A stretch of 64,000 bases of DNA from Bryobacterales bacterium (lineage in GTDB: Bacteria > Acidobacteriota > Terriglobia > Bryobacterales > Bryobacteraceae), in the NCBI GenBank assembly GCA_020851555.1, contig JADZCM010000017.1, positions 124,001-188,000 of the forward strand, written 5' to 3'. A program made the translations under genes and the position numbers. A model generated the notes under the pieces. That model ran no database searches and had not been told where the DNA came from. It worked only from the letters and a program-made list of their open reading frames with translations. This document shows, one piece after another, positions 1 through 64,000 of this stretch. How positions within the stretch are numbered: position 1 is the stretch's first letter; every line of letters begins with the position of its first letter.

Positions 1-226
1 AGCGTCTGCGAAGTCCACCGGCGAAGGCCTGGCGGCAGAAGTCCCGGAGTTTCCAGCGGATGGCGTCGGGGGTCTCACCGCGCTCCTGAAGGAAGGCCCG
101 GTACTGTCGCGCCTCCTCAAGCCGCCGGCGGGTCCAGGCGCCGCGTTCGCGTCCGGGCGCCAGCAACCCTGCGGCCCGGATCAGCCACCGGCAGAGGAAG
201 AAACCGTCGCTGATTCTCCCGCGCAT
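1..226 (-). CDS. Unrecognised protein, N-terminal part only (runs off the window start)
   Basis: An open reading frame on the minus strand starts with ATG at 226 and stays open to the window edge, giving about 75 residues. The visible part begins MRGRISDGFFLCRWLIRAAG and is rich in Arg, Leu and Trp, with an amphipathic helix-like stretch. There is no clear signal peptide or catalytic motif. It is faintly like the N-terminal segment of acidobacterial ADOP-type permeases, but that is a guess. An AT-rich stretch (TCTAATTAA on the minus strand, about 246-254) lies just upstream and could hold a -10 element. Coding status rests on the open frame and GC-rich codon use only. Confidence 0.4.
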   Translation of the reverse strand, partial: MRGRISDGFFLCRWLIRAAGLLAPGRERGAWTRRRLEEARQYRAFLQERGETPDAIRWKLRDFCRQAFAGGLRRR

Positions 227-315
227 GGCGCCCGCACGCCCTCTTTAATTAGACGCCGGTTCCGCCGCCGCCGTTCCAGGCCCGGAGCGCCACGGCCGCC
301 GGCTGGATCAGTCCG

Positions 316-1266
316 TCAATCCAGAGGGATGCGGCTGCCGTTGGCCGCCAGCCAGGAGCTGAAGTTCAGCAGGGAGGGGTTCAAAGACCGGGCCACCTCC
401 GGATTCCTCGCCCCGCAGAAGTACTGCTCGAAATCCCGCTTGAACTGGAACATGTTGCCCAAATCCTCCGCGCCCGGAAACCCGAAGCCGCGAAAGACCT
501 CGGGTTCCACCGGGTTGTAGCGGACTTCCTGCCGCAGCGCCTTGGTGAGGGCGGCGGCCATCTGGGCGCCTGTGAGCTGCTCGCCGGATATGCCCACGGT
601 CTTCCCGATGTATTCGCCGCCCTTCTTGAAGATCCCGTATGCGCAGCGGCCAATATCCTCGGCGGCGATCCCCGGCAGCTTCTTGTCGCCCATCGGAAGG
701 GTGAGCAGCAGTGCGCCGTCCGGTCCCCGTTTGGGACCGCTTCCGAAGTGTATAAAGTTGTCCCAGTAAAAGGAAGCCAGCAGGTATGTAACCGGCAGGC
801 CAAGGTCCGCGAAGACCTTGTCGGCCTCCCCTTTCGCGTCAAAGTGCGGCACCTTGTACTTGCCCATAAGGGTGGGCATGCGGTTGTCGCTCAACGGCAC
901 CCACCGCCGGGTGTCCTCCAGCGTCGACCAGATGACATGCTGGAGCCCCGCGTCCTTGGCCGCTTGCGCCATGGCCGCAGCCTGCGCCACTTCCCGCGCG
1001 GGCGTGAAGTGGTTCCAGAAGAACGTGACACAAAACGCGCCGTACGCGCCCGCGAAGGCGCGCTTGAGGCTCTCGGGATCATCCACGTCCGCCGCCACAA
1101 CCTCCGCGCGAAGCGTCGCCAGTTCCCGGGCTTTCGGTGACTTCACGTCGCGGGTCAAGGCACGCGCCGCAAAGCCGCCCTTGGGATCGCCCGTGATTGC
1201 GCGGACCAAACCCCCGCCCTGGGCGCCCGTGGCTCCCACAACCGCAATGATTCTCTTGCCAGCCAT
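316..1266 (-). CDS. NmrA-family NAD(P)-binding protein
   Basis: A 316-residue protein of the atypical short-chain dehydrogenase group. The N-terminus carries a Rossmann nucleotide-binding loop (VVGATGAQGGG, residues about 9-19), the usual signature of NmrA/HSCARG-like proteins, which often sense NADPH or reduce unknown substrates. ATG at 1266 is chosen because GGAGGAG precedes it at good spacing (minus strand) and the NmrA fold begins right there. A longer frame to 1323 adds 19 residues without family support. It lies 70 nt after the beta-propeller gene, last in the minus-strand run of the efflux locus. Its substrate is not evident. No signal peptide, so probably cytoplasmic. Confidence 0.8.
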   Translation of the reverse strand: MAGKRIIAVVGATGAQGGGLVRAITGDPKGGFAARALTRDVKSPKARELATLRAEVVAADVDDPESLKRAFAGAYGAFCVTFFWNHFTPAREVAQAAAMAQAAKDAGLQHVIWSTLEDTRRWVPLSDNRMPTLMGKYKVPHFDAKGEADKVFADLGLPVTYLLASFYWDNFIHFGSGPKRGPDGALLLTLPMGDKKLPGIAAEDIGRCAYGIFKKGGEYIGKTVGISGEQLTGAQMAAALTKALRQEVRYNPVEPEVFRGFGFPGAEDLGNMFQFKRDFEQYFCGARNPEVARSLNPSLLNFSSWLAANGSRIPLD

Positions 1267-1336
1267 CTCTCCTCCGAGGATATCCTTCTTGAGTTGGATG
1301 CTTCCGACGGCGGACGGTCGCAAGATCGGATCGATG

Positions 1337-2344
1337 TTACCTGCCGACCACCAGGAGATGGAAGCTGTCCGGCACGGCCAGGGTGCGGCCGCCGCGCCTG
1401 CCAGGTTCGGGCTGCGCCGGAGCCGTCTCGAACTCAGCCGCCGGCAGATAGACGCGGTGCAGTTTCAGGTCGACGGTCATGGTGCGGGAACCGCGCCCGG
1501 TGGGCACGGTTTCGACAGCCTCGTACTTTCCCTTCACTTCCCTGACTAGCGTCAGAGTGCCATCGCCGCCGTTGGAACTGAAGGCCAGACCTGTGCCGGG
1601 ATCGAAGCCGGCTCCGTCCGTTCCCGCGCCAATGGGCACGGTGGCCAACACCTTGCCGGAATCGGCGTCGGTCACCGCCATCAACTTGTTCCCGCACACT
1701 GAAAACAGGCGCCGCTGCTTGAGATCCATGGCCAGTCCTGTCGGCTCTTCACAAGGCGCCAGAGAGGACCGCCGCACAACCCTCAGCTTCTGCGCATCGA
1801 GAACCACGACCTCGCTGGTGTTCTCCACGTTGACGTAGATCCTGCCCGTCCCGTCCGCCACGGAGAACTCCGGCTTGCCGCCCAGCGGGATGGCGCCCGC
1901 CACCTCGCCGGTCCTGGCGTCGATGGCCGTGGAGTCGTTGGACCGCCCGTTGAAGGTGAACACGCGTCCGGATTTTGGTTCGTACACGATCGAGTCGGGA
2001 TTCTGCCCGGTGGACACCCGTGACAGCGGCTGTAGCGTCTTCAGGTCGAAGATCGTGACGTCGTTGGTGCGCCCGTTGCTGGTGAAGCCGCGGTTCAACT
2101 CCGGAGCGAAGGCAATCCCGTGCACCCCCTGCGTATCGGCGATCTCCCCCAAGACCCTGCCCGCATCGATGTCCAGCACCGCCACGCGCGTGCCGTTGGA
2201 GACGAACAGGCGGCGGCTGGACTCCTCCAGCCGCAGATAGTCCCAGCTTCCCCCGCCGCCGATGTGGATCTTCTGGATCACGTGGTAGCCTTCGGCGGAC
2301 AGCGCCGCCAGGGCGATAAACAAAGCAATGGACAACCGTTTCAC
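1337..2344 (-). CDS. Secreted YncE-like beta-propeller protein
   Basis: A 335-residue protein with an N-terminal signal peptide (hydrophobic residues 4-18, cleavage near ALSAEG) followed by repeated YVTN/YncE-type blades. Each blade has the pattern of a hydrophobic strand, an Asp, Gly or Asn turn and a phrase such as RLFVSNG, RGFTSNG, RVFTFNG, RIYVNVE or LAFSSNGGDG. Such propellers are periplasmic or exported binding scaffolds, and catalytic residues are not expected. It starts 3 nt after the stop of the RND pump gene, so it is almost surely co-transcribed with the efflux operon. Its role there is unknown; it may sense or bind the exported compound in the periplasm (inference). Confidence 0.8.
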   Translation of the reverse strand: MKRLSIALFIALAALSAEGYHVIQKIHIGGGGSWDYLRLEESSRRLFVSNGTRVAVLDIDAGRVLGEIADTQGVHGIAFAPELNRGFTSNGRTNDVTIFDLKTLQPLSRVSTGQNPDSIVYEPKSGRVFTFNGRSNDSTAIDARTGEVAGAIPLGGKPEFSVADGTGRIYVNVENTSEVVVLDAQKLRVVRRSSLAPCEEPTGLAMDLKQRRLFSVCGNKLMAVTDADSGKVLATVPIGAGTDGAGFDPGTGLAFSSNGGDGTLTLVREVKGKYEAVETVPTGRGSRTMTVDLKLHRVYLPAAEFETAPAQPEPGRRGGRTLAVPDSFHLLVVGR

Positions 2345-2347
2345 GGC

Positions 2348-5300
2348 CTATTCCTCCCCGCTGTGCGCACCCAGGTAATAGCGGACGGCCGGCGTCACGA
2401 TGAGCGAGAGCACCATCGAGGCCAGGATCCCGCCGATCACCGCGATCGCCAGGGGCTGTAGCATCTGTGAGCCGGCGCCCCAGGCGAGCGCCAGCGGGAT
2501 CATGCCGGCTACGGTGGCCAGCGCGGTCATCATAATGGGTCTCAGCCGTCTCCGCCCGGCGCGCAACATGCTCTCTTCGGGGGGGATGCCGGCCGCCCGG
2601 TACTTCTGATCGGCATCGAGCAGCAGGATGCCATTCTTGGCAACGATGCCGATGACCATGATCAGGCCCATGAAGGACGAGAGATTGAAAGTGGCGCCGG
2701 TGACCAGCAGCGCGGCCAGAACTCCCGAAGTGGACAACAGCGCGGAGGCCAGCACGGCCACCGGGGCGCCGAAGTTCCTGAACTCGAACAGCAGCACGAT
2801 GAAGACCAACACAATGGCCAGCGCCAGCACGAAGAAGAGATCACGGAAGGAGCGCTGCTGCTCTTCATAGCCTCCGCCGTAGGTGACGCGGATGGCGGGC
2901 GGCAGGTTGAGCGCGGCGACGGCTTTCTGGACCTCGGCCATTCCAGCGCCCAGGCTAATGCCCTCCAGGCGGCCGGTGACATCGACCAGCGACAGCAGGT
3001 TCTCCCTGCGAATCTCCGTTTGACCGGGCAACTCGGTCAGCCGCGCCAGCGAGCCGAGCGTGGCGGTCCTGGCGCTGCGGCTGACGATCAGGGTGTTGCG
3101 GATCGCTTCCAGGGAGGAGCGCGTCTCCGGGCCAAACCGCACACGAATGGGATAGGCCCGGTCATTGAGAACCACGGGCACGGAGGCCGGCTGTCCTTGC
3201 AGCATGGCCGCGGCGGCCTGCTGGATCTCCTCCGGCGTGAAGCCGGCGCGCGCCGTGGCCGCGGGGTCTACCCGGAAGAGGACCGCCGGGCCGCTGATGG
3301 AGTTCTCGATCCCGTCCATCACGTCCACCACCCCCGGCAGCTTGCCGATGGCCTCCGCCACCCGCGGCGCCCATTCGCGGCGTAGCGCCGGGTCCTCCGA
3401 GAACAGCTTGATGATGATCGGCTCGGGCGCGTTGCTGAGGTCGCCGATCATGTCCTGAAGAAGTTGGACAAACTCCACGTTGAGCGTGGGCGCCTGCTCG
3501 CCGATCTTGCCCCGCACCTCGGACATTACTTCCTCGGAGCTTCGGCCGCGGGCCCGCTTCAGTTTGACGGCGATATCTCCCCGGTTGGCCTCCGTGACGG
3601 CGGCAAGGCCCAGCTCCATGCCGGTCCGGCGTGATGTGCTCTCCACCTCCGGCGTCTCCTTCAGGATGCGCTCCACCGTCAGCAGAGAACGGTTCGTATC
3701 TTCGAGCGAAGAGCCGGGAGGCGACCAGTAGTCGATGATGAAGCCGCCTTCGTCCATGCCGGGCAACAGGTCCGACCCGAGCGCCTGGTAGCACCACCAG
3801 CACCCGGCCACGAGCGCCACGCATGCAGCCCCCAGCCAGACCGGATGCCTCAGCACCACGGGCAGGACCCGCTCATAGAGCCGCATGACCAGCCGCCACA
3901 GGGGGCGCCGGCCGGTGTGGCCTTCCCCGCGCCGCCGGATGAAAATGTGACTCAGCGTGGGCGTCCAGGTGAGCGCCAGTGCCAGCGACGTCAGCAACGC
4001 CGCGGCCACGGTTACCGCCAATGCCCGGAAGAAGAGGCCGGTCACTCCGGTGATCGCGACCAGGGGGACGAAGACCACGATGGGCGTGATCGTGGAGCCC
4101 ACCAGCGGAGCGCGGATCTCGCGGATCGCGCTGCGGATCGCCTCCGCGCGCGTCTGCCCCAGGTCCCGGTGCATCACGATGTTCTCGACCACCACGATGG
4201 CGTCGTCTATCACCAGGCCCACGGCCGCGGCCAGACCGCCCAGCGTCATGAGGTTGAAGGTCTCCCCCATGAGGCGGAGAGCGATGAAGGTGATCGCGAT
4301 GGTGGCGGGAATCACCAGGCCCGCCACCAGCGAGGTCCCCCAGTCGCGCAGGAACAGCACCATGATGAGGGAGGCGAGAATCAGCCCCAGCAGAATGGCG
4401 TCGCGCACGCTGTAGATGGAACTGTTGACGATCTCCGACTGATCATAGAATGGACGCAACTGCACCCCCGGAGGCAGTGTCCCGCGGATCCTCTCCACCT
4501 CGCCGTGGACCGCGTCCGCCACGGTGACCGTATTGCCGTCCGGCTGCCGGTAGATGCTGAACAGCACCGCCGGCTTCTCGTTCGCGGTCACGATGGTGTA
4601 GACGGGCTTGACCGACGGAGACACCGTTGCCACGTCACCCACGCGGACAGGGTTTCCCGACGGCGAGGTCTTCACCGCAATGCCGGAGATCTCGGCGGGT
4701 GTGTGCACCTGGCCGCTCACCAGGCTGAGGACAAGCTGGTGGTTGTATTCCATCAGCCCTGGCGAGTCGATCAGGTTGGTGCGGCCGATGGCGTCCAGGA
4801 TGTCCGGAATCGTGGTGGTGGTCTGGATGAGCTTGCCCGGATCGGGCCGGACTTCGAATTCGGGCTCCTGCCCCCCCTGGATCACCACCATGGAAACCCC
4901 CGGCAGCCGGTTCAAACGCGGCTTGAGGTTATAGGTGGCCATTTCCCAGAGATCCGTCTGGGGCACCGTGTCCGACGTCAGGCTGTAGCCCATGATGGGG
5001 AAAGCCGCGAACGTCAGGCGGTTGGTGGTCAGCTTGGTCCCGGGCGGCAGGTTCGGCTGGATGCGCGCCAGCGCGGCGTTGACCATGTCCAGCGTCTGGT
5101 ACATGTCCGCTTTCCAGTTGAAAAACAGGTTGATCTCCGCCGTGCCGCGACTGGTGATAGACCATACCCTCTCCAGTCCCTGTACCGTGTTGACGCCGTC
5201 CTCGATGGGGCGCGTGACTGTGACCAGCATCTGGTCAATCGGGGCCACGCCGTTGTCCACGCCGATCACCACGCGGGGGAAATCCGTCTCCGGGAACACC

Positions 5301-5443
5301 GCCACGGGGATGGCGCGGGCCAGGTAGATCCCCACCGCCACGCACGCGAGGATCACGAAGATGATGGGCTTGGCGTAGAGGGCGCTCCAGTGCCGGTCCC
5401 CGGAGCCCTCCCGGCCCGGGACAACGCGATCGAGGCCGCTCAT
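2348..5443 (-). CDS. RND efflux transporter, inner-membrane pump subunit
   Basis: A 1031-residue AcrB-type pump that drives proton-coupled export through a tripartite complex. Two homologous halves are visible, each with a transmembrane helix followed by a large periplasmic loop. The proton-relay residues of the family are present: an Asp-Asp pair in the TM4 motif GLVIDDAIVVVE (residues 413-414) and Lys936 in the TM10 motif GIVAKNGILLL. Length is normal for the family. The 4-nt overlap with the adaptor gene (5440-5443) shows translational coupling, and the TolC partner and a two-component system lie just upstream. The motifs fit the hydrophobe/amphiphile (HAE) type better than the heavy-metal type, but the substrate cannot be read from sequence. 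Confidence 0.93.
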   Translation of the reverse strand: MSGLDRVVPGREGSGDRHWSALYAKPIIFVILACVAVGIYLARAIPVAVFPETDFPRVVIGVDNGVAPIDQMLVTVTRPIEDGVNTVQGLERVWSITSRGTAEINLFFNWKADMYQTLDMVNAALARIQPNLPPGTKLTTNRLTFAAFPIMGYSLTSDTVPQTDLWEMATYNLKPRLNRLPGVSMVVIQGGQEPEFEVRPDPGKLIQTTTTIPDILDAIGRTNLIDSPGLMEYNHQLVLSLVSGQVHTPAEISGIAVKTSPSGNPVRVGDVATVSPSVKPVYTIVTANEKPAVLFSIYRQPDGNTVTVADAVHGEVERIRGTLPPGVQLRPFYDQSEIVNSSIYSVRDAILLGLILASLIMVLFLRDWGTSLVAGLVIPATIAITFIALRLMGETFNLMTLGGLAAAVGLVIDDAIVVVENIVMHRDLGQTRAEAIRSAIREIRAPLVGSTITPIVVFVPLVAITGVTGLFFRALAVTVAAALLTSLALALTWTPTLSHIFIRRRGEGHTGRRPLWRLVMRLYERVLPVVLRHPVWLGAACVALVAGCWWCYQALGSDLLPGMDEGGFIIDYWSPPGSSLEDTNRSLLTVERILKETPEVESTSRRTGMELGLAAVTEANRGDIAVKLKRARGRSSEEVMSEVRGKIGEQAPTLNVEFVQLLQDMIGDLSNAPEPIIIKLFSEDPALRREWAPRVAEAIGKLPGVVDVMDGIENSISGPAVLFRVDPAATARAGFTPEEIQQAAAAMLQGQPASVPVVLNDRAYPIRVRFGPETRSSLEAIRNTLIVSRSARTATLGSLARLTELPGQTEIRRENLLSLVDVTGRLEGISLGAGMAEVQKAVAALNLPPAIRVTYGGGYEEQQRSFRDLFFVLALAIVLVFIVLLFEFRNFGAPVAVLASALLSTSGVLAALLVTGATFNLSSFMGLIMVIGIVAKNGILLLDADQKYRAAGIPPEESMLRAGRRRLRPIMMTALATVAGMIPLALAWGAGSQMLQPLAIAVIGGILASMVLSLIVTPAVRYYLGAHSGEE

Positions 5444-6690
5444 TTCTGTTCCGGCTTCCCTCCGGAATTCCGTATCTGCACCTTCGCGCCATCCTCCAGG
5501 CCCATTCCGCCTACGATGACCACCTGCTCGCCGGGTGACACACCCTTCAGAATCTGCACCCTGCCGGCGTTCCGGACGCCTGTCTCCACGTCCTTCCGGT
5601 GGACCACCGAATCACCATCAACGGACATCACCATCACGCCGCCCCCCGGGGATGGCAACAAAGCCGCGAGGGGAACCGTGACCGCGTCAGGCAGCGTGCC
5701 GGTGACAATCGCCACGCGCACCGCCGCGCCCGGCTTCAGGCGGTTGCCCGGATTGTCCGCCTGCACCCAAACCTGCAACGTGGTGCTTCCCGTGTCGGCG
5801 GCCGGACTGACGACGGTGACTTTGCCGTGGACCGGCGGCAAGTTGTCGGCGGGCGCGATGGACGCGGAGTCGCCGGGCTTCACATAGGCGGCCTGATCCA
5901 AAGGGACGTTCGCACGCGCCACAATCCGGGAGATGTCCACTACGGTGAGGAGCGGCGTACCGGCGCTCGCCATCTCGCCGGCGTACAGCGGCCGATCCGC
6001 CACAATGCCGGCGATGGGGCTGCGGATCTGGGAATAGCCGAGTTGCGCTTCCGCCGCCTGGTGGCGGCCTTTGGCGGCCTCCACCTGCGAAGCGGCTTGC
6101 TTGACTTGGTCTGCTCCGGCGACGGCATTCAGGGTTTTCAGGTGCTCCTGAGCGGTCTGAAGGTGCGCCTGCGCCTGGGCAAGGGCGACCTCCGCCTCGT
6201 CCACCAACCGGCGGGCGATGGCGCCTTCGTTGAGCAACTGGCGGCGGCTCCCGGCGAGCGCCCGGGCGGCCTCCACCGCCTGACGGGCGGCCTGCACTTC
6301 GCCCTGCGAGCGAACGATCTCCTCCGGGAGCGAAGCGCCCGTCGTAAGGCGGTAGCCGGCCTCCGCCTGATCGACCTGTGACTTGCTCTCGGCGGCCGCC
6401 CCCGCCAGGTCCTTGTTCTCCAGAACCGCCAGAAGCTGCCCTTGGCTCACGTGGTCGCCGCGGTTGACCAGGAACTTCTCCACCGGCGCGCCGATTTTGG
6501 GGGTCACGGCTGCCTGGTCGATGGGGTAAAGCACGCCGTCCGCGGCGACCACGCGTTGAATCGCCTCGCGGCTCACGGGCGCTACTTGCACTGGCGCCAC
6601 CGGCGCGGTCCCGGCCGCCTCCTCGCTCTTGGAACAGCCACAGGCGGCCAACAGTGAGCCGGCCAGGAGCAGTATGGGTATCTTCGGCAT
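5440..6690 (-). CDS. RND efflux periplasmic adaptor, lipoprotein
   Basis: A 416-residue membrane-fusion protein linking the RND pump to its outer-membrane channel. The N-terminus is a lipoprotein signal with a lipobox ending at Cys17 (LLAAC). Then come a barrel-sandwich (biotinyl-lipoyl-like) half, a long Ala/Glu/Gln-rich alpha-helical hairpin (about residues 95-215), the second half of the lipoyl domain (SPIAGIVADRPLYAGE) and beta-barrel domains. It sits between the TolC-like gene (3-nt gap) and the pump (4-nt overlap), the classic order of a tripartite efflux operon. It acts in the periplasm, anchored to the inner membrane by lipid. Confidence 0.92.
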   Translation of the reverse strand: MPKIPILLLAGSLLAACGCSKSEEAAGTAPVAPVQVAPVSREAIQRVVAADGVLYPIDQAAVTPKIGAPVEKFLVNRGDHVSQGQLLAVLENKDLAGAAAESKSQVDQAEAGYRLTTGASLPEEIVRSQGEVQAARQAVEAARALAGSRRQLLNEGAIARRLVDEAEVALAQAQAHLQTAQEHLKTLNAVAGADQVKQAASQVEAAKGRHQAAEAQLGYSQIRSPIAGIVADRPLYAGEMASAGTPLLTVVDISRIVARANVPLDQAAYVKPGDSASIAPADNLPPVHGKVTVVSPAADTGSTTLQVWVQADNPGNRLKPGAAVRVAIVTGTLPDAVTVPLAALLPSPGGGVMVMSVDGDSVVHRKDVETGVRNAGRVQILKGVSPGEQVVIVGGMGLEDGAKVQIRNSGGKPEQK

Positions 6691-6693
6691 GTC

Positions 6694-7995
6694 TTAGAAG
6701 GCCCCCGTAAGTGTCTGTAGGTTTACCAACGCCAGGCGGTAGCGCAGCAGGCCCTCGTCGGCGGCGTTGCGCGCCTGGATGAGCGCGGCTTGGGCATCGA
6801 CGACCTCCAACGCCGTGGCCTCGCCCGCCTGGTAGCCCAGCAGCGTGAGCCTGGCGCTCTCGGCCGCCAAATCGCTGGAATGGCGCAGAGAAGCCCTCTG
6901 CATGCCCGCCGCATCCGCCTCGAGGTAGAACGCGTTCAAGTTCGCCAGCAATCCCCGCTGCGCCAGACTCAGCTCCGCCTGGGCCTGTTGAAGCCGCAGT
7001 TCCGCCTGGCGCACCCTGCTGCCGGACGCACCCCAGTTGAAAACGGGGACCGCCAACTCGGCCATGACGGAGGAGCCGAGGTTCCTCAATTGCTCCGGAC
7101 CGCGGACTGCGTACTGGTTGGCGTTGATGCCGTAGACGTATTCGAAGGAGAGCGTGGGCAGCCTCTCACCGCGGGCGGCCCTGATTCCGAAGGTCTCCCG
7201 CCGGACCGTCTCCTGCGCCGCGCGGATATCCGGGTTGTTCCTGCCGGCCAGCGCCTGCAACTCTTCCTTGGGCGGCAGCGGGCGCGGTTCATCCAGATCG
7301 TCCACAACCGAGAAGTCCTGCCGGAAATCGCGGAAGAGGAGAACCGCAAGGCCGAGACGGGCCTTGGCCAGCGCCAGTTCGGCGTCCTGCGCCTCCCGCT
7401 GCCTCTGATCTCTCTGCATTTCGGCTTTGACCACGTCTGCGTGCGCCACCTCGCCGCCCGCTTCCTGCTTCTGAGTGATGGAGAGGAACAACCCGGCCTC
7501 CTCGAGGCTCCGGCGCGCGTGGGCGCCCCTCCGCCCCGCCAGGACCAGGCCGTAGTAGCGCTCCGTCACGGCGAGGGTCAGGCCCCGGGCTGCGACCTCC
7601 GCCCGGGCGAGAGCCGCGGCCTCGGCCGCCAGGGACATTCTGTACTGCGCCGCTTTGGGGGGCGAGTAGATCTCGCCGTGGAGGATCGCCTGGTTGTTGT
7701 AGACGTGCGGGCCGTCGTTGGAGACGAACACGCCGCTTCCGCTTCCGTTCGGCTGCGTGTAGATAAACTGGTTGAGCCAGTTGACGCTGGGCAGGAGCGC
7801 CGCCCTGGCTTGCAGGTGGTCTTCTCGCGCCAGTTTCGCCTCGATTTGCGCCGACAGAAACTGCGGGCTGTTGGCCCGTGCGCGTTCGAGCGCGTCCTCG
7901 AATGAAATGGCGGGAAGACCGGCCGGCACGGCCTGGGAAAACAAATGGGCAACCAGAGCCAGCCCGGCGCCCACCAGCAGGGGAAGTCGAGACAT
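6694..7995 (-). CDS. TolC-family outer-membrane efflux channel
   Basis: A 433-residue outer-membrane factor with a signal peptide (residues 1-25). Two OEP repeats are rich in long Ala/Gln/Arg coiled-coil helices, for example around RQAELRLQQAQAELSLAQR, typical of TolC channel tunnels. The start at 7995 has a GGGGTG ribosome-binding site. It is 44 nt downstream of the sensor kinase gene and 3 nt upstream of the adaptor, so regulator, channel, adaptor and pump appear to form one transcription unit. It supplies the outer-membrane exit for the RND pump at 2348-5443. Confidence 0.9.
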   Translation of the reverse strand: MSRLPLLVGAGLALVAHLFSQAVPAGLPAISFEDALERARANSPQFLSAQIEAKLAREDHLQARAALLPSVNWLNQFIYTQPNGSGSGVFVSNDGPHVYNNQAILHGEIYSPPKAAQYRMSLAAEAAALARAEVAARGLTLAVTERYYGLVLAGRRGAHARRSLEEAGLFLSITQKQEAGGEVAHADVVKAEMQRDQRQREAQDAELALAKARLGLAVLLFRDFRQDFSVVDDLDEPRPLPPKEELQALAGRNNPDIRAAQETVRRETFGIRAARGERLPTLSFEYVYGINANQYAVRGPEQLRNLGSSVMAELAVPVFNWGASGSRVRQAELRLQQAQAELSLAQRGLLANLNAFYLEADAAGMQRASLRHSSDLAAESARLTLLGYQAGEATALEVVDAQAALIQARNAADEGLLRYRLALVNLQTLTGAF

Positions 7996-8039
7996 GGTTC
8001 ACCCCGAGCGTACACCTCCGAAGATGAACACACGATGAA

Positions 8040-9428
8040 TCAGCGCGGAAGAAAGACGGAGAACGTGCTGCCCGCGCCCGGCTCGCTGGTCAGGCTTACC
8101 GTGCCCCGGTGAGCCTCCGCCACCCACTTCACGATGGAAAGGCCGAGACCAAACCCTCCCTCATTCCGGGAGCGCGCCTTGTCGGCCCGGTAGAAGCGTT
8201 CGAACACGTGGGGCGCGTCCTGCGGCGGAATACCCATGCCGTTGTCCGTCACGTCGATGCGCAGCCACCGGTCCTCCGTCCGCAGGGCCACATCCACGCG
8301 GCCTCCTGCTGGGGTGTAGCGTACCGCGTTGTCCAGCAGGTTCAGGACCATGCGGCGAAGCAACCCCTCGTCACCCTGAAACGAGACGTCCTCCGGCGCG
8401 CGGCACCGGAGAGTGATGTTGTGCGCGCCGGCCGCCGGCTGCACCGACCGGCAGCACTCGGCGACCAGATCGTCCACGTACAAAATCTCGCTTTTCAGGT
8501 TCACGCGGCCGGCATCGGCCCGGGCCAGGCTGAGCAGGTCTTCGACAAGGCGCGAGAGGCGCCGGGCTTCGTCCTGAACCACCCCTAACGTCTCTCTGTA
8601 TTCCGCGGCATTGCGGTCCCGGGCAAGCGCCACGTCCGTCTCGCCGCGGATGACCGCCAGCGGCGTGCGCAGTTCATGCGAAGCATCGGCGACGAAACGC
8701 CGCATGGTTTCAAAAGACCGGTCAAGCCGGGAAAGCAACTCGTTGAAGGAAGCGGCCAGGAGTCTGAGTTCCCCGGCCGCGGCGCCCACGGCGAGCCGCC
8801 GGTCGAGGCTGCTGCTGGTGATCTCACGGGCCTGCGCCGCCATCGCGTTCAACGGCGCCAGGCTGCGTGTTGCCAGCGCGTATCCCCCCAGCCCCGCAAC
8901 GGCCAGAAGAAGCGGAAGAGCGCCGAAGAGGAGATCGCGGAAGCCGCGAAGGTCAGAGTAGATGGACTCCGTCGATTGCCCGGCCATTGCCAGGCAGGTG
9001 ACGTTTCCGGCAGTGAAGCGGCGCGTGGCCGCCCGCGCCGCGTGGCCGTCCAGTTCCGGCACGTCCACGACGAGAGCCGTCTCCGCTTGCCCCCACACCC
9101 TGGCGGCCGCCATCTCGAGTTGCTTCACCGGACCGGAAGAGCTCGACGCGAGAAACCGGCCATCCGCGAAGAACGCCACCAGGATCGCTTGCGGGCGCAT
9201 CTCGGTGATGGTCTCCGCCGCCGCCGCCGGAGCGTCACCGTTGAGTTCCTCGAGTTCCGCCCGAAACAGGCCCGCGGCCGTCTCCGCCCCGGCGCTCAGC
9301 CTTTCGTCCAGGCGGTCCCGCAGCGTCCTTGCCAGCAGACCGTACAGGAACACGCTGAACGCGGCCAGCAAGAGCGAGAAGAAGGCCAGGTACCACAGCG
9401 TGAGCCGGAGGCGCAGGCTTCTAATCAC
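8040..9428 (-). CDS. Two-component sensor histidine kinase of the efflux locus
   Basis: A 462-residue inner-membrane kinase. TM1 lies at residues about 10-33, a periplasmic sensor region about 34-165, TM2 about 168-187 and a HAMP region about 188-240. The HisKA box follows, with phospho-acceptor His251 (DASHELRTPL). The HATPase domain has N box NLLDNAVRYTP, D box DVTDNGMGIP and a FGLGLSIVK G-box. This CusS/QseC-like layout fits a sensor of envelope stress or toxic compounds. Its start overlaps the response-regulator stop by 8 nt, so the pair is co-translated. It probably controls the downstream efflux genes (inference from position). Confidence 0.92.
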   Translation of the reverse strand: MIRSLRLRLTLWYLAFFSLLLAAFSVFLYGLLARTLRDRLDERLSAGAETAAGLFRAELEELNGDAPAAAAETITEMRPQAILVAFFADGRFLASSSSGPVKQLEMAAARVWGQAETALVVDVPELDGHAARAATRRFTAGNVTCLAMAGQSTESIYSDLRGFRDLLFGALPLLLAVAGLGGYALATRSLAPLNAMAAQAREITSSSLDRRLAVGAAAGELRLLAASFNELLSRLDRSFETMRRFVADASHELRTPLAVIRGETDVALARDRNAAEYRETLGVVQDEARRLSRLVEDLLSLARADAGRVNLKSEILYVDDLVAECCRSVQPAAGAHNITLRCRAPEDVSFQGDEGLLRRMVLNLLDNAVRYTPAGGRVDVALRTEDRWLRIDVTDNGMGIPPQDAPHVFERFYRADKARSRNEGGFGLGLSIVKWVAEAHRGTVSLTSEPGAGSTFSVFLPR

Positions 9429-10110
9429 CGGCGTTCTCCGGTTGGACCGCCAGCAGGTACCCCTCGCCGCGGCGCGTGTGAATGAGCGGACGTCCGAAGC
9501 CGGCGTCGACCTTCGCGCGCAGCCGCCGGATGTAGACGTCGATCACGTTGGAGAACGGATCGAAGTTCTCGTCCCAAACGTGCTCCGCGATCTGTTCGCG
9601 CCCGACCACGCGGCCCTGGTTCGCGGCCAGGAATTCGAGAAGCGCGTATTCTTTGGCCGTGAGCCGGATCGGCCTGCCGGCCCTGGCGGCGGCGTGGCTC
9701 GCCGTGTTCAAGGTGAGATCCGCGATCCGCAGGATGCCGGGACGCACCCCGTAGGGACGCCGCAGGAGCGCTCGCAAGCGCGCCAGCAGTTCCCGGAAGT
9801 CGAACGGCTTCGCCAGGTAATCGTCGGCCCCGCAATCCAGGCCGGCGATACGGTCATCCACGGCCCCCCGCGCCGTCAGCATGAGGATCGGAACACGAGA
9901 GCCTTCGTCCCTGAGCTGCCGGCAGACGGCGTAGCCGTCTTTTCGGGGCAGCAACACATCCAGGATGACGGCATCGTACTCGCTTGCCGCCGCGAGTTCC
10001 AGGGCTTGCTCGCCGTCCCCTGCCGTGTCCACGGCGTAGGCCTGTTCGCGAAGCCCCCGGGCAATGAAACCCGCGACCCTCGGGTCATCCTCGACCAGCA
10101 GGATGCGCAT
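9421..10110 (-). CDS. OmpR-family response regulator of the efflux locus
   Basis: A 229-residue DNA-binding regulator. The receiver domain has the acidic pocket EDD at residues 7-9, phospho-acceptor Asp51 (AVILDVLLPRKDG) and the later conserved Thr and Lys (LMLTARG, LAKPFDF). A C-terminal winged-helix domain (about residues 125-225) carries FSNVIDVYIRRLRAKVD, the usual OmpR/PhoB recognition signature. It is the first gene of the regulator-kinase-efflux run and overlaps the kinase gene by 8 nt. The likely partner is the adjacent histidine kinase and the likely target is this operon. Confidence 0.93.
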   Translation of the reverse strand: MRILLVEDDPRVAGFIARGLREQAYAVDTAGDGEQALELAAASEYDAVILDVLLPRKDGYAVCRQLRDEGSRVPILMLTARGAVDDRIAGLDCGADDYLAKPFDFRELLARLRALLRRPYGVRPGILRIADLTLNTASHAAARAGRPIRLTAKEYALLEFLAANQGRVVGREQIAEHVWDENFDPFSNVIDVYIRRLRAKVDAGFGRPLIHTRRGEGYLLAVQPENAGD

Positions 10111-10122
10111 GATGGCGCCTTC

Positions 10123-10905
10123 TCATTTGGCCGCCGCCTGGCAGGCGAAGTCCCAGATCTGGATGTTGCGCTGGCCGGCCGTGTACTCGACCACGGCGTA
10201 TTCACCGGGCTTGAGGGCCTCCACCGGCCAGATCCTGTAAAGATCCGGGCCCATCTGCCGGTGCAGGACCGGCACGATCTCCTGCTCATCGATGACTTCG
10301 TCCGTGACGGGCATGACCTGCCAGGTCTGCACTACCCGCGAGTCCTTCTTCACGGCCAGTTTGAGAATGGCGAACCTCTCCGGAAGCGCCATGCGGAAAT
10401 AGAACTCCGGCTGGGCCTGGGTGACCACGTTGGCGGACCTGGCGCCGTCAAGTTCCACGGTGACCTTGCCCGCCACCACGGGCGCCGGGACCAGCACCTT
10501 CAGAATGCTGCGGCCCCTGCTGGTGACCGCCTTGGCCTCCGCCTGCGGGATGGGCCTGAGATCCTTGCCGTCGATCAGGTACACGCCCGGGTCCGCGGGC
10601 ACCCGCGCAACCTCATCCGCCCGTGCCCGCTCGGCCGCCTCTTCGGCCGTCAGGATCCTGGTCTCCTCGGCCAGCGCGGCTTGCCGTTCCTTCAGTTCAG
10701 CCTCGGTACGCTTGAGATCCACCAGTTCCAGCGGGATCTCCTCCCAGTCGCTCCTCTCCACGCTGTAGAAGCGCACCCGGTCGGATTGAACCTGGTATTC
10801 GCGAACCACATGGTAGCCGCCCTCCTTGAGGTACAGCCTCACGTTGGCGGCGACGGCCGCGACGCCCAGCAGCAGGAGACATGCCAGGCCGCAGGCGGCT
10901 CTCAT
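10123..10905 (-). CDS. Secreted hypothetical protein upstream of the two-component system
   Basis: A 260-residue protein with a signal peptide (residues 1-20, rich in Leu, Val and Ala). After it come a short beta-rich part, a charged coiled-coil-like stretch (residues about 62-105, many Glu, Arg and Ala) and a C-terminal beta-rich domain ending FACQAAAK. I do not recognise a named domain. The phrase LYLKEGGYHVVREYQ near residue 25 resembles segments found in other secreted acidobacterial proteins. It ends 12 nt upstream of the response regulator on the same strand and may be the first gene of that unit. Function unknown. Confidence 0.75.
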   Translation of the reverse strand: MRAACGLACLLLLGVAAVAANVRLYLKEGGYHVVREYQVQSDRVRFYSVERSDWEEIPLELVDLKRTEAELKERQAALAEETRILTAEEAAERARADEVARVPADPGVYLIDGKDLRPIPQAEAKAVTSRGRSILKVLVPAPVVAGKVTVELDGARSANVVTQAQPEFYFRMALPERFAILKLAVKKDSRVVQTWQVMPVTDEVIDEQEIVPVLHRQMGPDLYRIWPVEALKPGEYAVVEYTAGQRNIQIWDFACQAAAK

Positions 10906-10930
10906 GTAACCATTTTACCGCCGCCTCCGT

Positions 10931-10936
10931 TACAAT
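10931..10936 (+). promoter_or_regulatory. Candidate -10 element (TACAAT)
   Basis: TACAAT matches the sigma-70 -10 consensus at 5 of 6 positions. It lies 25 nt ahead of the ATG at 10956, with AGGAG (10943-10947) between them. No clear -35 element is visible. Confidence 0.35.
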
Positions 10937-10955
10937 CTCGTCAGGAGCCGACGCG

Positions 10956-11942
10956 ATGGCGGGGATGCGAGGGTTGCTTTGCGGTGCGGTCCTTTGCGCC
11001 CGCGCCTTGGCCGCCGGCCCCGATTATTTCCCCCTCCATCCCGGCAACCAGTGGGTCTACAGGTGTACCGGCATGTGCGCGGAACCCCTGGCAGTGGTGG
11101 GGGTGACGCGGGCCGACTACGTCGCGGGCCGCTGGTACTCGGTGTTTGAGGGGTTTGGCCGCGGAGAGGCTCTCTTGCGGCAGGACGGAGACGGCACGGT
11201 GTGGGCGCTGGACCGCGCCACCGGCCAGGAGAGCCGCTGGTACGCCTTTTCCACTCCCGTGGGCCAGAGTTACGGCACTTCGGTCGATCCCTGTTCCCCG
11301 ACGGCGGCGGTCGCCTCCCGGAACCACCGCCATGAAGGACCGGCGGGTTCTTTCCCCGAGACGTTGCGGGTGGTCTACGCTCCCGGTTCGTGCGCGGACG
11401 CGGGGCTCACGGAGGAGATCTTCTACCGCTGGACGGGATTGCTGCGGCGCAGCGAAACCACCATCGGCGGCCTGCGCACCTACGATCTCATCTACGCCCG
11501 CACCGCCGGGGCCACCGTCATCTCCCAACCCGAACTGCATTTCTCGCTAACCCTGGACAAGCCGGTCTACACCGCCGACCTCATGCCCCCGGTGGACCCG
11601 GCCGCCGGCATTCCGCGCCTGACGGCGCGGCTCACGCTGCGCAATACCTCGGATAAGCCGGTGCTCCTCGACTTCTCCAGCGGGCAGCGTTACGAGATTG
11701 AGATCAAGGATGAGAAAGGCGCCGTGGTCTACCGCTGGAGCGAAGGCCGTGGTTTCCCTCTGGCGCTGGGTCAGGAAACCATCGGACCCGGCGAGAAGAA
11801 CTACGTTGCCGTCATCCCTCTCGCCGTCAAATCGGGCCGGCCATTTCCGCAGGGCAGATATGTTGCCGGGGCCTGGATTACGAACTCCGGCCCTCAGCGC
11901 TTCCGGGCGTCGATGGGTTTCGAGGTCCGCCATGTCTACTAG
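10956..11942 (+). CDS. Secreted protein with C-terminal BsuPI-like domain, copy 1
   Basis: A 328-residue exported protein. The start at 10956 is chosen because AGGAG lies 8 nt upstream and a signal peptide (residues 4-19, cleavage near ALAAG) follows at once; the longer frame from 10881 has neither. The N-terminal part opens with DYFPLHPGNQWVYR, a phrase of secreted proteins of unknown role. The C-terminal third (about residues 195-325) resembles the BsuPI/IPI proteinase-inhibitor fold: YEIEIKDEKGAVVYRWSEG, then FPLALGQETI and a GPGE turn. Family knowledge gives inhibitor or protein-binding roles, but no function can be assigned here. The next gene is a paralogue, and their ends overlap by 11 nt. 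Confidence 0.8.
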   Translation: MAGMRGLLCGAVLCARALAAGPDYFPLHPGNQWVYRCTGMCAEPLAVVGVTRADYVAGRWYSVFEGFGRGEALLRQDGDGTVWALDRATGQESRWYAFSTPVGQSYGTSVDPCSPTAAVASRNHRHEGPAGSFPETLRVVYAPGSCADAGLTEEIFYRWTGLLRRSETTIGGLRTYDLIYARTAGATVISQPELHFSLTLDKPVYTADLMPPVDPAAGIPRLTARLTLRNTSDKPVLLDFSSGQRYEIEIKDEKGAVVYRWSEGRGFPLALGQETIGPGEKNYVAVIPLAVKSGRPFPQGRYVAGAWITNSGPQRFRASMGFEVRHVY

Positions 11943-12906
11943 AAGCGGCGGGAGAGGTCCCCGCTTGCGCTGTGCGACGGGCCTGCTGGCCTGTCTCCTG
12001 CCGGGCGCGCCCGCCCTGGCCCAGCCCGACTACCTGCCGTTGCAGGCCGGCAACCAGTGGATCTACCGCAGTTCGGCCGGCGAAATCATGTCCCTGGAAG
12101 TGGCGCGCACGGGCGACTTCCAGGGCCGTACCTATTTCCTGCTGAAGGGCCTCCCCTCCGGCGACTACTGGCTGCGGCGGGACGAGAAAGGATCGGTCTA
12201 CGCCTATGACCCGGACCGCGCCCAGGAGCAACTCTGGTACGCCTTCCTCAACCCCATCGGCGAGCCGTACCAGACGTTCCTGCCGGGGTCGATGAATTCC
12301 CCTGCCGTGATTACGTCCAATGAGGCGCTGTACTGGGGTCCGGCCGGCTGGTTCAACTGGGCACTGGAAATACGGTACCCCGGCGTCTTCCAGACGGGTA
12401 TCGCGAGAGAGCTCTTTTTGCCGCACGTCGGGTTGATGTACAGGGAGCAGAACGCCGGGGGGCCCGCCGTGGTCAAGTGGGACCTGATTTACATGCGCTC
12501 GGGCGGAGTGACCTACGTCAACGAAGAGAGCGTCTCTTTCGGCCTGACCCTGGACCGCTACGTCTACCGCACACCCGGGGAGATCATCGCCCGGTTGACC
12601 GTGCGCAACCACCGCTGGGAGCCGCTGGAACTCCGGTTTCCCTCGTCCCAGGCCTTCGATCTCGTTTTGCGCGACGAGAAAGGCGAAGTCGTGTATCGCT
12701 GGTCCGAAGGCAAGGCCTTCCTCGACGTGCTCCGCACGGAGAGGCACGGCTACGGCGAGAGGAACCACGCCGTGCTTGTGCCGCTCATGGACAAGGCCGG
12801 AAGGGCGCTTGCGCCCGGCAAGTACTCCGCCGAAGCGTGGCTGAGTGTCACTCCGCCTCAAGCCTACAGCGCCTCGGCCGCGTTCGAAATCGCCGCAGCC
12901 AATTGA
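11932..12906 (+). CDS. Secreted protein with C-terminal BsuPI-like domain, copy 2
   Basis: A 324-residue paralogue of the preceding protein. ATG at 11932 overlaps the previous stop by 11 nt and is followed by a signal peptide (residues about 11-31, ending ALAQ). The same plan follows: DYLPLQAGNQWIYR near the mature N-terminus, a central part with LWYAF matching RWYAF in copy 1, and a BsuPI-like end with FDLVLRDEKGEVVYRWSEGK. Longer frames starting upstream inside copy 1 lack signal peptides and are not preferred. The pair is a tandem duplication expressed as one unit, probably acting in the periplasm or outside the cell. The function is unknown. Confidence 0.8.
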   Translation: MSTRSGGRGPRLRCATGLLACLLPGAPALAQPDYLPLQAGNQWIYRSSAGEIMSLEVARTGDFQGRTYFLLKGLPSGDYWLRRDEKGSVYAYDPDRAQEQLWYAFLNPIGEPYQTFLPGSMNSPAVITSNEALYWGPAGWFNWALEIRYPGVFQTGIARELFLPHVGLMYREQNAGGPAVVKWDLIYMRSGGVTYVNEESVSFGLTLDRYVYRTPGEIIARLTVRNHRWEPLELRFPSSQAFDLVLRDEKGEVVYRWSEGKAFLDVLRTERHGYGERNHAVLVPLMDKAGRALAPGKYSAEAWLSVTPPQAYSASAAFEIAAAN

Positions 12907-13018
12907 GTGGGGATCTGGCCGGCCGTGCGGTCCTCCATCGAGCCTGAGGCCAGGCCGCGCCGGAACGCGGCCACCGGACGGCAGCCAAACCAGCGCCGCC
13001 CTGCTAACATGGACTGCT

Positions 13019-13897
13019 CTGCGCCTCGGAATCCATACGTCGATCGCCGGCTCGCTCGATCAGGCCGCTCTGCGCGCGGCGGAACTGGGCGCCAACACCT
13101 TCCAGATCTTTTCGTCGAGCCCGCGCATGTGGCGCAGCAGCGCCCTTGACCCCGCCGCCATCGAGCGCCTGAAGGAAGCCCGGCGACGTCTGGATCTGAA
13201 GCCCCTGGTCGTCCACGACAACTACCTGATCAACATGGCTGCCGCGGACCGGTCGATCCGGGCGCGGTCCATCGCGGCGTTCCGAGCGGAGATCGGGCGT
13301 TGTCTGGCGATCGGCGCCGACTACCTTGTTTTCCATCCCGGCAGCTACAAGGGGCAAACCCTGGAAGAGTCCATCCGGACTCTCGTCCGTTCGCTCGAAG
13401 AAGCGGCGGAAGGGCTGGCCGGCCGCCGTCTCATGCTGTTACTCGAGAACACGGCCGGCTCGGGCTCGGCCATCGGCGGCCGGTTCGGGGAACTGGCCGC
13501 GGTGCGCCGCGCCGTCAGCCGCAACTTGCGCCTGCGGATCGGCTACTGTCTGGACACGGCGCACTGTCTCGCCTCAGGTTACGACGTCGCCAGCGCGGAA
13601 GGCCTGGAAGCAACCGTACGCGAAGCGAGGCGCATCCTGGGCCTCAGCCGCGTGAGGATCATCCACGCCAACGACTCCAAGGCCCCGCCCGGCTCCCGCG
13701 TGGACCGGCATGAGCACATCGGCCGGGGCTATATTGGAATGCAAGGGTTTCGCCGCATCCTGAATCATCCCGGGCTGCGCGACAAGGCCTTCATCCTCGA
13801 GACTCCCATCGACCGGGAAGGCGACGATCGCCGAAACCTCCTGACGCTGAAACGACTATGCCGGAAAAGCCTTACGACCACAACCAGATCGAGCTGA
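13019..13897 (+). CDS. nfo: Endonuclease IV (AP endonuclease)
   Basis: An AP endonuclease of about 292 residues that nicks DNA 5' to abasic sites in base-excision repair. The TIM-barrel signatures and zinc-ligand motifs are all present: [44 protein letters not shown] with [14 protein letters not shown], and a final ETP. The start is unusual. The family N-terminus ([11 protein letters not shown]) begins exactly at a CTG codon at 13019. No ATG, GTG or TTG lies in frame before a GTG at 12845, which is inside the previous gene. The nearby ATG at 13009 is in another frame. The 3' end overlaps leuS by 40 nt. Confidence 0.85.
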
Positions 13898-16296
13898 AAT
13901 GGCTCGCCCGCTGGCAGAACGCCGATTTCTTCAAGGCGGAAGATCTCACGTCGCGTCCCAAGTACTACCTGCTGGAGATGCTCCCCTACCCCAGCGGCAC
14001 GCTGCACGTCGGCCATATCCGCAACTACACGATCGGCGACACCCTGGCCCGCTACAAGTGGATGCGCGGTTTCAACGTGCTGCATCCCATGGGCTGGGAC
14101 GCTTTCGGCCTGCCCGCCGAAAACGCCGCCATCGCCAACCGGCGGCACCCGCGCGAGTGGACGCTGGCCAACATCGCCTACATGAAGCAGCAGCACCGGC
14201 GCTATGGTTTCAGCTATGACTGGCATCGCGAAGTCTCCACCTGCGAGCCGGAATACTACCGCTGGAACCAGTGGTTCTTCCTGAAGATGCTGGAGCGCGG
14301 CCTGGCCTACCGCGCCAAGGCCCTGGTGAACTGGTGCTCCAAGTGCGGCACCGTGCTCGCCAACGAGCAGGTGGTGAACGGCGGCTGCTGGCGCCACGAG
14401 GACACCCCCGTCGAACAGCGCGAACTGGAGCAATGGTTCCTCAGGATCACGGCCTATGCCGATGAGTTGCTGAACGGCATCGACAAGCTGGAAGGCGGCT
14501 GGCCCGAGCGCGTGCTCACCATGCAGCGCAATTGGATCGGCCGTTCCGAGGGCACGGATGTGGATTTCCGTCTCGCCGGAACCGGGGAGCCGATCCGCGT
14601 CTTCACCACCCGCGTGGACACCATCTTCGGCGCGACCTGCATGATCCTGGCGCCGGAGCATCCGCTGGTGGCTCGGCTGGTCCGGGAGGAAGACCGGGCC
14701 AAGGTCAAGCGCATGATCGACGACCGCGCCCGCCGCGATCCGGGCGACCTGGTCAAGGAAGGCCTGCCTACCGGCCACTACGCCCTCAACCCGTACAGCG
14801 GCGAACAGATCCCGATCTGGGTGGGCAACTTCGTCCTGATGGGGTACGGCAGCGGCGCCATCATGGCGGTGCCCGCCCACGACGACCGGGACTTCGAATT
14901 CTGCTCGCGCTACGGCATCCCCATCCGCCCCGTCATCCGTCCCGTGGAAGGTGAACTGGCCGCGGAAGGAGCCCTGGAGTCCGCCTTCGTGGACGATGGC
15001 GTCTGTGAAAGGTCCGGAGAGTTCTCGGGTCTCCCGAGCGCCGAGGCCCGCCGCCGCATGACCGCCAAGGCCGAAAAGGAGGGCTTCGGAAAAGGCAGCG
15101 TCACCTACCGCATCCGGGACTGGGGCATTTCCCGGCAGCGTTACTGGGGCACGCCCATCCCGGTGGTTCATTGCCCGGGTTGCGGCGTTGTGCCCGTTGC
15201 TGAGAACGAGTTGCCCGTGTTGCTGCCGCTGGACATCCAGATCACCGGCACGGCCCGGTCCCCGCTGGAACACGTGCCGGAGTTCGTCCATGCCAGATGC
15301 CCGAAGTGCGGCGGCGGCGCCCGGCGCGAGACCGATACGATGGACACCTTCATCGATTCCTCCTGGTATTTCTACCGCTACTGCGACGCGCACAATGACA
15401 AAGCGCCGTTCGATTCGGCCAAGATCGCTTACTGGTTTCCCATCGACCAGTACATCGGGGGTGTCGAACACGCCATCCTGCACCTGATCTATTCGCGCTT
15501 TTTCACCAGGGTGATGCGTGACCTCGGGCTCATCGCCAACGACGAGCCGGCCACGCGCCTGTTCACGCAGGGCATGGTGATCAAGGATGGCGTCAAGATG
15601 TCCAAGTCCAAGAACAACGTGGTGAGCGCCGACGAGGCGGCCGAGCGTTACGGGTCTGACACCGCGCGCCTGTTCGTGCTGTTCGCCGCGCCCCCCGAGA
15701 AGGACGTGGACTGGCAGGACGCCGGCGTGGAGGGCATGATCCGCTTTCTCGGCCGTGTCTACCGCTTCGTGACCCGGAACGCCGCCGCGCGCGGCGGGAG
15801 CGGCGCAGCCGACGCGCGCATCCTGCGCAAGCTGCACCAGACCATCCGCAAGGTCACCGAGGATTTCGACTCGCGCTGGCACTTCAACACGTCGCTGGCG
15901 GCCGTCATGGAATTCGTCAACCACCTCTACGCCGCCGAGGCGGAGCTCTCCTCTTCGGCCATGCAGGAGGTTCTGGAGAAACTGGTGCTGCTGCTGGGGC
16001 CCTTCGCGCCCTACGTCGCCGAAGAGATGTGGGAGGAACTGGGCAGGACCGGCCCGGTTTTCAAACAGTCCTGGCCCGAATTCGACCCGGAACTGGCCCG
16101 CGAGGAACTGGCCGAGGTGGTGGTGCAGATCAACGGCAAGCTCCGCGGCCGCATCCACCTGCCCTTCGGCACGCCGAAGGAGGAGCTGGAGCGCGCCGCG
16201 CTGGCTGACGAGAAGGTGCAGCCGTTGCTCGCCGGCAAGCAGGTCATCCGCGCCATCACCGTCCCCGACCGCCTGGTCAACTTCGTGGTGAAGTAG
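13858..16296 (+). CDS. leuS: Leucyl-tRNA synthetase
   Basis: An 812-residue class Ia aminoacyl-tRNA synthetase charging tRNA-Leu in the cytoplasm. Near the N-terminus is the HIGH-type motif ([15 protein letters not shown]). A CP1 editing domain follows, with [17 protein letters not shown] and DDRDFEF. Two Cys-pair zinc-binding segments lie about residues 160-180 and 440-490, and the KMSKS loop is KMSKSKNNV near residue 580. The anticodon-binding and C-terminal domains end in [12 protein letters not shown] and a [11 protein letters not shown] tail. Length is on the short side for the family but no core motif is missing. It starts within the end of nfo (40-nt overlap), so the two are co-transcribed. 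Confidence 0.97.
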
Positions 16297-16473
16297 CGCT
16301 GCTCAGAACGGCTGCCTCCGTTCGCGGGAGTCAGGCATGGACTTCTGTCCCGCCGCCGGACCGGCCTGCTGTTTTTCGAAGGTATGCTGGACCGCGCCCG
16401 GGAGTGCGGTGATGGCGGAGATGGCCGGCTCCCACGTGCTGCACGGCACGGCCGGAAACCTCGAACTGCGGTT

Positions 16474-17874
16474 CTAAGGTTGGAAGAGCAGGCTCTCTTC
16501 GTTGCTGTAGGGGCTCCGTATGGTGCGAACCCGCACCTGGCGGGCGCCAGGTGAGAGGTTGGCCGGGAGCCGCGAGTTGGTCTGCCAGGCGCCCCCGCGC
16601 AGGTCCGTCAGAAACAGGACCGGCTCTTCGACGCCGTCGATCTCCAGGATGACGTCCTCGCGCGTCAGGCCCGTCTCGGGCGTGGTGAACCAGCAGATCA
16701 GGTGCTCGTTCCGGAGACCCTGGAAGGTGCGCGTCTCAGTGACGCTGTTTTCCAGGTGCGTCAGGACGGGAGCTTCCGCCGTGGCGCACGCGGGTGAGAC
16801 TTCGCCCTCACGACGCCTGCCGGAGCGCGCCGGCCGCTCCGCCCGCATCAGCTTCTCGATTCGAAACGGCTCGCTGTACGGGCTGCTGACGGTCCGCACG
16901 CGCACCTGGTGCGGCCCGGCCTCAAGCCAGGGCGGAATCCGGAAGTTCACCTGCCAGCCGTTGCGGCCGAGGTCCGCCACCACCAGCGCCGGAACGCCGT
17001 AGCCGTCCACCTCCGCCTGAATCTGACCGAGCGTCAGCCCCTGCTCCGGGCTCTTGAAATACAGGCAGACGTACTCGTCCTTGCCGTGATGGAAGTAGAC
17101 GTCGTTCGTCCGGTTGTTGATCGCGGCGTGAATCCAGGGCGCCGGCTGCGGGGTATTCTCCGGCGGCGGCTCCCAGCGCCGGCAGCAGGTGACCCGCGCC
17201 CGGCTGGCCACCACGCCTTCGAGCCGCACCCGGGCAAAGCCCGCCGACCGGCACATCGCCAGCAGGCACTTGGTGTTCGGGCCGTACCAGTTGTCCACCT
17301 GGCCGCCCAACTCCGTGGTTTCGTAAAACTCCAGGAGGTTTGCTTCGGCGCTGGCATCATCCGATGGCGCGGCGCCGTCCGTTACGTAGGATTCAACAAA
17401 ACACGCTTCCTTGGTGACGGAGCAGATCTTCTCCAATCCCAACAGCGGATGGCGCAGATGATAGAACACCCCGAAGAACAGAACGTAGTCGAACAGGCCC
17501 ACGGATTCGGGCGACAGCTCATCCATGTCCAGAATGCGCAGATCCACTTTTGAACCCAGCAGCCTGCGCGCCATGTGGAACTCCTCCAGTTCCACGCAAT
17601 CCATCGCTACGGCTTCCGCCCCGCGCCGTTCCATTTCGAAGCTGCACCAGCCGGTCCACGCGCCGATGTCCAGAACGCGTTTGCCCCGAAGATCCTCGGG
17701 GATAGGGAACGCAGCCAGGCGCTCGCGCAGTTCCTCGACGCTGTGAAAACCCTTGACCACGCTGCCGTCGGCCATTTCGATGCTATGGAACCAGCCTCTG
17801 GAGGACAGGTAGGCCACCTGCTCCCGGATGGTTTTTTCGAAGCCGGGGTCCCCCGCCAGCCGTTCGCCGGGCAT
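16474..17874 (-). CDS. SAM-dependent methyltransferase with two repeated C-terminal modules
   Basis: A 466-residue protein. Residues about 1-230 form a class I methyltransferase related to the CmoB/DUF1698 group: the SAM-binding motif VLDIGAWTGW (residues 67-76), VAMDCVE (about 89-95) and FFGVFYHLRHPL (about 133-144). Residues about 250-340 and 375-465 are two copies of one module. Shared phrases are an LTxxxxxxEIDG/EVDG segment, DLRGGAWQTNSRLP or DLGRNGWQVNFRIP, and HQVRVRTVSSPYS or RQVRVRTIRSPYS. The modules look like beta-sandwich or IPT-like units, but I cannot name the family. There is no signal peptide. The substrate could be a glycan, lipid or protein, not necessarily tRNA. Confidence 0.8.
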   Translation of the reverse strand: MPGERLAGDPGFEKTIREQVAYLSSRGWFHSIEMADGSVVKGFHSVEELRERLAAFPIPEDLRGKRVLDIGAWTGWCSFEMERRGAEAVAMDCVELEEFHMARRLLGSKVDLRILDMDELSPESVGLFDYVLFFGVFYHLRHPLLGLEKICSVTKEACFVESYVTDGAAPSDDASAEANLLEFYETTELGGQVDNWYGPNTKCLLAMCRSAGFARVRLEGVVASRARVTCCRRWEPPPENTPQPAPWIHAAINNRTNDVYFHHGKDEYVCLYFKSPEQGLTLGQIQAEVDGYGVPALVVADLGRNGWQVNFRIPPWLEAGPHQVRVRTVSSPYSEPFRIEKLMRAERPARSGRRREGEVSPACATAEAPVLTHLENSVTETRTFQGLRNEHLICWFTTPETGLTREDVILEIDGVEEPVLFLTDLRGGAWQTNSRLPANLSPGARQVRVRTIRSPYSNEESLLFQP

Positions 17875-17940
17875 AGTGACATTGTGACAGAGCGGGGATG
17901 GGAGCCGTAGAATAGTGGTCCTCAGGAGGATTCATACATT

Positions 17941-18969
17941 ATGACCAGACGGCAATTCGTGGTTGCAGCGGCGGCTGCCCCGATGCTTGCGGCGGCTCCA
18001 CCCCGCCGGACCTCGATGGGTTTCACTTCGGATTCGTGGGCCATGGAAAGGTGGAGCTCGCCCAAGGAGATCCTCCAGGTTCACCGGCTTCTTGAGTTGG
18101 CCGCGCAGGTGGGAGGAGGCGGAGCCCATGGCGGCCTGGTAGACATCAGCTTCGAGTACGCGCGGAAGGTGCGGGAGATGAAGGAGAGGCTCGGAATGTA
18201 CGTCGAGATCCAGACCTTCCTCCCCCGCCTCGGCGAGGACCCGGCCGTCTTCGAACACGCCGTGCGGGTGTCCAAGGAAGCGGGCGCGACTTCACTGCGG
18301 GTGGTGTGCCTGCTGGGACGCCGCTACGAGATGTTCAACACTTACGATGAATGGAAGACCGCCGTGGCGGGCTTCCATAAGCAGATCGCGACGGCCATAC
18401 CGATCGTCGAGAAGCATAAAATGCCGCTCGGCGTGGAGACCCACAAGGACTGGACCGTGGATGAGCACCTTGCCCTGCTCAAGCAGTACGACAGCGAGTT
18501 CTTCGGAGTCACCCTTGACACCGGCAACAACATGTCTCTGCTCGACGACCAGCACGAAGTGGTCGACAAACTCGCTCCTTACACCTTCAACGTCCACCTG
18601 AAAGACATGGGGGTGGAGGAGTACCCCGAGGGCTTCCTGCTCTCCGAGGTGCCCTTGGGCGAGGGCATGCTCGACATGAAGCGCATCGTCAACACCATCC
18701 GGAAGGCCAAGCCCAAGATCAACTTCTCCCTGGAGATGATCACCCGGGATCCGTTGCAGATCCCGTGCCTGACGGACAAGTACTGGGCGACTTTCCCCGA
18801 CCGGCCGGGCATCTACCTGGCCCGGGCATTGTCGATGGTGCGCGCCAACAAGCCGCGCAAGCCCCTCCCCCGCATCACCGGCCTGACGCCCGAAGGCCGC
18901 GCCAGGCTGGAAGCCGACCTGATCGAGCGCTCCATCATCTACGCCCGGGACCAACTCGGGCTGGTCTGA
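17941..18969 (+). CDS. Exported sugar phosphate isomerase/epimerase-like TIM-barrel protein
   Basis: A 342-residue protein with a twin-arginine-like leader (TRRQFVVAAAAAPMLAAAP, residues 2-20). It is followed by a xylose-isomerase-like/AP-endonuclease-2 TIM barrel. Metal-site motifs expected for the family are visible: an Glu in VDISFEYA, GVETHKDWTVDEH, TLDTGNN, FNVHLKDM and NFSLEMITRDP. The barrel family includes sugar isomerases and epimerases, but the exact reaction is not readable. AGGAGG precedes the start. The sulfatase gene begins 15 nt downstream on the same strand, so the two form a small unit, plausibly for export-side sugar processing. Confidence 0.82.
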   Translation: MTRRQFVVAAAAAPMLAAAPPRRTSMGFTSDSWAMERWSSPKEILQVHRLLELAAQVGGGGAHGGLVDISFEYARKVREMKERLGMYVEIQTFLPRLGEDPAVFEHAVRVSKEAGATSLRVVCLLGRRYEMFNTYDEWKTAVAGFHKQIATAIPIVEKHKMPLGVETHKDWTVDEHLALLKQYDSEFFGVTLDTGNNMSLLDDQHEVVDKLAPYTFNVHLKDMGVEEYPEGFLLSEVPLGEGMLDMKRIVNTIRKAKPKINFSLEMITRDPLQIPCLTDKYWATFPDRPGIYLARALSMVRANKPRKPLPRITGLTPEGRARLEADLIERSIIYARDQLGLV

Positions 18970-18984
18970 GACCCAGGAGGCTTT

Positions 18985-20397
18985 ATGGATGTAATCAGCC
19001 GCCGGAACTGCCTGGGAATAGGCGCCGGGGCCGTCCTGCTGAGCACATCCGGCAAGGCCGCCGAGCGCCCGAACATCCTGTTCGCCATCGCCGACGACTG
19101 GGGCTGGCCGCATTCGCCGCTCTATGGGGACAAGGTTGTCCGCACCCCGGCCTTCGAGCGCGTGGCCCGCGAGGGCGTGTTGTTCACGCAGGCCTACTGC
19201 GCCACGCCTTCCTGCACGCCTTCCCGCGGGGCAATCCTGACCGGACAGACCCCGCACCGCCTGGAGGAAGGAGGCAACCTCTGGAGCTTCCTGCCGTCGA
19301 AGTTCCCCGTCTACACCGATCTGCTGGAGCAAGCCGGCTACTTCGTCGGCTTCGAGCGGAAGGGCTGGGGGCCCGGCACGCTGGAAGGCAGCGGGCGCAC
19401 CCGAAACCCCGCGGGGCCGCAGTTCAAGGACTTCGAAACGTTCCTGCGGGAGAGGCCCGCCGGACGCCCGTTCTGTTTCTGGTTCGGCAGCACGGACCCT
19501 CACCGGCCCTATGAGCCCGGCTCGGGCGCCGCGTCCGGCATGAACCCTCGTGACGTGCAGGTGCCCCCGTTTCTTCCCGACACCCCGGAAGTCCGCGGCG
19601 ACATACTCGACTACTACTTCGAGGTGCAGCGGTTCGACCGGGAGACGGGCACGATTCTCAAGCTGCTGGAGTCCCGGGGGGAACTCGATAACACTCTGGT
19701 GGTCATGACCGGTGACAACGGCATGCCCTTCCCGCGGGCCAAGGCGAATCTCTACGGTTACGGCACGCACCAGCCGCTGGCGATCCGTTGGCCCGCGCGG
19801 GTCAAGGGCGGCCGGACGGTCAACGAGTTCGTCAGTTTCACCGACTATGCCCCGACGTTTCTGGAGGCCGCGGGGCTGAAGCCGCTCTCTGTCATGACCG
19901 GGATGAGCCTGCTTCCTTTGCTGACCGGCCGCACATCGCGCCACCGGGACATGGTCTTCCTGGAGCGCGAGCGCCACGCCAACGTGCGGCGGGGCAACCT
20001 GAGCTATCCCTGCCGCGCCGTGCGAACGCGGGAGTTCCTCTACATCCGCAACCTGCGGCCCGATCGCTGGCCTGCAGGCGACCCCGAAAAGTACGTCGCG
20101 GTCGGACCCTTCGGAGACGTGGACGGCGGCCCCGCCAAGGACGTGATCCTGAACCGGCGCGACGAACCGGAAATGGCGCGGTTTTTCCGCCTGTCGTTCG
20201 AGAAACGCCCGGCCGAGGAACTGTACGATCTCGTCAAGGACCCGGGCGAACTCAACAACGTGGCGGATCAGCCATCCTATGCCGCCGCGAAGAGGAGACT
20301 CCGCTCTACCCTGGACCGGTGGATGAAAGAAACCAGCGACCCTCGCGCGGCCAGTGAAGACGATCCCTGGGACCGCTACCCCTATGCCGGCGGCTGA
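18985..20397 (+). CDS. Secreted sulfatase, Cys-type (formylglycine)
   Basis: A 470-residue type I sulfatase that hydrolyses sulfate esters. A twin-arginine-like leader (residues 1-25, [13 protein letters not shown]) is followed by the metal-site start [13 protein letters not shown]. The active-site signature CTPSR comes at residues 77-81; Cys77 is the residue converted to formylglycine. The second metal motif is [11 protein letters not shown]. The C-terminal part ends with [14 protein letters not shown], common in sulfatases. The natural substrate is unknown. A radical-SAM maturase able to convert the Cys lies at 24522-25730. The 3' end overlaps the convergent uvrB gene by 16 nt. Confidence 0.93.
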
Positions 20398-22397
20398 CCA
20401 ACTTCCGCCACCGGCGCAAATTCCCGCGCCTTGAGCGCCTTCAACCGGTCGCGCAGCGCGGCCGCTTTCTCGAATTCGAACTGGCGGGCGGCTTCACGCA
20501 TGCGCTCCTCCAGCTCCACCAGGAAACGCGCGCGCTCCCCGGGCGTCATCGACTCGACCTCCGCGTCCTCGGTTTCCAGGGGCACCGTCACGTAGTCTCC
20601 CTCGGCCACGGCGACCAGGCTCATATCGACCGGCTTGATGATCGACTGCGGCGTAATGTGGTTGCGTTCGTTGTAGTCGGATTGGATCTGGCGCCGCCGG
20701 TTGGTCTCCGAAATCGCCTCCCGCATCCCGCCGGTCATCTTCTCCGCGTACAGAACCGCCTTTCCGTTCAGGTTGCGCGCCGCGCGGCCTATCGTCTGGA
20801 TGAGAGAGCCTCCCGAGCGCAGAAACCCTTCCTTGTCCGCGTCGAGAATCGCCACCAGCGACACTTCGGGAAGATCCAGCCCTTCGCGCAGCAGGTTCAC
20901 GCCGATCAGCACGTCGAACTCGCCCCGGCGAAGATCCCGCAGGATCTTGACCCGGTCCAGAGTCGAGACCTCCGAATGGAGGTACCGGCAGCGCACGCCC
21001 GCTTCGGAGTAGTACTCGGCCAGGTCCTCCGCCATGCGTTTGGTCAGGGTAGTCACCAGCACTCTCTCGTGCTGCTCCGCCCGTTGGCGTATCTCGCGCA
21101 GCAGGTCTTCCACCTGGCCTTTGGCCGGCCGGACTTCCACCTCCGGATCGATCAGGCCCGTGGGCCGGATGATCTGCTCAACCACCACGCCTCCCGTCTT
21201 GGTCAGTTCGTAAGACCCGGGAGTGGCCGAAACGTAAATCACCTGGTTCACGCGGTGCTCGAACTCCTCGAACGTAAGGGGGCGGTTGTCCAGTGCGCTG
21301 GGCAGCCGGAAGCCGAAACTCACCAGGGTCTCCTTGCGCGACCGGTCCCCGTGGAACATGCCGTGAAGCTGGGGAACCGTCTGGTGACTCTCGTCCAGAA
21401 ACATCAGCGCGTCGTGCGGAAGGTAGTCGAGAAGCGTGGGCGGAGCCTCCCCCGGGAGCCGCCCCGAGAAGTGCCGGGAATAGTTCTCGATGCCGTGGCA
21501 GTAGCCGATCTCGCGGATCATCTCCAGGTCGAACATGGTGCGCTGGTAAAGCCGTTGCGCTTCGACCTGCTTTCCCTGCTTTTCCAGCTCCGCCTTCCAC
21601 CAGGTCAGCTCTTCCTCGATGCCGGCCATGGCCTTCTGGCGCGTCTCGTCGCTCATGACATAGTGCGTCTTGGGGTAGATGGGAAGCCGCAGGTAAGTCT
21701 GGCGCACCCGCCCGGTGAGCGGGTCGATCTGCGAAAGCGTCTCGATCTCGTCCCCCCAGAGTTCGATGCGGTAGGCGTCGTCGTCGTAGGTGGGATAGAG
21801 TTCGATGACGTCGCCGCGCACGCGAAACGTGCCGCGCCGGAAGTCGGCGTCGTTGCGCTCGTATAGGATCTCGACCAGGCGCCGCAGGATCTCGCCGCGG
21901 GAGATCTTCTGCCCCTTCTCCAGCATGAGCAGCATGCCGTAGTAGGCTTCCGGCGACCCCAGGCCGTAGATGCAGCTTACGCTGGCGACGATGACGCAGT
22001 CGCGGCGCTCGAACAGCGACTTGGTGGCCGACAGGCGCAGCTTGTCCAGCTCATCGTTAATGGTGGCTTCCTTTTCGATGTAGACGTCGCTGGAAGGGAT
22101 GTACGCCTCGGGCTGGTAGTAATCGTAATAGCTGACGAAGTACTCGACGGCATTGGAGGGGAAGAACGTCTTGAACTCGTGGTAGAGCTGCGCCGCCAGG
22201 GTCTTGTTGTGCGCCAGCACCAGGGAGGGGCGTCCGGAGCGCTCCATGACCTTGGCCATGGTGAAGGTCTTGCCGGAGCCGGTGACCCCCAGCAGCACCT
22301 GGTGTTGTTCGCCGTCCTCGACGCCCCGCACCAGTTCCTCGATGGCCTGTTCCTGATCCCCGCGGGGCCGGTAGTCCACCGCCAGCCGGAAGCCCAT
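20382..22397 (-). CDS. uvrB: UvrABC excision-repair helicase subunit B
   Basis: A 671-residue DNA damage-recognition subunit of nucleotide-excision repair. The Walker A motif is GVTGSGKTF (about residues 38-46). The beta-hairpin region reads [16 protein letters not shown] and the DEAD-like box is MFLDESH. Helicase motifs V and VI are [18 protein letters not shown] and [11 protein letters not shown]-terminal UVR domain (residues about 623-660, [24 protein letters not shown]) binds UvrC. Full length for the family. The ATG at 22397 sits only 6 nt after a TATACT hexamer, and no Shine-Dalgarno is visible between them, which suggests a leaderless transcript. It is divergent from the GH20-like gene. 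Confidence 0.97.
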
Positions 22398-22403
22398 GGT
22401 TCA

Positions 22404-22409
22404 AGTATA
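22404..22409 (-). promoter_or_regulatory. Candidate -10 of uvrB (TATACT), very close to the start codon
   Basis: Read on the minus strand, TATACT is followed by TGAACC and then the ATG of uvrB. With usual spacing, transcription would begin at or next to the A of the ATG. No good -35 is seen. Confidence 0.4.
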
Positions 22410-22442
22410 CGGAGGACCTCCCCGCCGGAGTGACTTCCGGTG

Positions 22443-22448
22443 TATACT
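22443..22448 (+). promoter_or_regulatory. Candidate -10 of the GH20-like gene (TATACT)
   Basis: TATACT lies 24 nt before the ATG at 22472, with GGAGG at 22461-22465 between them. It is divergent from the uvrB -10 only about 34 nt away. No clear -35 is visible. Confidence 0.4.
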
Positions 22449-22471
22449 GGCTCCCATCCAGGAGGCCGAAT

Positions 22472-23527
22472 ATGAAGCGTAAGTTCTGCCTTTCCATGCT
22501 GTTGAGCGCGGCTGCGGCCTTGGCTCAGCCGCTTGGAATCCACGGCATCCACCTGGCCGCTCCCATGCCGGACGAGATCTCCCTGGCGGAGCGGTTCATC
22601 AAAGAGGTTCTCCCCAAGGAGAGAGTCAACGTTCTGGTGCTGGAATTCAACTATCGCTACCAGTTCTCGAAGCGGCCGGAGGTCGCCGAGAAAGACGCCT
22701 TGTCTTCCGGGGACGTAAAACGGCTTCTGGCGGCCTGCCGGGCTGCCGGGGTGCGCTTGATTCCCATGATCAACCTGCTCGGCCACCAGTCCTGGGCCAA
22801 GACCACGTTCGGCTTGCTGCGCAGTCATCCGGAGTTCGACGAAACGCCCGGCAAGTACCCGGGGAACGAAGGCATCTATTGCCGGAGTTACTGTCCGCTC
22901 CATCCCGAGGTACACAATGTGCTGTTCGACCTGATCGACGAGCTCGCGGACGCGGCCGAGGCCGATGCCTTCCACGTCGGCATGGACGAGGTGTTCCTGA
23001 TCGGCGAGGACGATTGCCCGCGCTGCAAGGGCAAGGACAAGGCGGAGTTGTTCGCCGGCGAGGTGAGAGCGCTGCGCGACCACCTCGCCCTCAAGAACCG
23101 GACCACGTGGATGTGGGGCGACCGCTTCCTCGACGGCGAAGCCACCGGTATCGGCAAGTGGGAAGCCTCGGCGAACGGCACGGCTCCGGCCATTCGCTCC
23201 GTGCCCAGGGACATCGTCATCAACGACTGGCATTATGAGATCGCCCACCCCACGGCGCTGTTATTCGCGCTGGAAGGCTTCCCCGTCCTCTCCGCTCCCT
23301 GGCGGCGGCCTTCGGTGGCGCTGCGGCAGCTCGATCTGATCCGCCTGGCGCGGGCCAACTCGGCGCCCGCCGTCGCCACGCGGCTCCAGGGCATGTTGCA
23401 GACCACCTGGTGCGGCTTCGGCGCCTTCGCCAGAGCCTACTTCGGCGAGGAGAGCAGGAACGTGAACGCCATGGAGGCGGCCGCCGCCTTCCGCGAATTA
23501 TCCCGGGAAGTCCGCAAGCTGCCGTAG
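22472..23527 (+). CDS. Secreted GH20-like beta-N-acetylhexosaminidase family protein
   Basis: A 351-residue exported protein. ATG at 22472 follows GGAGG at 7 nt spacing and opens a signal peptide (residues 3-19, ending LAQ). The rest is a TIM barrel of glycoside hydrolase family 20 type, with the catalytic Asp-Glu pair (D172-E173) in FHVGMDEVF. The family cleaves terminal N-acetylhexosamine using the substrate acetamido group, and the Asp-Glu pair is the diagnostic feature. It lacks the N-terminal accessory domain of full hexosaminidases and is shorter than most, so the substrate is uncertain. It lies between uvrB and a hydrolase, 2 kb from the sulfatase. Confidence 0.75.
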   Translation: MKRKFCLSMLLSAAAALAQPLGIHGIHLAAPMPDEISLAERFIKEVLPKERVNVLVLEFNYRYQFSKRPEVAEKDALSSGDVKRLLAACRAAGVRLIPMINLLGHQSWAKTTFGLLRSHPEFDETPGKYPGNEGIYCRSYCPLHPEVHNVLFDLIDELADAAEADAFHVGMDEVFLIGEDDCPRCKGKDKAELFAGEVRALRDHLALKNRTTWMWGDRFLDGEATGIGKWEASANGTAPAIRSVPRDIVINDWHYEIAHPTALLFALEGFPVLSAPWRRPSVALRQLDLIRLARANSAPAVATRLQGMLQTTWCGFGAFARAYFGEESRNVNAMEAAAAFRELSREVRKLP

Positions 23528-23645
23528 CGGGCAGCCCCGCACGCAAGGGCCTGCGCGGAGCGTTCACGGCCTCGGCCGGGAACCCCTCATGGCGGCCGGG
23601 ATGACGGTCAGGGTCTCGTCCCGGGTGAGACGGCGGGACGGCGCG

Positions 23646-24461
23646 TCATCGAAAACTGGGGCGAAGCTCCTTCAGCCTCGCCCAAGCCGCGGCCCGCGCC
23701 TTACGGTTGGCCTCGGTTGCGTCCGGCTGAGCGCCCGCGCGCATGAAACCGTGAGTGGCTCCCTCATAAACCACCGTTTCGTAGCGTTTACCCGCCGCCT
23801 TCATCTGCGCCTGGGTCTCCGGGATGGTGGCGTTGATGCGCGCGTCGTTTCCGGCGTAGAAACCGTAGACCGGCGCCTGGATGCGCGGGATGGCCGCGGC
23901 CTCGGGCCCGTTGCCATAGAACACGAACGCCGCCGCCAGATCCTTGCGGTTCGTTGCGAACTGGAACGCGTGCGCTCCGCCCCACGAGAAGCCGACCACG
24001 CACACCCGCCCGTTGCAGGCAGGGAGCTTCCGGATGTAGTCGGCCACGGCATTCAGATCCGCGGTAATCTGATCGGGCGGCAAGGCGCGGATGACCTGGC
24101 CGACTTCGCTCGCCGGAAGGTCCTTGGTCCGCCCGCCGCCGGGCGCCATTCCCGACAGCAAGTCGGGCGCGACCGCCAGGAAGCCCGCCTCGGCGAACTC
24201 GTCCGTGACGTTCTCCACCCAGTCCGTCATGCCGAAGATCTCGTGAATGACCACCATCGCCGGCGCCTTTTCCTGCGATTGCGGATAAGCCACCATCGAC
24301 TCGACGGCGCGCGCGCCATGCTTCACCGTCATCCACTCGCGCTTTCGCGGCGACCTGTCCACCGCCTGGCGCGCCCAGTCCTGCGCGCAGAGCACCGGCA
24401 CACCGAGGCCGGATGCTGCCGCGCTTGCTCCCAGAAACCGCCTTCTTGAGACATCCAGCAT
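23646..24461 (-). CDS. Exported dienelactone-hydrolase family protein
   Basis: A 271-residue alpha/beta hydrolase. ATG at 24461 is chosen because GGAG lies about 10 nt upstream and a twin-arginine leader (SRRRFLGASAAASGLG, residues 5-20) follows; the longer frame to 24497 adds 12 residues before the leader. Family motifs are Glu74 in VVIHEIFG, nucleophile elbow GFSWGG with Ser159, Asp206 in YAGNDAR and His237 in GATHGFM. Classical dienelactone hydrolases use Cys as nucleophile; here it is Ser, so the enzyme probably acts as an esterase or lipase-like hydrolase on an unknown ester. It is convergent with the GH20-like gene. Confidence 0.85.
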   Translation of the reverse strand: MLDVSRRRFLGASAAASGLGVPVLCAQDWARQAVDRSPRKREWMTVKHGARAVESMVAYPQSQEKAPAMVVIHEIFGMTDWVENVTDEFAEAGFLAVAPDLLSGMAPGGGRTKDLPASEVGQVIRALPPDQITADLNAVADYIRKLPACNGRVCVVGFSWGGAHAFQFATNRKDLAAAFVFYGNGPEAAAIPRIQAPVYGFYAGNDARINATIPETQAQMKAAGKRYETVVYEGATHGFMRAGAQPDATEANRKARAAAWARLKELRPSFR

Positions 24462-24521
24462 TTCCGTGACGCTCCTTGTCCGAACTGCCTGTACCACTAA
24501 AACAGTCTCAGGTTCAGGATA

Positions 24522-25730
24522 CTACTGCCCGGCGGCGCAGCATTTCTTGTACTTCCGGCCGCTCCCGCAGGGACAGGGATCGTTGCGGCCGGCCGCTGCC
24601 GGCCTGGAAAGGGTGGGGACGGCCCGCGGCTGTTGCCGGGACACCCATCGCGCCAGCGGCGCCCGGCTGTGCAGGAAGAAGCGCTTCAAGCCGGCGCAGA
24701 GGTAGTTGAGGCCCTCCTCGCCGTCCGGCGTCCGGATGAAGCGGTACTTCGGGCAGCCGCCGCGGCACATGGCCAGCACCTCGCATTCACGGCAGTAGCG
24801 CGGCAGCGCGTCCCGCTTGGCGTCGCCGAAGGCCCGCTGGGCAGGGCTGTCCAATAACTCGGCGAGAGGGGTCTCGAGGATGTTGCCCAGCCGGTGCTCG
24901 CGGTCAACATAGTGATCGCACGGGAAGAGGTCGCCATTGTGCTCCAGGACGGGGATTTGGCCGCAGGTCTCGCGGAAAACACACAACGAGTGATCGAGAC
25001 CCAGCGCCGGCCGGGCGGCCTCGTCAAAAGTCTGGATCATTATGCGCCCGGTGTCCCGCGCGATCCATTCATCGAAGATTTTGCACAGGAATGCGCCGAA
25101 GTCCTCCGCGGAGGGCATGTACGGACTGCCGGGTTCCACCGCCGGAAGGAAAACCAGGTACCGGCACCCGATCTCGCGGAAGAAGCGGTACACGGTCAAC
25201 GGATGCCGGACATTCAGGCTGTGCACGACGCACACGATGTCGGGGTGGACCCCATGCCGGCGCAGCACGTCGTATCCGCGCATGGCCTGGCGGTGGGTCG
25301 GCCGGCCGCCCCGGTCCACGCGGTAGGGGTCGTGCAGTTCCGCCGGGCCATCCAGGCTGAGACCAACGCTGAAGCCTTCCGCCGAGAGGAAGCGGCCCCA
25401 CTCGTCGTCGAGGAGCGCTCCATTGGTCTGTATGCCGTTCCGGACGACCCAGCCGGACGGCTTGTGTTTCCGCTGAAGCTCAACGGCCTTCCGGTAGAAG
25501 CCCAGTCCCAGAGTGGTGGGCTCTCCCCCGTGCCAGGAGAAGCCGGCCTCGGGCCCGTCCGCGGCCGCCAGGTGCTGCACTATGTACTCTTCGAGCAGGC
25601 TGTCCGGCATGCGGGCCGTGCCGGGATACAGGCTGCTCTTGTCCTTGTAGTAGCAGTAGTGGCAATCGAGATTGCAGAAAGCCCCGGCCGGCTTGGCGAA
25701 GACTTGGAAATCCCGCGAGACCCGCCCCAT
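24522..25730 (-). CDS. Anaerobic sulfatase-maturating enzyme (radical SAM/SPASM) with C-terminal SEC-C motif
   Basis: A 402-residue radical-SAM enzyme that oxidises the sulfatase active-site Cys or Ser to formylglycine. The CxxxCxxC cluster site is Cys19, Cys23, Cys26 (FCNLDCHYCYY). SAM-binding motifs are SWHGGEPTTL and GIQTNGALL. A SPASM region with auxiliary-cluster cysteines follows (CGQ, FPCDHYVD, YCRECEVLAMCRGGCPKYRF). The last 20 residues hold a SEC-C zinc motif (NDPCPCGSGRKYKKCC), an unusual tail for this family. ATG at 25730 is preferred over the longer frame to 25775 because GGAGTG precedes it and the family start MGRVSRDFQVF aligns. It probably activates the sulfatase at 18985-20397. 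Confidence 0.9.
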   Translation of the reverse strand: MGRVSRDFQVFAKPAGAFCNLDCHYCYYKDKSSLYPGTARMPDSLLEEYIVQHLAAADGPEAGFSWHGGEPTTLGLGFYRKAVELQRKHKPSGWVVRNGIQTNGALLDDEWGRFLSAEGFSVGLSLDGPAELHDPYRVDRGGRPTHRQAMRGYDVLRRHGVHPDIVCVVHSLNVRHPLTVYRFFREIGCRYLVFLPAVEPGSPYMPSAEDFGAFLCKIFDEWIARDTGRIMIQTFDEAARPALGLDHSLCVFRETCGQIPVLEHNGDLFPCDHYVDREHRLGNILETPLAELLDSPAQRAFGDAKRDALPRYCRECEVLAMCRGGCPKYRFIRTPDGEEGLNYLCAGLKRFFLHSRAPLARWVSRQQPRAVPTLSRPAAAGRNDPCPCGSGRKYKKCCAAGQ

Positions 25731-25860
25731 CACTCCGATTCTAGAACGCAAACCCGGCGGCCGGCCTCTTCGCAAAGCCCCCGGGGGGAGACCGCGCTCT
25801 GTGCTATCCTGTTATGGTACGAAATCGAGATTACGAGAAGACAAGGAGCATCCACTCTAG

Positions 25861-26130
25861 ATGGCACTGGCGGCAGACGTCAAAAGCCGGGTGATAGGAG
25901 AGTACCGGGTTCATCGTCAGGACACCGGCTCCCCCGAGGTGCAGATCGCGGTCCTGAGCCAGCGAATCGCGGAACTTACCGAGCACTTCAAGACTCACAA
26001 GAAGGACCATCACTCGCGCAGAGGTCTGTTGGCCATGGTGGCCCGGCGCCGGCGGCTCCTGAAGTATCTGAAGGGCAAGAGTCCCGAGAGATATCAGGCG
26101 CTCATCCAGAAGCTGGGCATTCGCCGCTAG
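25861..26130 (+). CDS. rpsO: 30S ribosomal protein S15
   Basis: An 89-residue ribosomal protein binding 16S rRNA in the platform of the small subunit. The whole family pattern is present: [16 protein letters not shown], then a central [25 protein letters not shown] segment with the conserved His-His-Ser-Arg-Arg-Gly, and an IQKLGIRR end. Full length. Shine-Dalgarno AAGGAGC (25844-25850) precedes the ATG at a slightly long spacing. Followed by pnp, the usual rpsO-pnp pairing. Confidence 0.98.
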
Positions 26131-26274
26131 GTGGTGCGGGCGAGAGCCCATTGCCGTCCGTTAGCGAAACACAACCGGGGCCTGCGCCAGGTGCGCAGCC
26201 GCCCGGCCCGCCCGGCGGCGCTCCGGTACGGAACGCCGGTCCTGCCGTTGTCAACTCCAGTCTCCTGAGATTCT

Positions 26275-26293
26275 GCCGGCCCGCGCGGCCGGC
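26275..26293 (+). promoter_or_regulatory. Perfect hairpin in the rpsO-pnp intergenic region
   Basis: GCCGGCC (26275-26281) and GGCCGGC (26287-26293) form a 7-bp perfect stem with loop CGCGC. It ends 7 nt before GGAGAG, the ribosome-binding site of pnp. In enterobacteria a hairpin in this leader is cleaved by RNase III and mediates pnp autoregulation; a similar role here is inference. The lack of a T-run argues against a simple terminator. Confidence 0.5.
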
Positions 26294-26316
26294 CGAGGTT
26301 GGAGAGAACTTTCACT

Positions 26317-28419
26317 ATGCATACCGTAGCAATCGACCTGGATGGTCGAGTTTTAAGCCTGGAGACGGGCAAAGTCGCCAAGCAAGCCGGTGGCTCCGTC
26401 GTGGTACGAATGGGCGACACCGTGGTGCTGGTCTCCGCGTGCAGCGCGGAGGAGCCGAAACCCGGCGCATCTTTCTTCCCGCTCACGGTCGATTACCGTG
26501 AGTACACCTACGCCGCGGGCAGGTTCCCGGGCGGCTTCATCAAGCGCGAGGGCCGGCCCAGCGAGAAAGAGATACTCACCTGCCGGATGATCGACCGGCC
26601 GATCCGTCCTCTGTTTCCCGAGGGATACTCCTGCGAGACTCAGATCATCGGCATGGTCCTTTCGGCGGACCCGGACGTCGATCCCGCCCCTCTCGCGATG
26701 GCCGGCGCGGCCGCGGCTCTGGCCATCTCCGACATTCCTTTCGAACACGTGCTGGGAGCCCTGACGGTCGGGTCGGTCAACGGCCGACTCATCGCCGATC
26801 CCTCGCACAGCGAATTGCGCGAGTCGAAGCTGAATATCGTGGTGGCCGCCACCGATGACGGAATCGTGATGGTCGAGGCGGGTTCCTCGCAGGCCACCGA
26901 AGCCGAGGTGCTGGAGGCCATCGAGTTCGGACACGCAAGCTGCCGCAAGATCACCGCGGGAATCCGCGAGCTCGTGGCCAAGGCCGGCAAGCCGAAGCGC
27001 GTTCACACGCCTCCGGCCGTCAACCAGGAGATCTACGACCGGATTCGATCCCAATACCGCGCCGATTTGAGCGACGCGCTCAACACCGGCAAGTACGAGA
27101 AGCTGGAGAGCTACCGCCGGGTCGCGGCGCTCCGGGCCAAAGCGGTGGAGCCGTTCCCCGAGGAACAGAAGGCCGAAGCCGGTGATCTGTTCGACCGGCT
27201 CAAGGAGCAGATCTTCCGCGACGAGATGCTCAAGGACCGGCGGCGCCCCGACGGCCGGGCTTTCGACGAGATCCGCCGCATCGACTGCGAAGTCGGAGTG
27301 CTGCCCCGGACTCACGGATCGGGCTTGTTTACCCGAGGTGAAACCCAGGCCATGGTGACCGTCACCTTGGGCACCAAGGACGATGAACAGCGCCTGGAGT
27401 TGCTGGAGAGCGGCGAGACGTCGAAGCGTTTCATGCTCCACTACAACTTCCCGCCCTTCAGCGTGGGCGAGGTCGGCTTCATGCGCGGGCCGGGCCGCCG
27501 GGAAATCGGCCACGGCGCGCTGGCCGAGCGCGCGCTGGCCGCCGTGATCCCGGACGAGAAGGCTTTTCCCTACACCATGCGCGTGGTCAGCGACATCCTG
27601 GAGTCGAACGGCTCAAGCTCCCAGGCGAGTATTTGCGGCGCCACGCTGGCCCTGATGGACGCCGGAGTGCCCATCAAATCGCCGGTGGCCGGCATCGCGA
27701 TGGGCCTGGTCAAGGAAGGCGACAGCTATGCCATCCTCACCGACATCGCGGGCGCCGAGGACCATTACGGCGATATGGATTTCAAGGTGGCGGGCACCCG
27801 GGAGGGCATCACCGCCCTTCAGATGGATATCAAGGTGCCGAACGTCACCGCCGGCCTCATGAAGGAGGCGCTCGAACAAGCCCGGCGGGCCCGCCTGTCC
27901 ATCCTCGACAAGATCGTCGCGACCATCGCCAAGCCGCGCGACACGATGTCGCCGTACGCCCCGCGCATCTACAGCCTCACCATCCCAACCGACAAGATCC
28001 GCGAGCTGATCGGCCCGGGCGGCAAGGTCATCCGCGGCATCATCGAACAGACCGGCGTGAAGATCGACGTCGAGGACGACGGCAGCGTGAACATTTTCGC
28101 GACCGACGGCCCCTCGGCCCAGAAGGCCATCCAGATGGTCAACGACATTACCGCCGTGGCCGAGGTCGGCAAGACCTATCTGGGCAAGGTGGTCCGGCTG
28201 GCGGAGTTCGGCGCGTTCGTCGAGATCTTCCCTGGAACCGACGGCCTGCTGCACATCAGCGAGATCTCGGAAACCCGTGTCCGCAACGTGCGTGACGAAC
28301 TGAAAGAGGGCGACCAGGTCCTGGTGAAGGTGCTGGCGCTCGAAGGCAACAAGATCAAACTCAGCCGTAAGGCGGTCCTCAAGGAGCAGCGCGAGAAGCT
28401 CAAGACCGCCAAGCACTAG
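26317..28419 (+). CDS. pnp: Polyribonucleotide nucleotidyltransferase (PNPase)
   Basis: A 700-residue 3'-5' phosphorolytic exoribonuclease, a core part of RNA degradation. It contains two RNase PH domains, with the catalytic segment DIAGAEDHYGDMDFKVAGT in the second. A KH domain (VIRGIIEQTGVKIDVEDDG) and a C-terminal S1 domain (GKVVRLAEFGAFVEIFPG...GLLHISEIS) follow. ATG at 26317 has GGAGAG 10 nt upstream; the longer frame to a TTG at 26299 adds six residues that do not match the family. It lies after rpsO across a 186-nt gap holding a hairpin. A CadC-like regulator starts 4 nt after its stop. Confidence 0.97.
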   Translation: MHTVAIDLDGRVLSLETGKVAKQAGGSVVVRMGDTVVLVSACSAEEPKPGASFFPLTVDYREYTYAAGRFPGGFIKREGRPSEKEILTCRMIDRPIRPLFPEGYSCETQIIGMVLSADPDVDPAPLAMAGAAAALAISDIPFEHVLGALTVGSVNGRLIADPSHSELRESKLNIVVAATDDGIVMVEAGSSQATEAEVLEAIEFGHASCRKITAGIRELVAKAGKPKRVHTPPAVNQEIYDRIRSQYRADLSDALNTGKYEKLESYRRVAALRAKAVEPFPEEQKAEAGDLFDRLKEQIFRDEMLKDRRRPDGRAFDEIRRIDCEVGVLPRTHGSGLFTRGETQAMVTVTLGTKDDEQRLELLESGETSKRFMLHYNFPPFSVGEVGFMRGPGRREIGHGALAERALAAVIPDEKAFPYTMRVVSDILESNGSSSQASICGATLALMDAGVPIKSPVAGIAMGLVKEGDSYAILTDIAGAEDHYGDMDFKVAGTREGITALQMDIKVPNVTAGLMKEALEQARRARLSILDKIVATIAKPRDTMSPYAPRIYSLTIPTDKIRELIGPGGKVIRGIIEQTGVKIDVEDDGSVNIFATDGPSAQKAIQMVNDITAVAEVGKTYLGKVVRLAEFGAFVEIFPGTDGLLHISEISETRVRNVRDELKEGDQVLVKVLALEGNKIKLSRKAVLKEQREKLKTAKH

Positions 28420-28423
28420 CCAG

Positions 28424-29242
28424 ATGCCCCAGCCCGGAGGGCGGCTCCACGATTTCGGCCCATTCCGCTACGACGCGGATCAGCGGCTGCTGTTTCGGGG
28501 CGGGGAACTTGTACCGCTCGCGCCCAAGGCGCTCGACACCCTTCACGTGCTGATCGAGCGCCGCGGACGCGTGGTCGAAAAGGACGAGCTGAGGAAGTTC
28601 GTCTGGCCGGATACCACGGTGGAGGACGTCGGCCTTCCCCGCAATATCTCACTTCTCCGCAAGGCGCTCGGCGGCGACCCCGAGACCTACATCGAGACCA
28701 TCCCCAAGCGGGGCTACCGGTTCCGTGCGGCGGCAGCGGCGCCCCGCCGCCGTTGGGCCTGGCTGGCGGTTCCCGCCGCGGTATTCGCGCTGGCGGGACT
28801 CGTCTACTGGCAGTTCTATGCTCCTTCCGGCTTCCTTCCCCGGGGGCCGGGCTACGCCAGCCTTGTGACCATCCCCTTCCAGCCTCTGTCGGCGGGCTTG
28901 GAACAATCGGGCATCCCTTTTTCTTTCAATGAGTTATTGGTGACGGAGCTGACCCGGATCGAACGCGTCTACGTGGTCTCGCCGGGTACCGTCCGGCGCT
29001 ATCAGTGGGTGGGCATCGGCCCGCAGATCATGGCCCGACTGCTGGCAGCCGACGTGATCCTCGACGGGACCGTTCAACGGGTTGCCGGCGCCCTCCGGGT
29101 CACCGTCCACCTGGCCGACGTCCACTCGGGCAAGCTGGTCTGGGCCGAAACGTACGAACAGACCTCGGCCGACGCCGCTCTGGCCCGCCAAATCGCTTCC
29201 GAAGTGGGCGTGCGCCTCTCGGAAGGGTTCAAGAAGAACTAA
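28424..29242 (+). CDS. Membrane-bound winged-helix regulator, CadC-like
   Basis: A 272-residue protein. Residues about 8-103 form an OmpR/CadC-type winged-helix DNA-binding domain (LAPKALDTLHVLIERRGRVV, then NISLLRKALGGD and YIETIPKRGYRF). A transmembrane helix follows (about residues 109-128). The C-terminal periplasmic domain resembles the FlgO/TolB-N region of acidobacterial regulators (VILDGTVQRVAGALRVTVHL, then GKLVWAETYE). Such one-component regulators sense signals across the membrane and act directly on DNA, with no phosphorylation site. It starts 4 nt after pnp and so is likely co-transcribed with it, an odd partnership. Its targets are unknown. Confidence 0.88.
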   Translation: MPQPGGRLHDFGPFRYDADQRLLFRGGELVPLAPKALDTLHVLIERRGRVVEKDELRKFVWPDTTVEDVGLPRNISLLRKALGGDPETYIETIPKRGYRFRAAAAAPRRRWAWLAVPAAVFALAGLVYWQFYAPSGFLPRGPGYASLVTIPFQPLSAGLEQSGIPFSFNELLVTELTRIERVYVVSPGTVRRYQWVGIGPQIMARLLAADVILDGTVQRVAGALRVTVHLADVHSGKLVWAETYEQTSADAALARQIASEVGVRLSEGFKKN

Positions 29243-29310
29243 ATCAGGAAATCGGAAGCTCTCCGGGAGCCTGCCACGTTCCATAATGTGGCGTGTCGTG
29301 AGGCTACAGC

Positions 29311-29673
29311 ATGAAGATCCTATTGTGGTCTGCCCGGGCGCTGGCGCTGTTCTGGGCGGGATTCTGGACGGTCTTCTTCGTGGCGGAGTCGCTGGCGTGG
29401 CACACGCCGGCGGACCGGATCATAGTCTGGCTGGGCGTGGGTCTGCTGTTCGTGATCCTGGCTCTGGCGGGGTGCCGCTGGCAGCTCACCGGCGGGCTGT
29501 TGCTTATCGCCGCTGGCGTGGCAGCCGCCCTGGCCTATGCCATCCGGGCGCCGCGGGAACTGTCTTTCGCCACCCGCGCAATCACTCTGGCGGCTTTCGG
29601 TGTTCCACCCACGGTGGCTGGGGCGCTGTTTCTGGTGCATCACCACGCGGTCACGCACCGGAGCGCCCCATGA
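29311..29673 (+). CDS. Small integral membrane protein (120 aa)
   Basis: A 120-residue protein with about four predicted transmembrane segments (residues about 4-24, 33-48, 53-72 and 86-107) and an N-terminal LWSARALALFWAGFW phrase. No catalytic motif or named family was recognised. A CATAAT hexamer (29283-29288) may be its -10. It is followed by another small four-helix protein 95 nt downstream on the same strand with a similar opening (LLWSARALALF here, LFWTPRIACILF there), so the two may be distant paralogues or partners. Confidence 0.6.
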   Translation: MKILLWSARALALFWAGFWTVFFVAESLAWHTPADRIIVWLGVGLLFVILALAGCRWQLTGGLLLIAAGVAAALAYAIRAPRELSFATRAITLAAFGVPPTVAGALFLVHHHAVTHRSAP

Positions 29674-29767
29674 GGCGCCCACGGCTAAGTGGCTGCCAGC
29701 CGCCGCTGTGCCGGGCGGATGCGCTGGAGGCTTGCTGAATGCTCACAGTGTGCCGGAGGTGACAATA

Positions 29768-30145
29768 ATGACCGCACCCGTAAGGAACCTGTTGTTCTGG
29801 ACGCCCAGGATCGCCTGTATCCTGTTCGCTGCTTTCGTCAGCCTGTTCGCTTTGGATGTATTCGGCGGCAAAGACCCCTGGTGGCATCAGATCCTGGGAT
29901 TCCTGATCCACCTCATACCGGTTTACGTGCTCGTGATCGTGCTCCTGGTCTCGTGGCGGTGGGAGTGGGTGGGAGGGGCCATCTTCCCTGGCCTGGGCCT
30001 GTTCTACATCTACTGGTCGTGGGGGCGCTTTCGATGGCCTTTCAACCTGGTCAACTGCCTGACCATCGCCGGCCCTATGTTCATCCTGGGGGGGCTGTTT
30101 CTGGCCGGCTGGTTCCTCAGGGCGCAGATTCGCTGTAGAAGCTGA
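29768..30145 (+). CDS. Small integral membrane protein, DUF7670-like
   Basis: A 125-residue protein with four hydrophobic segments. ATG at 29768 is chosen because GGAGGT (29755-29760) lies at ideal spacing and the hydrophobic N-terminus starts there; upstream extension to 29537 overlaps the previous gene out of frame. The opening NLLFWTPRIACILFAAFVSL, then FALDVFGG, and a Trp-rich middle (VSWRWEWVGG) recall a small bacterial family annotated as a domain of unknown function. No enzymatic motif is seen. Its 3' end overlaps the convergent rsmD gene by 29 nt. Confidence 0.7.
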   Translation: MTAPVRNLLFWTPRIACILFAAFVSLFALDVFGGKDPWWHQILGFLIHLIPVYVLVIVLLVSWRWEWVGGAIFPGLGLFYIYWSWGRFRWPFNLVNCLTIAGPMFILGGLFLAGWFLRAQIRCRS

Positions 30146-30650
30146 GCACGTTGTCGCCCTGTTTGAGCGCTCGCGTGCGGCGCAGCGCGCCGTAGGCTTC
30201 TTCAAGGCGCAGGCGCGACGAGTGCTGGGCGATAACCAGGCCCGGCGGACGCCCGGCCAGCAGGCGCAGGGCCTCACTGTACTCTCGTTCAAGGCCGTAA
30301 GGGGGGTCCAGGAACACGATGTCCGCCGCCATGCGTCCCAGGTGTTTCAGGGCTGGGCCGTGAATGACCTGCGCGCGCGACTCGGCCCCCAGCGAGCGCA
30401 GGTTCTCCCCGATCAGCCGCACGGCGGGCCGGTGTTTCTCGATGAAGACGGCGCGAGCCGCGCCGCGGCTCAACGCCTCGATGCCCACTGCACCGCAGCC
30501 GGCGTAAGCATCCAGGAACACGCACCCCCCGATGCCCGGCGCCAGGATGCTGAACAGCGACTCGCGCAGCCGGTCCGGCGTGGGACGCAACGCCGGACCG
30601 GGCAGCGTCTTCAGCCGCCTGCTCCGGTACTCGCCTCCAATGACGCGCAT
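30117..30650 (-). CDS. rsmD: 16S rRNA (guanine966-N2)-methyltransferase RsmD
   Basis: A 177-residue SAM-dependent methyltransferase that modifies G966 of 16S rRNA. The N-terminal family signature is MRVIGGEYRSRRL. Next come LRPTPDRLRESLFSIL, the SAM motif FLDAYAGCGAVGIEALSRGA and the catalytic DPPY motif (VFLDPPYG). Length fits the family. Its ATG overlaps the recG stop (ATGA type), so it is translated with recG, itself coupled to the GH2 gene. In many bacteria rsmD neighbours coaD; here it does not. Confidence 0.94.
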   Translation of the reverse strand: MRVIGGEYRSRRLKTLPGPALRPTPDRLRESLFSILAPGIGGCVFLDAYAGCGAVGIEALSRGAARAVFIEKHRPAVRLIGENLRSLGAESRAQVIHGPALKHLGRMAADIVFLDPPYGLEREYSEALRLLAGRPPGLVIAQHSSRLRLEEAYGALRRTRALKQGDNVLSFYSESAP

Positions 30651-32761
30651 CAGGCCACCTCCACCAACCCGTAGCGGCGCTGCCAGTGGTTGCGGAGGTA
30701 GGCCACCGCCCGCCGGTATTCCTCCTCGGAGGGCGGCGCGGCCACGAAGCTCATGGCCTCGGAGCGCGCCAGTTCCAGGATCTCCATGTCCCGCACCAGG
30801 TTCGCGATGCGCAGCGCCGGCAGGCCCGATTGGCGCGTTCCGAAGAACTCACCCGGTCCGCGCAGCTTCAAGTCCATCTCGGCGATGTGGAAACCGTCGC
30901 AAGACTCCACCAGGGTCCGCATGCGGTCCCGGGCGCCGGGGGTGAGCTTCTCCGTGACCAGGACACAGTAGCTTTGGTCCGCGCCCCGGCCCACCCGGCC
31001 GCGGAGCTGATGAAGCTGCGCCAGGCCATAGCGCTCGGCCTGCTCGATGACCATGATGGTGGCGTTGGCCACGTCCACGCCGACCTCGATCACCGTGGTC
31101 GAGACCAGGATCTTCAGCTCGCCGCGCTTGAAGCTCTCCATGACGGCTTCTTTCTGATCCGGCGGCAAGCGGCCATGCAGGAGGCCCACCGGAAGGCCCG
31201 GAAACACGGTCTCGGACAGGTGCTTGTGCATCTTCCGGGCGGCCTTCAGCGCCGCCGTCTCCGACTCCTCGATCACCGGGTAGACCACGTAGGCCTGGCG
31301 GCCCCGGTCGACCTGCTGCTTCAGGAAACTGTAGACCAGCTCCACCTGTTCGTCGTCCACGTGTTTGGTTATGATCGGCTTGCGGCCGGGCGGCAGTTCG
31401 TCGAGCAGAGAGACATCCAGGTCGCCGTAGAGCGTGAGGGCCAGGGTGCGGGGGATAGGGGTCGCCGTCATCACCAGGACATCCGGGCGCACACCCTTGC
31501 GCATGAACCTGAGCCGCTGCATGACCCCGAAGCGGTGTTGTTCGTCCACAATCGCCAGGCCCAGCTTGTGGAACTCGACGTCCTCTTCGAGCACGGCGTG
31601 CGTGCCGATTACGATCTGAGCGCCTCCCGCCGAGACCAGGCTCTTCAGTTCCTTCTTTTCCCTGGCAGGGGTGGATCCCGTCACCAGCACAACGCGGTAG
31701 TTCAGAGGCTCGAACAGCCGCTTCAGATAGTACAGGTGCTGGGAGGCAAGAATCTCCGTGGGCGCCAGCACCGCCACCTGGTAGCCGCTCTCAATGGCGA
31801 TGACGGCGGCCTGCGCCGCCACCAGCGTCTTGCCGCTGCCCACGTCGCCCTGCAACAGGCGGTTCATGGGATGCGGCGCGGCCATGTCCCTGGCGATGTC
31901 ACCGAGCACCCTCTTCTGCGCGCCGGTCGGCTTGAACGGGAGCATGCGTTTGATCTGCTCGCGCGCGCGGCCGGTGAGCTCAAACGCGATTCCGGTCTCG
32001 CGGCGGGCGGCGCTGCGCTTGAGCGACAGCCCGCATTCCAGCCAGAAGAACTCCTCGAAAATCATCCGGAACTGAGCCGGCGAGCGGAACTCGTTGAGCA
32101 GGCGCAGGTCGTCTTCCGGCGGCGGGAAGTGCAGGCGGCGCACCGCCGTCCAGTAGTCCATCAGCTTCAGCCGCGCCAGAACCGTCCCGGGCAACGGATC
32201 GGGCGCCGGCGGCAGGGCTTGCAGCGCCGTGTGGAGCAGCTTGCGGAAGACGCGGGTGGTGATCTTCCCGGCCGCTTCGTAAATGGGAACCATGCGCCCA
32301 ACGTGCAACGACGCGTCGCCTTCTTCTTCGCCCTCCGGGAGCAGTTCGAATTCCGGGTGCATCATCGAGAGCCCGCCCGAGTAACTGTCCCACTCGACTT
32401 TGCCGTAGAGCGCGGCCCTGCGCCCGGGCAGAAGCAGGTCCGCCAGATACGCGGCGTGGAACCATTTGGCGGCGAGCGCGTGGCGCGAGGAATCCGTGAA
32501 GACCGCTTCAAACATCCCAAGCTGGCGGCGCTTGAAGCCCGCCAGTTCCGCGGATTGGACCGTGGCGATGACTGTCGCCATCTCCCCTGGCGCAAGCTGC
32601 GAGATGGGCTTCACGTTGGTGCGGTCCTCGTAGCGGAAGGGCGCATACGCCACCAGGTCTTCCACCGTGAGGATGCCCTTGGCCTCGAGCACCAGGGCGC
32701 GCGCCGGGCCTACACCCTTCAGGTACTTGACCGGGGTGGAGAGGTTCACGAAGAACCTCAC
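30650..32761 (-). CDS. recG: ATP-dependent DNA helicase RecG
   Basis: A 703-residue helicase that remodels stalled forks and recombination intermediates. An N-terminal wedge/OB domain opens with TPVKYLKGVGPARA. Helicase motifs follow: Walker A (LLQGDVGSGKTLVA), DEQH box (AIVDEQHRFGV), VMTATPIPRTLAL, then LVSTTVIEVGVDVANATIMV and QLHQLRGRVGRG. Length fits the family. The start is a GTG at 32761 that overlaps the stop of the GH2 gene by 4 nt. Its stop overlaps the rsmD start, so all three are translationally coupled. Confidence 0.96.
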   Translation of the reverse strand: MRFFVNLSTPVKYLKGVGPARALVLEAKGILTVEDLVAYAPFRYEDRTNVKPISQLAPGEMATVIATVQSAELAGFKRRQLGMFEAVFTDSSRHALAAKWFHAAYLADLLLPGRRAALYGKVEWDSYSGGLSMMHPEFELLPEGEEEGDASLHVGRMVPIYEAAGKITTRVFRKLLHTALQALPPAPDPLPGTVLARLKLMDYWTAVRRLHFPPPEDDLRLLNEFRSPAQFRMIFEEFFWLECGLSLKRSAARRETGIAFELTGRAREQIKRMLPFKPTGAQKRVLGDIARDMAAPHPMNRLLQGDVGSGKTLVAAQAAVIAIESGYQVAVLAPTEILASQHLYYLKRLFEPLNYRVVLVTGSTPAREKKELKSLVSAGGAQIVIGTHAVLEEDVEFHKLGLAIVDEQHRFGVMQRLRFMRKGVRPDVLVMTATPIPRTLALTLYGDLDVSLLDELPPGRKPIITKHVDDEQVELVYSFLKQQVDRGRQAYVVYPVIEESETAALKAARKMHKHLSETVFPGLPVGLLHGRLPPDQKEAVMESFKRGELKILVSTTVIEVGVDVANATIMVIEQAERYGLAQLHQLRGRVGRGADQSYCVLVTEKLTPGARDRMRTLVESCDGFHIAEMDLKLRGPGEFFGTRQSGLPALRIANLVRDMEILELARSEAMSFVAAPPSEEEYRRAVAYLRNHWQRRYGLVEVA

Positions 32762-35205
32762 ACAACCAGGATTGCGGAACCGGGCCGCGAAGTGATCGCG
32801 AGCGTGGCGGGTTTGAGGCCGGAGGCGCCGGCCGTCAGGCGGATTGCGCCCGCGGTCCGGGTGGTGCGGACAACCACCAGCGCCTTCCCGTTGAACAGCT
32901 TCCGCTGAGTCCCCTGATAGGGCTCCTCGCTGAACATGTTCGCGCTGCCCACGGCGGCGATCGTGCCGGGGCCGCTGAGGCTGAAAGTCACCTCGTGGCT
33001 GGCGTCCGGGCGCGGCAATCCGCCCTTGTCCACCACTTCGACGGTAACGAAGGACAGGTCCTGGCCGTTGGCGTTCAGCGCCACCCGGTCTGCGGTCAGC
33101 TTAAGCTGCACCGCCTCGCCGGCGGTCCTGAGGACCGACTCCCCCGCCGGCTTGCCGTTGCGAACGCCGACAGCCTTCAGGACGCCCGGGGCGTAAGGGA
33201 CCTTGAAGCTCGCCAGGAATCGCTCGGCGCGCGTGGTGGGCTTCTCGCCAATCAACTTGCCGTCCAGGTACAGCCGCACCCGGTCGAATCTGGAGTAGAT
33301 CTCCACTTCGAGCGGTTTTCCCTCCATCCCCGGCCAGGTCCAACTCGGATAGACGGGCCACACACCCCACCGGGTGATGTGCATTTCCTTGCCTTCTGGG
33401 ACCGGCAGCCGCACGCCGAGGTACAGCTTCTCGCCACGGTCCCAGATGATGTTGCGGTAGTGCGAACTGGCTTTGCGGAAGCCGCAGATATCGAGGTCGC
33501 CGCAATCGGAGCCGTGCCACGGGTAGAGCGAATCGCTCCCCATGAACAACTCCTTCGCGCCGGGTTTCAGATCCTGGAGATACCAGCGGCCGATGCCGGC
33601 TTCTCCCAGGTAGTCCAGAGCCGTCCAGACGAAATCCCCGACGATGTACGGGTACTCCGTCACCATCTGCCAGTAGTCGAAGACCTGGTTGAGAAACGAT
33701 TCCGTGCAGGCTATGATCCGCGCCGGCGCGCGCTGGTGGTCTTCCGCGTGCCGGTCCAGGTTGTAGTTGTACCCTCCGACGTCCAGCGCGGCGAAGAAGG
33801 CGTCGGTGTTGTTCCACTGCGGCACGTTGTTCAAAGCCGAAGTGACCGGGCGGGTGGGGTCGAGCGACCGCACATAGTCCGCCATCGTCCGCGCCATCCG
33901 GGCGCCGTCTTCGTTGCCCCGCTCGGGAATCTCGTTTCCAATGCTCCACATGACCACGGAGGGGTGGTTGCGGTCGCGCAGCACCATGGCTTCGGTGTCG
34001 TGCTGCCACCATTCCTTGAAAGCCACGTTGTAGTCCTGGGGGTTCTTCCCCTTGGCCCAGCAGTCGAACGATTCGTCGATGACCAGCATGCCGAGCCGGT
34101 CGCAGGCGTCGAGGAAAGCCGGGGAGGGCGGGTTGTGGGCGGTGCGGATGGCGTTGAAGCCCGCCGCTTTCAGCAACTGGACGCGCCGCTCCTCGGCCCG
34201 GTCGAAGGCGGCCGCTCCCAGCGGCCCGTTGTCGTGATGCACGCAGCCGCCGGCCATCTCCACCGGCTTGCCGTTCAGCAGGAAGCCTTTCTCCGCGGAC
34301 CACTCCAGGGAGCGTATGCCGAAGGAGGTGACCACCACATCCACTTCTTTTCCGCCGCTTATCACCCGCGTGACGGCCATATACAGATTCGGCTTTTCGG
34401 GCGTCCACAGAGCGGGCCTGGAGACGGCGGCCTCCTGCGCCACTTCCGTGGCCGCGCCGGGCTGGATGGTCGCGGCGGCCTCCGCCGTCCCGGCGGCGGC
34501 GCCCGTCGGCCCCAGAATAGTGGTCCGCACATCGACGCTGGCCGGCGCGCCGGTTTCGTTCCGGAGCCGGATCTTTATGGAGACCGCCGCCCGCGCCGCG
34601 CTCACCTGCGGCGTCGTGACGGAGATTCCCCAGTGGGCGACGTGCACCGGTTCGGTCACGTGAAACCACACGTGGCGATAGATCCCGGAGCCGGAGTACC
34701 AGCGGGTGTTCTTGTGCCGGGACTGGTCGACACGGACGGCCAGCAGGTTGGCGGCGCCCGGCTTCAGGTGAGGGGTCAGATCATGAACGAAGCTCGTATA
34801 GCCGTAGGGGTGCATGCCGAGCTCCCGGCCGTTGACATAGACGGCGGCGTTCATGTAGACGCCCTCGAACTCGACGGCTACCCGCTTGCCTTGCCAGGCT
34901 GCGGGCGCGTCAAAGGCCCGGCGGTACCACCCCACCCCCGCGGGGAAGAAGCCGCCGCCGCCGCCCATGGGCTCCTTGGGGCCGCGCTGGCCTTCGATGC
35001 TCCAGTCGTGCGGCAGATCCAGTGTCCGCCAACTTTCCGCATCAAAGGAAGGCGACTCGGCGCCCGCCGGGTCTCCGAGCAGGAATCTCCAGCCGTAGTC
35101 GGCCAGCAGCCGCTGGCGGGCCGGCTGTATCCGGCTCGCGGCCTCGCCAAGCCGCAAGACACCTCCGGCAATCAGCAACTGGCGCGAAAAATCCCGGCGA
35201 TTCAT
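32758..35205 (-). CDS. Glycoside hydrolase family 2, beta-galactosidase-like
   Basis: An 815-residue enzyme. ATG at 35205 is chosen because it opens an exported-protein leader (RRDFSRQLLIAGG) after a purine-rich ribosome-binding region. A sugar-binding jelly roll follows (about residues 30-190, GWYRRAFDAP). Then come an Ig-like domain and a TIM barrel with acid/base Glu425 in WSIGNEIPERG and nucleophile Glu502 in ACTESF. The C-terminal Ig-like domains (about residues 600-815) are of the kind found in family 2 galactosidases and glucuronidases. The exact sugar is uncertain. It is divergent from a sugar-catabolic operon across a palindrome and coupled to recG at its 3' end. Confidence 0.88.
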   Translation of the reverse strand: MNRRDFSRQLLIAGGVLRLGEAASRIQPARQRLLADYGWRFLLGDPAGAESPSFDAESWRTLDLPHDWSIEGQRGPKEPMGGGGGFFPAGVGWYRRAFDAPAAWQGKRVAVEFEGVYMNAAVYVNGRELGMHPYGYTSFVHDLTPHLKPGAANLLAVRVDQSRHKNTRWYSGSGIYRHVWFHVTEPVHVAHWGISVTTPQVSAARAAVSIKIRLRNETGAPASVDVRTTILGPTGAAAGTAEAAATIQPGAATEVAQEAAVSRPALWTPEKPNLYMAVTRVISGGKEVDVVVTSFGIRSLEWSAEKGFLLNGKPVEMAGGCVHHDNGPLGAAAFDRAEERRVQLLKAAGFNAIRTAHNPPSPAFLDACDRLGMLVIDESFDCWAKGKNPQDYNVAFKEWWQHDTEAMVLRDRNHPSVVMWSIGNEIPERGNEDGARMARTMADYVRSLDPTRPVTSALNNVPQWNNTDAFFAALDVGGYNYNLDRHAEDHQRAPARIIACTESFLNQVFDYWQMVTEYPYIVGDFVWTALDYLGEAGIGRWYLQDLKPGAKELFMGSDSLYPWHGSDCGDLDICGFRKASSHYRNIIWDRGEKLYLGVRLPVPEGKEMHITRWGVWPVYPSWTWPGMEGKPLEVEIYSRFDRVRLYLDGKLIGEKPTTRAERFLASFKVPYAPGVLKAVGVRNGKPAGESVLRTAGEAVQLKLTADRVALNANGQDLSFVTVEVVDKGGLPRPDASHEVTFSLSGPGTIAAVGSANMFSEEPYQGTQRKLFNGKALVVVRTTRTAGAIRLTAGASGLKPATLAITSRPGSAILVV

Positions 35206-35225
35206 GGAGTATTCCCCCTGGAGGA

Positions 35226-35239
35226 TCAGTGTACACTGA
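35226..35239. promoter_or_regulatory. Perfect 14-bp palindrome, candidate operator in a divergent promoter region
   Basis: TCAGTGTACACTGA equals its own reverse complement. It lies 20 nt before the GH2 start on the minus strand and 42 nt before the DapA-like start on the plus strand, in a 76-nt divergent spacer. TACACT (35232-35237) inside it could be a weak -10 for the plus-strand operon. A dyad of this size and place is typical of a dimeric repressor site, for example GntR or LacI type; the regulator is not in the window. Confidence 0.6.
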
Positions 35240-35281
35240 CCATCAGGAAGTATGAGAACCGCTTTTGTGCTGCGAGAGAAG

Positions 35282-36157
35282 ATGGCTGGCCTCTTCGCGC
35301 CCATCTCGACGCCCTTTACGGGCGGCGAGGAGGCCGATTACGGCGCGCTCCGCTTCAACCTGGAGCGTTACGCAGCCAGCGGTATTCTGGGCTACCTGGC
35401 TCTGGGCTCGAATGGCGAAAACCGCAGCCTGACGGAGGAGGAGAAGCTCCGGGTGCTCGAGACCATCGTCCGGCACAAGGGGCGCGGGCAAGTCGTAATC
35501 GCCGGCGCCGCCTACGACGCGCAGCGGGACACCGAACGGTTCCTGGCGCGGGCGGCGGACCTGGGGGCCGACTTCGGCCTGGTGCTGTCGCCGGGTTACT
35601 TCCGCAAGCAGATGACGGAAGACGTGCTTTGTCGCTACTTCTCGACGCTCGCGGACACGTCTCCCCTCCCGCTGCTGATCTACAACGCGCCGGGGTTCTG
35701 CGGCGTGACGATCACCCCGGCGCTGCTCGCCAGGCTTGCCGGGCATCCCAACATCGTGGGCATGAAAGACAGCGCGGCGACCGGCATCGAGGACTTCCTG
35801 CCATTTGAATCGGAGACGTTCCACGTGCTGGCGGGTTCGGCGAACTTCCTGTTTCCCGCGATGATGGGCGGCTCGGTGGGCGGCACCGTGTCGCTGGCCA
35901 ACACATTCCCGGATCTGGTGATGGAACTGTTCCGCTACGGGCAAGCGCGCGACGAGGTTCGCGGGCGTCCGCTTCAAGAGCGGGTAACCAGGATCAACGA
36001 TGCGATCTCGGGGGCATACGGCGTCGCGGGCGTCAAAGCGGCGATGAACCTGGCGGGCCTCAGGGGCGGAATCCCGAGGCGGCCTTTGTTGCCCCTGACG
36101 CCGCCGCAGGTCGAGGAGATGAAGAAGAGGCTGGCCGCGGAGGGCCTGCTGGGGTGA
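35282..36157 (+). CDS. DapA-like class I aldolase/lyase
   Basis: A 291-residue member of the dihydrodipicolinate synthase/N-acetylneuraminate lyase/2-keto-3-deoxy-sugar aldolase superfamily. Family motifs are APISTPF at the N-terminus, LGSNGENRSLTEEEK, the Tyr of IYNAPGF and the Schiff-base Lys of GMKDS. The start at 35282 places APISTPF where the family expects it; ATG at 35252 would add ten residues and is possible. It is the first gene of an operon with a sugar kinase, a second aldolase, a HAD phosphatase and an SDR. It more likely cleaves a keto-deoxy sugar acid than makes lysine precursors (inference from context). Confidence 0.82.
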   Translation: MAGLFAPISTPFTGGEEADYGALRFNLERYAASGILGYLALGSNGENRSLTEEEKLRVLETIVRHKGRGQVVIAGAAYDAQRDTERFLARAADLGADFGLVLSPGYFRKQMTEDVLCRYFSTLADTSPLPLLIYNAPGFCGVTITPALLARLAGHPNIVGMKDSAATGIEDFLPFESETFHVLAGSANFLFPAMMGGSVGGTVSLANTFPDLVMELFRYGQARDEVRGRPLQERVTRINDAISGAYGVAGVKAAMNLAGLRGGIPRRPLLPLTPPQVEEMKKRLAAEGLLG

Positions 36158-37515
36158 AGCGCGACATACTCAGCCTGGACGTGGGAACCACCACCTTCAA
36201 AATGGGTGTATTCAGTCCCGCGCTGCAGAAGAAATGCGAGGCGACGCGGACTTACGAAGTCCACGTCTACGGCCAGGGCAAGGCGGACATCGAACCGGAG
36301 AAGTGGTGGCGGGCGCTCCAGGAGTGCTGCGCGGAGGTCCGCGAGCAGCTTTCGCAAGTCGGCGTCCTGACGCTGTCCGTGACTACTCCGGGACTCACGC
36401 CCATGGCAGCCGACGGAACGGCGCTTGGCCCGGCGATCCTGTTCTTCGATGGGCGCTCGCACGCGCAGGCTCGCGCCATACGGGCCGCCGTGGGCGAAGA
36501 GAAGTTCCTGCGCGAGACCTGCAACCTGCCGGTTTCGGGCGGGTCGTCGCTATGTTCCATACTCTGGATCCGCGACAATCAGCCTGAGGTCTGGAGAGCA
36601 GCCGCCAAGTTCGGCCACTGCAATACCTACATGGTCAAGCGGCTGACGGGTCAATGGGCGATCGACCCCTCCACGGTCTCCATCACCGGCCTGTACAACA
36701 CCTCCGCGAACGACCTGACCTGGAACCGCGATGTCCTCCGTCATGCGGAGATTCCCGAAGACAAGCTGCCGCCCCTGTTGCACTCATTCGCCCCGGCGGG
36801 CCGCATTCTGCCCGAACGGGCGGTGGAGTTGGGACTGCCTGCCGATACCGTGGTTCTGTGCGGCGGCAACGACGCGGTGCTGGGCGCGTTCTCGGGCGGC
36901 AGCACCGAACCGGGGATGATCAACAACGTCTGCGGCACCTGCGACATCACCAGCGTCTTCGTGGACAAGCCCGTGAGCAGCCCGAACTTCAACATCCGCT
37001 GCCACGTGATCCCGGGCCGCTGGGTGACGTTCTTCGTGTTGAACACCGGCGGCAAGGCGCTGGAGTGGTTTCACTCCGTGTTCTGCGCGGACATGAGCGA
37101 GAAGCGCTTCTACGAGGAATACATCCCGTCGGTTTTGTCGCGCTTTTTCGGCGGCGCGGACCCGGACCGGCGCGAGGGCCAACTGCCCGTCTACGTCCCG
37201 TTTCTGGGCGGTTCGCGTTACTCCCTGGAACAACGGAAAGCGGAGTTCCAGAACGTGACCCTCGAGACCACGCGGGAGGACATGCTGCTCAGCCTGATCC
37301 GGGGCAACGCAGCCTACCACGGGGAGCACCTGCGCGAAGTGGGGCGCATGGTCAAACTCGGACGCAAGGTAGTCACCACGGGCGGCGGGGCCGGGATTCC
37401 GGGATATCTGGATGTGAAGAAGCGCTGGACGGGCGACTTCGAATATGAATACCAGGAGCAGTCCGCGCTTCTGGGCGCGGCCATGCTCGGTGAGATCTAT
37501 CAATCCGGGTCATAG
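36154..37515 (+). CDS. FGGY-family carbohydrate kinase
   Basis: A 453-residue ATP-dependent sugar kinase of the xylulokinase/rhamnulokinase fold. The first phosphate-binding loop is SLDVGTTTFKMGVF (residues about 7-20). The second domain carries LCGGNDAVLGAFSGG, NVCGTCDITS and a late adenosine motif TTGGGAGIPGYLDVK. It starts with GTG inside the stop codon region of the DapA-like gene (4-nt overlap), so it is translationally coupled. FGGY substrates include ketoses and polyols, and the exact sugar cannot be inferred. Together with the downstream class II aldolase it could supply a phosphorylated ketose for cleavage. Confidence 0.88.
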   Translation: MKRDILSLDVGTTTFKMGVFSPALQKKCEATRTYEVHVYGQGKADIEPEKWWRALQECCAEVREQLSQVGVLTLSVTTPGLTPMAADGTALGPAILFFDGRSHAQARAIRAAVGEEKFLRETCNLPVSGGSSLCSILWIRDNQPEVWRAAAKFGHCNTYMVKRLTGQWAIDPSTVSITGLYNTSANDLTWNRDVLRHAEIPEDKLPPLLHSFAPAGRILPERAVELGLPADTVVLCGGNDAVLGAFSGGSTEPGMINNVCGTCDITSVFVDKPVSSPNFNIRCHVIPGRWVTFFVLNTGGKALEWFHSVFCADMSEKRFYEEYIPSVLSRFFGGADPDRREGQLPVYVPFLGGSRYSLEQRKAEFQNVTLETTREDMLLSLIRGNAAYHGEHLREVGRMVKLGRKVVTTGGGAGIPGYLDVKKRWTGDFEYEYQEQSALLGAAMLGEIYQSGS

Positions 37516-37526
37516 GAGGTGGAATC

Positions 37527-38381
37527 ATGCCTGTGGTTCCGATGCAGCAGATACTGAAACACGCCTTCGAGAACCGTTACGGCGTGGGCGCGTTCAACAT
37601 CGTGGACGGCATCACCATGGACGCCGTGCTCACGGCCGCGGCCGAGACGCGCTCGCCGGTGATCGTGCAGGTGTCGGTGAAGACGGTCAAGGTGATGGGC
37701 GCGAAACTGATCCGCCTGATGTTCCACGAGATGGCGGGCAGGGTGTCCGTCCCGGCGACGCTTCACCTGGACCACTGCCCCGACCGCGCGGTGATCGACG
37801 AATGCCTGGCGGCGGGGTGGAACTCGGTGCTTTTCGACGGCTCCAAGCTCAGCTATGAGGAGAACATGGTGCAGACCAGGTCCGTCGTCGAGGCGGCTCA
37901 CGCCTACGGGGCGGCGGTGGAGGGCGAACTGGAGGCGGTGAAGGGCGTGGAGGACGGCGTCGGCGACGAGTACGGCGGGCCGATCGTGGCGCTGGACAAA
38001 GCCGTGGCCTTCATCCGCCAGACCGGCATCGACAGCTTCGCGCCCGCCATCGGCACCGCGCACGGGCTCTACAAGGGGACGCCGAAGATCAACTTCAAGC
38101 GCGTCGAGGAGATCCTGGCCGAGGAGCCGATCCCCCTGGTGGTGCACGGCGGAACGGGCTTGTCGGAAGAGACTTTCCGCCGGTTGATCAAGAGCGGAGC
38201 GCCCAAGGTCAACATCTCGACCCAGTTGAAGATCACCTACGCGGACAGCTTCCGGAACTACCTGGCGGAGAAGCCCACGGAGTACGATCCGCTGAAGCTG
38301 ATCGGCGCCGTAAAGAAGGCTCTTGTGGCGGAGGTTTCGTCGTTCATGCGGTTCTTCGAGAGCGAGGGGAAAGCGGCATGA
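37527..38381 (+). CDS. Class II (zinc) aldolase, fructose-bisphosphate/tagatose-bisphosphate type
   Basis: A 284-residue metal-dependent ketose-phosphate aldolase. Motifs are GVGAFNIVDGITMDAV near the N-terminus and a zinc/catalytic HLDHCPD segment (about residues 79-85). Further zinc His residues lie in GTAHGLYKG and VVHGGTGLSEE, and the phosphate-binding end is KVNISTQLK. Fructose-, tagatose-, and other ketose-(bis)phosphate aldolases share this family. The operon context with an FGGY kinase suggests a dedicated catabolic substrate instead of glycolysis. The gene starts 11 nt after the kinase and overlaps the next gene by 4 nt. Confidence 0.9.
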   Translation: MPVVPMQQILKHAFENRYGVGAFNIVDGITMDAVLTAAAETRSPVIVQVSVKTVKVMGAKLIRLMFHEMAGRVSVPATLHLDHCPDRAVIDECLAAGWNSVLFDGSKLSYEENMVQTRSVVEAAHAYGAAVEGELEAVKGVEDGVGDEYGGPIVALDKAVAFIRQTGIDSFAPAIGTAHGLYKGTPKINFKRVEEILAEEPIPLVVHGGTGLSEETFRRLIKSGAPKVNISTQLKITYADSFRNYLAEKPTEYDPLKLIGAVKKALVAEVSSFMRFFESEGKAA

Positions 38382-39160
38382 GGAAAGCGCTGATCTTCGA
38401 TTGCGACGGCGTGCTCGGCGACACCGAGCAGTACGGGCACCTGCCCGCCTTCAACCAGATGTGGCGCGAGATGGGCGTCCCCTGGGAGTGGAGCGTGGAG
38501 GAATACGGACGGAAACTCAAGATCGGCGGGGGCAAGGAGCGCATGAGCAGCCTGTTCCGGGAACCGGCGTTTCTTGAGGCCTGGCCCGCGTGTCCGGCGG
38601 ACGAAGCCGCACGCAAGGACCTGGTCGCCCTCTGGCACAAGCGCAAGAGCGCGATTTACAGGGAGATCATCAACTCGGGGCGGATCCCGCCGCGGCCGGG
38701 CGTGAAGCGCCTGTCCGAAGAAGCGCTGGCGGCGGGGTGGACGCTGGCGGTGGCATCGACTTCCGCCCTGGAGTCGGTAAACGCAGTGCTGCGCCACGCC
38801 ATGGGGGACGCAACGGCCAACCGCTTCGCGCTGGTGCTGGCGGGCGATGTGGTCAAGGCCAAGAAGCCCGCGCCTGACATCTACCTGATGGCGTCGGAGA
38901 AGCTCGGCATCCCGCCCGGCGCCTGCGTGGTGGTCGAGGACTCGAACAACGGTGTCGAGTCGGCCGCGGCGGCGGGGATGAAGTGCGTGGTCACGGTGAG
39001 CGGCTACACGCGGGAGGAAGATTTTTCAAAGGCTTCGATCGTGTTGACCTGCCTCGGCGACCCCGGCGGCGAGCGCTGCGAGGTGCTGGAGAACCGCTCG
39101 GCCGCCCGCCCCGGCGCCTGGTTCACCGCGGCCGACCTGGAGAAGGTGCTTCACCCTTAA
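38378..39160 (+). CDS. HAD-family sugar-phosphatase, CbbY-like
   Basis: A 260-residue HAD hydrolase. The nucleophile motif is IFDCDGVLGDTE (residues about 5-16), with Asp-x-Asp at the core, and a helical cap follows. Motif II is the Ser/Thr of VASTSAL, motif III the Lys of VKAKKPAPDIY and motif IV VVVEDSNNGVESAAAAGM. This matches CbbY-like phosphatases, which act on phosphosugars such as xylulose-1,5-bisphosphate, and the related beta-phosphoglucomutases. It overlaps the aldolase stop by 4 nt and belongs to the same operon. A housekeeping role, removing dead-end phosphosugars formed by the kinase/aldolase pair, is plausible. Confidence 0.88.
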   Translation: MRKALIFDCDGVLGDTEQYGHLPAFNQMWREMGVPWEWSVEEYGRKLKIGGGKERMSSLFREPAFLEAWPACPADEAARKDLVALWHKRKSAIYREIINSGRIPPRPGVKRLSEEALAAGWTLAVASTSALESVNAVLRHAMGDATANRFALVLAGDVVKAKKPAPDIYLMASEKLGIPPGACVVVEDSNNGVESAAAAGMKCVVTVSGYTREEDFSKASIVLTCLGDPGGERCEVLENRSAARPGAWFTAADLEKVLHP

Positions 39161-39186
39161 GCCGGACGGTGTCCCAGAATAGAGTC

Positions 39187-39894
39187 ATGGAGACTCTGAC
39201 GGGAAAGATCGCTGCCGTAACCGGCGGCACCCGCGGCATCGGGCGGGCCATCTGCGAAAGGCTGCTGCGGGAGGGGGCGCGGGTCGCCCTCTGCGGGCGC
39301 TTGCAGGCGTCCGTCGACAACGCCGTCCGCGAGATGGCGCATCCCGGCCGTGTCCAGGGACTTGCGGCGGACGTACGGAAGCTACAGGATGTCCGCCGGT
39401 TTTTCGGCTGGGTGGAGGAGCAGTTCGGGGGGCTGGACATACTGGTGAACAACGCCGGGGAAGGCGTCTTCCGCAGAGTGGGAGAGATGACGGCGGAGGA
39501 GTGGCACCGCAACATCGACCTGAATCTGAACGGGGCCTACTACTGCGCGCACGAAGCCCTGGCGCTTTTCGCCAGGCGCGGCGGCGGGTTCATTGTGAAC
39601 ATCTCCAGCCTGGCCGGGAAGAACGCCTTCAGCGGCGGCGCAGCCTATAATGCCTCCAAGTTCGGATTGAACGGCTTCAGCGAAGCCCTGATGCTGGACC
39701 ACCGCTACGACAACGTGCGGGTGGCGAGCATCATGCCGGGGAGCGTGAATACGGAGTTCGGGAGGGATGCCACCGGCGCTGACTGGAAGATCCAGCCGGA
39801 GGACGTTGCCGAGGTGGCCGCCATGGTTCTGCGCATGCCCGCCCGGACCATGGTCAGCCGGGTGGAGATCCGGCCGTCTCAGCCGAAGAAGTAG
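39187..39894 (+). CDS. Short-chain dehydrogenase/reductase (SDR)
   Basis: A 235-residue classical SDR. ATG at 39187 opens METLTGKIAAVTGGTRGIGRAI, with the cofactor loop TGGTRGIG at residues 12-19; earlier in-frame starts lie in the HAD gene. Other motifs are NNAGEG, the catalytic Ser in NISSLAG, and Tyr-x-x-x-Lys in AYNASKFG. NAD(P) oxidoreductase of unknown substrate. It is the last gene of the sugar operon, 26 nt after the HAD gene, and is followed by a terminator-like hairpin. It may oxidise or reduce the sugar or polyol entering the pathway (inference). Confidence 0.9.
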   Translation: METLTGKIAAVTGGTRGIGRAICERLLREGARVALCGRLQASVDNAVREMAHPGRVQGLAADVRKLQDVRRFFGWVEEQFGGLDILVNNAGEGVFRRVGEMTAEEWHRNIDLNLNGAYYCAHEALALFARRGGGFIVNISSLAGKNAFSGGAAYNASKFGLNGFSEALMLDHRYDNVRVASIMPGSVNTEFGRDATGADWKIQPEDVAEVAAMVLRMPARTMVSRVEIRPSQPKK

Positions 39895-39909
39895 CCGCAC
39901 GGCCGCAAT

Positions 39910-39928
39910 CCCGGCGGCAGCCGGGTTT
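39910..39928 (+). terminator. Terminator-like hairpin after the sugar operon
   Basis: CCCGGC (39910-39915) and GCCGGG (39920-39925) form a 6-bp stem with loop GGCA, followed by TTT. The short T-run makes it a weak intrinsic terminator, but it lies right after the SDR stop and before the RNase R start. Confidence 0.5.
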
Positions 39929-39949
39929 GCTGTATCCTCAGATGCTTGA

Positions 39950-41824
39950 ATGCGGTCCGATGGCGCCTATCCAGTCATGAGCAGGCTTGAGCCACAGACC
40001 GTTGTTGGTGAGTTGCGGGTGCCTCGCCGGGGGAGTTACGTCATCCCACACGGCGATCCTACGGCGCCGCGGATCGAGATCGCTCCGGGCGGCGAACGGC
40101 CCTCCAGGACGCCCGCCGGACGCATAGGCGCTCCTGCCTCGATCGGGGACCTGGACGGCGCCATCGTCGAGGTCGAACTGCTCGGGCCGGCGCGCGGCCG
40201 TGTCATCGAAGTTCTTGGCCGCCCCGAAGACTTCGGCATCGACGTCGAGATCGTCATACGCAAGCACCGCCTGCCGCACCGCTTCCCCGCCGCCGTTCTC
40301 GATCAGGCGGCGAGCCTGCCCTCCACCATTCCCGCCACTGAGATCGCGCGCCGGCGCGACTTCCGCACGCTCGACATCATCACCATCGACGGCGAGACCG
40401 CCCGCGACTTCGACGACGCGGTTTGGGTGGATACGCTCCCCAGCGGGAACTACGCCTTGCAGGTCCACATCGCCGACGTGAGCCACTACGTACGGCCCAA
40501 CTCGCCCATCGACCGCGAGGCCGCCCTGCGCGGCACCAGCGTCTACTTCCCCGACCGCGCCGTGCCCATGCTGCCGCTGGAACTGTCCACCGGCATCTGC
40601 TCGCTCAACCCGAAGGCCGACCGCCTGGTGCTTTCCGTTCTTCTGGAGATCGACCATCGCGGCGACGTGGTGGCGCAGGAGTTCACCCGCGGCGTCATAC
40701 GCAGCGCCGAACGGCTCACCTACACCGCCGTCCACCTGCTGCTGGCGGGCGACGCCGGACTGCGGGAACGCTACGGCTCCCACACCGGACGCCTGGAGCT
40801 CATGCGCGAACTGGCGCTGCTGTTAAACCGCAAGCGTATGAAACGCGGCTCCATCGACTTCGATCTGCCCGAGCCGCTCATCGAGTTCGACGAATGGGGT
40901 GAGATGACCGGCGTCACCCGCGCTCCGCGCAACATCGCGCACCGCATCATCGAGGAATTCATGCTGGCCGCCAACGAGGCCGTTGCCTCGCACCTGGAAG
41001 CGGCCGGCATACCTCTAATCTTCCGCATACACGAGCCGCCCGACCCGGAGCGGGTCATGGAGTTCGAGGATATTGCCGTACGCTTCGGCTACTCACTCAG
41101 CCTCGGCGCCATGCCGGTCAAGCGATTTCCGGTCGTGGACCGCAAGCGCGACGGCCGCAAAGTGCGCAAGGACCTGATGCTGGCCGACGAGCGGCTTCGA
41201 ATCTCAAGCCGCCACTACCAGGCCTTGGTGCGGAAGATCGAAGGCAAGCCCGAGGAGCGCGTGCTCAGCTACCTGATGTTGCGAAGCCTCAAGCAGGCGC
41301 GCTACTCGGCGGACAACCTCGGTCATTTCGCGCTTGCGGCCTCCACCTACACCCACTTCACGTCACCCATCCGCCGCTACCCGGACCTGATCGTGCACCG
41401 CATTCTTTCTTACACGCTGGACGGAAAGCAGGCCGCGCCCACCAACCTGGCCGCACTGGCCGCCCACGCCTCGCTCGCCGAACGCCGCGCGGCCGACGCG
41501 GAGCGCGAACTGGTGGAGTGGAAGCAGATGAAGTTCATGATCGACAAGGTCGGCGACGAGTTCGACGCCCTGATCGTGAGTATGCACCACTTCGGTTTCT
41601 TCGTCGAGCTGGCGGACCTGTTCGTGGAGGGGCTGGTGCCCATCGACACGCTGACGGGCGACCGCTATGGGTACCAGGAGAACGCGCGCCGCATCGTCGG
41701 CGAGCGTTCGCGGCGGGTGTTCTCGCTGGGCGATACGGTGCGCGTGCGCCTGGACAGAGTGAACGCCGTGGAGCGCAAGCTCCAGTTCAGCGTCGCCGAA
41801 CCGCGTCCCCGGCGCCGCGGGTGA
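39950..41824 (+). CDS. rnr: RNase R/RNase II family 3'-5' exoribonuclease, short N-terminus
   Basis: A 624-residue exoribonuclease. The RNB catalytic domain is complete: RRDFRTLDIITIDGETARDFDDAVWVD with the conserved Asp cluster, then VHIADVSHYV, YFPDRAVPMLP and LSTGICSLNP. It also has HFTSPIRRYPDL and a C-terminal S1 domain. Compared with E. coli RNase R (about 813 residues) the N-terminal helix-turn-helix and one cold-shock domain are missing; only one cold-shock-like domain (about residues 18-130) precedes RNB. A TGA lies directly before the ATG at 39950 and the upstream gene ends 55 nt away, so the short form is real unless an upstream mutation removed the rest. ATG at 39977 is an alternative start. 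Confidence 0.9.
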   Translation: MRSDGAYPVMSRLEPQTVVGELRVPRRGSYVIPHGDPTAPRIEIAPGGERPSRTPAGRIGAPASIGDLDGAIVEVELLGPARGRVIEVLGRPEDFGIDVEIVIRKHRLPHRFPAAVLDQAASLPSTIPATEIARRRDFRTLDIITIDGETARDFDDAVWVDTLPSGNYALQVHIADVSHYVRPNSPIDREAALRGTSVYFPDRAVPMLPLELSTGICSLNPKADRLVLSVLLEIDHRGDVVAQEFTRGVIRSAERLTYTAVHLLLAGDAGLRERYGSHTGRLELMRELALLLNRKRMKRGSIDFDLPEPLIEFDEWGEMTGVTRAPRNIAHRIIEEFMLAANEAVASHLEAAGIPLIFRIHEPPDPERVMEFEDIAVRFGYSLSLGAMPVKRFPVVDRKRDGRKVRKDLMLADERLRISSRHYQALVRKIEGKPEERVLSYLMLRSLKQARYSADNLGHFALAASTYTHFTSPIRRYPDLIVHRILSYTLDGKQAAPTNLAALAAHASLAERRAADAERELVEWKQMKFMIDKVGDEFDALIVSMHHFGFFVELADLFVEGLVPIDTLTGDRYGYQENARRIVGERSRRVFSLGDTVRVRLDRVNAVERKLQFSVAEPRPRRRG

Positions 41825-41837
41825 GGCCGGAGAGGTG

Positions 41838-41843
41838 TATACT
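41838..41843 (+). promoter_or_regulatory. Candidate -10 (TATACT) upstream of the deacetylase gene
   Basis: TATACT lies 122 nt before the ATG at 41965, in the 140-nt gap after the RNase R gene. A short open frame (41876-41950, 24 codons) ends just before the deacetylase ribosome-binding site; whether it is translated is unknown. Confidence 0.3.
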
Positions 41844-41964
41844 GCCGGAATCGGAGCGCGAAGAGAAAAACCTGGATGAGGGCAGAGGTCTACGGGCGTG
41901 CTCGCCGGTATCGGAACGTGCCGGAGCACACGGAAGAGCTCCGGCACTGAGGAGGAACAGGCAT

Positions 41965-42828
41965 ATGTGGAAACTCGTATTGTTGATGGCTGCCGCGGGA
42001 GTGTTATCGGCCCAGACCGGCAAGCTGCGCATTATTGTTTTCGGCGCACACCCGGACGACTGTGAGATCCGCTTCGGAGGCACGGCCGCGCAGTTCGCCG
42101 CCATGGGACATGCGGTGAAGTTCGTCTCGGTCACCAGCGGCGACGCCGGCCACCAGAGCCAGGGGGGCGGCGCGCTCGCCAAGCGCCGGCGGGCGGAGGC
42201 GCAGGAGTCGGGCCGGCGGCTCGGCATCGCGGAGTACGAGGTGTTGGACAACCACGACGGGGAATTGCTGCCCGTTTTGGAGGTCCGCAACCAGATCATC
42301 CGGCGCATACGCGCGTGGAACGCGGACATGGTGCTGGCGCCGCGCCCCAACGACTACCATCCGGATCATCGCTACACCGGGATGCTGGTGCAGGACGCGG
42401 CTTACATGGTGGTGGTTCCGAACATCTGTCCGGACACTCCGCCGCTGAGCCGGAATCCCGTTTTCCTCTACTTCCAGGATGGTTTCCAGAGACCGAATCC
42501 CTTCCGGCCGGATATTGCCGTGGCGATCGACGATTCCTTCGACAAGAAGGTCTCAGCCCTGGACGCCCACGTTTCACAGGTCTACGAGTGGCTGCCCTGG
42601 GTGGACGGCAAACTGGAGCAGGTGCCCAAAGACGCCGCGGCGCGGAGGGCGTGGCTGGCCAAGGAGTACGGCAACCCTGTCACGGCGGAAGTCCGGGCCG
42701 CGCTGGAGAAGTGGTACGGCGCGGACAAGGCGCGCGCGGTCCGGCAGGCCGAAGCGTTCGAACTGTGCGAGTACGGGCGCCGGCCTTCCGAACAGGAGAT
42801 CCGCCAGCTCTTTCCGATGCTACGATGA
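41965..42828 (+). CDS. Secreted PIG-L family deacetylase
   Basis: A 287-residue zinc-dependent N-deacetylase. ATG at 41965 follows GGAGGA (41951-41956) and opens a signal peptide (residues 2-16, LLMAAAGVLSAQ). The PIG-L zinc site GAHPDDCE (about residues 27-34) and a later Pro-Asn-Asp-Tyr-His-Pro-Asp-His segment (RPNDYHPDHR) supply the expected metal ligands. Family members deacetylate N-acetylglucosamine-containing compounds. Export suggests action on an external or periplasmic amino sugar. It is convergent with the MFS transporter gene, whose 3' end overlaps it by 9 nt. Confidence 0.88.
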   Translation: MWKLVLLMAAAGVLSAQTGKLRIIVFGAHPDDCEIRFGGTAAQFAAMGHAVKFVSVTSGDAGHQSQGGGALAKRRRAEAQESGRRLGIAEYEVLDNHDGELLPVLEVRNQIIRRIRAWNADMVLAPRPNDYHPDHRYTGMLVQDAAYMVVVPNICPDTPPLSRNPVFLYFQDGFQRPNPFRPDIAVAIDDSFDKKVSALDAHVSQVYEWLPWVDGKLEQVPKDAAARRAWLAKEYGNPVTAEVRAALEKWYGADKARAVRQAEAFELCEYGRRPSEQEIRQLFPMLR

Positions 42829-44091
42829 TGAGCCGAGGGTCGCGTTGTTGATCAGCGGCTTGGCCCAGAAGCCCACGCTGAGAATCCAGCCCAGCGACAG
42901 GTAGAGCAGCAGCATTCCCGAGCGCAGACCGGCCCAATCGCCCACCTGGCCGATCAAGGCGGGCAGCACCGCTCCCCCGACGATCGCCGTGCAGAGGATC
43001 CCCGCAAACGAGCCGTGTGAATGGCTGAGCGAATTCAGGCCCAGCGAAAAAATGATGGGCCACATCACCGAGAGGAAAGTCCCCATCGCCGGGAAGGCAA
43101 TTAGGGAGACCGGAGCGGGACCGGCGATTGCCGCAGTGAAGGAGACCATCGCCGCCAGAGCCGCGCCGATCAACACCCGCCGGCTGTCGAACAACTTCAG
43201 CAAGACCATTCCCAGCAGGCAGCCGAGGGTCATGGTTCCCCAGAACCAGGAGACTGCCAGCGCTCCGGTGGTTCGAGGATCGAACTGGTGGTAAGTGGAA
43301 AGGAACTGGGAAATCCAGTTCGCCAGTCCCTGCTCCAGCCCCACGTAGAGGAAGATGCTGACGAAGTAGAGCCACACCAGCGGCATGCCGAAGAGCCTGC
43401 GGTGGCTCGACAGGTCGCCCGGCCGCTCCTGGGGCGGCGGTTCGATCCGCGGCACCCGGATCGCGGACGTGACCGCCACCACCACGGCGCCCAGCAGCGC
43501 GAAAACCCAGTAGACGGACACCCAGGGGAGGTCCGGAGGAGTGATCCGCGACAGCGCCGCGAGCCAGAAGTCATGGGGGGGCCCGCCCGCCAGGTTCAAG
43601 ACCAGGTGAGAGTAGACCTGCGGAGCAAGGAATGACGCCGCACCGAAGATGAACTGGGCCAGCGCCGAGTAGAAAGCATAGTTCTCCTCCCCACCCGATA
43701 CGCGCAGCAGGGGATTGATCACCACTTGGAGCGACGCCGAGCCGATCCCGATCAGGAAGAAAGAGACGAGGGCCGTAGCGTAAGACGGCATCGAGGGCAG
43801 CAGCAGCGCACCCGCCAACTGGAGCGCCAAAGCGCCCAGCAGAACTCCCTTCGCGGACGTGCGGTCTCCAAGCATTCCGGCAGGGATGGAGACCAGGCCA
43901 TAGGAGAGGAAGAAGGCGAACGGAAGCAGGCCCGCGGCGGCCAGGCTCAGATGGAAGCTCCGGATGGCCTCGGGGATCAGCGGCCCCATGATGTTGGTCA
44001 GCAGCGAGATGAGGAAGAAGAGGACCAGCACCAGCAGCGTAAGCTTCCAACTGCGGTGTGGATGGGCCAGCGGGCGGCTCGGCGCGGTCAT
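42820..44091 (-). CDS. FucP-like MFS sugar transporter
   Basis: A 423-residue inner-membrane transporter with about 12 transmembrane segments, of the fucose/N-acetylglucosamine-type (FHS) major facilitator group. Visible pieces include LTNIMGPLIPEAIRSFHLS, FFLSYGLVSIPAGML and a central charged loop (about residues 195-215). It continues with FLYVGLEQGLANWISQFL and LSVMWPIIFSLGLNSL. ATG at 44091 overlaps the SIS gene stop by 4 nt; earlier starts (to 44280) lie inside the SIS gene and add a non-membrane Arg-rich tail. Coupling to the SIS-domain gene suggests uptake of the sugar that protein handles. Confidence 0.88.
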   Translation of the reverse strand: MTAPSRPLAHPHRSWKLTLLVLVLFFLISLLTNIMGPLIPEAIRSFHLSLAAAGLLPFAFFLSYGLVSIPAGMLGDRTSAKGVLLGALALQLAGALLLPSMPSYATALVSFFLIGIGSASLQVVINPLLRVSGGEENYAFYSALAQFIFGAASFLAPQVYSHLVLNLAGGPPHDFWLAALSRITPPDLPWVSVYWVFALLGAVVVAVTSAIRVPRIEPPPQERPGDLSSHRRLFGMPLVWLYFVSIFLYVGLEQGLANWISQFLSTYHQFDPRTTGALAVSWFWGTMTLGCLLGMVLLKLFDSRRVLIGAALAAMVSFTAAIAGPAPVSLIAFPAMGTFLSVMWPIIFSLGLNSLSHSHGSFAGILCTAIVGGAVLPALIGQVGDWAGLRSGMLLLYLSLGWILSVGFWAKPLINNATLGSSS

Positions 44092-45137
44092 TCGGTGTCG
44101 GTCACTTTGGCGATGTGCCGGAACACCCCCGGTTCGTGTCCGGTGCGGCTGGCAAGGGCCAGGGCAAGCATCTGGACCGGGAGAATCTCCAGCAGGGGCA
44201 GAGTCGCGGAGTCGGGGGCCGCTATGCGGAGCGCGCCGGAGTCCGCGTCGCCGCCGATCCAGGCGGCTTTGCTTCCGCAACGGAGCAGGTCATCGGCGAG
44301 GCGGCGGTTCAGGTGGACCGTCGGCGGCTCGCCCGCGAATACGCACACCGCGACCCCCGGCCCGGCTATCTCGAGGGGGCCGTGGCGGAAGGCGGCGCTG
44401 CTCATCCCCTCGGCGTGAAAGCGCGCCGCCTCTTTGAGGATGAGACCTCCCTCGCCCGCCGAGGAGAGCGAGCGGCCGCGCCCCACCAGGAAGAGGCGGT
44501 CCATGCCTTCCGCAAACGCCGCCAGCCACTCAACGTGCGAGGTCCAATGGGCAAGATACGCGCGCATGGGGTCGCACGCGCTGCGCAGCGAGTGCAGCGC
44601 CCGGTCTACACTGGAGTCCGTGAGCCGGGCTCCGAGCCACTCGAGCGCCGCCAGGGAAGCGATGTAGGTCTTGGAGGAAACCGCCGCCTCTGTTCCCGCC
44701 CGCAGTTCCACCAGATACCGGGCGGACGCAGCCAGGGGCGAAGACGGGGTATTGGTTACGGCCAGCACCGGTACGTTGCCGCCGGCCAGTTCCAGCAACC
44801 GCACCATCTCGGCGCTCCGGCCCGATTGGGAGACGGCGATGACCAGGTTGTCCGGCACAACCGCAGCCGGCAGGTAGTGGACCAGTTCCGACGTCTCCAC
44901 CAGCAGCGGCGCGAACCCGTGCGCGGCGAGCCGCAGGTACAGAGGGACCAGCGCGTGGTAGGAGGCGCCCATCCCCGTGAGAACGACGCGGCGGAAGCGC
45001 CCGCGCGACAGTTGCCCGGGCAGGTTGTCTGGAAACTCGACGGTCTCCAAATAGTCCAACGTATCCGAGAGCGCCTGCGGCTGTTCGAGCAGATCCCGCA
45101 CAAACCTGAAGCCTGTAAGATCAGCGGTGGAGAGCAT
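44088..45137 (-). CDS. SIS-domain sugar isomerase/deaminase-like protein
   Basis: A 349-residue protein with two SIS (sugar isomerase) domains, related to the GlmS C-terminal half and AgaS/NagB-II-like enzymes. Motifs are VVLTGMGASYHAL, the phosphosugar loop AVSQSGRSAEMV and SSKTYIASLAAL in domain one, then VGRGRSLSSAGEG and HGPLEIAGPG in domain two. It lacks a glutamine-amidotransferase domain, so it is not glucosamine-6-phosphate synthase. A deaminase or isomerase for an amino-sugar phosphate is the best guess. GAGGAAAA precedes the ATG, and a TATTAT hexamer upstream (minus strand) may be its -10. Confidence 0.82.
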   Translation of the reverse strand: MLSTADLTGFRFVRDLLEQPQALSDTLDYLETVEFPDNLPGQLSRGRFRRVVLTGMGASYHALVPLYLRLAAHGFAPLLVETSELVHYLPAAVVPDNLVIAVSQSGRSAEMVRLLELAGGNVPVLAVTNTPSSPLAASARYLVELRAGTEAAVSSKTYIASLAALEWLGARLTDSSVDRALHSLRSACDPMRAYLAHWTSHVEWLAAFAEGMDRLFLVGRGRSLSSAGEGGLILKEAARFHAEGMSSAAFRHGPLEIAGPGVAVCVFAGEPPTVHLNRRLADDLLRCGSKAAWIGGDADSGALRIAAPDSATLPLLEILPVQMLALALASRTGHEPGVFRHIAKVTDTE

Positions 45138-45372
45138 TTTTCCTCGCTGCTCATAATATCACTACGCCGTGATTGCACACACTTCGGACTCCCGCGCCAC
45201 GCATTCCCGCCCACTCCTGAGGAGAATGTGGCGGGCGCAATCCGCCGTCCGGCCCTCCTGCTTCTCACGCCGCAGGCCTGTCCGGGGACGGGCGGTGAAC
45301 CGCGCCGTCTTGAGGCTCGGGTTATTCCGCATGATTTCCCGCCCGTACCGGCCGTGAGACCGGCGGGGGGGG
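45138..45372. other. Intergenic spacer, no gene found
   Basis: This 235-nt spacer lies between the SIS gene (minus strand start) and the alcohol dehydrogenase stop. It contains a TATTAT -10-like hexamer near the SIS gene and an imperfect inverted repeat, CCCGCCCA to TGTGGCGGG, around 45208-45240. No convincing reading frame or RNA gene is seen. Confidence 0.4.
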
Positions 45373-46509
45373 TCAGAGGGCGCCGGAAAGGATCAGATAC
45401 AGCTCGTCCCTGGTCAGCGGGATGGGGTTGCCCTTCATGCTGCTGGCTTTGGACGCCTTCTCGATGAGTTCCGGGATGTGCTCCGTGCGGATTCCGTAAG
45501 AGTCCAGCGTGGGAATCTCCAGTTCCCGCACCAGCGATTCCACCCACTGCACGCCGTCCTCCGGCTCGGCGTCGCGCCGGCCGGTGAGCAGGCGCGCGAC
45601 GTGGCGGTAGCGTTCCAGCGCCGGACTCCGGCGGGAGCGCGCCCGCAGGGCCGCGATGTTGACCTCCATGACCCGCGGCAGCAGGCAGGCGCAGACCGCC
45701 CCGTGAGGCGCGTCGAATGCGCCTCCAATCGGCGCGGCGAATCCGTGCACTGCTCCCAGCCCGGCATTGGCGAGAGCCATGCCCCCGAACAGGCTTGCCA
45801 GGGACATGTCCTCTCTGGCCCGTCCGTCGAGGCCGTCCAGGTAGGCGCGGGACAGGCTGCGCGCCGCGCGCCGCATGCCTTCCAGACAGACGGCGTCCGT
45901 CACGGGATTGGCGCGCACCGAGACGAACGGCTCGATCAGTTGCGTAAGAGCGTCGAGTCCGGTGGAAGCCGTCAGCGCCGGAGGCAGATCATGGGTCAGC
46001 TCGGGATCCACCAGCGCCAAACGGGGCAGCATCAGGGGACTACGAAGACTGGCCTTCACCCCGTGTTCGGGCGAGGCCAGAACCGCGTTCCGGGTGACCT
46101 CGGCGCCGGTCCCGGCGGTGGTCGGCACGGCGATGAACGGCAGCGGGGCATGCCGCAAAGCCTCTCCCCTCCCCACCACTTCCAGGTAGTCGAGCGGCTC
46201 GCCGCTGTTGGCGGCGAGCGCCGCCACGGCCTTCGCGGCATCGATCGCGCTGCCACCGCCGAGCCCGATCACGACATCGCAGCGCTCCTCGCGCAGGCGC
46301 GCCACTCCCTCCCGGACCAGTTGCACCGAAGGCTCGCCGGCCACCGGGAAGACGACGTGCGGCAGCGCGCCGAGATTGGGGGCCCGCTCCGGCGGCAGAC
46401 CCATGGCCAGGAAAGCTCTGGCGCCCATAGTTGCGGCTTCCCCGGCAAGCCCGGCCGCCGTCCCGCCTCCGAACAGAATCCGTGTCGCCGTTGCGAACTC
46501 GAAGCGCAT
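45373..46509 (-). CDS. Iron-containing alcohol dehydrogenase family protein
   Basis: A 378-residue group III (iron-type) dehydrogenase. The opening MRFEFATATRILFGGG is the family N-terminus. Other motifs are the NAD-binding GLGGGSAIDAAKA, the loop VPTTAGTGAEVT and LTASTGLDALTQLIE. The metal-ligand region is ANAGLGAVHGFAAPIGG followed by HGAVCACLLP. The start at 46509 is preferred; ATG at 46518 would add three residues and overlap the LsrG-like gene. Substrates of relatives include lactaldehyde, propanediol and maleylacetate, and the real one is unknown here. It follows the LsrG-like gene with a 2-nt gap, so both are one unit. Confidence 0.87.
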   Translation of the reverse strand: MRFEFATATRILFGGGTAAGLAGEAATMGARAFLAMGLPPERAPNLGALPHVVFPVAGEPSVQLVREGVARLREERCDVVIGLGGGSAIDAAKAVAALAANSGEPLDYLEVVGRGEALRHAPLPFIAVPTTAGTGAEVTRNAVLASPEHGVKASLRSPLMLPRLALVDPELTHDLPPALTASTGLDALTQLIEPFVSVRANPVTDAVCLEGMRRAARSLSRAYLDGLDGRAREDMSLASLFGGMALANAGLGAVHGFAAPIGGAFDAPHGAVCACLLPRVMEVNIAALRARSRRSPALERYRHVARLLTGRRDAEPEDGVQWVESLVRELEIPTLDSYGIRTEHIPELIEKASKASSMKGNPIPLTRDELYLILSGAL

Positions 46510-46511
46510 AG

Positions 46512-46817
46512 CTACCATGCCTCGTCGTCCGGAAAAACGTTGGAGTATTTCACGCTGCTGCGCGGCTCGGCCATCATCGGCGCAACCGCGTCCCGCCAGG
46601 CGGCGTAGTGGGCGGCCGCCTTGTGGGCCGCCGGCGCTTCCGGCGTGCGGTAGCACTCCACCAGCACGAAGCGCGTGGGGTCGTCGGTCTGCTGGACTAC
46701 GTCGAAGCGGGCGATCCCCGGCTCCTGCACGCTGGCGCGCGCGTTTTCCAGGCACGCCCGGCGGAACGCGTCCACGGCTTCCGGCTTCACCTTCACATGA
46801 ACATGCACCACTAGCAC
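46512..46817 (-). CDS. LsrG-like antibiotic-biosynthesis-monooxygenase fold protein
   Basis: A 101-residue ferredoxin-like (ABM) protein. The sequence follows LsrG, the enzyme that processes phosphorylated autoinducer-2: [13 protein letters not shown], then [33 protein letters not shown] and [11 protein letters not shown]. Start: GTG at 46817 is preferred because AGGAGG lies 7 nt upstream; GTG at 46823 lies directly on the Shine-Dalgarno and would be too close. It is co-transcribed with the iron-type dehydrogenase. No lsrK, lsrF or lsr transporter is in the window, so AI-2 metabolism itself is not shown. Confidence 0.8.
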
Positions 46818-46971
46818 GGGCACTCCTCCTTACAAGCTCATGGTATATCGGAGCCGGCAGCGGGTGGCCGCGCGGTCGAAAACTCCGACTTCGCCAACCA
46901 CCCACTCCAGCCGGGGCACCGCCGCCAGATGCCGCCGCGTCCCCCCTTGGCTATGATGGTGATACACGCGC

Positions 46972-47976
46972 ATGGCTTCAGGTTCGGCAGCGCTTCCCCG
47001 CCGGAAGTTGCCTGCCTGGTTTCTCCCAGCCTTGGGATACGGGCTCTCGGCGGCATCCTTGATATGGGTGTACTGGGGGTTCGACTGGAAGCACGATCTG
47101 CCGAAGCTCGGCGCAATCCATTGGGGCTGGGTTTCCTTCGCCATCGCGTCTGACGTGGGCGCCTACTTCATTGGTGGTTGGCGCTGGAGCCTGCTGTTGC
47201 GCCCCGTGGCGCCGGCCGGGTTCCTCCGGTCGACGCAGGCGATTTTCGTCGGCCTGTTCACGAATTCCATCCTTCCATTCAGGCCGGGTGAACTCTTACG
47301 CGGCTACCTGCAAGCCCGCTGGCTCGAAATCCCGTACTCGGTGTGCCTGGCCTCGGTGGCCGTCGAGCGCATCCTGGACGGCGTCCTGCTGGTCCTGGGC
47401 TTCTACGCCGTGACTCTGTTCGTGCAAGTGCCCGGCTACCTGCGGGATGGGAGCCTGGCTCTGGCTGTGTTAGTCGGCATTCTGGCGGTTTTGTTGGGAA
47501 TCGTCATGTTCCACAAGCACCACGCACACGCGGCGGTCGCCCGGAGCCGCTGGGCGGCGATGCTGTGGCACGTGGTGGAAGGGCTGCACGAAATGGGGAA
47601 TTCCAGGACCTTTCCCGCTGCCGTGGGGGCGAGCGCGCTTTACCTGGCCGTGCAGGTGCTGCCCATCTACGCGCTGGCGCGTGGATTGAAGCTGGATCTG
47701 CCTTTCGGCGCGCTGGCCGTGGTGCTGATGGTCCTCCGGATTGGAACGGTGCTGCCGCAGGCCCCCGGCAACGTCGGGGGCTTTCAGTTCTTCACGGTCG
47801 TGGCCTTGCATCTGTTTCACGTTGACAAGGGCGTGGCGGCGGGCTTCGCCACGCTGCTGTTCCTGGTCGTTACGGTGCCGCTCCTGGTTGGAGGCGCGGT
47901 GGCCGTCGCGCTGACCGGCCTCCGGATCCGGGACCTACAGCACCACGCCCGCGCGGGCCTCACGCGTAGCGTATAA
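46972..47976 (+). CDS. UPF0104/AglD-type integral membrane protein
   Basis: A 334-residue protein with about eight transmembrane segments, of the lysylphosphatidylglycerol-synthase membrane-domain (UPF0104) family. Characteristic phrases are GGWRWSLLLRP, the core LPFRPGELLRGY, and SVAVERILDGVLLVLGFY. Later ones are VLRIGTVLPQAPGNVGGFQFF and ATLLFLVVTVPLLVGG. Family members act as flippases for lipid-linked groups or support glycosylation, but the substrate here is unknown. The soluble synthase domain of MprF is absent. A TATAAT overlaps its stop codon and probably serves selA. Confidence 0.88.
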   Translation: MASGSAALPRRKLPAWFLPALGYGLSAASLIWVYWGFDWKHDLPKLGAIHWGWVSFAIASDVGAYFIGGWRWSLLLRPVAPAGFLRSTQAIFVGLFTNSILPFRPGELLRGYLQARWLEIPYSVCLASVAVERILDGVLLVLGFYAVTLFVQVPGYLRDGSLALAVLVGILAVLLGIVMFHKHHAHAAVARSRWAAMLWHVVEGLHEMGNSRTFPAAVGASALYLAVQVLPIYALARGLKLDLPFGALAVVLMVLRIGTVLPQAPGNVGGFQFFTVVALHLFHVDKGVAAGFATLLFLVVTVPLLVGGAVAVALTGLRIRDLQHHARAGLTRSV

Positions 47977-47977
47977 T
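47972..47977 (+). promoter_or_regulatory. Consensus -10 (TATAAT) upstream of selA
   Basis: A perfect TATAAT overlaps the stop codon of the UPF0104 gene and ends 18 nt before the GTG of selA; GAGGAA (47984-47989) lies between. No clear -35 is visible. Confidence 0.45.
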
Positions 47978-47995
47978 CCTCCCTGAGGAAAATGC

Positions 47996-49312
47996 GTGGA
48001 ACTCCGTGACCTGCCGGGCGTGGATCAGGTCCTCGGCCGTCTGGCCCCATTGCTGGCCCGCTTCCCAAGAGAACTGGTGGTTGGAGAAGTGCGCCGCGTC
48101 CTGGATGAGATGCGCGCCGGTTTGAGGTCGGGCGCTTCTCCGGATGAGGCCTCCGTGGAGGAGCGGGTCGAACGCTCGCTCGCCGCCCTTGCCCGCCCCT
48201 CGCTGAGGCGCGTCATCAACGCCACGGGCGTGATTCTGCATACCAACCTGGGCCGGGCCCCACTCCCAGGCTACCCGCTGGTTACGGGCTACTCGAACCT
48301 CGAGTACGATCTTGAGGCGGGCGCGCGCGGCAGGCGCGACGTGCACGCGGGCGGACTGCTGCGGAGGCTGCTCGGCGCCCCCGCCATCGCCGTCAATAAC
48401 AACGCCGCCGCGGTGTATCTCGTGTTGCACGAACTGGCCGCCGGCCAGGAAGTGCTGGTTTCCCGCGGCGAGCTGATCGAAATCGGCGACGGCTTCCGGA
48501 TTCCGGAAATCATGGCCCACTCGGGCGCCCTGGTGCGGGAGGTTGGAACCACGAACCGCACCCACCTCGACGATTACCGGGAGGCGCTCACTCCCCGGAC
48601 GCGCCTCATCCTGCGTGTTCACCGCAGCAACTTCCGGATGAGCGGCTTCACGTCCAGCCCGGGAGTCGCGGAACTGGCAGCCCTGGGCAGGGAGACCGGC
48701 GTGCCGGTCTACGAGGATCTGGGCAGCGGGTGTCTCATGGATCTCAGCGCCTGGGGCATCGACGAGCCCCAGCCTGCCGCAAGTCTCCGCGCGGGCGCCG
48801 GCCTGGTATCGTTCAGCGGCGACAAGCTGCTCGGCGGACCGCAAGCCGGCATCATCGCCGGGCAGCCCGATCTGGTCTCACGCCTGCGCCGGAATCCCAT
48901 GTACCGCGCCTTCCGCCTGGACAAGTTGGTCTTGCAGGCGCTCGAAACCACGGCCCGTCTGCTGGTGCTCGGAGAACACCGGCGGATCCCCGTGCTGCGC
49001 ATGATCACCATGCCGGCGGACGAGATCCGTGCGCGCGCCGAATTGGTCCTCGCACGGCTGGACGCGCCTGGAGTGGAACTGACCGCGGGAGAGTCTGTCG
49101 TCGGGGGAGGTTCGACACCCGGGCAATCCTTGCCAACGTGGCTGATGGCGTTCGCCTCCGCAGCGCCCGACGCGCTGGAACGCCAATTGAGGTCATCCGA
49201 CCCGCCGGTTCTGGCGCGTATCGAGAGAAACCGGCTATTGATCGATCTGCGTACGGTTCAGCCGGAGGAGGAGGCGGAACTTACGCGGGCGCTTCAGGCC
49301 CTCTCCTGGTAG
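47996..49312 (+). CDS. selA: L-seryl-tRNA(Sec) selenium transferase SelA
   Basis: A 438-residue PLP enzyme that converts seryl-tRNA(Sec) to selenocysteinyl-tRNA(Sec) using selenophosphate. Motifs are [50 protein letters not shown] and [13 protein letters not shown]. The PLP-lysine loop is [17 protein letters not shown] and the tail is [10 protein letters not shown]. Start is GTG at 47996, preceded by GAGGAA. Length is normal. Its presence implies a selenocysteine system, yet selB, selD and tRNA-Sec are not next to it. The 3' end overlaps the convergent efp gene by 19 nt. Confidence 0.95.
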
Positions 49313-49851
49313 GTTCCCTCGGCCGTACTTACCCGGATCTTCTCTCCGGCATTGATGAAGGGCGGGACTTGGACCACCAGGCCCGTCTCCAGCTTGGCCG
49401 GCTTGGTGACGTTCGAGACGGTGGCGCCCTTCAGCCCCGGTTCGGTCTCCACCACGGTGAGGTCCACGGTGGCCGGAAGTTCGACGCTGATCGGCCGGCC
49501 TTCGTAAAACTCCACGTTCACCTTTAGTTGGGGCACGAGATACTGCACTCCGTCACCCAGAACGTCACGGGTGAGGTGCATCTGCTCGTAATTCCCGGTG
49601 TTCATGAAGTAGTAGAACTCGCCGTCGTCGTACAGGTACTCCATCTCGTGCTCGTCGAGCAGGGCGCGTTCCACCCTGTCTTCGGAGGAGAAACGGTGCT
49701 CCGTCATGTTGCCGCTGCGCAGGTTCCGCATTTTGGCCTGCACAAAACCACGCAGGTTGCCGGGAGTGCGGTGAAGGACGCTGAAGATGGCGTAAAGATC
49801 ATTGTTGAACTTGATCACCATCCCCGGGCGCATTTGAGTGGCGGAAATCAT
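49294..49851 (-). CDS. efp: Elongation factor P
   Basis: A 185-residue translation factor that relieves ribosome stalling at polyproline. The three-domain pattern is complete: the start [14 protein letters not shown], the activation loop, then [20 protein letters not shown] and a C-terminal [27 protein letters not shown] segment. The loop reads [16 protein letters not shown]. The tip position that is Lys (EpmA type) or Arg (EarP type) in well-known EF-Ps is Asn32 here, with Arg34 nearby. TAAAAT (minus strand, 49860-49865) lies 8 nt before the ATG and no Shine-Dalgarno is visible, so the mRNA may be nearly leaderless. Confidence 0.95.
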
Positions 49852-49859
49852 GTGTTTTC

Positions 49860-49865
49860 ATTTTA
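49860..49865 (-). promoter_or_regulatory. Candidate -10 of efp (TAAAAT)
   Basis: Read on the minus strand, TAAAAT is followed by GAAAACAC and the ATG of efp. With usual spacing the start of transcription would be within a few nt of the ATG. No good -35 is seen. Confidence 0.35.
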
Positions 49866-49928
49866 GCAAAGGGCTGGGAAAGCCCATTCGTGGTACGCTG
49901 TGGCTAATCCGCACACTCAGAGAAGAGT

Positions 49929-50231
49929 TTGCAGCGATGTACAGACTGGGAAAACGTCCGGACCGTCGCGCCTTACAATGGCAGCGGTTCTGACTGCCTG
50001 GGTCCAGCCCGGTCCGTGTTCAAGAGCAAAGGCCGAGAGGGGCCGGCGCTGGCGGGACTGGTAGGTCTCACGGATGCGCAGGTAATGCAAATTCTGGAGA
50101 CGGGCCTGCGAGATGGGCGGCCGCTGGGGGCTCCAATGCCTCGCTACCAGTTTGACCGGGAGGATGCGGAAGCCATCACCGCCTACCTGCGTTCCCTGAA
50201 GCCTCCGCCCCGGCCCGCGGAGATGCAGTAG
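49929..50231 (+). pseudogene. Degenerate cytochrome c-like gene, heme motif lost
   Basis: A 100-codon frame from a TTG at 49929. Its C-terminal half reads like a class I cytochrome c: GPALAGLVGLTDAQVMQIL, the axial Met region GAPMPRYQF, and DAEAITAYLRSLK. Where a CxxCH heme motif should be, the sequence is GSDCLGP (about residues 21-27), so the first Cys is Gly and the His is Leu. There is no signal peptide and no ATG in frame. Other frames do not restore CxxCH. It is best read as a decayed gene, although a heme-free derivative cannot be excluded. Confidence 0.55.
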
Positions 50232-50301
50232 ATCTCCATACGGTGCATTGGCGGTACGGCAGTCGCCGATCTGATGCCGCCCGTCCTTACGGCAAGCAAC
50301 C

Positions 50302-50328
50302 GGCAGGCCAGGGGCGCGATGGCCTGCC
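50302..50328. terminator. Strong 9-bp inverted repeat between convergent genes
   Basis: GGCAGGCCA (50302-50310) pairs perfectly with TGGCCTGCC (50320-50328) around a 9-nt loop. It lies between the cytochrome-like remnant and the end of the coiled-coil gene, where a bidirectional transcription stop is expected. No T-run follows on either strand, so Rho-independent action is uncertain. Confidence 0.4.
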
Positions 50329-50337
50329 CCCTCCGCT

Positions 50338-51054
50338 CTACAGATTCTCCGGCAGGGGCCGACGGCCGTGATGCTCGCTGGGGCCGCCCTGCAACGCCTG
50401 GAACGTGCTGACCAGTTTGTCGAGGCGGTCCTCCCGCGCCTGAACGGCATTGTTCAGGCCGCGAATGACCCCCGCCTGCAACTCCAGGCGCTTTTCCATG
50501 GCCTGCTGAGCGTCCTGGAGCGCGTGGGCCGCGGCGCTGACAATATTGGCGGAGTCCTCCAGTTTGTCGGTTCGGGCCGAAAGCTCCTGCAGCGACTTGG
50601 CCAGCGATTCGACCTTGGCGGTCGTCTCGGCCAGCCGGGCTGTCAGCGTTTCCAGTTCGCCGGCCATCTGTTCCAAGGACTCGAGCGCGGCGGTCATCCT
50701 CTGCCGTTCGTCCGTGATGGGAGCTTGCAGATCTCGCACGGTGGTGGCCAGCACCTCGCGGAATCCTCGGGTGAACTGTTCCGCGAACTGCTGAAGCCCC
50801 GCCGGAACCTCGGGCAGGCTCTCCGCGGGCGGTGCTTCCGGCGCCGTGACAGGCGGAGGCGGCATGGGCCGCCGTTCCAACACCACGGGCATGGCCGCGG
50901 GCGGCTTGCCCGGGGGAGGCTCCTCCAGGCCGACCGCGGGCCGCGGAGCTTCTGCCTTGGCCGGCGCCGGCCCGAGGACGGTCTGCAACCGGTTCAGCGT
51001 CAGCTTTCTCTCAGGTTGTTGCTCAAAGTCCTTCTGTTCAAAGATACTTAGCAT
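50338..51054 (-). CDS. Coiled-coil hypothetical protein
   Basis: A 238-residue protein without a signal peptide. Residues about 30-85 form a Pro/Ala/Glu-rich linker, and residues about 86-225 form a long helical coiled coil with heptad-like spacing (for example LETLTARLAETTAKVESLAKSLQEL). A short charged tail ends it. No family was recognised. It resembles bacterial cytoskeletal or scaffold-like proteins in composition only. A minus-strand TATACT hexamer about 60 nt upstream may be its -10. Neighbours (YIP1 protein, degenerate cytochrome) give no functional hint. Confidence 0.7.
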   Translation of the reverse strand: MLSIFEQKDFEQQPERKLTLNRLQTVLGPAPAKAEAPRPAVGLEEPPPGKPPAAMPVVLERRPMPPPPVTAPEAPPAESLPEVPAGLQQFAEQFTRGFREVLATTVRDLQAPITDERQRMTAALESLEQMAGELETLTARLAETTAKVESLAKSLQELSARTDKLEDSANIVSAAAHALQDAQQAMEKRLELQAGVIRGLNNAVQAREDRLDKLVSTFQALQGGPSEHHGRRPLPENL

Positions 51055-51157
51055 CTTGCTGTGCCCGCCTGTCGTTGGTGACGTGGTGCCTCTCGATGGC
51101 GAGTGTAGTATATTCTTTGCTGGTCAACAAGATTCCAAATGGGTAGCCCATCCCTGC

Positions 51158-51169
51158 TAACCTTGGTTA
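51158..51169. promoter_or_regulatory. Small dyad upstream of the YIP1 gene
   Basis: TAACC and GGTTA flank a TT, giving a 12-nt dyad 17 nt before the ATG at 51186. It is near the expected transcription start and may be an operator or simple chance. Confidence 0.2.
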
Positions 51170-51185
51170 ACCTACCGGAGACAAC

Positions 51186-51926
51186 ATGACGGAATCACCA
51201 GCATCCCCCAGCGCTATGTCCGAAATCGGGCGTCTGACCGGCATCTTCTGGGAACCCAAGCCGGTTTTCCAGGATCTGGCCGCGCGCCCTCGCTTTTGGG
51301 CGCCGCTCATCTTACTGACGGCGCTTTCCCTCGTCTATATCATCTCCTTCTCCCGCCTGGTGGGCTGGGAAAGCATGATCCGCCGCCAGATGGACCGCAA
51401 CCCGCGCATTCAGCAACTGACCCCTGAGCAGCGCGAGCGGGCGGTCCAGCAAGGCCTGACGCTTGCGGCGCCGTTGGGGTACGCCGGGGCGGCGGTTGGG
51501 ATGACGGTGGCAAGCCTGGTTGTAGCCGGCGTGCTGTTGGGCGCCATGAACCTCCTCGGAGGGGCCGGCTTGAAGTACCGCCAGGCCTTCAGCATCACCG
51601 TCTACTCCTTCCTTCCATCCGCGCTCGCCTCAATTCTGGCCCTGCTGGTCATGTTCCTGAAGAACCCGGAGGACTTCGACCTCCAGAACCCCCTGCCTCT
51701 CAACATTGGGGCGTTTCTCAGTCCGGCGGGCACGGCGGCGTGGCTGAGGGCTATTGGGAGGTCTCTGGACCTGTTCGGCCTATGGATCATCCTGCTCATG
51801 GCCCTGGGCTTTTCGACCGCCGCGGGCAAGAGGCTGTCCTTCGGCAAGGCGCTTGTGCTGGTGGTTGTTCCCTGGGCCGTCTATGTTCTGGCCCAGGCGA
51901 GCCTGGCCGGGCTGTCCGTCGGCTAA
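51186..51926 (+). CDS. YIP1-family membrane protein
   Basis: A 246-residue protein with about five transmembrane segments and a soluble loop (residues about 60-90). The N-terminal GIFWEPKPVFQDLAARPRFW is the typical lead-in of bacterial YIP1 proteins. The hydrophobic core continues with LTLAAPLGYAGAAVGMTVAS and ends with a CFSTAAGKRLSFGKAL-like helix (GFSTAAGKRLSFGKAL). Bacterial members have no assigned function; a role in membrane organisation is often supposed. CGGAGA precedes the ATG. Its stop overlaps the mutL stop by 4 nt (convergent). Confidence 0.82.
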   Translation: MTESPASPSAMSEIGRLTGIFWEPKPVFQDLAARPRFWAPLILLTALSLVYIISFSRLVGWESMIRRQMDRNPRIQQLTPEQRERAVQQGLTLAAPLGYAGAAVGMTVASLVVAGVLLGAMNLLGGAGLKYRQAFSITVYSFLPSALASILALLVMFLKNPEDFDLQNPLPLNIGAFLSPAGTAAWLRAIGRSLDLFGLWIILLMALGFSTAAGKRLSFGKALVLVVVPWAVYVLAQASLAGLSVG

Positions 51927-53884
51927 ATCCTGTGGAAGCTCCGCAGGATGTCGCGGGTTGAGTAGCGCAGGGCGATTGGTCTGCCGTGGGGGCAGGTCAT
52001 GGGGCAATCCGTCGCGGCCAGCGCCTGAAGCAGCCATGCCATCTTCGCCTGGTCGAGGCGGGTGTTCACCTTGATGGCGGCGTGGCAGGCGATCGATGCC
52101 GCCATCGCCCGGCGCACATCAGCCAACGAGAGCCCCCGCAGTTCGCTCTCGGCCACGTCCAGGATCTCGTACAGCAGTTTCTGGACGCCCCCCGGGCTCA
52201 CCCCCGCGGGGGCCGCTTTCACGGCGATGGTGCGGCGGCCGAACGGTTCCGTTTCGAAGCCGGCCGTTTGCAACTCGCCGGCGATCCGCGCGTATTCGAT
52301 CTGTTGCCCGGCGGTGAGTTCCAGGACCAGGGGCAGCAGCAGCCGTTGAACCTCCACCCGGCCGGCCGCCACCTCCTTCATGACCTTCTCGAACAAGACC
52401 CGTTCGTGCGCCACGTGCTGGTCCACGATCCAAAGCCCGTCGCGCCCCGCCGCGATGATAAAGCTCTCATGCAGTTGCCCGAGCGGCCGCAATTCGGCCA
52501 GCGCCTCGAGGCTGGACGCCGCCGCCTCGGCGGCCTCAACCGGGAATTCGCCGTGGGTGTCCGGCACGCGCAACGCCGCGGGGCGAGGCGACTCCAGGGT
52601 CACCTCGGGCAGTTCAGACGGTGCAGTCTCGGACACGCCCGGAGGCCCGTCCCACCGGGGCTGAGGGAGCCCGGACCCGCCGGGAGGCCTATCCCACGAG
52701 GCTGAGGCGGGCTCGGACGGGGCGGCCGGCCCGTCCCACTGGACGGCGCGCTGGCTGAACTCGGAAAACGGCAGCGCGGCGCCCGGCTGCGGCGTTCCGC
52801 CGGCCCGCGCCCCGGACGGCGCCGGCAGGGCCGAGACCGGCTTTGACTCCATCAGGATCTCCCTTATGGAATCCCGCACGAAGTCGTGCACGAACGAGCC
52901 ATGGCGGAACCGCACCTCCGTCTTGCAGGGGTGCACGTTCACATCCACGTCCTCGAAATCGCACTCCAGGAAGAGCAGGGCGAACGGGTAGCAGGCCGGC
53001 GGCATCAGGTTGTGATACGCCGACGAGATGGCGTGCATCAGCACCTTATCCCGGATCAGGCGTCCGTTCACGAAGAGGAAGATCGAGTTCCGGTTCAGCT
53101 TCTGGTACTGAGGGCGGGAGATGAAACCGCTGAGCCTGTAATCGCGCGCGGCCGGCCCTTCCTCCGGCGGCGCCCCGGCTGAGGGCAGCATGAGATGGCG
53201 CGCCCTGGGGGTCAGCTCCACCAGGTCTTCCAGCGTCTGGCTGCCGAAGATCTGGTAGACACGGTCCCGCAGCGCGGCCGCCGGGGTGGCGTAGAGCAGT
53301 TCATTCGGGCCGTTGCGCAACAGAAACGTCTTGCCGGGATGGGCCAGGCTGTAGTGTGTTACCAGGGAGGCGATGTGCGCCAGTTCGGTCGGTTCGCTCC
53401 GCAGGAACTTCTTGCGCGCGGGCATGTTGTAGAAAAGGTCGCGGACGGTGACCGTGGTGCCCGCCGTGAGGGCCGCCTCGTCGGCCTTGATCAGCTTCCC
53501 GCCGGCCACCTCCACCCGCATGCCCGTGGTCTCGGCCGCCGCGCGCGTCTCGAGCACCAGCCGCGACACGGACGCGATGGACGGCAACGCCTCGCCCCGG
53601 AAGCCGAGGGTGGCGATCTTGACCAGGTCCTTGGCGTCGGCGAGTTTGCTGGTAGCGTGGCGCTCGAAGGCCAGCAGCGCGTCGTCCCGCAACATGCCGC
53701 AGCCGTCGTCGGCCAGCCGGATGAGCCGCCGCCCTCCGTTCTCGATGTCGATGCGGAGTTCCGAGGCGCCCGCGTCCAGCGAGTTCTCCAGCAGCTCCTT
53801 GACGACCGACGCCGGGCGCTCGACAACCTCGCCCGCGGCTATCTTGCTGGCTACCTGGTCGGAAAGAACGTGGATGCGGCCCAT
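51923..53884 (-). CDS. mutL: DNA mismatch-repair protein MutL
   Basis: A 653-residue mismatch-repair ATPase that links MutS to downstream excision. The N-terminal GHKL motifs are KIAAGEVVERPASVVKELLENSLDA, DDGCGM, and RGEALPSIASVS. A variable Pro-rich linker (about residues 350-450) holds three related WDGP/WDRPP segments. The C-terminal domain carries the endonuclease motif DQHVAHERVLFE (DQHAx2Ex4E class) plus ACHAAIK and CPHGRP. It is thus an endonuclease-proficient MutL, as in bacteria without MutH. mutS is not in the window. It is convergent with the YIP1 gene. Confidence 0.95.
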   Translation of the reverse strand: MGRIHVLSDQVASKIAAGEVVERPASVVKELLENSLDAGASELRIDIENGGRRLIRLADDGCGMLRDDALLAFERHATSKLADAKDLVKIATLGFRGEALPSIASVSRLVLETRAAAETTGMRVEVAGGKLIKADEAALTAGTTVTVRDLFYNMPARKKFLRSEPTELAHIASLVTHYSLAHPGKTFLLRNGPNELLYATPAAALRDRVYQIFGSQTLEDLVELTPRARHLMLPSAGAPPEEGPAARDYRLSGFISRPQYQKLNRNSIFLFVNGRLIRDKVLMHAISSAYHNLMPPACYPFALLFLECDFEDVDVNVHPCKTEVRFRHGSFVHDFVRDSIREILMESKPVSALPAPSGARAGGTPQPGAALPFSEFSQRAVQWDGPAAPSEPASASWDRPPGGSGLPQPRWDGPPGVSETAPSELPEVTLESPRPAALRVPDTHGEFPVEAAEAAASSLEALAELRPLGQLHESFIIAAGRDGLWIVDQHVAHERVLFEKVMKEVAAGRVEVQRLLLPLVLELTAGQQIEYARIAGELQTAGFETEPFGRRTIAVKAAPAGVSPGGVQKLLYEILDVAESELRGLSLADVRRAMAASIACHAAIKVNTRLDQAKMAWLLQALAATDCPMTCPHGRPIALRYSTRDILRSFHRI

Positions 53885-53969
53885 GCGGAGACACCGGTAG
53901 CCGGAGGCGGGCGGCTCGTGGAAGCGGACTGCTCCCTCCGGCCGGCGAGAGGCCGCCAGCTACAGGCCG

Positions 53970-55628
53970 TTAGTATTGTATCGCGATCCCCCGCTCATCC
54001 AGCAGTGTGCCGGTCACGCGCAGGAGGTTGAGCTGGTTGGTCCGGTAGTTGATGGACTCGGTCACCACGCGAGCCTCCGCCGTGGTGAGGCGGGTCTGCG
54101 AATCCAGCACGAAGTACATTTGGATGACGCCCAGATCATACCGCTGCCTGTCGGCGTCCAGTTGCTTCTGGGCGAGGTCCCGGGCGATGATGGCCAGCTT
54201 GACGGACTCGCGGCTGGACTCCAGGTTGGTGATGGCATTGAGGACTTCCAGCCGTACGCTCTGCTCGCGGCTGCGGAGACTGAGGGTGTCCTGCTTCTTA
54301 CTCAGCAGGCTGTTGGCCAATCTGGCCTGGCCGGCCCGGTCTCGCAACGGGAGGTTGAGCGTCAGCCCCAGACTGTAGGTGGTGTTGTTGAAGCCGAAGA
54401 CCTCGGAGAGCGCGTCGTATAGACCGCCGGGTATCATCGTGGTAATCTGGCCGCTGCCCAGCCCGGTCCTCACATACTGGTTGCCCCCACGGCCATTGGA
54501 CCGGTAGCTTCCGGTCAGATTCAACTGGGGCCGGAGTTGGTCGGCGGCGGACCGGATGTTCAGGTCGTCTATATCCAGACCGATCCGGGAGGACTGCATT
54601 TCGGGCCGGTTCGCGAGAGCTTTCTGCACGAGCGATTCCCGGTCGAGCGGCGTCGCCTCGCTAGGCGGCATGACCGTCTCGGTGAGCACGATCGGCAACT
54701 CCCGGTACTTCGGGTCCAAATCCGCGCCGATCTGACGCCGGAGGGCGTCCTCCAGTTGTGCCAGCCGGAACTTCGCCTGCGTGACCTGAATCACCGCGTT
54801 CTGATAGTCCGCCTCGGGCTGGTAGGTCTCCAGTTGGGGGATTGCGCCCAGTTCCAGCTCCCGCTGGCTTCTTTCCAGAGACTGCTTGCGCATGGCCAGG
54901 GATTCCTGCTGAACCCGGAGGCTCTCACGCGCGCCGATGACGGCCCAGTAGGCCGATTCGGCGTTCTGAACCGCGGTCATCACCTGGCTGCGGATATTCA
55001 ACTCCGTGGTGCGCAGGTTCGCGCGCGCAATCGTGATCGGCATCCGCACGATGGCGGGGCTGCGGCCGCGCAGGAGCGGCTGGGTGAAACCAGCCGAGAA
55101 GTTGGAAACGAACGCGGGGTTGTAGGTGGAGAAGGCGCTGTTGCTGGAGCTCTTGGAACCGTTGAAGCCCAGGTTGAAAGACGTCCCGTTCTCCAGCAAC
55201 TGGTTGTACGTGAAGTTAACAGGGCCAAACTGCGTTTGCTTATTCACGTTGGCGCCGTCGAGCTGCGTAGAAGCGGGAATCGCGGAGTGGTTGTAACCCG
55301 CCGTGACCGTAAGCCTCGGATCGTACTGCCCGAATGCGTTCGTGATGGCGTTTCGCGAGTTCTCCACCGAAAGCTTCGTGATGGAGATGTCCGTGTTGTT
55401 GGCCATCACCAGGTCCAGGTAGGCGCGCAAGGAAAGCTCCAGCTTGCCGTCCACCGCATAGTCCGCCAGCTTGGCCGGAGGCTCGAGCTGAACCTGGGTG
55501 CTGGGATTGGACCACATCTTGCGGAAATAAGACGCCTTGGGGAACAGGGGCGCCTCAACCTGGGCCAGGAGCCCGGAGGCGCAAATCAGTGCCAACGCTG
55601 CAAACCGAAGTCTCATGGGAATCCTCAC
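53970..55628 (-). CDS. TolC-family outer-membrane channel of the second export locus
   Basis: A 552-residue outer-membrane factor with a signal peptide (residues 7-22, LALICASGLLAQ). Two OEP halves with long coiled-coil helices are visible, for example MRKQSLERSQRELELGAIPQ and later RSREQSVRLEVLNAITNL. It is longer than the TolC of the RND locus. Its ATG shares one base with the upstream permease gene stop, so they are co-translated. It is the last gene of the minus-strand run of three HlyD adaptors and an FtsX-like permease and is likely their outer-membrane exit. Confidence 0.9.
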   Translation of the reverse strand: MRIPMRLRFAALALICASGLLAQVEAPLFPKASYFRKMWSNPSTQVQLEPPAKLADYAVDGKLELSLRAYLDLVMANNTDISITKLSVENSRNAITNAFGQYDPRLTVTAGYNHSAIPASTQLDGANVNKQTQFGPVNFTYNQLLENGTSFNLGFNGSKSSSNSAFSTYNPAFVSNFSAGFTQPLLRGRSPAIVRMPITIARANLRTTELNIRSQVMTAVQNAESAYWAVIGARESLRVQQESLAMRKQSLERSQRELELGAIPQLETYQPEADYQNAVIQVTQAKFRLAQLEDALRRQIGADLDPKYRELPIVLTETVMPPSEATPLDRESLVQKALANRPEMQSSRIGLDIDDLNIRSAADQLRPQLNLTGSYRSNGRGGNQYVRTGLGSGQITTMIPGGLYDALSEVFGFNNTTYSLGLTLNLPLRDRAGQARLANSLLSKKQDTLSLRSREQSVRLEVLNAITNLESSRESVKLAIIARDLAQKQLDADRQRYDLGVIQMYFVLDSQTRLTTAEARVVTESINYRTNQLNLLRVTGTLLDERGIAIQY

Positions 55629-56884
55629 TACTCGTACCGGATGGCCTCGATGGGATCGAGCTTCGCGGCCTGCACGGCCGGGTAGATTCCAAATAGTAGT
55701 CCGATGAATACCGATACACCGAAGGCGACCACAATGGAGGCTGTGGTAACCACTGTGGACCAGCCGGCGGCCAGGGCGATCACCTGGGAAAGCGTGAAAC
55801 CGAAGATGATCCCGATGACGCCGCCGACGATCGAGATCAACACGGCTTCCGTCAGAAACTGCCTCACGATGTCCGCCTGCCGGGCCCCGATGGCGCGGCG
55901 GATGCCGATTTCGCGCGTCCGCTCGAGCACGGTCGCCAGCATGATGTTCATGATGCCGATGCCGCCCACCAGCAGCGAGATCCCGGCGATGCAGATCATG
56001 ACGATCTCGAAGATCATCTGCGTCTGCCGCCGCTGCTCCAGAAGGTCGGCGGGCACGACCACGGTGTAGTCGCCCGCGTCCTTGTGGGTCGCGGCCAGAA
56101 TGGCGTTCACCACCCTGGAGGTCTCGATCGAATCGGTGCCGTCGGCCACCCGGAGATAGATCCCGTCAATCTCGTCCCTGAGGAAGCCCTGGTTGTCCTC
56201 GAACCGCCGCATCACGGTGTTGAGCGGCGCGATGATCAGGTTGTTCCGGTTGGTGACCTCCAGCCCCTCCACGTCGGTGTCGGCGCTCGCCTGGTGGGCC
56301 AGAACGCCGATCACCTGCAACCACTGGGTGTTCACCTTGACGTACTTCCCGACCGCGCGCTCGTACCCGAGCAGGTTCACCTTGGCGGCCTCGCCCAGCA
56401 CGCAGACCGGCGCCGAAGTCGTGTTGTCCTCGTCGTTGAACCAGCGCCCCTCGATGATCTTGAGGCTGTTGATCTCCAGGAAGCTGGGCAGCACGCCGAT
56501 CAACTGCGGCGGCTCCATGCTGCTCTTGGGAAGCAACTTGCTGGGCTTGAACCGTTTCCGCGGCGTGGACGCCTGTATGCCCTGCACGTTCGCGGCGATG
56601 TTGCGGTAGTCGCGGAACGTCAGGCCGGGGGAGATAGCGCGGCGCGCCTGTAAGGTGTCGCGGTCGGTGGCTTCCTTCGCTTCAACGATGATGTTGTTGA
56701 CTCCCAGCAGATCGATGAAGCTGATCATCTCCTTCTGGGCTCCGGCGGTGATGGACAACATGGCGACCACCGCGCCAACGCCGAAGATCATGCCCAACAT
56801 GGTGAGCAAGCTGCGCAGCTTGTGCACCATCAGGCTCGAAAGGCCCATGTACAGCTCGGGCAAGTAACCTGTTAGGCCGCTCAT
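55628..56884 (-). CDS. MacB/FtsX-type ABC transporter permease without an ATPase domain
   Basis: A 418-residue permease. The first transmembrane helix with the typical LRSLLTMLGMIFGVGAVV is at residues about 23-50. A MacB-like periplasmic domain follows (residues about 55-285). The last three helices (residues about 290-415) contain GGIGIMNIMLATVLERTREIGIRRAIGA and end DPIEAIRYE. MacB proteins normally have an N-terminal ATPase, and none is fused or encoded in the window. A separate ATPase must come from elsewhere, or the complex works otherwise. It lies between three adaptor genes and a TolC gene. Confidence 0.9.
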   Translation of the reverse strand: MSGLTGYLPELYMGLSSLMVHKLRSLLTMLGMIFGVGAVVAMLSITAGAQKEMISFIDLLGVNNIIVEAKEATDRDTLQARRAISPGLTFRDYRNIAANVQGIQASTPRKRFKPSKLLPKSSMEPPQLIGVLPSFLEINSLKIIEGRWFNDEDNTTSAPVCVLGEAAKVNLLGYERAVGKYVKVNTQWLQVIGVLAHQASADTDVEGLEVTNRNNLIIAPLNTVMRRFEDNQGFLRDEIDGIYLRVADGTDSIETSRVVNAILAATHKDAGDYTVVVPADLLEQRRQTQMIFEIVMICIAGISLLVGGIGIMNIMLATVLERTREIGIRRAIGARQADIVRQFLTEAVLISIVGGVIGIIFGFTLSQVIALAAGWSTVVTTASIVVAFGVSVFIGLLFGIYPAVQAAKLDPIEAIRYE

Positions 56885-56919
56885 TCGTTACCTCTGCCGT
56901 CCAGTGATCCTGACTGCAT

Positions 56920-58746
56920 CTACTTCGCCGATCCCCCCGCACCGCCCATCGGGCCAGCGCCACCGCCCTGCTTGGGCTCTTCCTTCTTCTTCGCGGGTTG
57001 CCGCGTGGGATTGACCAAAGCGATCTCTTCGCCCGGCTTCAGCCCCGAGGAGATCACCCAGGTGGCCTCGCTGCGTTTCAGCAGTTGCACGGGACGCTCG
57101 TCAAAGCCCTTCTCCGCTTTCACGTACGCCACCGGCTTGCCGTCCCGTTCGAACACCGCCTGCGCCGGAATGTAGATGGCGTTGGGGATCTTCTCGATCA
57201 CGACCTCGACGTCCGCCAGGAGTCCCGGCCGCAACAGCACTTGCAGGCCGCTGTCTTCCTCCGGCGGCGGCGGCAGCTTGGCCGCATCCAGGTCCTTCTG
57301 ATTGAACTGGGGTCCGCCCCTGCCTGGAAATCCCATTGCGCCGAAATCCGCGCCGCCGCGCTGTCCCCGCCCGGAGCGCTGTCCGCTTTCAGCGCCGCCG
57401 CGGGCCGCGTCCTGAGCGCCCTCGCCGGCTGTGCCGCGGCCGCTCCCGCGCGTCTGTCCGGCGGCGCCGGCGTCACGCTGCCGGCCGCCCTGTGCTTGGC
57501 CCTCACTGCCGGAGTTGCCCGCGCCGGGCTGCCGTCCGCCGGTCTGGCCCTGGCCCCGCCCGGCGAAGGCGGAAGGATCAAAATTGCCTCCCATTGCGCC
57601 GGGCATGCCGCGGGCGGAGCCTCCCTCCATGCCGCCCATCGCGGGGAAGCCGGAGAAGGCCGTCCGCGTCACCGGCCGGTTGCGATTCTTTTCAGCCGTA
57701 GCCAGGATCTCGCGGATCTGCTCCGGCGTGGCGCCGACCGTCGTCAGCAGTTCCTTCATGTCGACGGAGAACAGCACCTCGAACTTCTTGGAGGGGTCGC
57801 CCGAGAACACGTTGGCCGTGGCCGTGCCGCTCATGCTCTTGATCTTCCCGTGGATCTTCTTGCCGGCCAGCGCGTCGAGCTGAATCACGGCGTCCTGGCC
57901 CTCGACCAGGTTGGCGCGGTCCAGTTCGCCGATCTTGGCCACCAGTTCCACTTCCGAGAGGTCGAGGATGTCGGCGACCGGCATTCCCGGCTGTACCTGG
58001 TCTCCCTCGCGAATGTCCGGGATCTGCGAGCCGAATTGCCTCGCGCCGCCGAAAGTATTCTGCCGGATCGCGACGAGGCCGCTCATGGTGGCCAGCACCC
58101 TGGTCTGGCGCAGGCGGGCCTGTTCACGGGACATTTCCAGATTCGCGCGCTGCCGGTTCTGTCTCACAAGCGCCAGTTGAGCCTGCGCCTGCTCCTGGCG
58201 CGACTTGACATCGCTCTCGGTCTGGACGAGCGTCCGCTTGGCTTGCTCCAGGCTCAGGATGTTCTTGCGCTTGTCGATGTCTCCCAGCAGTTCGTTCTTC
58301 TGCACCTGGAGTTCGGCCCGGCGGACGGCGTACTTGGCCTGAAGCAGGTCCACCTGGTCCTGGTTGTTCCGGATGGCCAGCTCCGCCTCCTGGCGCTTGA
58401 TGCTCTCGTCGAGCGACTGGAGATTGAGCTGCTGTTCCTCCAGCCGTGAGAGCACCTCGGAATCGTCGAACTCCACGATGAGATCCTTCTCGCGAGCGAA
58501 GGAGCCCATCGCGGCCAGTTGCGTCACCTGCACCGTTCCCATCAGGTTCGGCGCCACGATCGCCTCCGACCGCAAGGCCCGAAGTTCCCCCCGGGAAAAG
58601 GCGCTGATCACGATCTCGCCCTGGCGCACCTTGGCCAGGGGAATCTCCTGCCTGCGCTGGGGCATCTGCCGGACGTAGCTGTATCCCCACCAGCCCGCGC
58701 CGGCCAGGATGCCCAGCATCACCACTCGCAAAATGAGTTTCTTCAT
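56920..58746 (-). CDS. HlyD-family periplasmic adaptor 3, with long Gly/Gln/Arg-rich insert
   Basis: A 608-residue membrane-fusion protein, much longer than usual. An N-terminal membrane anchor (residues 3-24) leads to the first lipoyl-like half (about residues 35-105). Long helical hairpins follow (about residues 100-215), then the second half and beta-barrel domain (about residues 215-365). Residues about 366-483 are a low-complexity insert very rich in Gly, Gln, Arg and Ala, for example QTGGRQPGAGNSGSEG. The C-terminal barrel-like domain ends in PTRQPAKKKEEPKQGGGAG. It is the third adaptor in the run, 35 nt upstream of the permease. Confidence 0.88.
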   Translation of the reverse strand: MKKLILRVVMLGILAGAGWWGYSYVRQMPQRRQEIPLAKVRQGEIVISAFSRGELRALRSEAIVAPNLMGTVQVTQLAAMGSFAREKDLIVEFDDSEVLSRLEEQQLNLQSLDESIKRQEAELAIRNNQDQVDLLQAKYAVRRAELQVQKNELLGDIDKRKNILSLEQAKRTLVQTESDVKSRQEQAQAQLALVRQNRQRANLEMSREQARLRQTRVLATMSGLVAIRQNTFGGARQFGSQIPDIREGDQVQPGMPVADILDLSEVELVAKIGELDRANLVEGQDAVIQLDALAGKKIHGKIKSMSGTATANVFSGDPSKKFEVLFSVDMKELLTTVGATPEQIREILATAEKNRNRPVTRTAFSGFPAMGGMEGGSARGMPGAMGGNFDPSAFAGRGQGQTGGRQPGAGNSGSEGQAQGGRQRDAGAAGQTRGSGRGTAGEGAQDAARGGAESGQRSGRGQRGGADFGAMGFPGRGGPQFNQKDLDAAKLPPPPEEDSGLQVLLRPGLLADVEVVIEKIPNAIYIPAQAVFERDGKPVAYVKAEKGFDERPVQLLKRSEATWVISSGLKPGEEIALVNPTRQPAKKKEEPKQGGGAGPMGGAGGSAK

Positions 58747-58782
58747 CGCACGCCCAATTGCGGGCCGGCCTCATGAGCCGCC

Positions 58783-60096
58783 CTAGAGTCTCTTCTTGGC
58801 CTTCACCGCCTCCGTCGGATCCACGAGCGCTACCATTTCACCCTCCCGGAGGCCGTTCGTGACCACGATTTCCGATTCGTTCCGGAGCCCGACCTCGATC
58901 GGCCGCGGCACGAAATGCTGGCCGGCCTGCACGAAAGCGCTCGGCTTGCCGTTCTGCGTGAAGCTGGCGCGAAGGTCGATCATCAGGACGTCGGGCTGGC
59001 TTTCAATAACAATGTCCACCGAGGCGCTCATCCCCGGACGCATCCGCGGATCGACGCTCTTCAGCAAAGCCCACGCGGGGAACTGCTTGTCGGAACTCGC
59101 TCCGCCCGGCCCTCCGCGGAACAGCAGGGCCGCGATGGGGCTGATCCAGGTGATCTCCGCGTCGAATTCCCTGTCGGGGATGGCGTCCACCCGGACCTTG
59201 ACGGGTTGCCCAAGCCGCACTTTGCCCCGGTCCACCTCATCCAGTTTCAGTTCCACCCGCATCGAACTGAGGTCGGGGATTTCGGCGATGGGGGCTCCCG
59301 TCCAGACGTTGTCTCCCTCGCGGAACGGTGGATCCGCCTGGCCGAAATTTCCTCCCGAGCGGAAGTTTGAGAGAATGTTCACCACTCCATCCACGGGAGC
59401 CCTGAGCGTCATCTGGTTCAGATAGCCCTGCGTCCTTTCCAGGTCCCTCTGCGCCTTCTCCTTCTGCGTCTTGAGCCGTTTGAGGTCGGCCTGCTGCGAC
59501 ACCTTGTGGGTGTTGACCCTGGCTTTTACCAGCCCCAGGCTACCTTCGGAGACGCTGACCGTGATGCGGTTCTTCTCGCCCTCGATCGCCGAAAGAATCT
59601 CGGCTTTGCTGGCCTCCAGCTTGGCGCGCTCCAGCGAGAACTCGGAGTTCATCAGCGTCAACTGGTCGCCCTCATCGGTCATCTTGTGCGAAGCCCTGGT
59701 CTGCACTTCCTGGCTCTGAACGGTCTGAACGGTGGTCTGGCGTTCCAGGAGGGCCTGGTCCTGGCTGGCGGAGTCGAACTCGACGATGACATCGCCTTTC
59801 CGGACTGCCTTGCCGGACGCAACCAGGGACTGTATGCGCAAATTCGGCACCTGGGGCGCTTGCAGGACGATGGACCGGGTGCTCCGAACCTCCCCCCGGG
59901 TCTTCACCGCGAGAACGAACGGACCGCGGCGGACTCTCTGCGTGGGCACTTCCACCACGGTCCGCACGCCGTAGTAGTAAGCCGCGTATCCCGCTCCGCC
60001 GAACAGCAGCAGGCCCACCAGCCAGAGCGCCGCTTTTTTCTTACCGGACAAACCGTGCTTGCCGATCCTGACCTTGGGCTTGACGTCTTTGGACAT
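58783..60096 (-). CDS. HlyD-family periplasmic adaptor 2
   Basis: A 437-residue membrane-fusion protein with a membrane anchor near the N-terminus (residues about 22-42, AALWLVGLLLFGGAGYAAYY). First lipoyl-like half with VKTRGEVRSTRSIVLQAPQV. Helical hairpin about residues 110-235 (QTTVQTVQSQEVQTRASHKM, later KRLKTQKEKAQRDLERT). The second half follows with LRAPVDGVVNIL and a beta-barrel end. It resembles the adaptors on both sides (VEFD phrases such as VIVEFDSASQ here and IVEFDDSEV in adaptor 3), so the three arose by duplication. It is co-transcribed with them. Confidence 0.88.
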   Translation of the reverse strand: MSKDVKPKVRIGKHGLSGKKKAALWLVGLLLFGGAGYAAYYYGVRTVVEVPTQRVRRGPFVLAVKTRGEVRSTRSIVLQAPQVPNLRIQSLVASGKAVRKGDVIVEFDSASQDQALLERQTTVQTVQSQEVQTRASHKMTDEGDQLTLMNSEFSLERAKLEASKAEILSAIEGEKNRITVSVSEGSLGLVKARVNTHKVSQQADLKRLKTQKEKAQRDLERTQGYLNQMTLRAPVDGVVNILSNFRSGGNFGQADPPFREGDNVWTGAPIAEIPDLSSMRVELKLDEVDRGKVRLGQPVKVRVDAIPDREFDAEITWISPIAALLFRGGPGGASSDKQFPAWALLKSVDPRMRPGMSASVDIVIESQPDVLMIDLRASFTQNGKPSAFVQAGQHFVPRPIEVGLRNESEIVVTNGLREGEMVALVDPTEAVKAKKRL

Positions 60097-60117
60097 ATGT
60101 TCCCCGACTCGCCTGAA

Positions 60118-61623
60118 TTACCGTTTCTTCTTGCCGGCCGCCTCCGCCGCGGCGCGATCCGTCGCAACCACGTCGCCCTTGCGCAGGCCGGACGCGACCG
60201 CCACCGACAGGAAATTCTTCTTTCCCAATTCCACCTCGCGCCTGGCCCAGCCCTCGGGCCCGCGCAGCATGACATAAGGGGTGCCCGCCGGCCCGTCCCG
60301 GAAGACCGACTCCAGGGGGGCGATGACCGCATCGGGCACGCTTTCCACGAGCAGGTCAGCGCTGACCGACAAGTCCGGGATCACCCGGGGGTCCAGTTTC
60401 AACAGACGCAGCGCCACCGGGACTTCGCTGACGTACTCGGCGCGGAAGGTGCTGGCCCGCGGCATCGCGCCGATGCCGTAGACTTCGGCCGGCAACACCA
60501 GGTCCGGGTAGGCGTCGAACCGCACGGTGGCTTTGGCGCCGACACGGACTTGCTCCGCGTCGGCCTGATTGACCGTGGCATTGACGATCATCGAGGAAAG
60601 GTCCACGATCTGCATGATCGACTGTCCCGCGCCGACCTGATCGCCGGCCTTGATCTGGGCCTGGTCGGCGCTGCCGCGCCGCTGCGTTGTCATGATCACG
60701 ACCAGTCCGTCCAACGGAGCCCTGAGAATCATCCGGTCCACGTTGGCCTCGATACGTTTCAGTTCGGCGTAACCCTCGTCCCGCGACAGTTCCGCCACCT
60801 TCCACTGCGACTGGAGCGAAACCTCATTCAGCGGCACCTCCGTCTGCACCAGGTTGTAGACGGCTTCCGCCTCTTCCAGGGCCAGGCGAAACCGCTCCGT
60901 GTCGATGGCCGACCGGACGGGCGACGTCTTCAGATCCAGGCGGGCGCGGTCCACGTCCGCCACCGCTTCCTTGATCGAAAGCGCGTGGTCCTTCTCCGCC
61001 ACCTCGAGTTGCGCCCGTACACTGGCCAGGTTCGCCTCGTTCTGTTCTATGCGGGTCTTGAAGTCATCCAGACGGAGCAGCATGTCCTCGCGGTCGAACT
61101 CGGCGACGATGTCCCCCTTCTTCACCATCACGCCGGGCGCGATCAAGCGGACCAGGGTCATCTGCGGGCCCTGCATCCCGCCCCGCGCCCCGGACATCAT
61201 CTGCACCCCGCCTCCCCCGCCGCCACCCCCGCCGCCACCCCCGCCGCCACGAGAGCCCCGGGCGACCGTGCTGATCTCCCGGACTTCAGTCATGGAGCTG
61301 CCACGGCCGCCGCGCATCTGGGGAGCCTTGAGAATCACGTAGTTCCGCGCGGCGGTGGATCCGGTCAGGCGCAGGGTCCGGTCGAGCGGCCCGGTGGTGA
61401 TCGTGGCCGCGGGCACGGTCAAAACCGGCGGTCCTCCGCCCGTGATGGGCTGCACCCGCGAGTTGACGAGGTAAGCAACCCCTGCCGCGCCGGCCGCCAA
61501 CAGCACAGCCGCTACCCACCACCCCCACCTCCGCCTCTTCGGCGGCGGTGCGACCGGAAACGGCTTGGGGCGGGAAGGCGCCGGCTGCGGAAACGGTGCA
61601 GGGGAAGGCAGTCCGCTGGTCAT
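60118..61623 (-). CDS. HlyD-family periplasmic adaptor 1, with polyglycine loop
   Basis: A 501-residue membrane-fusion protein. A cytoplasmic Pro-rich N-terminus (residues about 5-28) precedes a membrane anchor (about residues 35-52). The lipoyl-like half has STAARNYVILKAPQMRGG. It continues into a loop with 14 consecutive Gly (about residues 125-138) coded by three perfect 12-bp repeats (61214-61249). Helical hairpin about residues 180-300, then a second half with LRAPLDGLVVIMT. The beta-barrel tail ends in AAAEAAGKKKR. It is the first gene of the five-gene export run. Confidence 0.87.
   Translation of the reverse strand: MTSGLPSPAPFPQPAPSRPKPFPVAPPPKRRRWGWWVAAVLLAAGAAGVAYLVNSRVQPITGGGPPVLTVPAATITTGPLDRTLRLTGSTAARNYVILKAPQMRGGRGSSMTEVREISTVARGSRGGGGGGGGGGGGGGVQMMSGARGGMQGPQMTLVRLIAPGVMVKKGDIVAEFDREDMLLRLDDFKTRIEQNEANLASVRAQLEVAEKDHALSIKEAVADVDRARLDLKTSPVRSAIDTERFRLALEEAEAVYNLVQTEVPLNEVSLQSQWKVAELSRDEGYAELKRIEANVDRMILRAPLDGLVVIMTTQRRGSADQAQIKAGDQVGAGQSIMQIVDLSSMIVNATVNQADAEQVRVGAKATVRFDAYPDLVLPAEVYGIGAMPRASTFRAEYVSEVPVALRLLKLDPRVIPDLSVSADLLVESVPDAVIAPLESVFRDGPAGTPYVMLRGPEGWARREVELGKKNFLSVAVASGLRKGDVVATDRAAAEAAGKKKR
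61214..61249. repeat. Three perfect 12-bp tandem repeats coding for polyglycine
   Basis: The unit CCCCCGCCGCCA on the plus strand occurs three times in a row, at 61214-61225, 61226-61237 and 61238-61249. It lies inside adaptor 1 and encodes four Gly per unit on the minus strand. Such a tract can change length by slippage without breaking the frame. Confidence 0.9.
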
Positions 61624-61771
61624 ATGCTAAACCCGTGTGCCCCTTTGAGACATGATGGTATTCCTTGTCCTCGGATTCTCCCTATCCTCATAAGTACTGA
61701 CGACCTTGCGCCGCCCTAGGTTATCCCCGCCGGCCCTGAATTGAGCCCTGGTGAACCGCGGGCGGGCCGGG

Positions 61772-63208
61772 CTAGCCGCTCATCGAGGCCAGGAACTCGG
61801 CGTTGCTCCGGGTCTTGCCGAGCTTGTCCAACAGCAATTCCATGCACTCCACTTGAGACAATGGGCTCAATACTTTACGAAGAATCCAGACCCGGTTCAG
61901 CTCTTCCCTGGGCTGGAGGAGTTCCTCTTTTCGAGTGCCGCTCTTGTTGATGTCTATGGCCGGAAAGATCCGCTTGTCCACCAGTTTGCGGTCCAGGTGG
62001 ATCTCCATGTTTCCGGTGCCCTTGAATTCCTCGAAAATGACGTCGTCCATGCGGCTCCCGGTGTCGATCAGGGACGTGGCGACGATGGTCAGCGACCCCC
62101 CCTCCTCGATGTTCCTGGCCGCTCCGAAAAACCTCTTGGGCCGTTGCAGCGCGTTGGAATCGACGCCGCCGGAGAGCACCTTGCCCGAAGGCGGCACCAC
62201 CGTATTATAGGCGCGCGCCAGCCGGGTGATGGAGTCCAGCAGGATCACCACGTCCCGCCGGTGCTCGACCAGCCGCTTGGCCTTTTCGATCACCATCTCC
62301 GCTACCTGCACGTGCCGGCTGGCCGGTTCGTCGAAAGTCGAACTGATCACCTCCCCCTTCACCGAGCGCTGCATGTCGGTGACCTCCTCGGGCCGCTCAT
62401 CGATCAACAGCACGATGAGGGAGACGTCCGGGTGGTTGGCGGTGATGGAGTTGGCGATGCTCTGCAAGAGCATCGTCTTGCCGGTCCGCGGAGGCGACAC
62501 GATCAGCCCGCGCTGTCCTTTGCCCACGGGAGTGAGCAGGTCCATCACCCGGCCCGAGTAGTTCTCCTTGGCCGTCTCCATCCGGAGCCGCTCGTTGGGG
62601 TAGAGCGGAGTCAGGTTGTCGAAGAAGATCTTGTTCCTGGCTTCTTCGGGCGGCTCGAAGTTGATGGCATCGACCTTGATCAGCGCGAAATACCGCTCGC
62701 CCTCCTTCGGGGGCCGGATCTGGCCCGAGATGGTGTCGCCGGTACGCAGGTCGAAGCGCCGGATCTGGCTGGGCGAGACGTACACGTCGTCGGGACCGGG
62801 CAGGTAGTTGTACTCGGGAGCACGGAGGAACCCGAAGCCGTCGGGCAGGCATTCCAGCACGCCCTCGGAGAAGATCAGGCCGCTCTTCTCGGCCTGCGCC
62901 TGGAGGATCTTGAAGATCAACTCCTGTTTGCGGAGGCCGGCGGCGCCCTGCAAGCCGAACTCCTTGGCGATCTGGTTGAGCTGCTGGATGCTCATCTCCT
63001 TCAGCGCAACCAGGTCCAGCGTGGCCACGGCGGCGCCCGTCTGAGAGGCGTTCTGCGCCCCGTAGCCCTGGCGCTTGCGAGAGCCCCGCGCCGGAGCCGG
63101 ACTCTCCTGCTGAGGCGGCTTGGCTTCCGCGGCGGCGGGAGGAGCGGCGGACGGCGCCGCTTCCTGTTTTTCCTGTTCTTTCTCGTTCTTATCCTGTTGG
63201 TTTGGCAA
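61772..63208 (-). CDS. rho: Transcription termination factor Rho
   Basis: A 478-residue hexameric RNA helicase ending transcription. The N-terminal part (residues 1-70) is Lys/Glu/Gln/Pro/Ala-rich, likely disordered, and a Rho-N domain follows ([20 protein letters not shown]). The cold-shock RNA-binding domain has the ribonucleoprotein motif DGFGFLR. ATPase motifs are [13 protein letters not shown] (P-loop), [13 protein letters not shown] and the arginine-finger region [20 protein letters not shown] at 63208 is chosen because GAGG lies at proper spacing and it is 49 nt after the lon stop; the longer frame to 63319 would overlap lon by 62 nt. Confidence 0.95.
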
Positions 63209-63257
63209 AGTAGCCTCACTCGCCGGCCGCGCGGGCCGGATCAGAAGCGGTCGGGTG

Positions 63258-64000
63258 TCAGTGCAGTTGCTCTTCGCCGCGCTGGGCCGGGATTTCCACC
63301 GGGGCCGCGCCCGCGGCAAGCGGCGCCGCCACGATCTCCCGCTCCAGCGCGATCTTCAGCACCTCGTCCATGGACTCGACGAAGTGCAGCTTCATTTCCT
63401 TGCGAATGGCTTCCGGAATGTCCGGAAGGTCTTTCTCGTTGTCTCTGGGGAGGACCACCTCGGAGATGCCGTGCCGGTGGGCGGCCAGCAGCTTTTCCTT
63501 CAACCCTCCGATGGGCAGCACCCGCCCCCGGAGCGTGATTTCCCCGGTCATGGCGACATTGGACCGTACCGGAATCTTGGCCAGCGCGCTGCATAGCGTC
63601 GTGGCAATCGTGATCCCGGCGGAGGGGCCGTCCTTGGGAATGGCGCCCTCCGGCACGTGGACGTGAATGTCCAGGTGGCGGTAGAAGTCCCTGGGCAGAC
63701 CCAGCAGTTGCGCGCGGGAGCGGATGTAGCTCATGGCGGCCTGGGCCGATTCCTGCATCACGTCCCCGAGCTTGCCCGTGGTGGTGAGCTTCCCCTTGCC
63801 TTCCATGATGGTGGCCTCGGTGGTGAGTATCTGTCCGCCCACCTCGGTCCAGGCCAGCCCGGTGGCCGCTCCCACCTCATTCTGCTTCTCCGCCAGCAAC
63901 TCGCGAAACTTAAGGGGACCAAGGTAGCCCGGCACCTTTTCGGCCGTAACCTCCGCCGTCTCCAGCTTCGACTCTTCCTTCTTCCCCGCGTTCACCACCG
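63258..64000 (-). CDS. lon: ATP-dependent protease Lon, C-terminal part (runs off the window end)
   Basis: The last 247 or so residues of Lon, on the minus strand, open at the window edge. The substrate-proximal LSD begins [26 protein letters not shown]. The proteolytic Ser is in the motif [15 protein letters not shown] and the Lys in [14 protein letters not shown], which together form the Ser-Lys catalytic dyad. The C-terminus [12 protein letters not shown] is followed by an Ala/Pro-rich tail. The ATPase domain lies beyond the window. rho follows 49 nt downstream on the same strand. Confidence 0.95.

Follow-up and report, generated by a model that had tools for sequence, protein, structure and literature searches.

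A conserved MacAB-TolC-like export cassette of Acidobacteriota with three position-specific adaptors and, in most lineages, no ATPase gene of its own

Our analysis of a 64,000-nucleotide stretch of DNA from a Bryobacterales bacterium (referred to here as the window) points to a MacAB-TolC-like pump in which three different adaptors would share one ring and ATP would be supplied in trans. The proposed machine would be an ABC pump of type VII that exports across the envelope. Its permease would be a homodimer carrying a ring of six adaptors, to which H1, H2, and H3, all three obligate, would presumably contribute two copies apiece (2+2+2), and this ring would dock onto TolC. In the lineage of the window, a MacB-type ATPase would energize the permease from outside the operon, with ABC2 as the best candidate, a detached protein that is probably shared with other ATPase-less permeases such as the tandem pair on contig C52. 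We give this reading as a whole a probability of about 0.6. Its support is sequence based and consists of domain content, 1:1:1 co-inheritance of the adaptors, H1-H2 fusions, a conserved coupling helix, and operons of distant relatives that include an ATPase gene.

RESULTS

The genes of the locus are encoded on the minus strand in the order (5' to 3') rho, H1, H2, H3, permease, TolC, and mutL, with rho (63319-61772) as the upstream and mutL (53884-51923) as the downstream neighbor of the cassette. Open reading frames and Pfam matches confirmed the initial annotation of this region, which had described three diverged HlyD adaptors in front of one MacB-type permease without a nucleotide-binding domain (NBD). 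H1 (501 amino acids; 60118..61623, minus) is a HlyD/MacA-type periplasmic adaptor (HlyD_3, 1.8e-13; HlyD_D23, 5.9e-11) with a hydrophobic stretch at the N terminus and a poly-Gly insert in the lipoyl-domain region; it carries a run of ~14 glycines. H2 (437 amino acids; 58783..60096, minus) matches HlyD_D23 (1.5e-11), and H3 (608 amino acids; 56920..58746, minus), which contains a long Gly-rich insert, matches HlyD_3 (6.6e-09). The gaps between aligned pieces in relatives suggest that the lengths of the inserts in H1 and H3 are variable. The permease (418 amino acids; 55628..56884, minus; MacB_PCD, 3.2e-35; FtsX, 4.8e-22) is followed by a TolC-family outer-membrane channel (552 amino acids; 53970..55628, minus; OEP, 6.1e-43), a gene that lies within the span of the initial annotation but was missing from its title. 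The gaps H1/H2, H2/H3, and H3/permease are 21, 36, and 35 bp, respectively, and the permease and TolC genes overlap by 1 bp. A separate RND efflux operon, encoding an RND permease, an adaptor, and a TolC protein, is found at the opposite end of the window (2348-7995).

A Pfam search detected no ABC_tran domain in the permease, and when ABC_tran matches were collected over the whole genome, none fell within the operon or the 20 kb around it. The nearest ATPases on the same contig (C17:203907 and C17:118133) are both more than 20 kb away and, by similarity (31 to 36%), are not of the MacB type. The earlier statement that no ATPase gene is nearby is therefore correct.

Of 61 related genomes, 55 encode a permease relative at a threshold of E <= 1e-80, most of these relatives being 67 to 83% identical within the same order. 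Among 80 loci kept from a species-level genome collection, nearly all displayed the arrangement H1-H2-H3-permease-TolC with no ATPase inside the cassette, often between rho and mutL, and TolC kept its place next to the permease in almost every Bryobacteraceae locus. Many of these genomes also harbor a paralogous cassette, identical in layout and likewise without an ATPase, whose permease is 52 to 57% identical. At the rho-mutL locus of one genome (G018; L171:7354-12235), the cassette is strongly diverged, with a permease of 40% identity, and no TolC was detected.

Across the phylum, permeases of the tri-adaptor kind were present in 71 of the 297 Acidobacteriota genomes sampled. The three-adaptor layout was seen in the examples fetched from distant families, in an inspection that left out some lower-scoring cassettes. 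Where 5.5 kb or more of sequence was available upstream of the permease, exactly three adaptor open reading frames precede it in 94 of 105 cases; the arrangement thus recurs in Acidobacteriota, a point that the initial annotation had proposed to check. The module is deeply conserved across the phylum, far beyond chance.

All tri-adaptor permeases form a single clade (100/100) against the one-adaptor MacBs. Among 71 tri-adaptor permeases placed in a tree, an ATPase gene is absent from the operon for 64 and present for 7, which are distributed over three nested lineages. In Acidobacteriota, the linked ABC gene is located either upstream of H1 (L277, L292, L293, L294, and L298) or downstream of the permease (L285 and L270). 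Our survey beyond Acidobacteriota, which covered plasmids only, identified a compact operon on a Pseudoalteromonas megaplasmid (L310; the same in L311) with the order ABC-position 1-position 2-position 3-permease. Its adaptors each match their own positional profile best, in order, and its permease clusters with those of the Acidobacteriota cassettes that have a linked ATPase (100/99). By eye, SPFH/stomatin-like and NfeD-like proteins are encoded just upstream of this operon (L310:2377-3815).

As MacB-type ATPases are operon linked both in Acidobacteriota cassettes and in Pseudoalteromonas, this type of machine apparently uses a MacB-type ATPase. The initial annotation had named an ATPase gene next to the permease in related genomes as an observation that would contradict it. 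Such genes occur in distant relatives and in none of the close ones, so the lack of an ATPase is a feature of the lineage and not of the pump as such. The ATPase may have been lost from most cassettes or gained by the linked ones, and the trees fit either history.

A search of the window's genome for an orphan MacB-type ATPase, also proposed at the outset, led to ABC2 (C2:53287-54021). It is among the four MacB/LolD-type ATPases that score above the rest in this genome. The MacB-type ATPase on C30 has its own permease next door, the ATPase on C35 adjoins a LolC-like permease, and the one on C21 is LolD-like. ABC2 is of the MacB type, with Walker A, signature, and Walker B motifs present, and has an adaptor (H4) and accA upstream, with no permease in its context. 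This ATPase, which occurs throughout the phylum, and its adaptor lie together at C2:53287-56445 (L189:8287-11445), downstream of accA and with no permease of their own. ABC2 orthologs are 70 to 85% identical in most relatives, and 236 of the 297 sampled genomes contain a match at E <= 1e-85. No FtsX-type permease was found beside ABC2 in the Bryobacteraceae loci fetched or in 7 of 9 distant loci. In two outgroup families, represented by L208 and L210, two permeases follow H4-ABC2; the window's genome has their orthologs as the detached tandem pair on C52. ABC2 cannot, therefore, be described fully as a free orphan without partners, an interpretation that we rejected; with its ancestral permeases detached, it already appears to act in trans. 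At least seven other FtsX-type permeases in the genome have no ATPase gene next to them (two on C52, four on C57, and one on C38). On C57 (L174; C57:98001-118000), an HlyD gene precedes two FtsX-type permeases, and there is also a second tandem permease pair, in both cases with no ATPase nearby.

The operon-linked ATPases bear on the choice among these candidates. The ABC2 clade includes the linked ATPase of L270 (100/98). Placing all linked ATPases in one clade with ABC2 is not rejected (p-AU 0.31), and the tree leaves the placement of the others loose. Grouping the first three linked ATPases found with the ATPases of one-adaptor MacBs is marginally rejected (p-AU 0.045). In three genomes with a linked ATPase (G106, G110, and G212), the linked gene is the closest ABC2 relative of the genome and there is no separate close ABC2. 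It is an unlikely, if serious, alternative that the trans motor is another ATPase, whether the MacB-type protein on C30, a LolD-type protein (C35 or C21), or several interchangeable ones. Four ATPases of the appropriate types are at hand, several linked ATPases (those of L277 and L285 among them) have no firm place in the ABC2 clade, and some complete cassette genomes, such as G065 (best match, 54%), have no close ABC2; against this alternative stand the adjacent permeases of the C30 and C35 proteins, the marginally rejected grouping, and the position of the L270 ATPase. Nearly the whole phylum has ABC2 (60 of 71 cassette genomes versus 176 of 226 other genomes at one and the same cut-off), so co-occurrence cannot single it out as the motor, and we dropped a strict association of ABC2 with the cassette as uninformative.

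We also considered the ATPase encoded 3' of TolC in Solibacter loci (L099, L101, L108, L117, L141, L144, and L145) as the missing motor. This candidate was rejected: it is part of an HlyD-ABC-FtsX operon of its own, shares only ~50% identity with ABC2, and takes a different branch in the tree. In Solibacter-like loci (L117:12841-19091, L101, L108, and L145), a second operon of the form HlyD-ABC-FtsX(double)-ABC directly follows the TolC gene of the cassette. For the pump in the window, ABC2 would be the best, though not the sole, candidate motor.

In a tree of 97 adaptors, each of the three positions has a clade of its own in both major cassette groups, and H1, H2, and H3 of the window fall into the clades of positions 1, 2, and 3, respectively. 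Each position label requires 3 changes on this tree versus ~26 when labels are shuffled. In one locus (L180), the position 1 ortholog is detached by ~6.6 kb and still groups with position 1. Cassettes that show two adaptors were at first taken as candidates for true exceptions, an interpretation that we rejected: either adaptors 1 and 2 are fused, or, in 7 of 7 genomes checked, an H1-like protein is encoded elsewhere. The best-match identity of these detached H1-like proteins is 35 to 40%, versus 23 to 29% for the H2 and H3 of the cassette itself. In the loci fetched, neither an ABC protein nor a permease is encoded beside them.

Position 1 and position 2 adaptors are fused in one continuous open frame in nine loci, with lengths of 783 to 861 amino acids where complete; one of the nine frames ends at a contig end. 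The first half of each fusion matches the position 1 profile best and the second half the position 2 profile, and position 3 is always separate. The fused cassettes occupy two places in the permease tree, and so the fusion arose at least twice. In four of the fusions (L249:5060-7498, L272:5128-7518, L282:5267-7615, and L270:13744-16269), an N-terminal anchor is apparently present on the first module only. In the ATPase-linked cassette of L270, a long open reading frame (L270:11394-13781) separates the adaptor fusion from the third adaptor.

The AF2 model of H2 (pLDDT 86) is that of a complete adaptor and displays an N-terminal helix (residues 18 to 42), two hairpin helices (110 to 168 and 170 to 227), and then beta domains, and its best PDB matches are MacA in the MacAB-TolC complexes 9qgy and 5nik. 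MacA is a homohexamer whose ring sits on dimeric MacB (PMC5985334); by that model, a ring with two copies of each of three subunits would suit a permease of 2-fold symmetry. Both the use of several adaptors and adaptor fusion have precedents, in TriABC and in dimeric adaptors (PMC8277102, PMC4446572). The homohexameric state of MacA can also be read differently. The adaptors of the cassette might not mix; each would then form a homohexamer of its own and connect this permease, or other pumps, with a different partner in the outer membrane, and the many other orphan permeases of the genome could borrow them. We regard this as rather improbable in view of the strict 1:1:1 positional co-inheritance and the repeated origin of fusions, in which H1 and H2 are joined as a single polypeptide. 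As judged from their genes, the three adaptors are distinct, ancient, and co-inherited 1:1:1, and the predicted three-subunit ring is well supported by evolution.

The permease gives a full-length profile match to the solved MacB structure 5lil (6.2e-72). In NCBIfam, it is closest to the C-terminal part of MacB (residues 257 to 646 of 648), at a score far below the MacB cut-off. Both the major and the minor coupling helices for an NBD are present. The major coupling helix (residues 321 to 335, ERTREIGIRRAIGAR; 55880..55924, minus) aligns with the same motif in solved MacB proteins and is the expected site of contact with the ATPase, the role described for this helix (PMC5985334). Among 62 ATPase-less tri-adaptor permeases, its mean identity is 89%, versus 51% for the periplasmic domain, which places it among the best-conserved parts of the protein. 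The AF2 model of the permease is poor (pLDDT 54 overall), with transmembrane and coupling helices that are usable (~75 to 84).

The predominance of permeases without an operon ATPase, together with the abundance of ATPase-less permeases in the phylum (102 orphan permeases in one genome; PMC10564751), raises the possibility that the permease is ATP-free, either serving the adaptors as a structural or mechanosensory platform or depending on another driving force. This is difficult to reconcile with a coupling helix so well kept in the very permeases that lack an ATPase gene, or with the three nested lineages of the clade whose operons include a MacB-type ATPase, and we consider it distinctly improbable. 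The preserved helix and the relatives with an operon ATPase suggest instead that the motor in the window's lineage should act in trans, and a supply of ATP in trans is likely. That the locus is an assembly artefact or a decaying operon that has lost its ATPase, a view with nothing in its favor besides the missing gene, is scarcely credible given open frames and permease identities of ~75 to 83% across many independent assemblies, including the single-contig genomes G040 and G185.

DISCUSSION

The initial annotation offered a distant ATPase and a mixed adaptor channel as alternatives. Our results favor both at once, and the either/or does not stand. The distant ATPase is favored by the conserved coupling helix and by a MacB-type ATPase that occurs without a permease throughout the phylum; the putative mixed ring is favored by positional orthology, the retention of detached adaptor 1, and natural fusions of adaptor 1 with adaptor 2. 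There are counterpoints, in that ABC2 has ancestral partners of its own and MacA can form homohexamers.

The cassette shares with MacAB-TolC (PMC5985334) the permease fold (MacB periplasmic domain and FtsX four-transmembrane-helix unit), the coupling helices, MacA-like adaptors, and a TolC partner. MacAB-TolC has one adaptor, whereas three position-specific adaptors are present here, and the NBD that is fused or adjacent in MacAB-TolC is neither in this system, except in distant relatives. As the single adaptor and the adjacent ATPase are both lacking, the system is MacAB-TolC-like by mechanism and not a standard member of the family. It is not a LolCDE system by profile score either (LolC/E equivalog, 45.8 bits versus a cut-off of 362). 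In YknXYZ and Spr0693-0695 (5xu1), the MacB-type permease and the ATPase are likewise separate polypeptides; their ATPase is encoded together with the permease, and they have one adaptor of the MacA kind, in contrast to three here. The acidobacterial duplicated orphan permeases (ADOP; TIGR03434) are also ATPase-less FtsX/MacB-type permeases of Acidobacteriota. They are duplicated (an 803-position model), whereas the permease of the cassette is a single 418-amino-acid unit with adaptors and TolC and scores 126 bits against the TIGR03434 cut-off of 622.

TriABC-OpmH is similar in that more than one adaptor per pump is required; according to Mima et al. (2007), as cited in PMC4446572, two adaptors are needed. 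It differs in combining an RND transporter with two adaptors instead of a MacB-type transporter with three. In work cited in PMC4446572, fused dimeric adaptors are taken as support for adaptor dimers. MsmX-type multitask ATPases (PMC7658222) serve several ABC systems in trans, as we propose for ABC2 from its genomic contexts; MsmX acts on type I sugar importers. Among the open-access papers searched, we found no description of a three-adaptor MacB system.

The near-universal presence of the cassette in close relatives and its location between rho and mutL suggest a housekeeping function in the envelope more than one in drug resistance. More tentatively, and at somewhat less than even odds, the cassettes may represent a pump class of the whole phylum, with an obligate 2+2+2 hetero-hexameric ring that matches the 2-fold permease, mostly no private ATPase, and one freestanding MacB-type ATPase that also serves several other orphan permeases.

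MacB-family pumps have been described as one-adaptor systems with a motor of their own, and the present module departs from this description on both counts. Three obligate adaptors, if this is true, would explain how a six-membered ring fits both a 2-fold permease and a 3-fold TolC, and the cassettes would then represent a natural system in which fusion can fix the order of the ring. A motor shared among orphan permeases, if true, would bear on the many ATPase-less permeases of Acidobacteriota, which are abundant in soil and can have 102 such permeases in one genome (PMC10564751). Both the assembly of mixed rings and the sharing of a motor are directly testable in the tri-adaptor pump.
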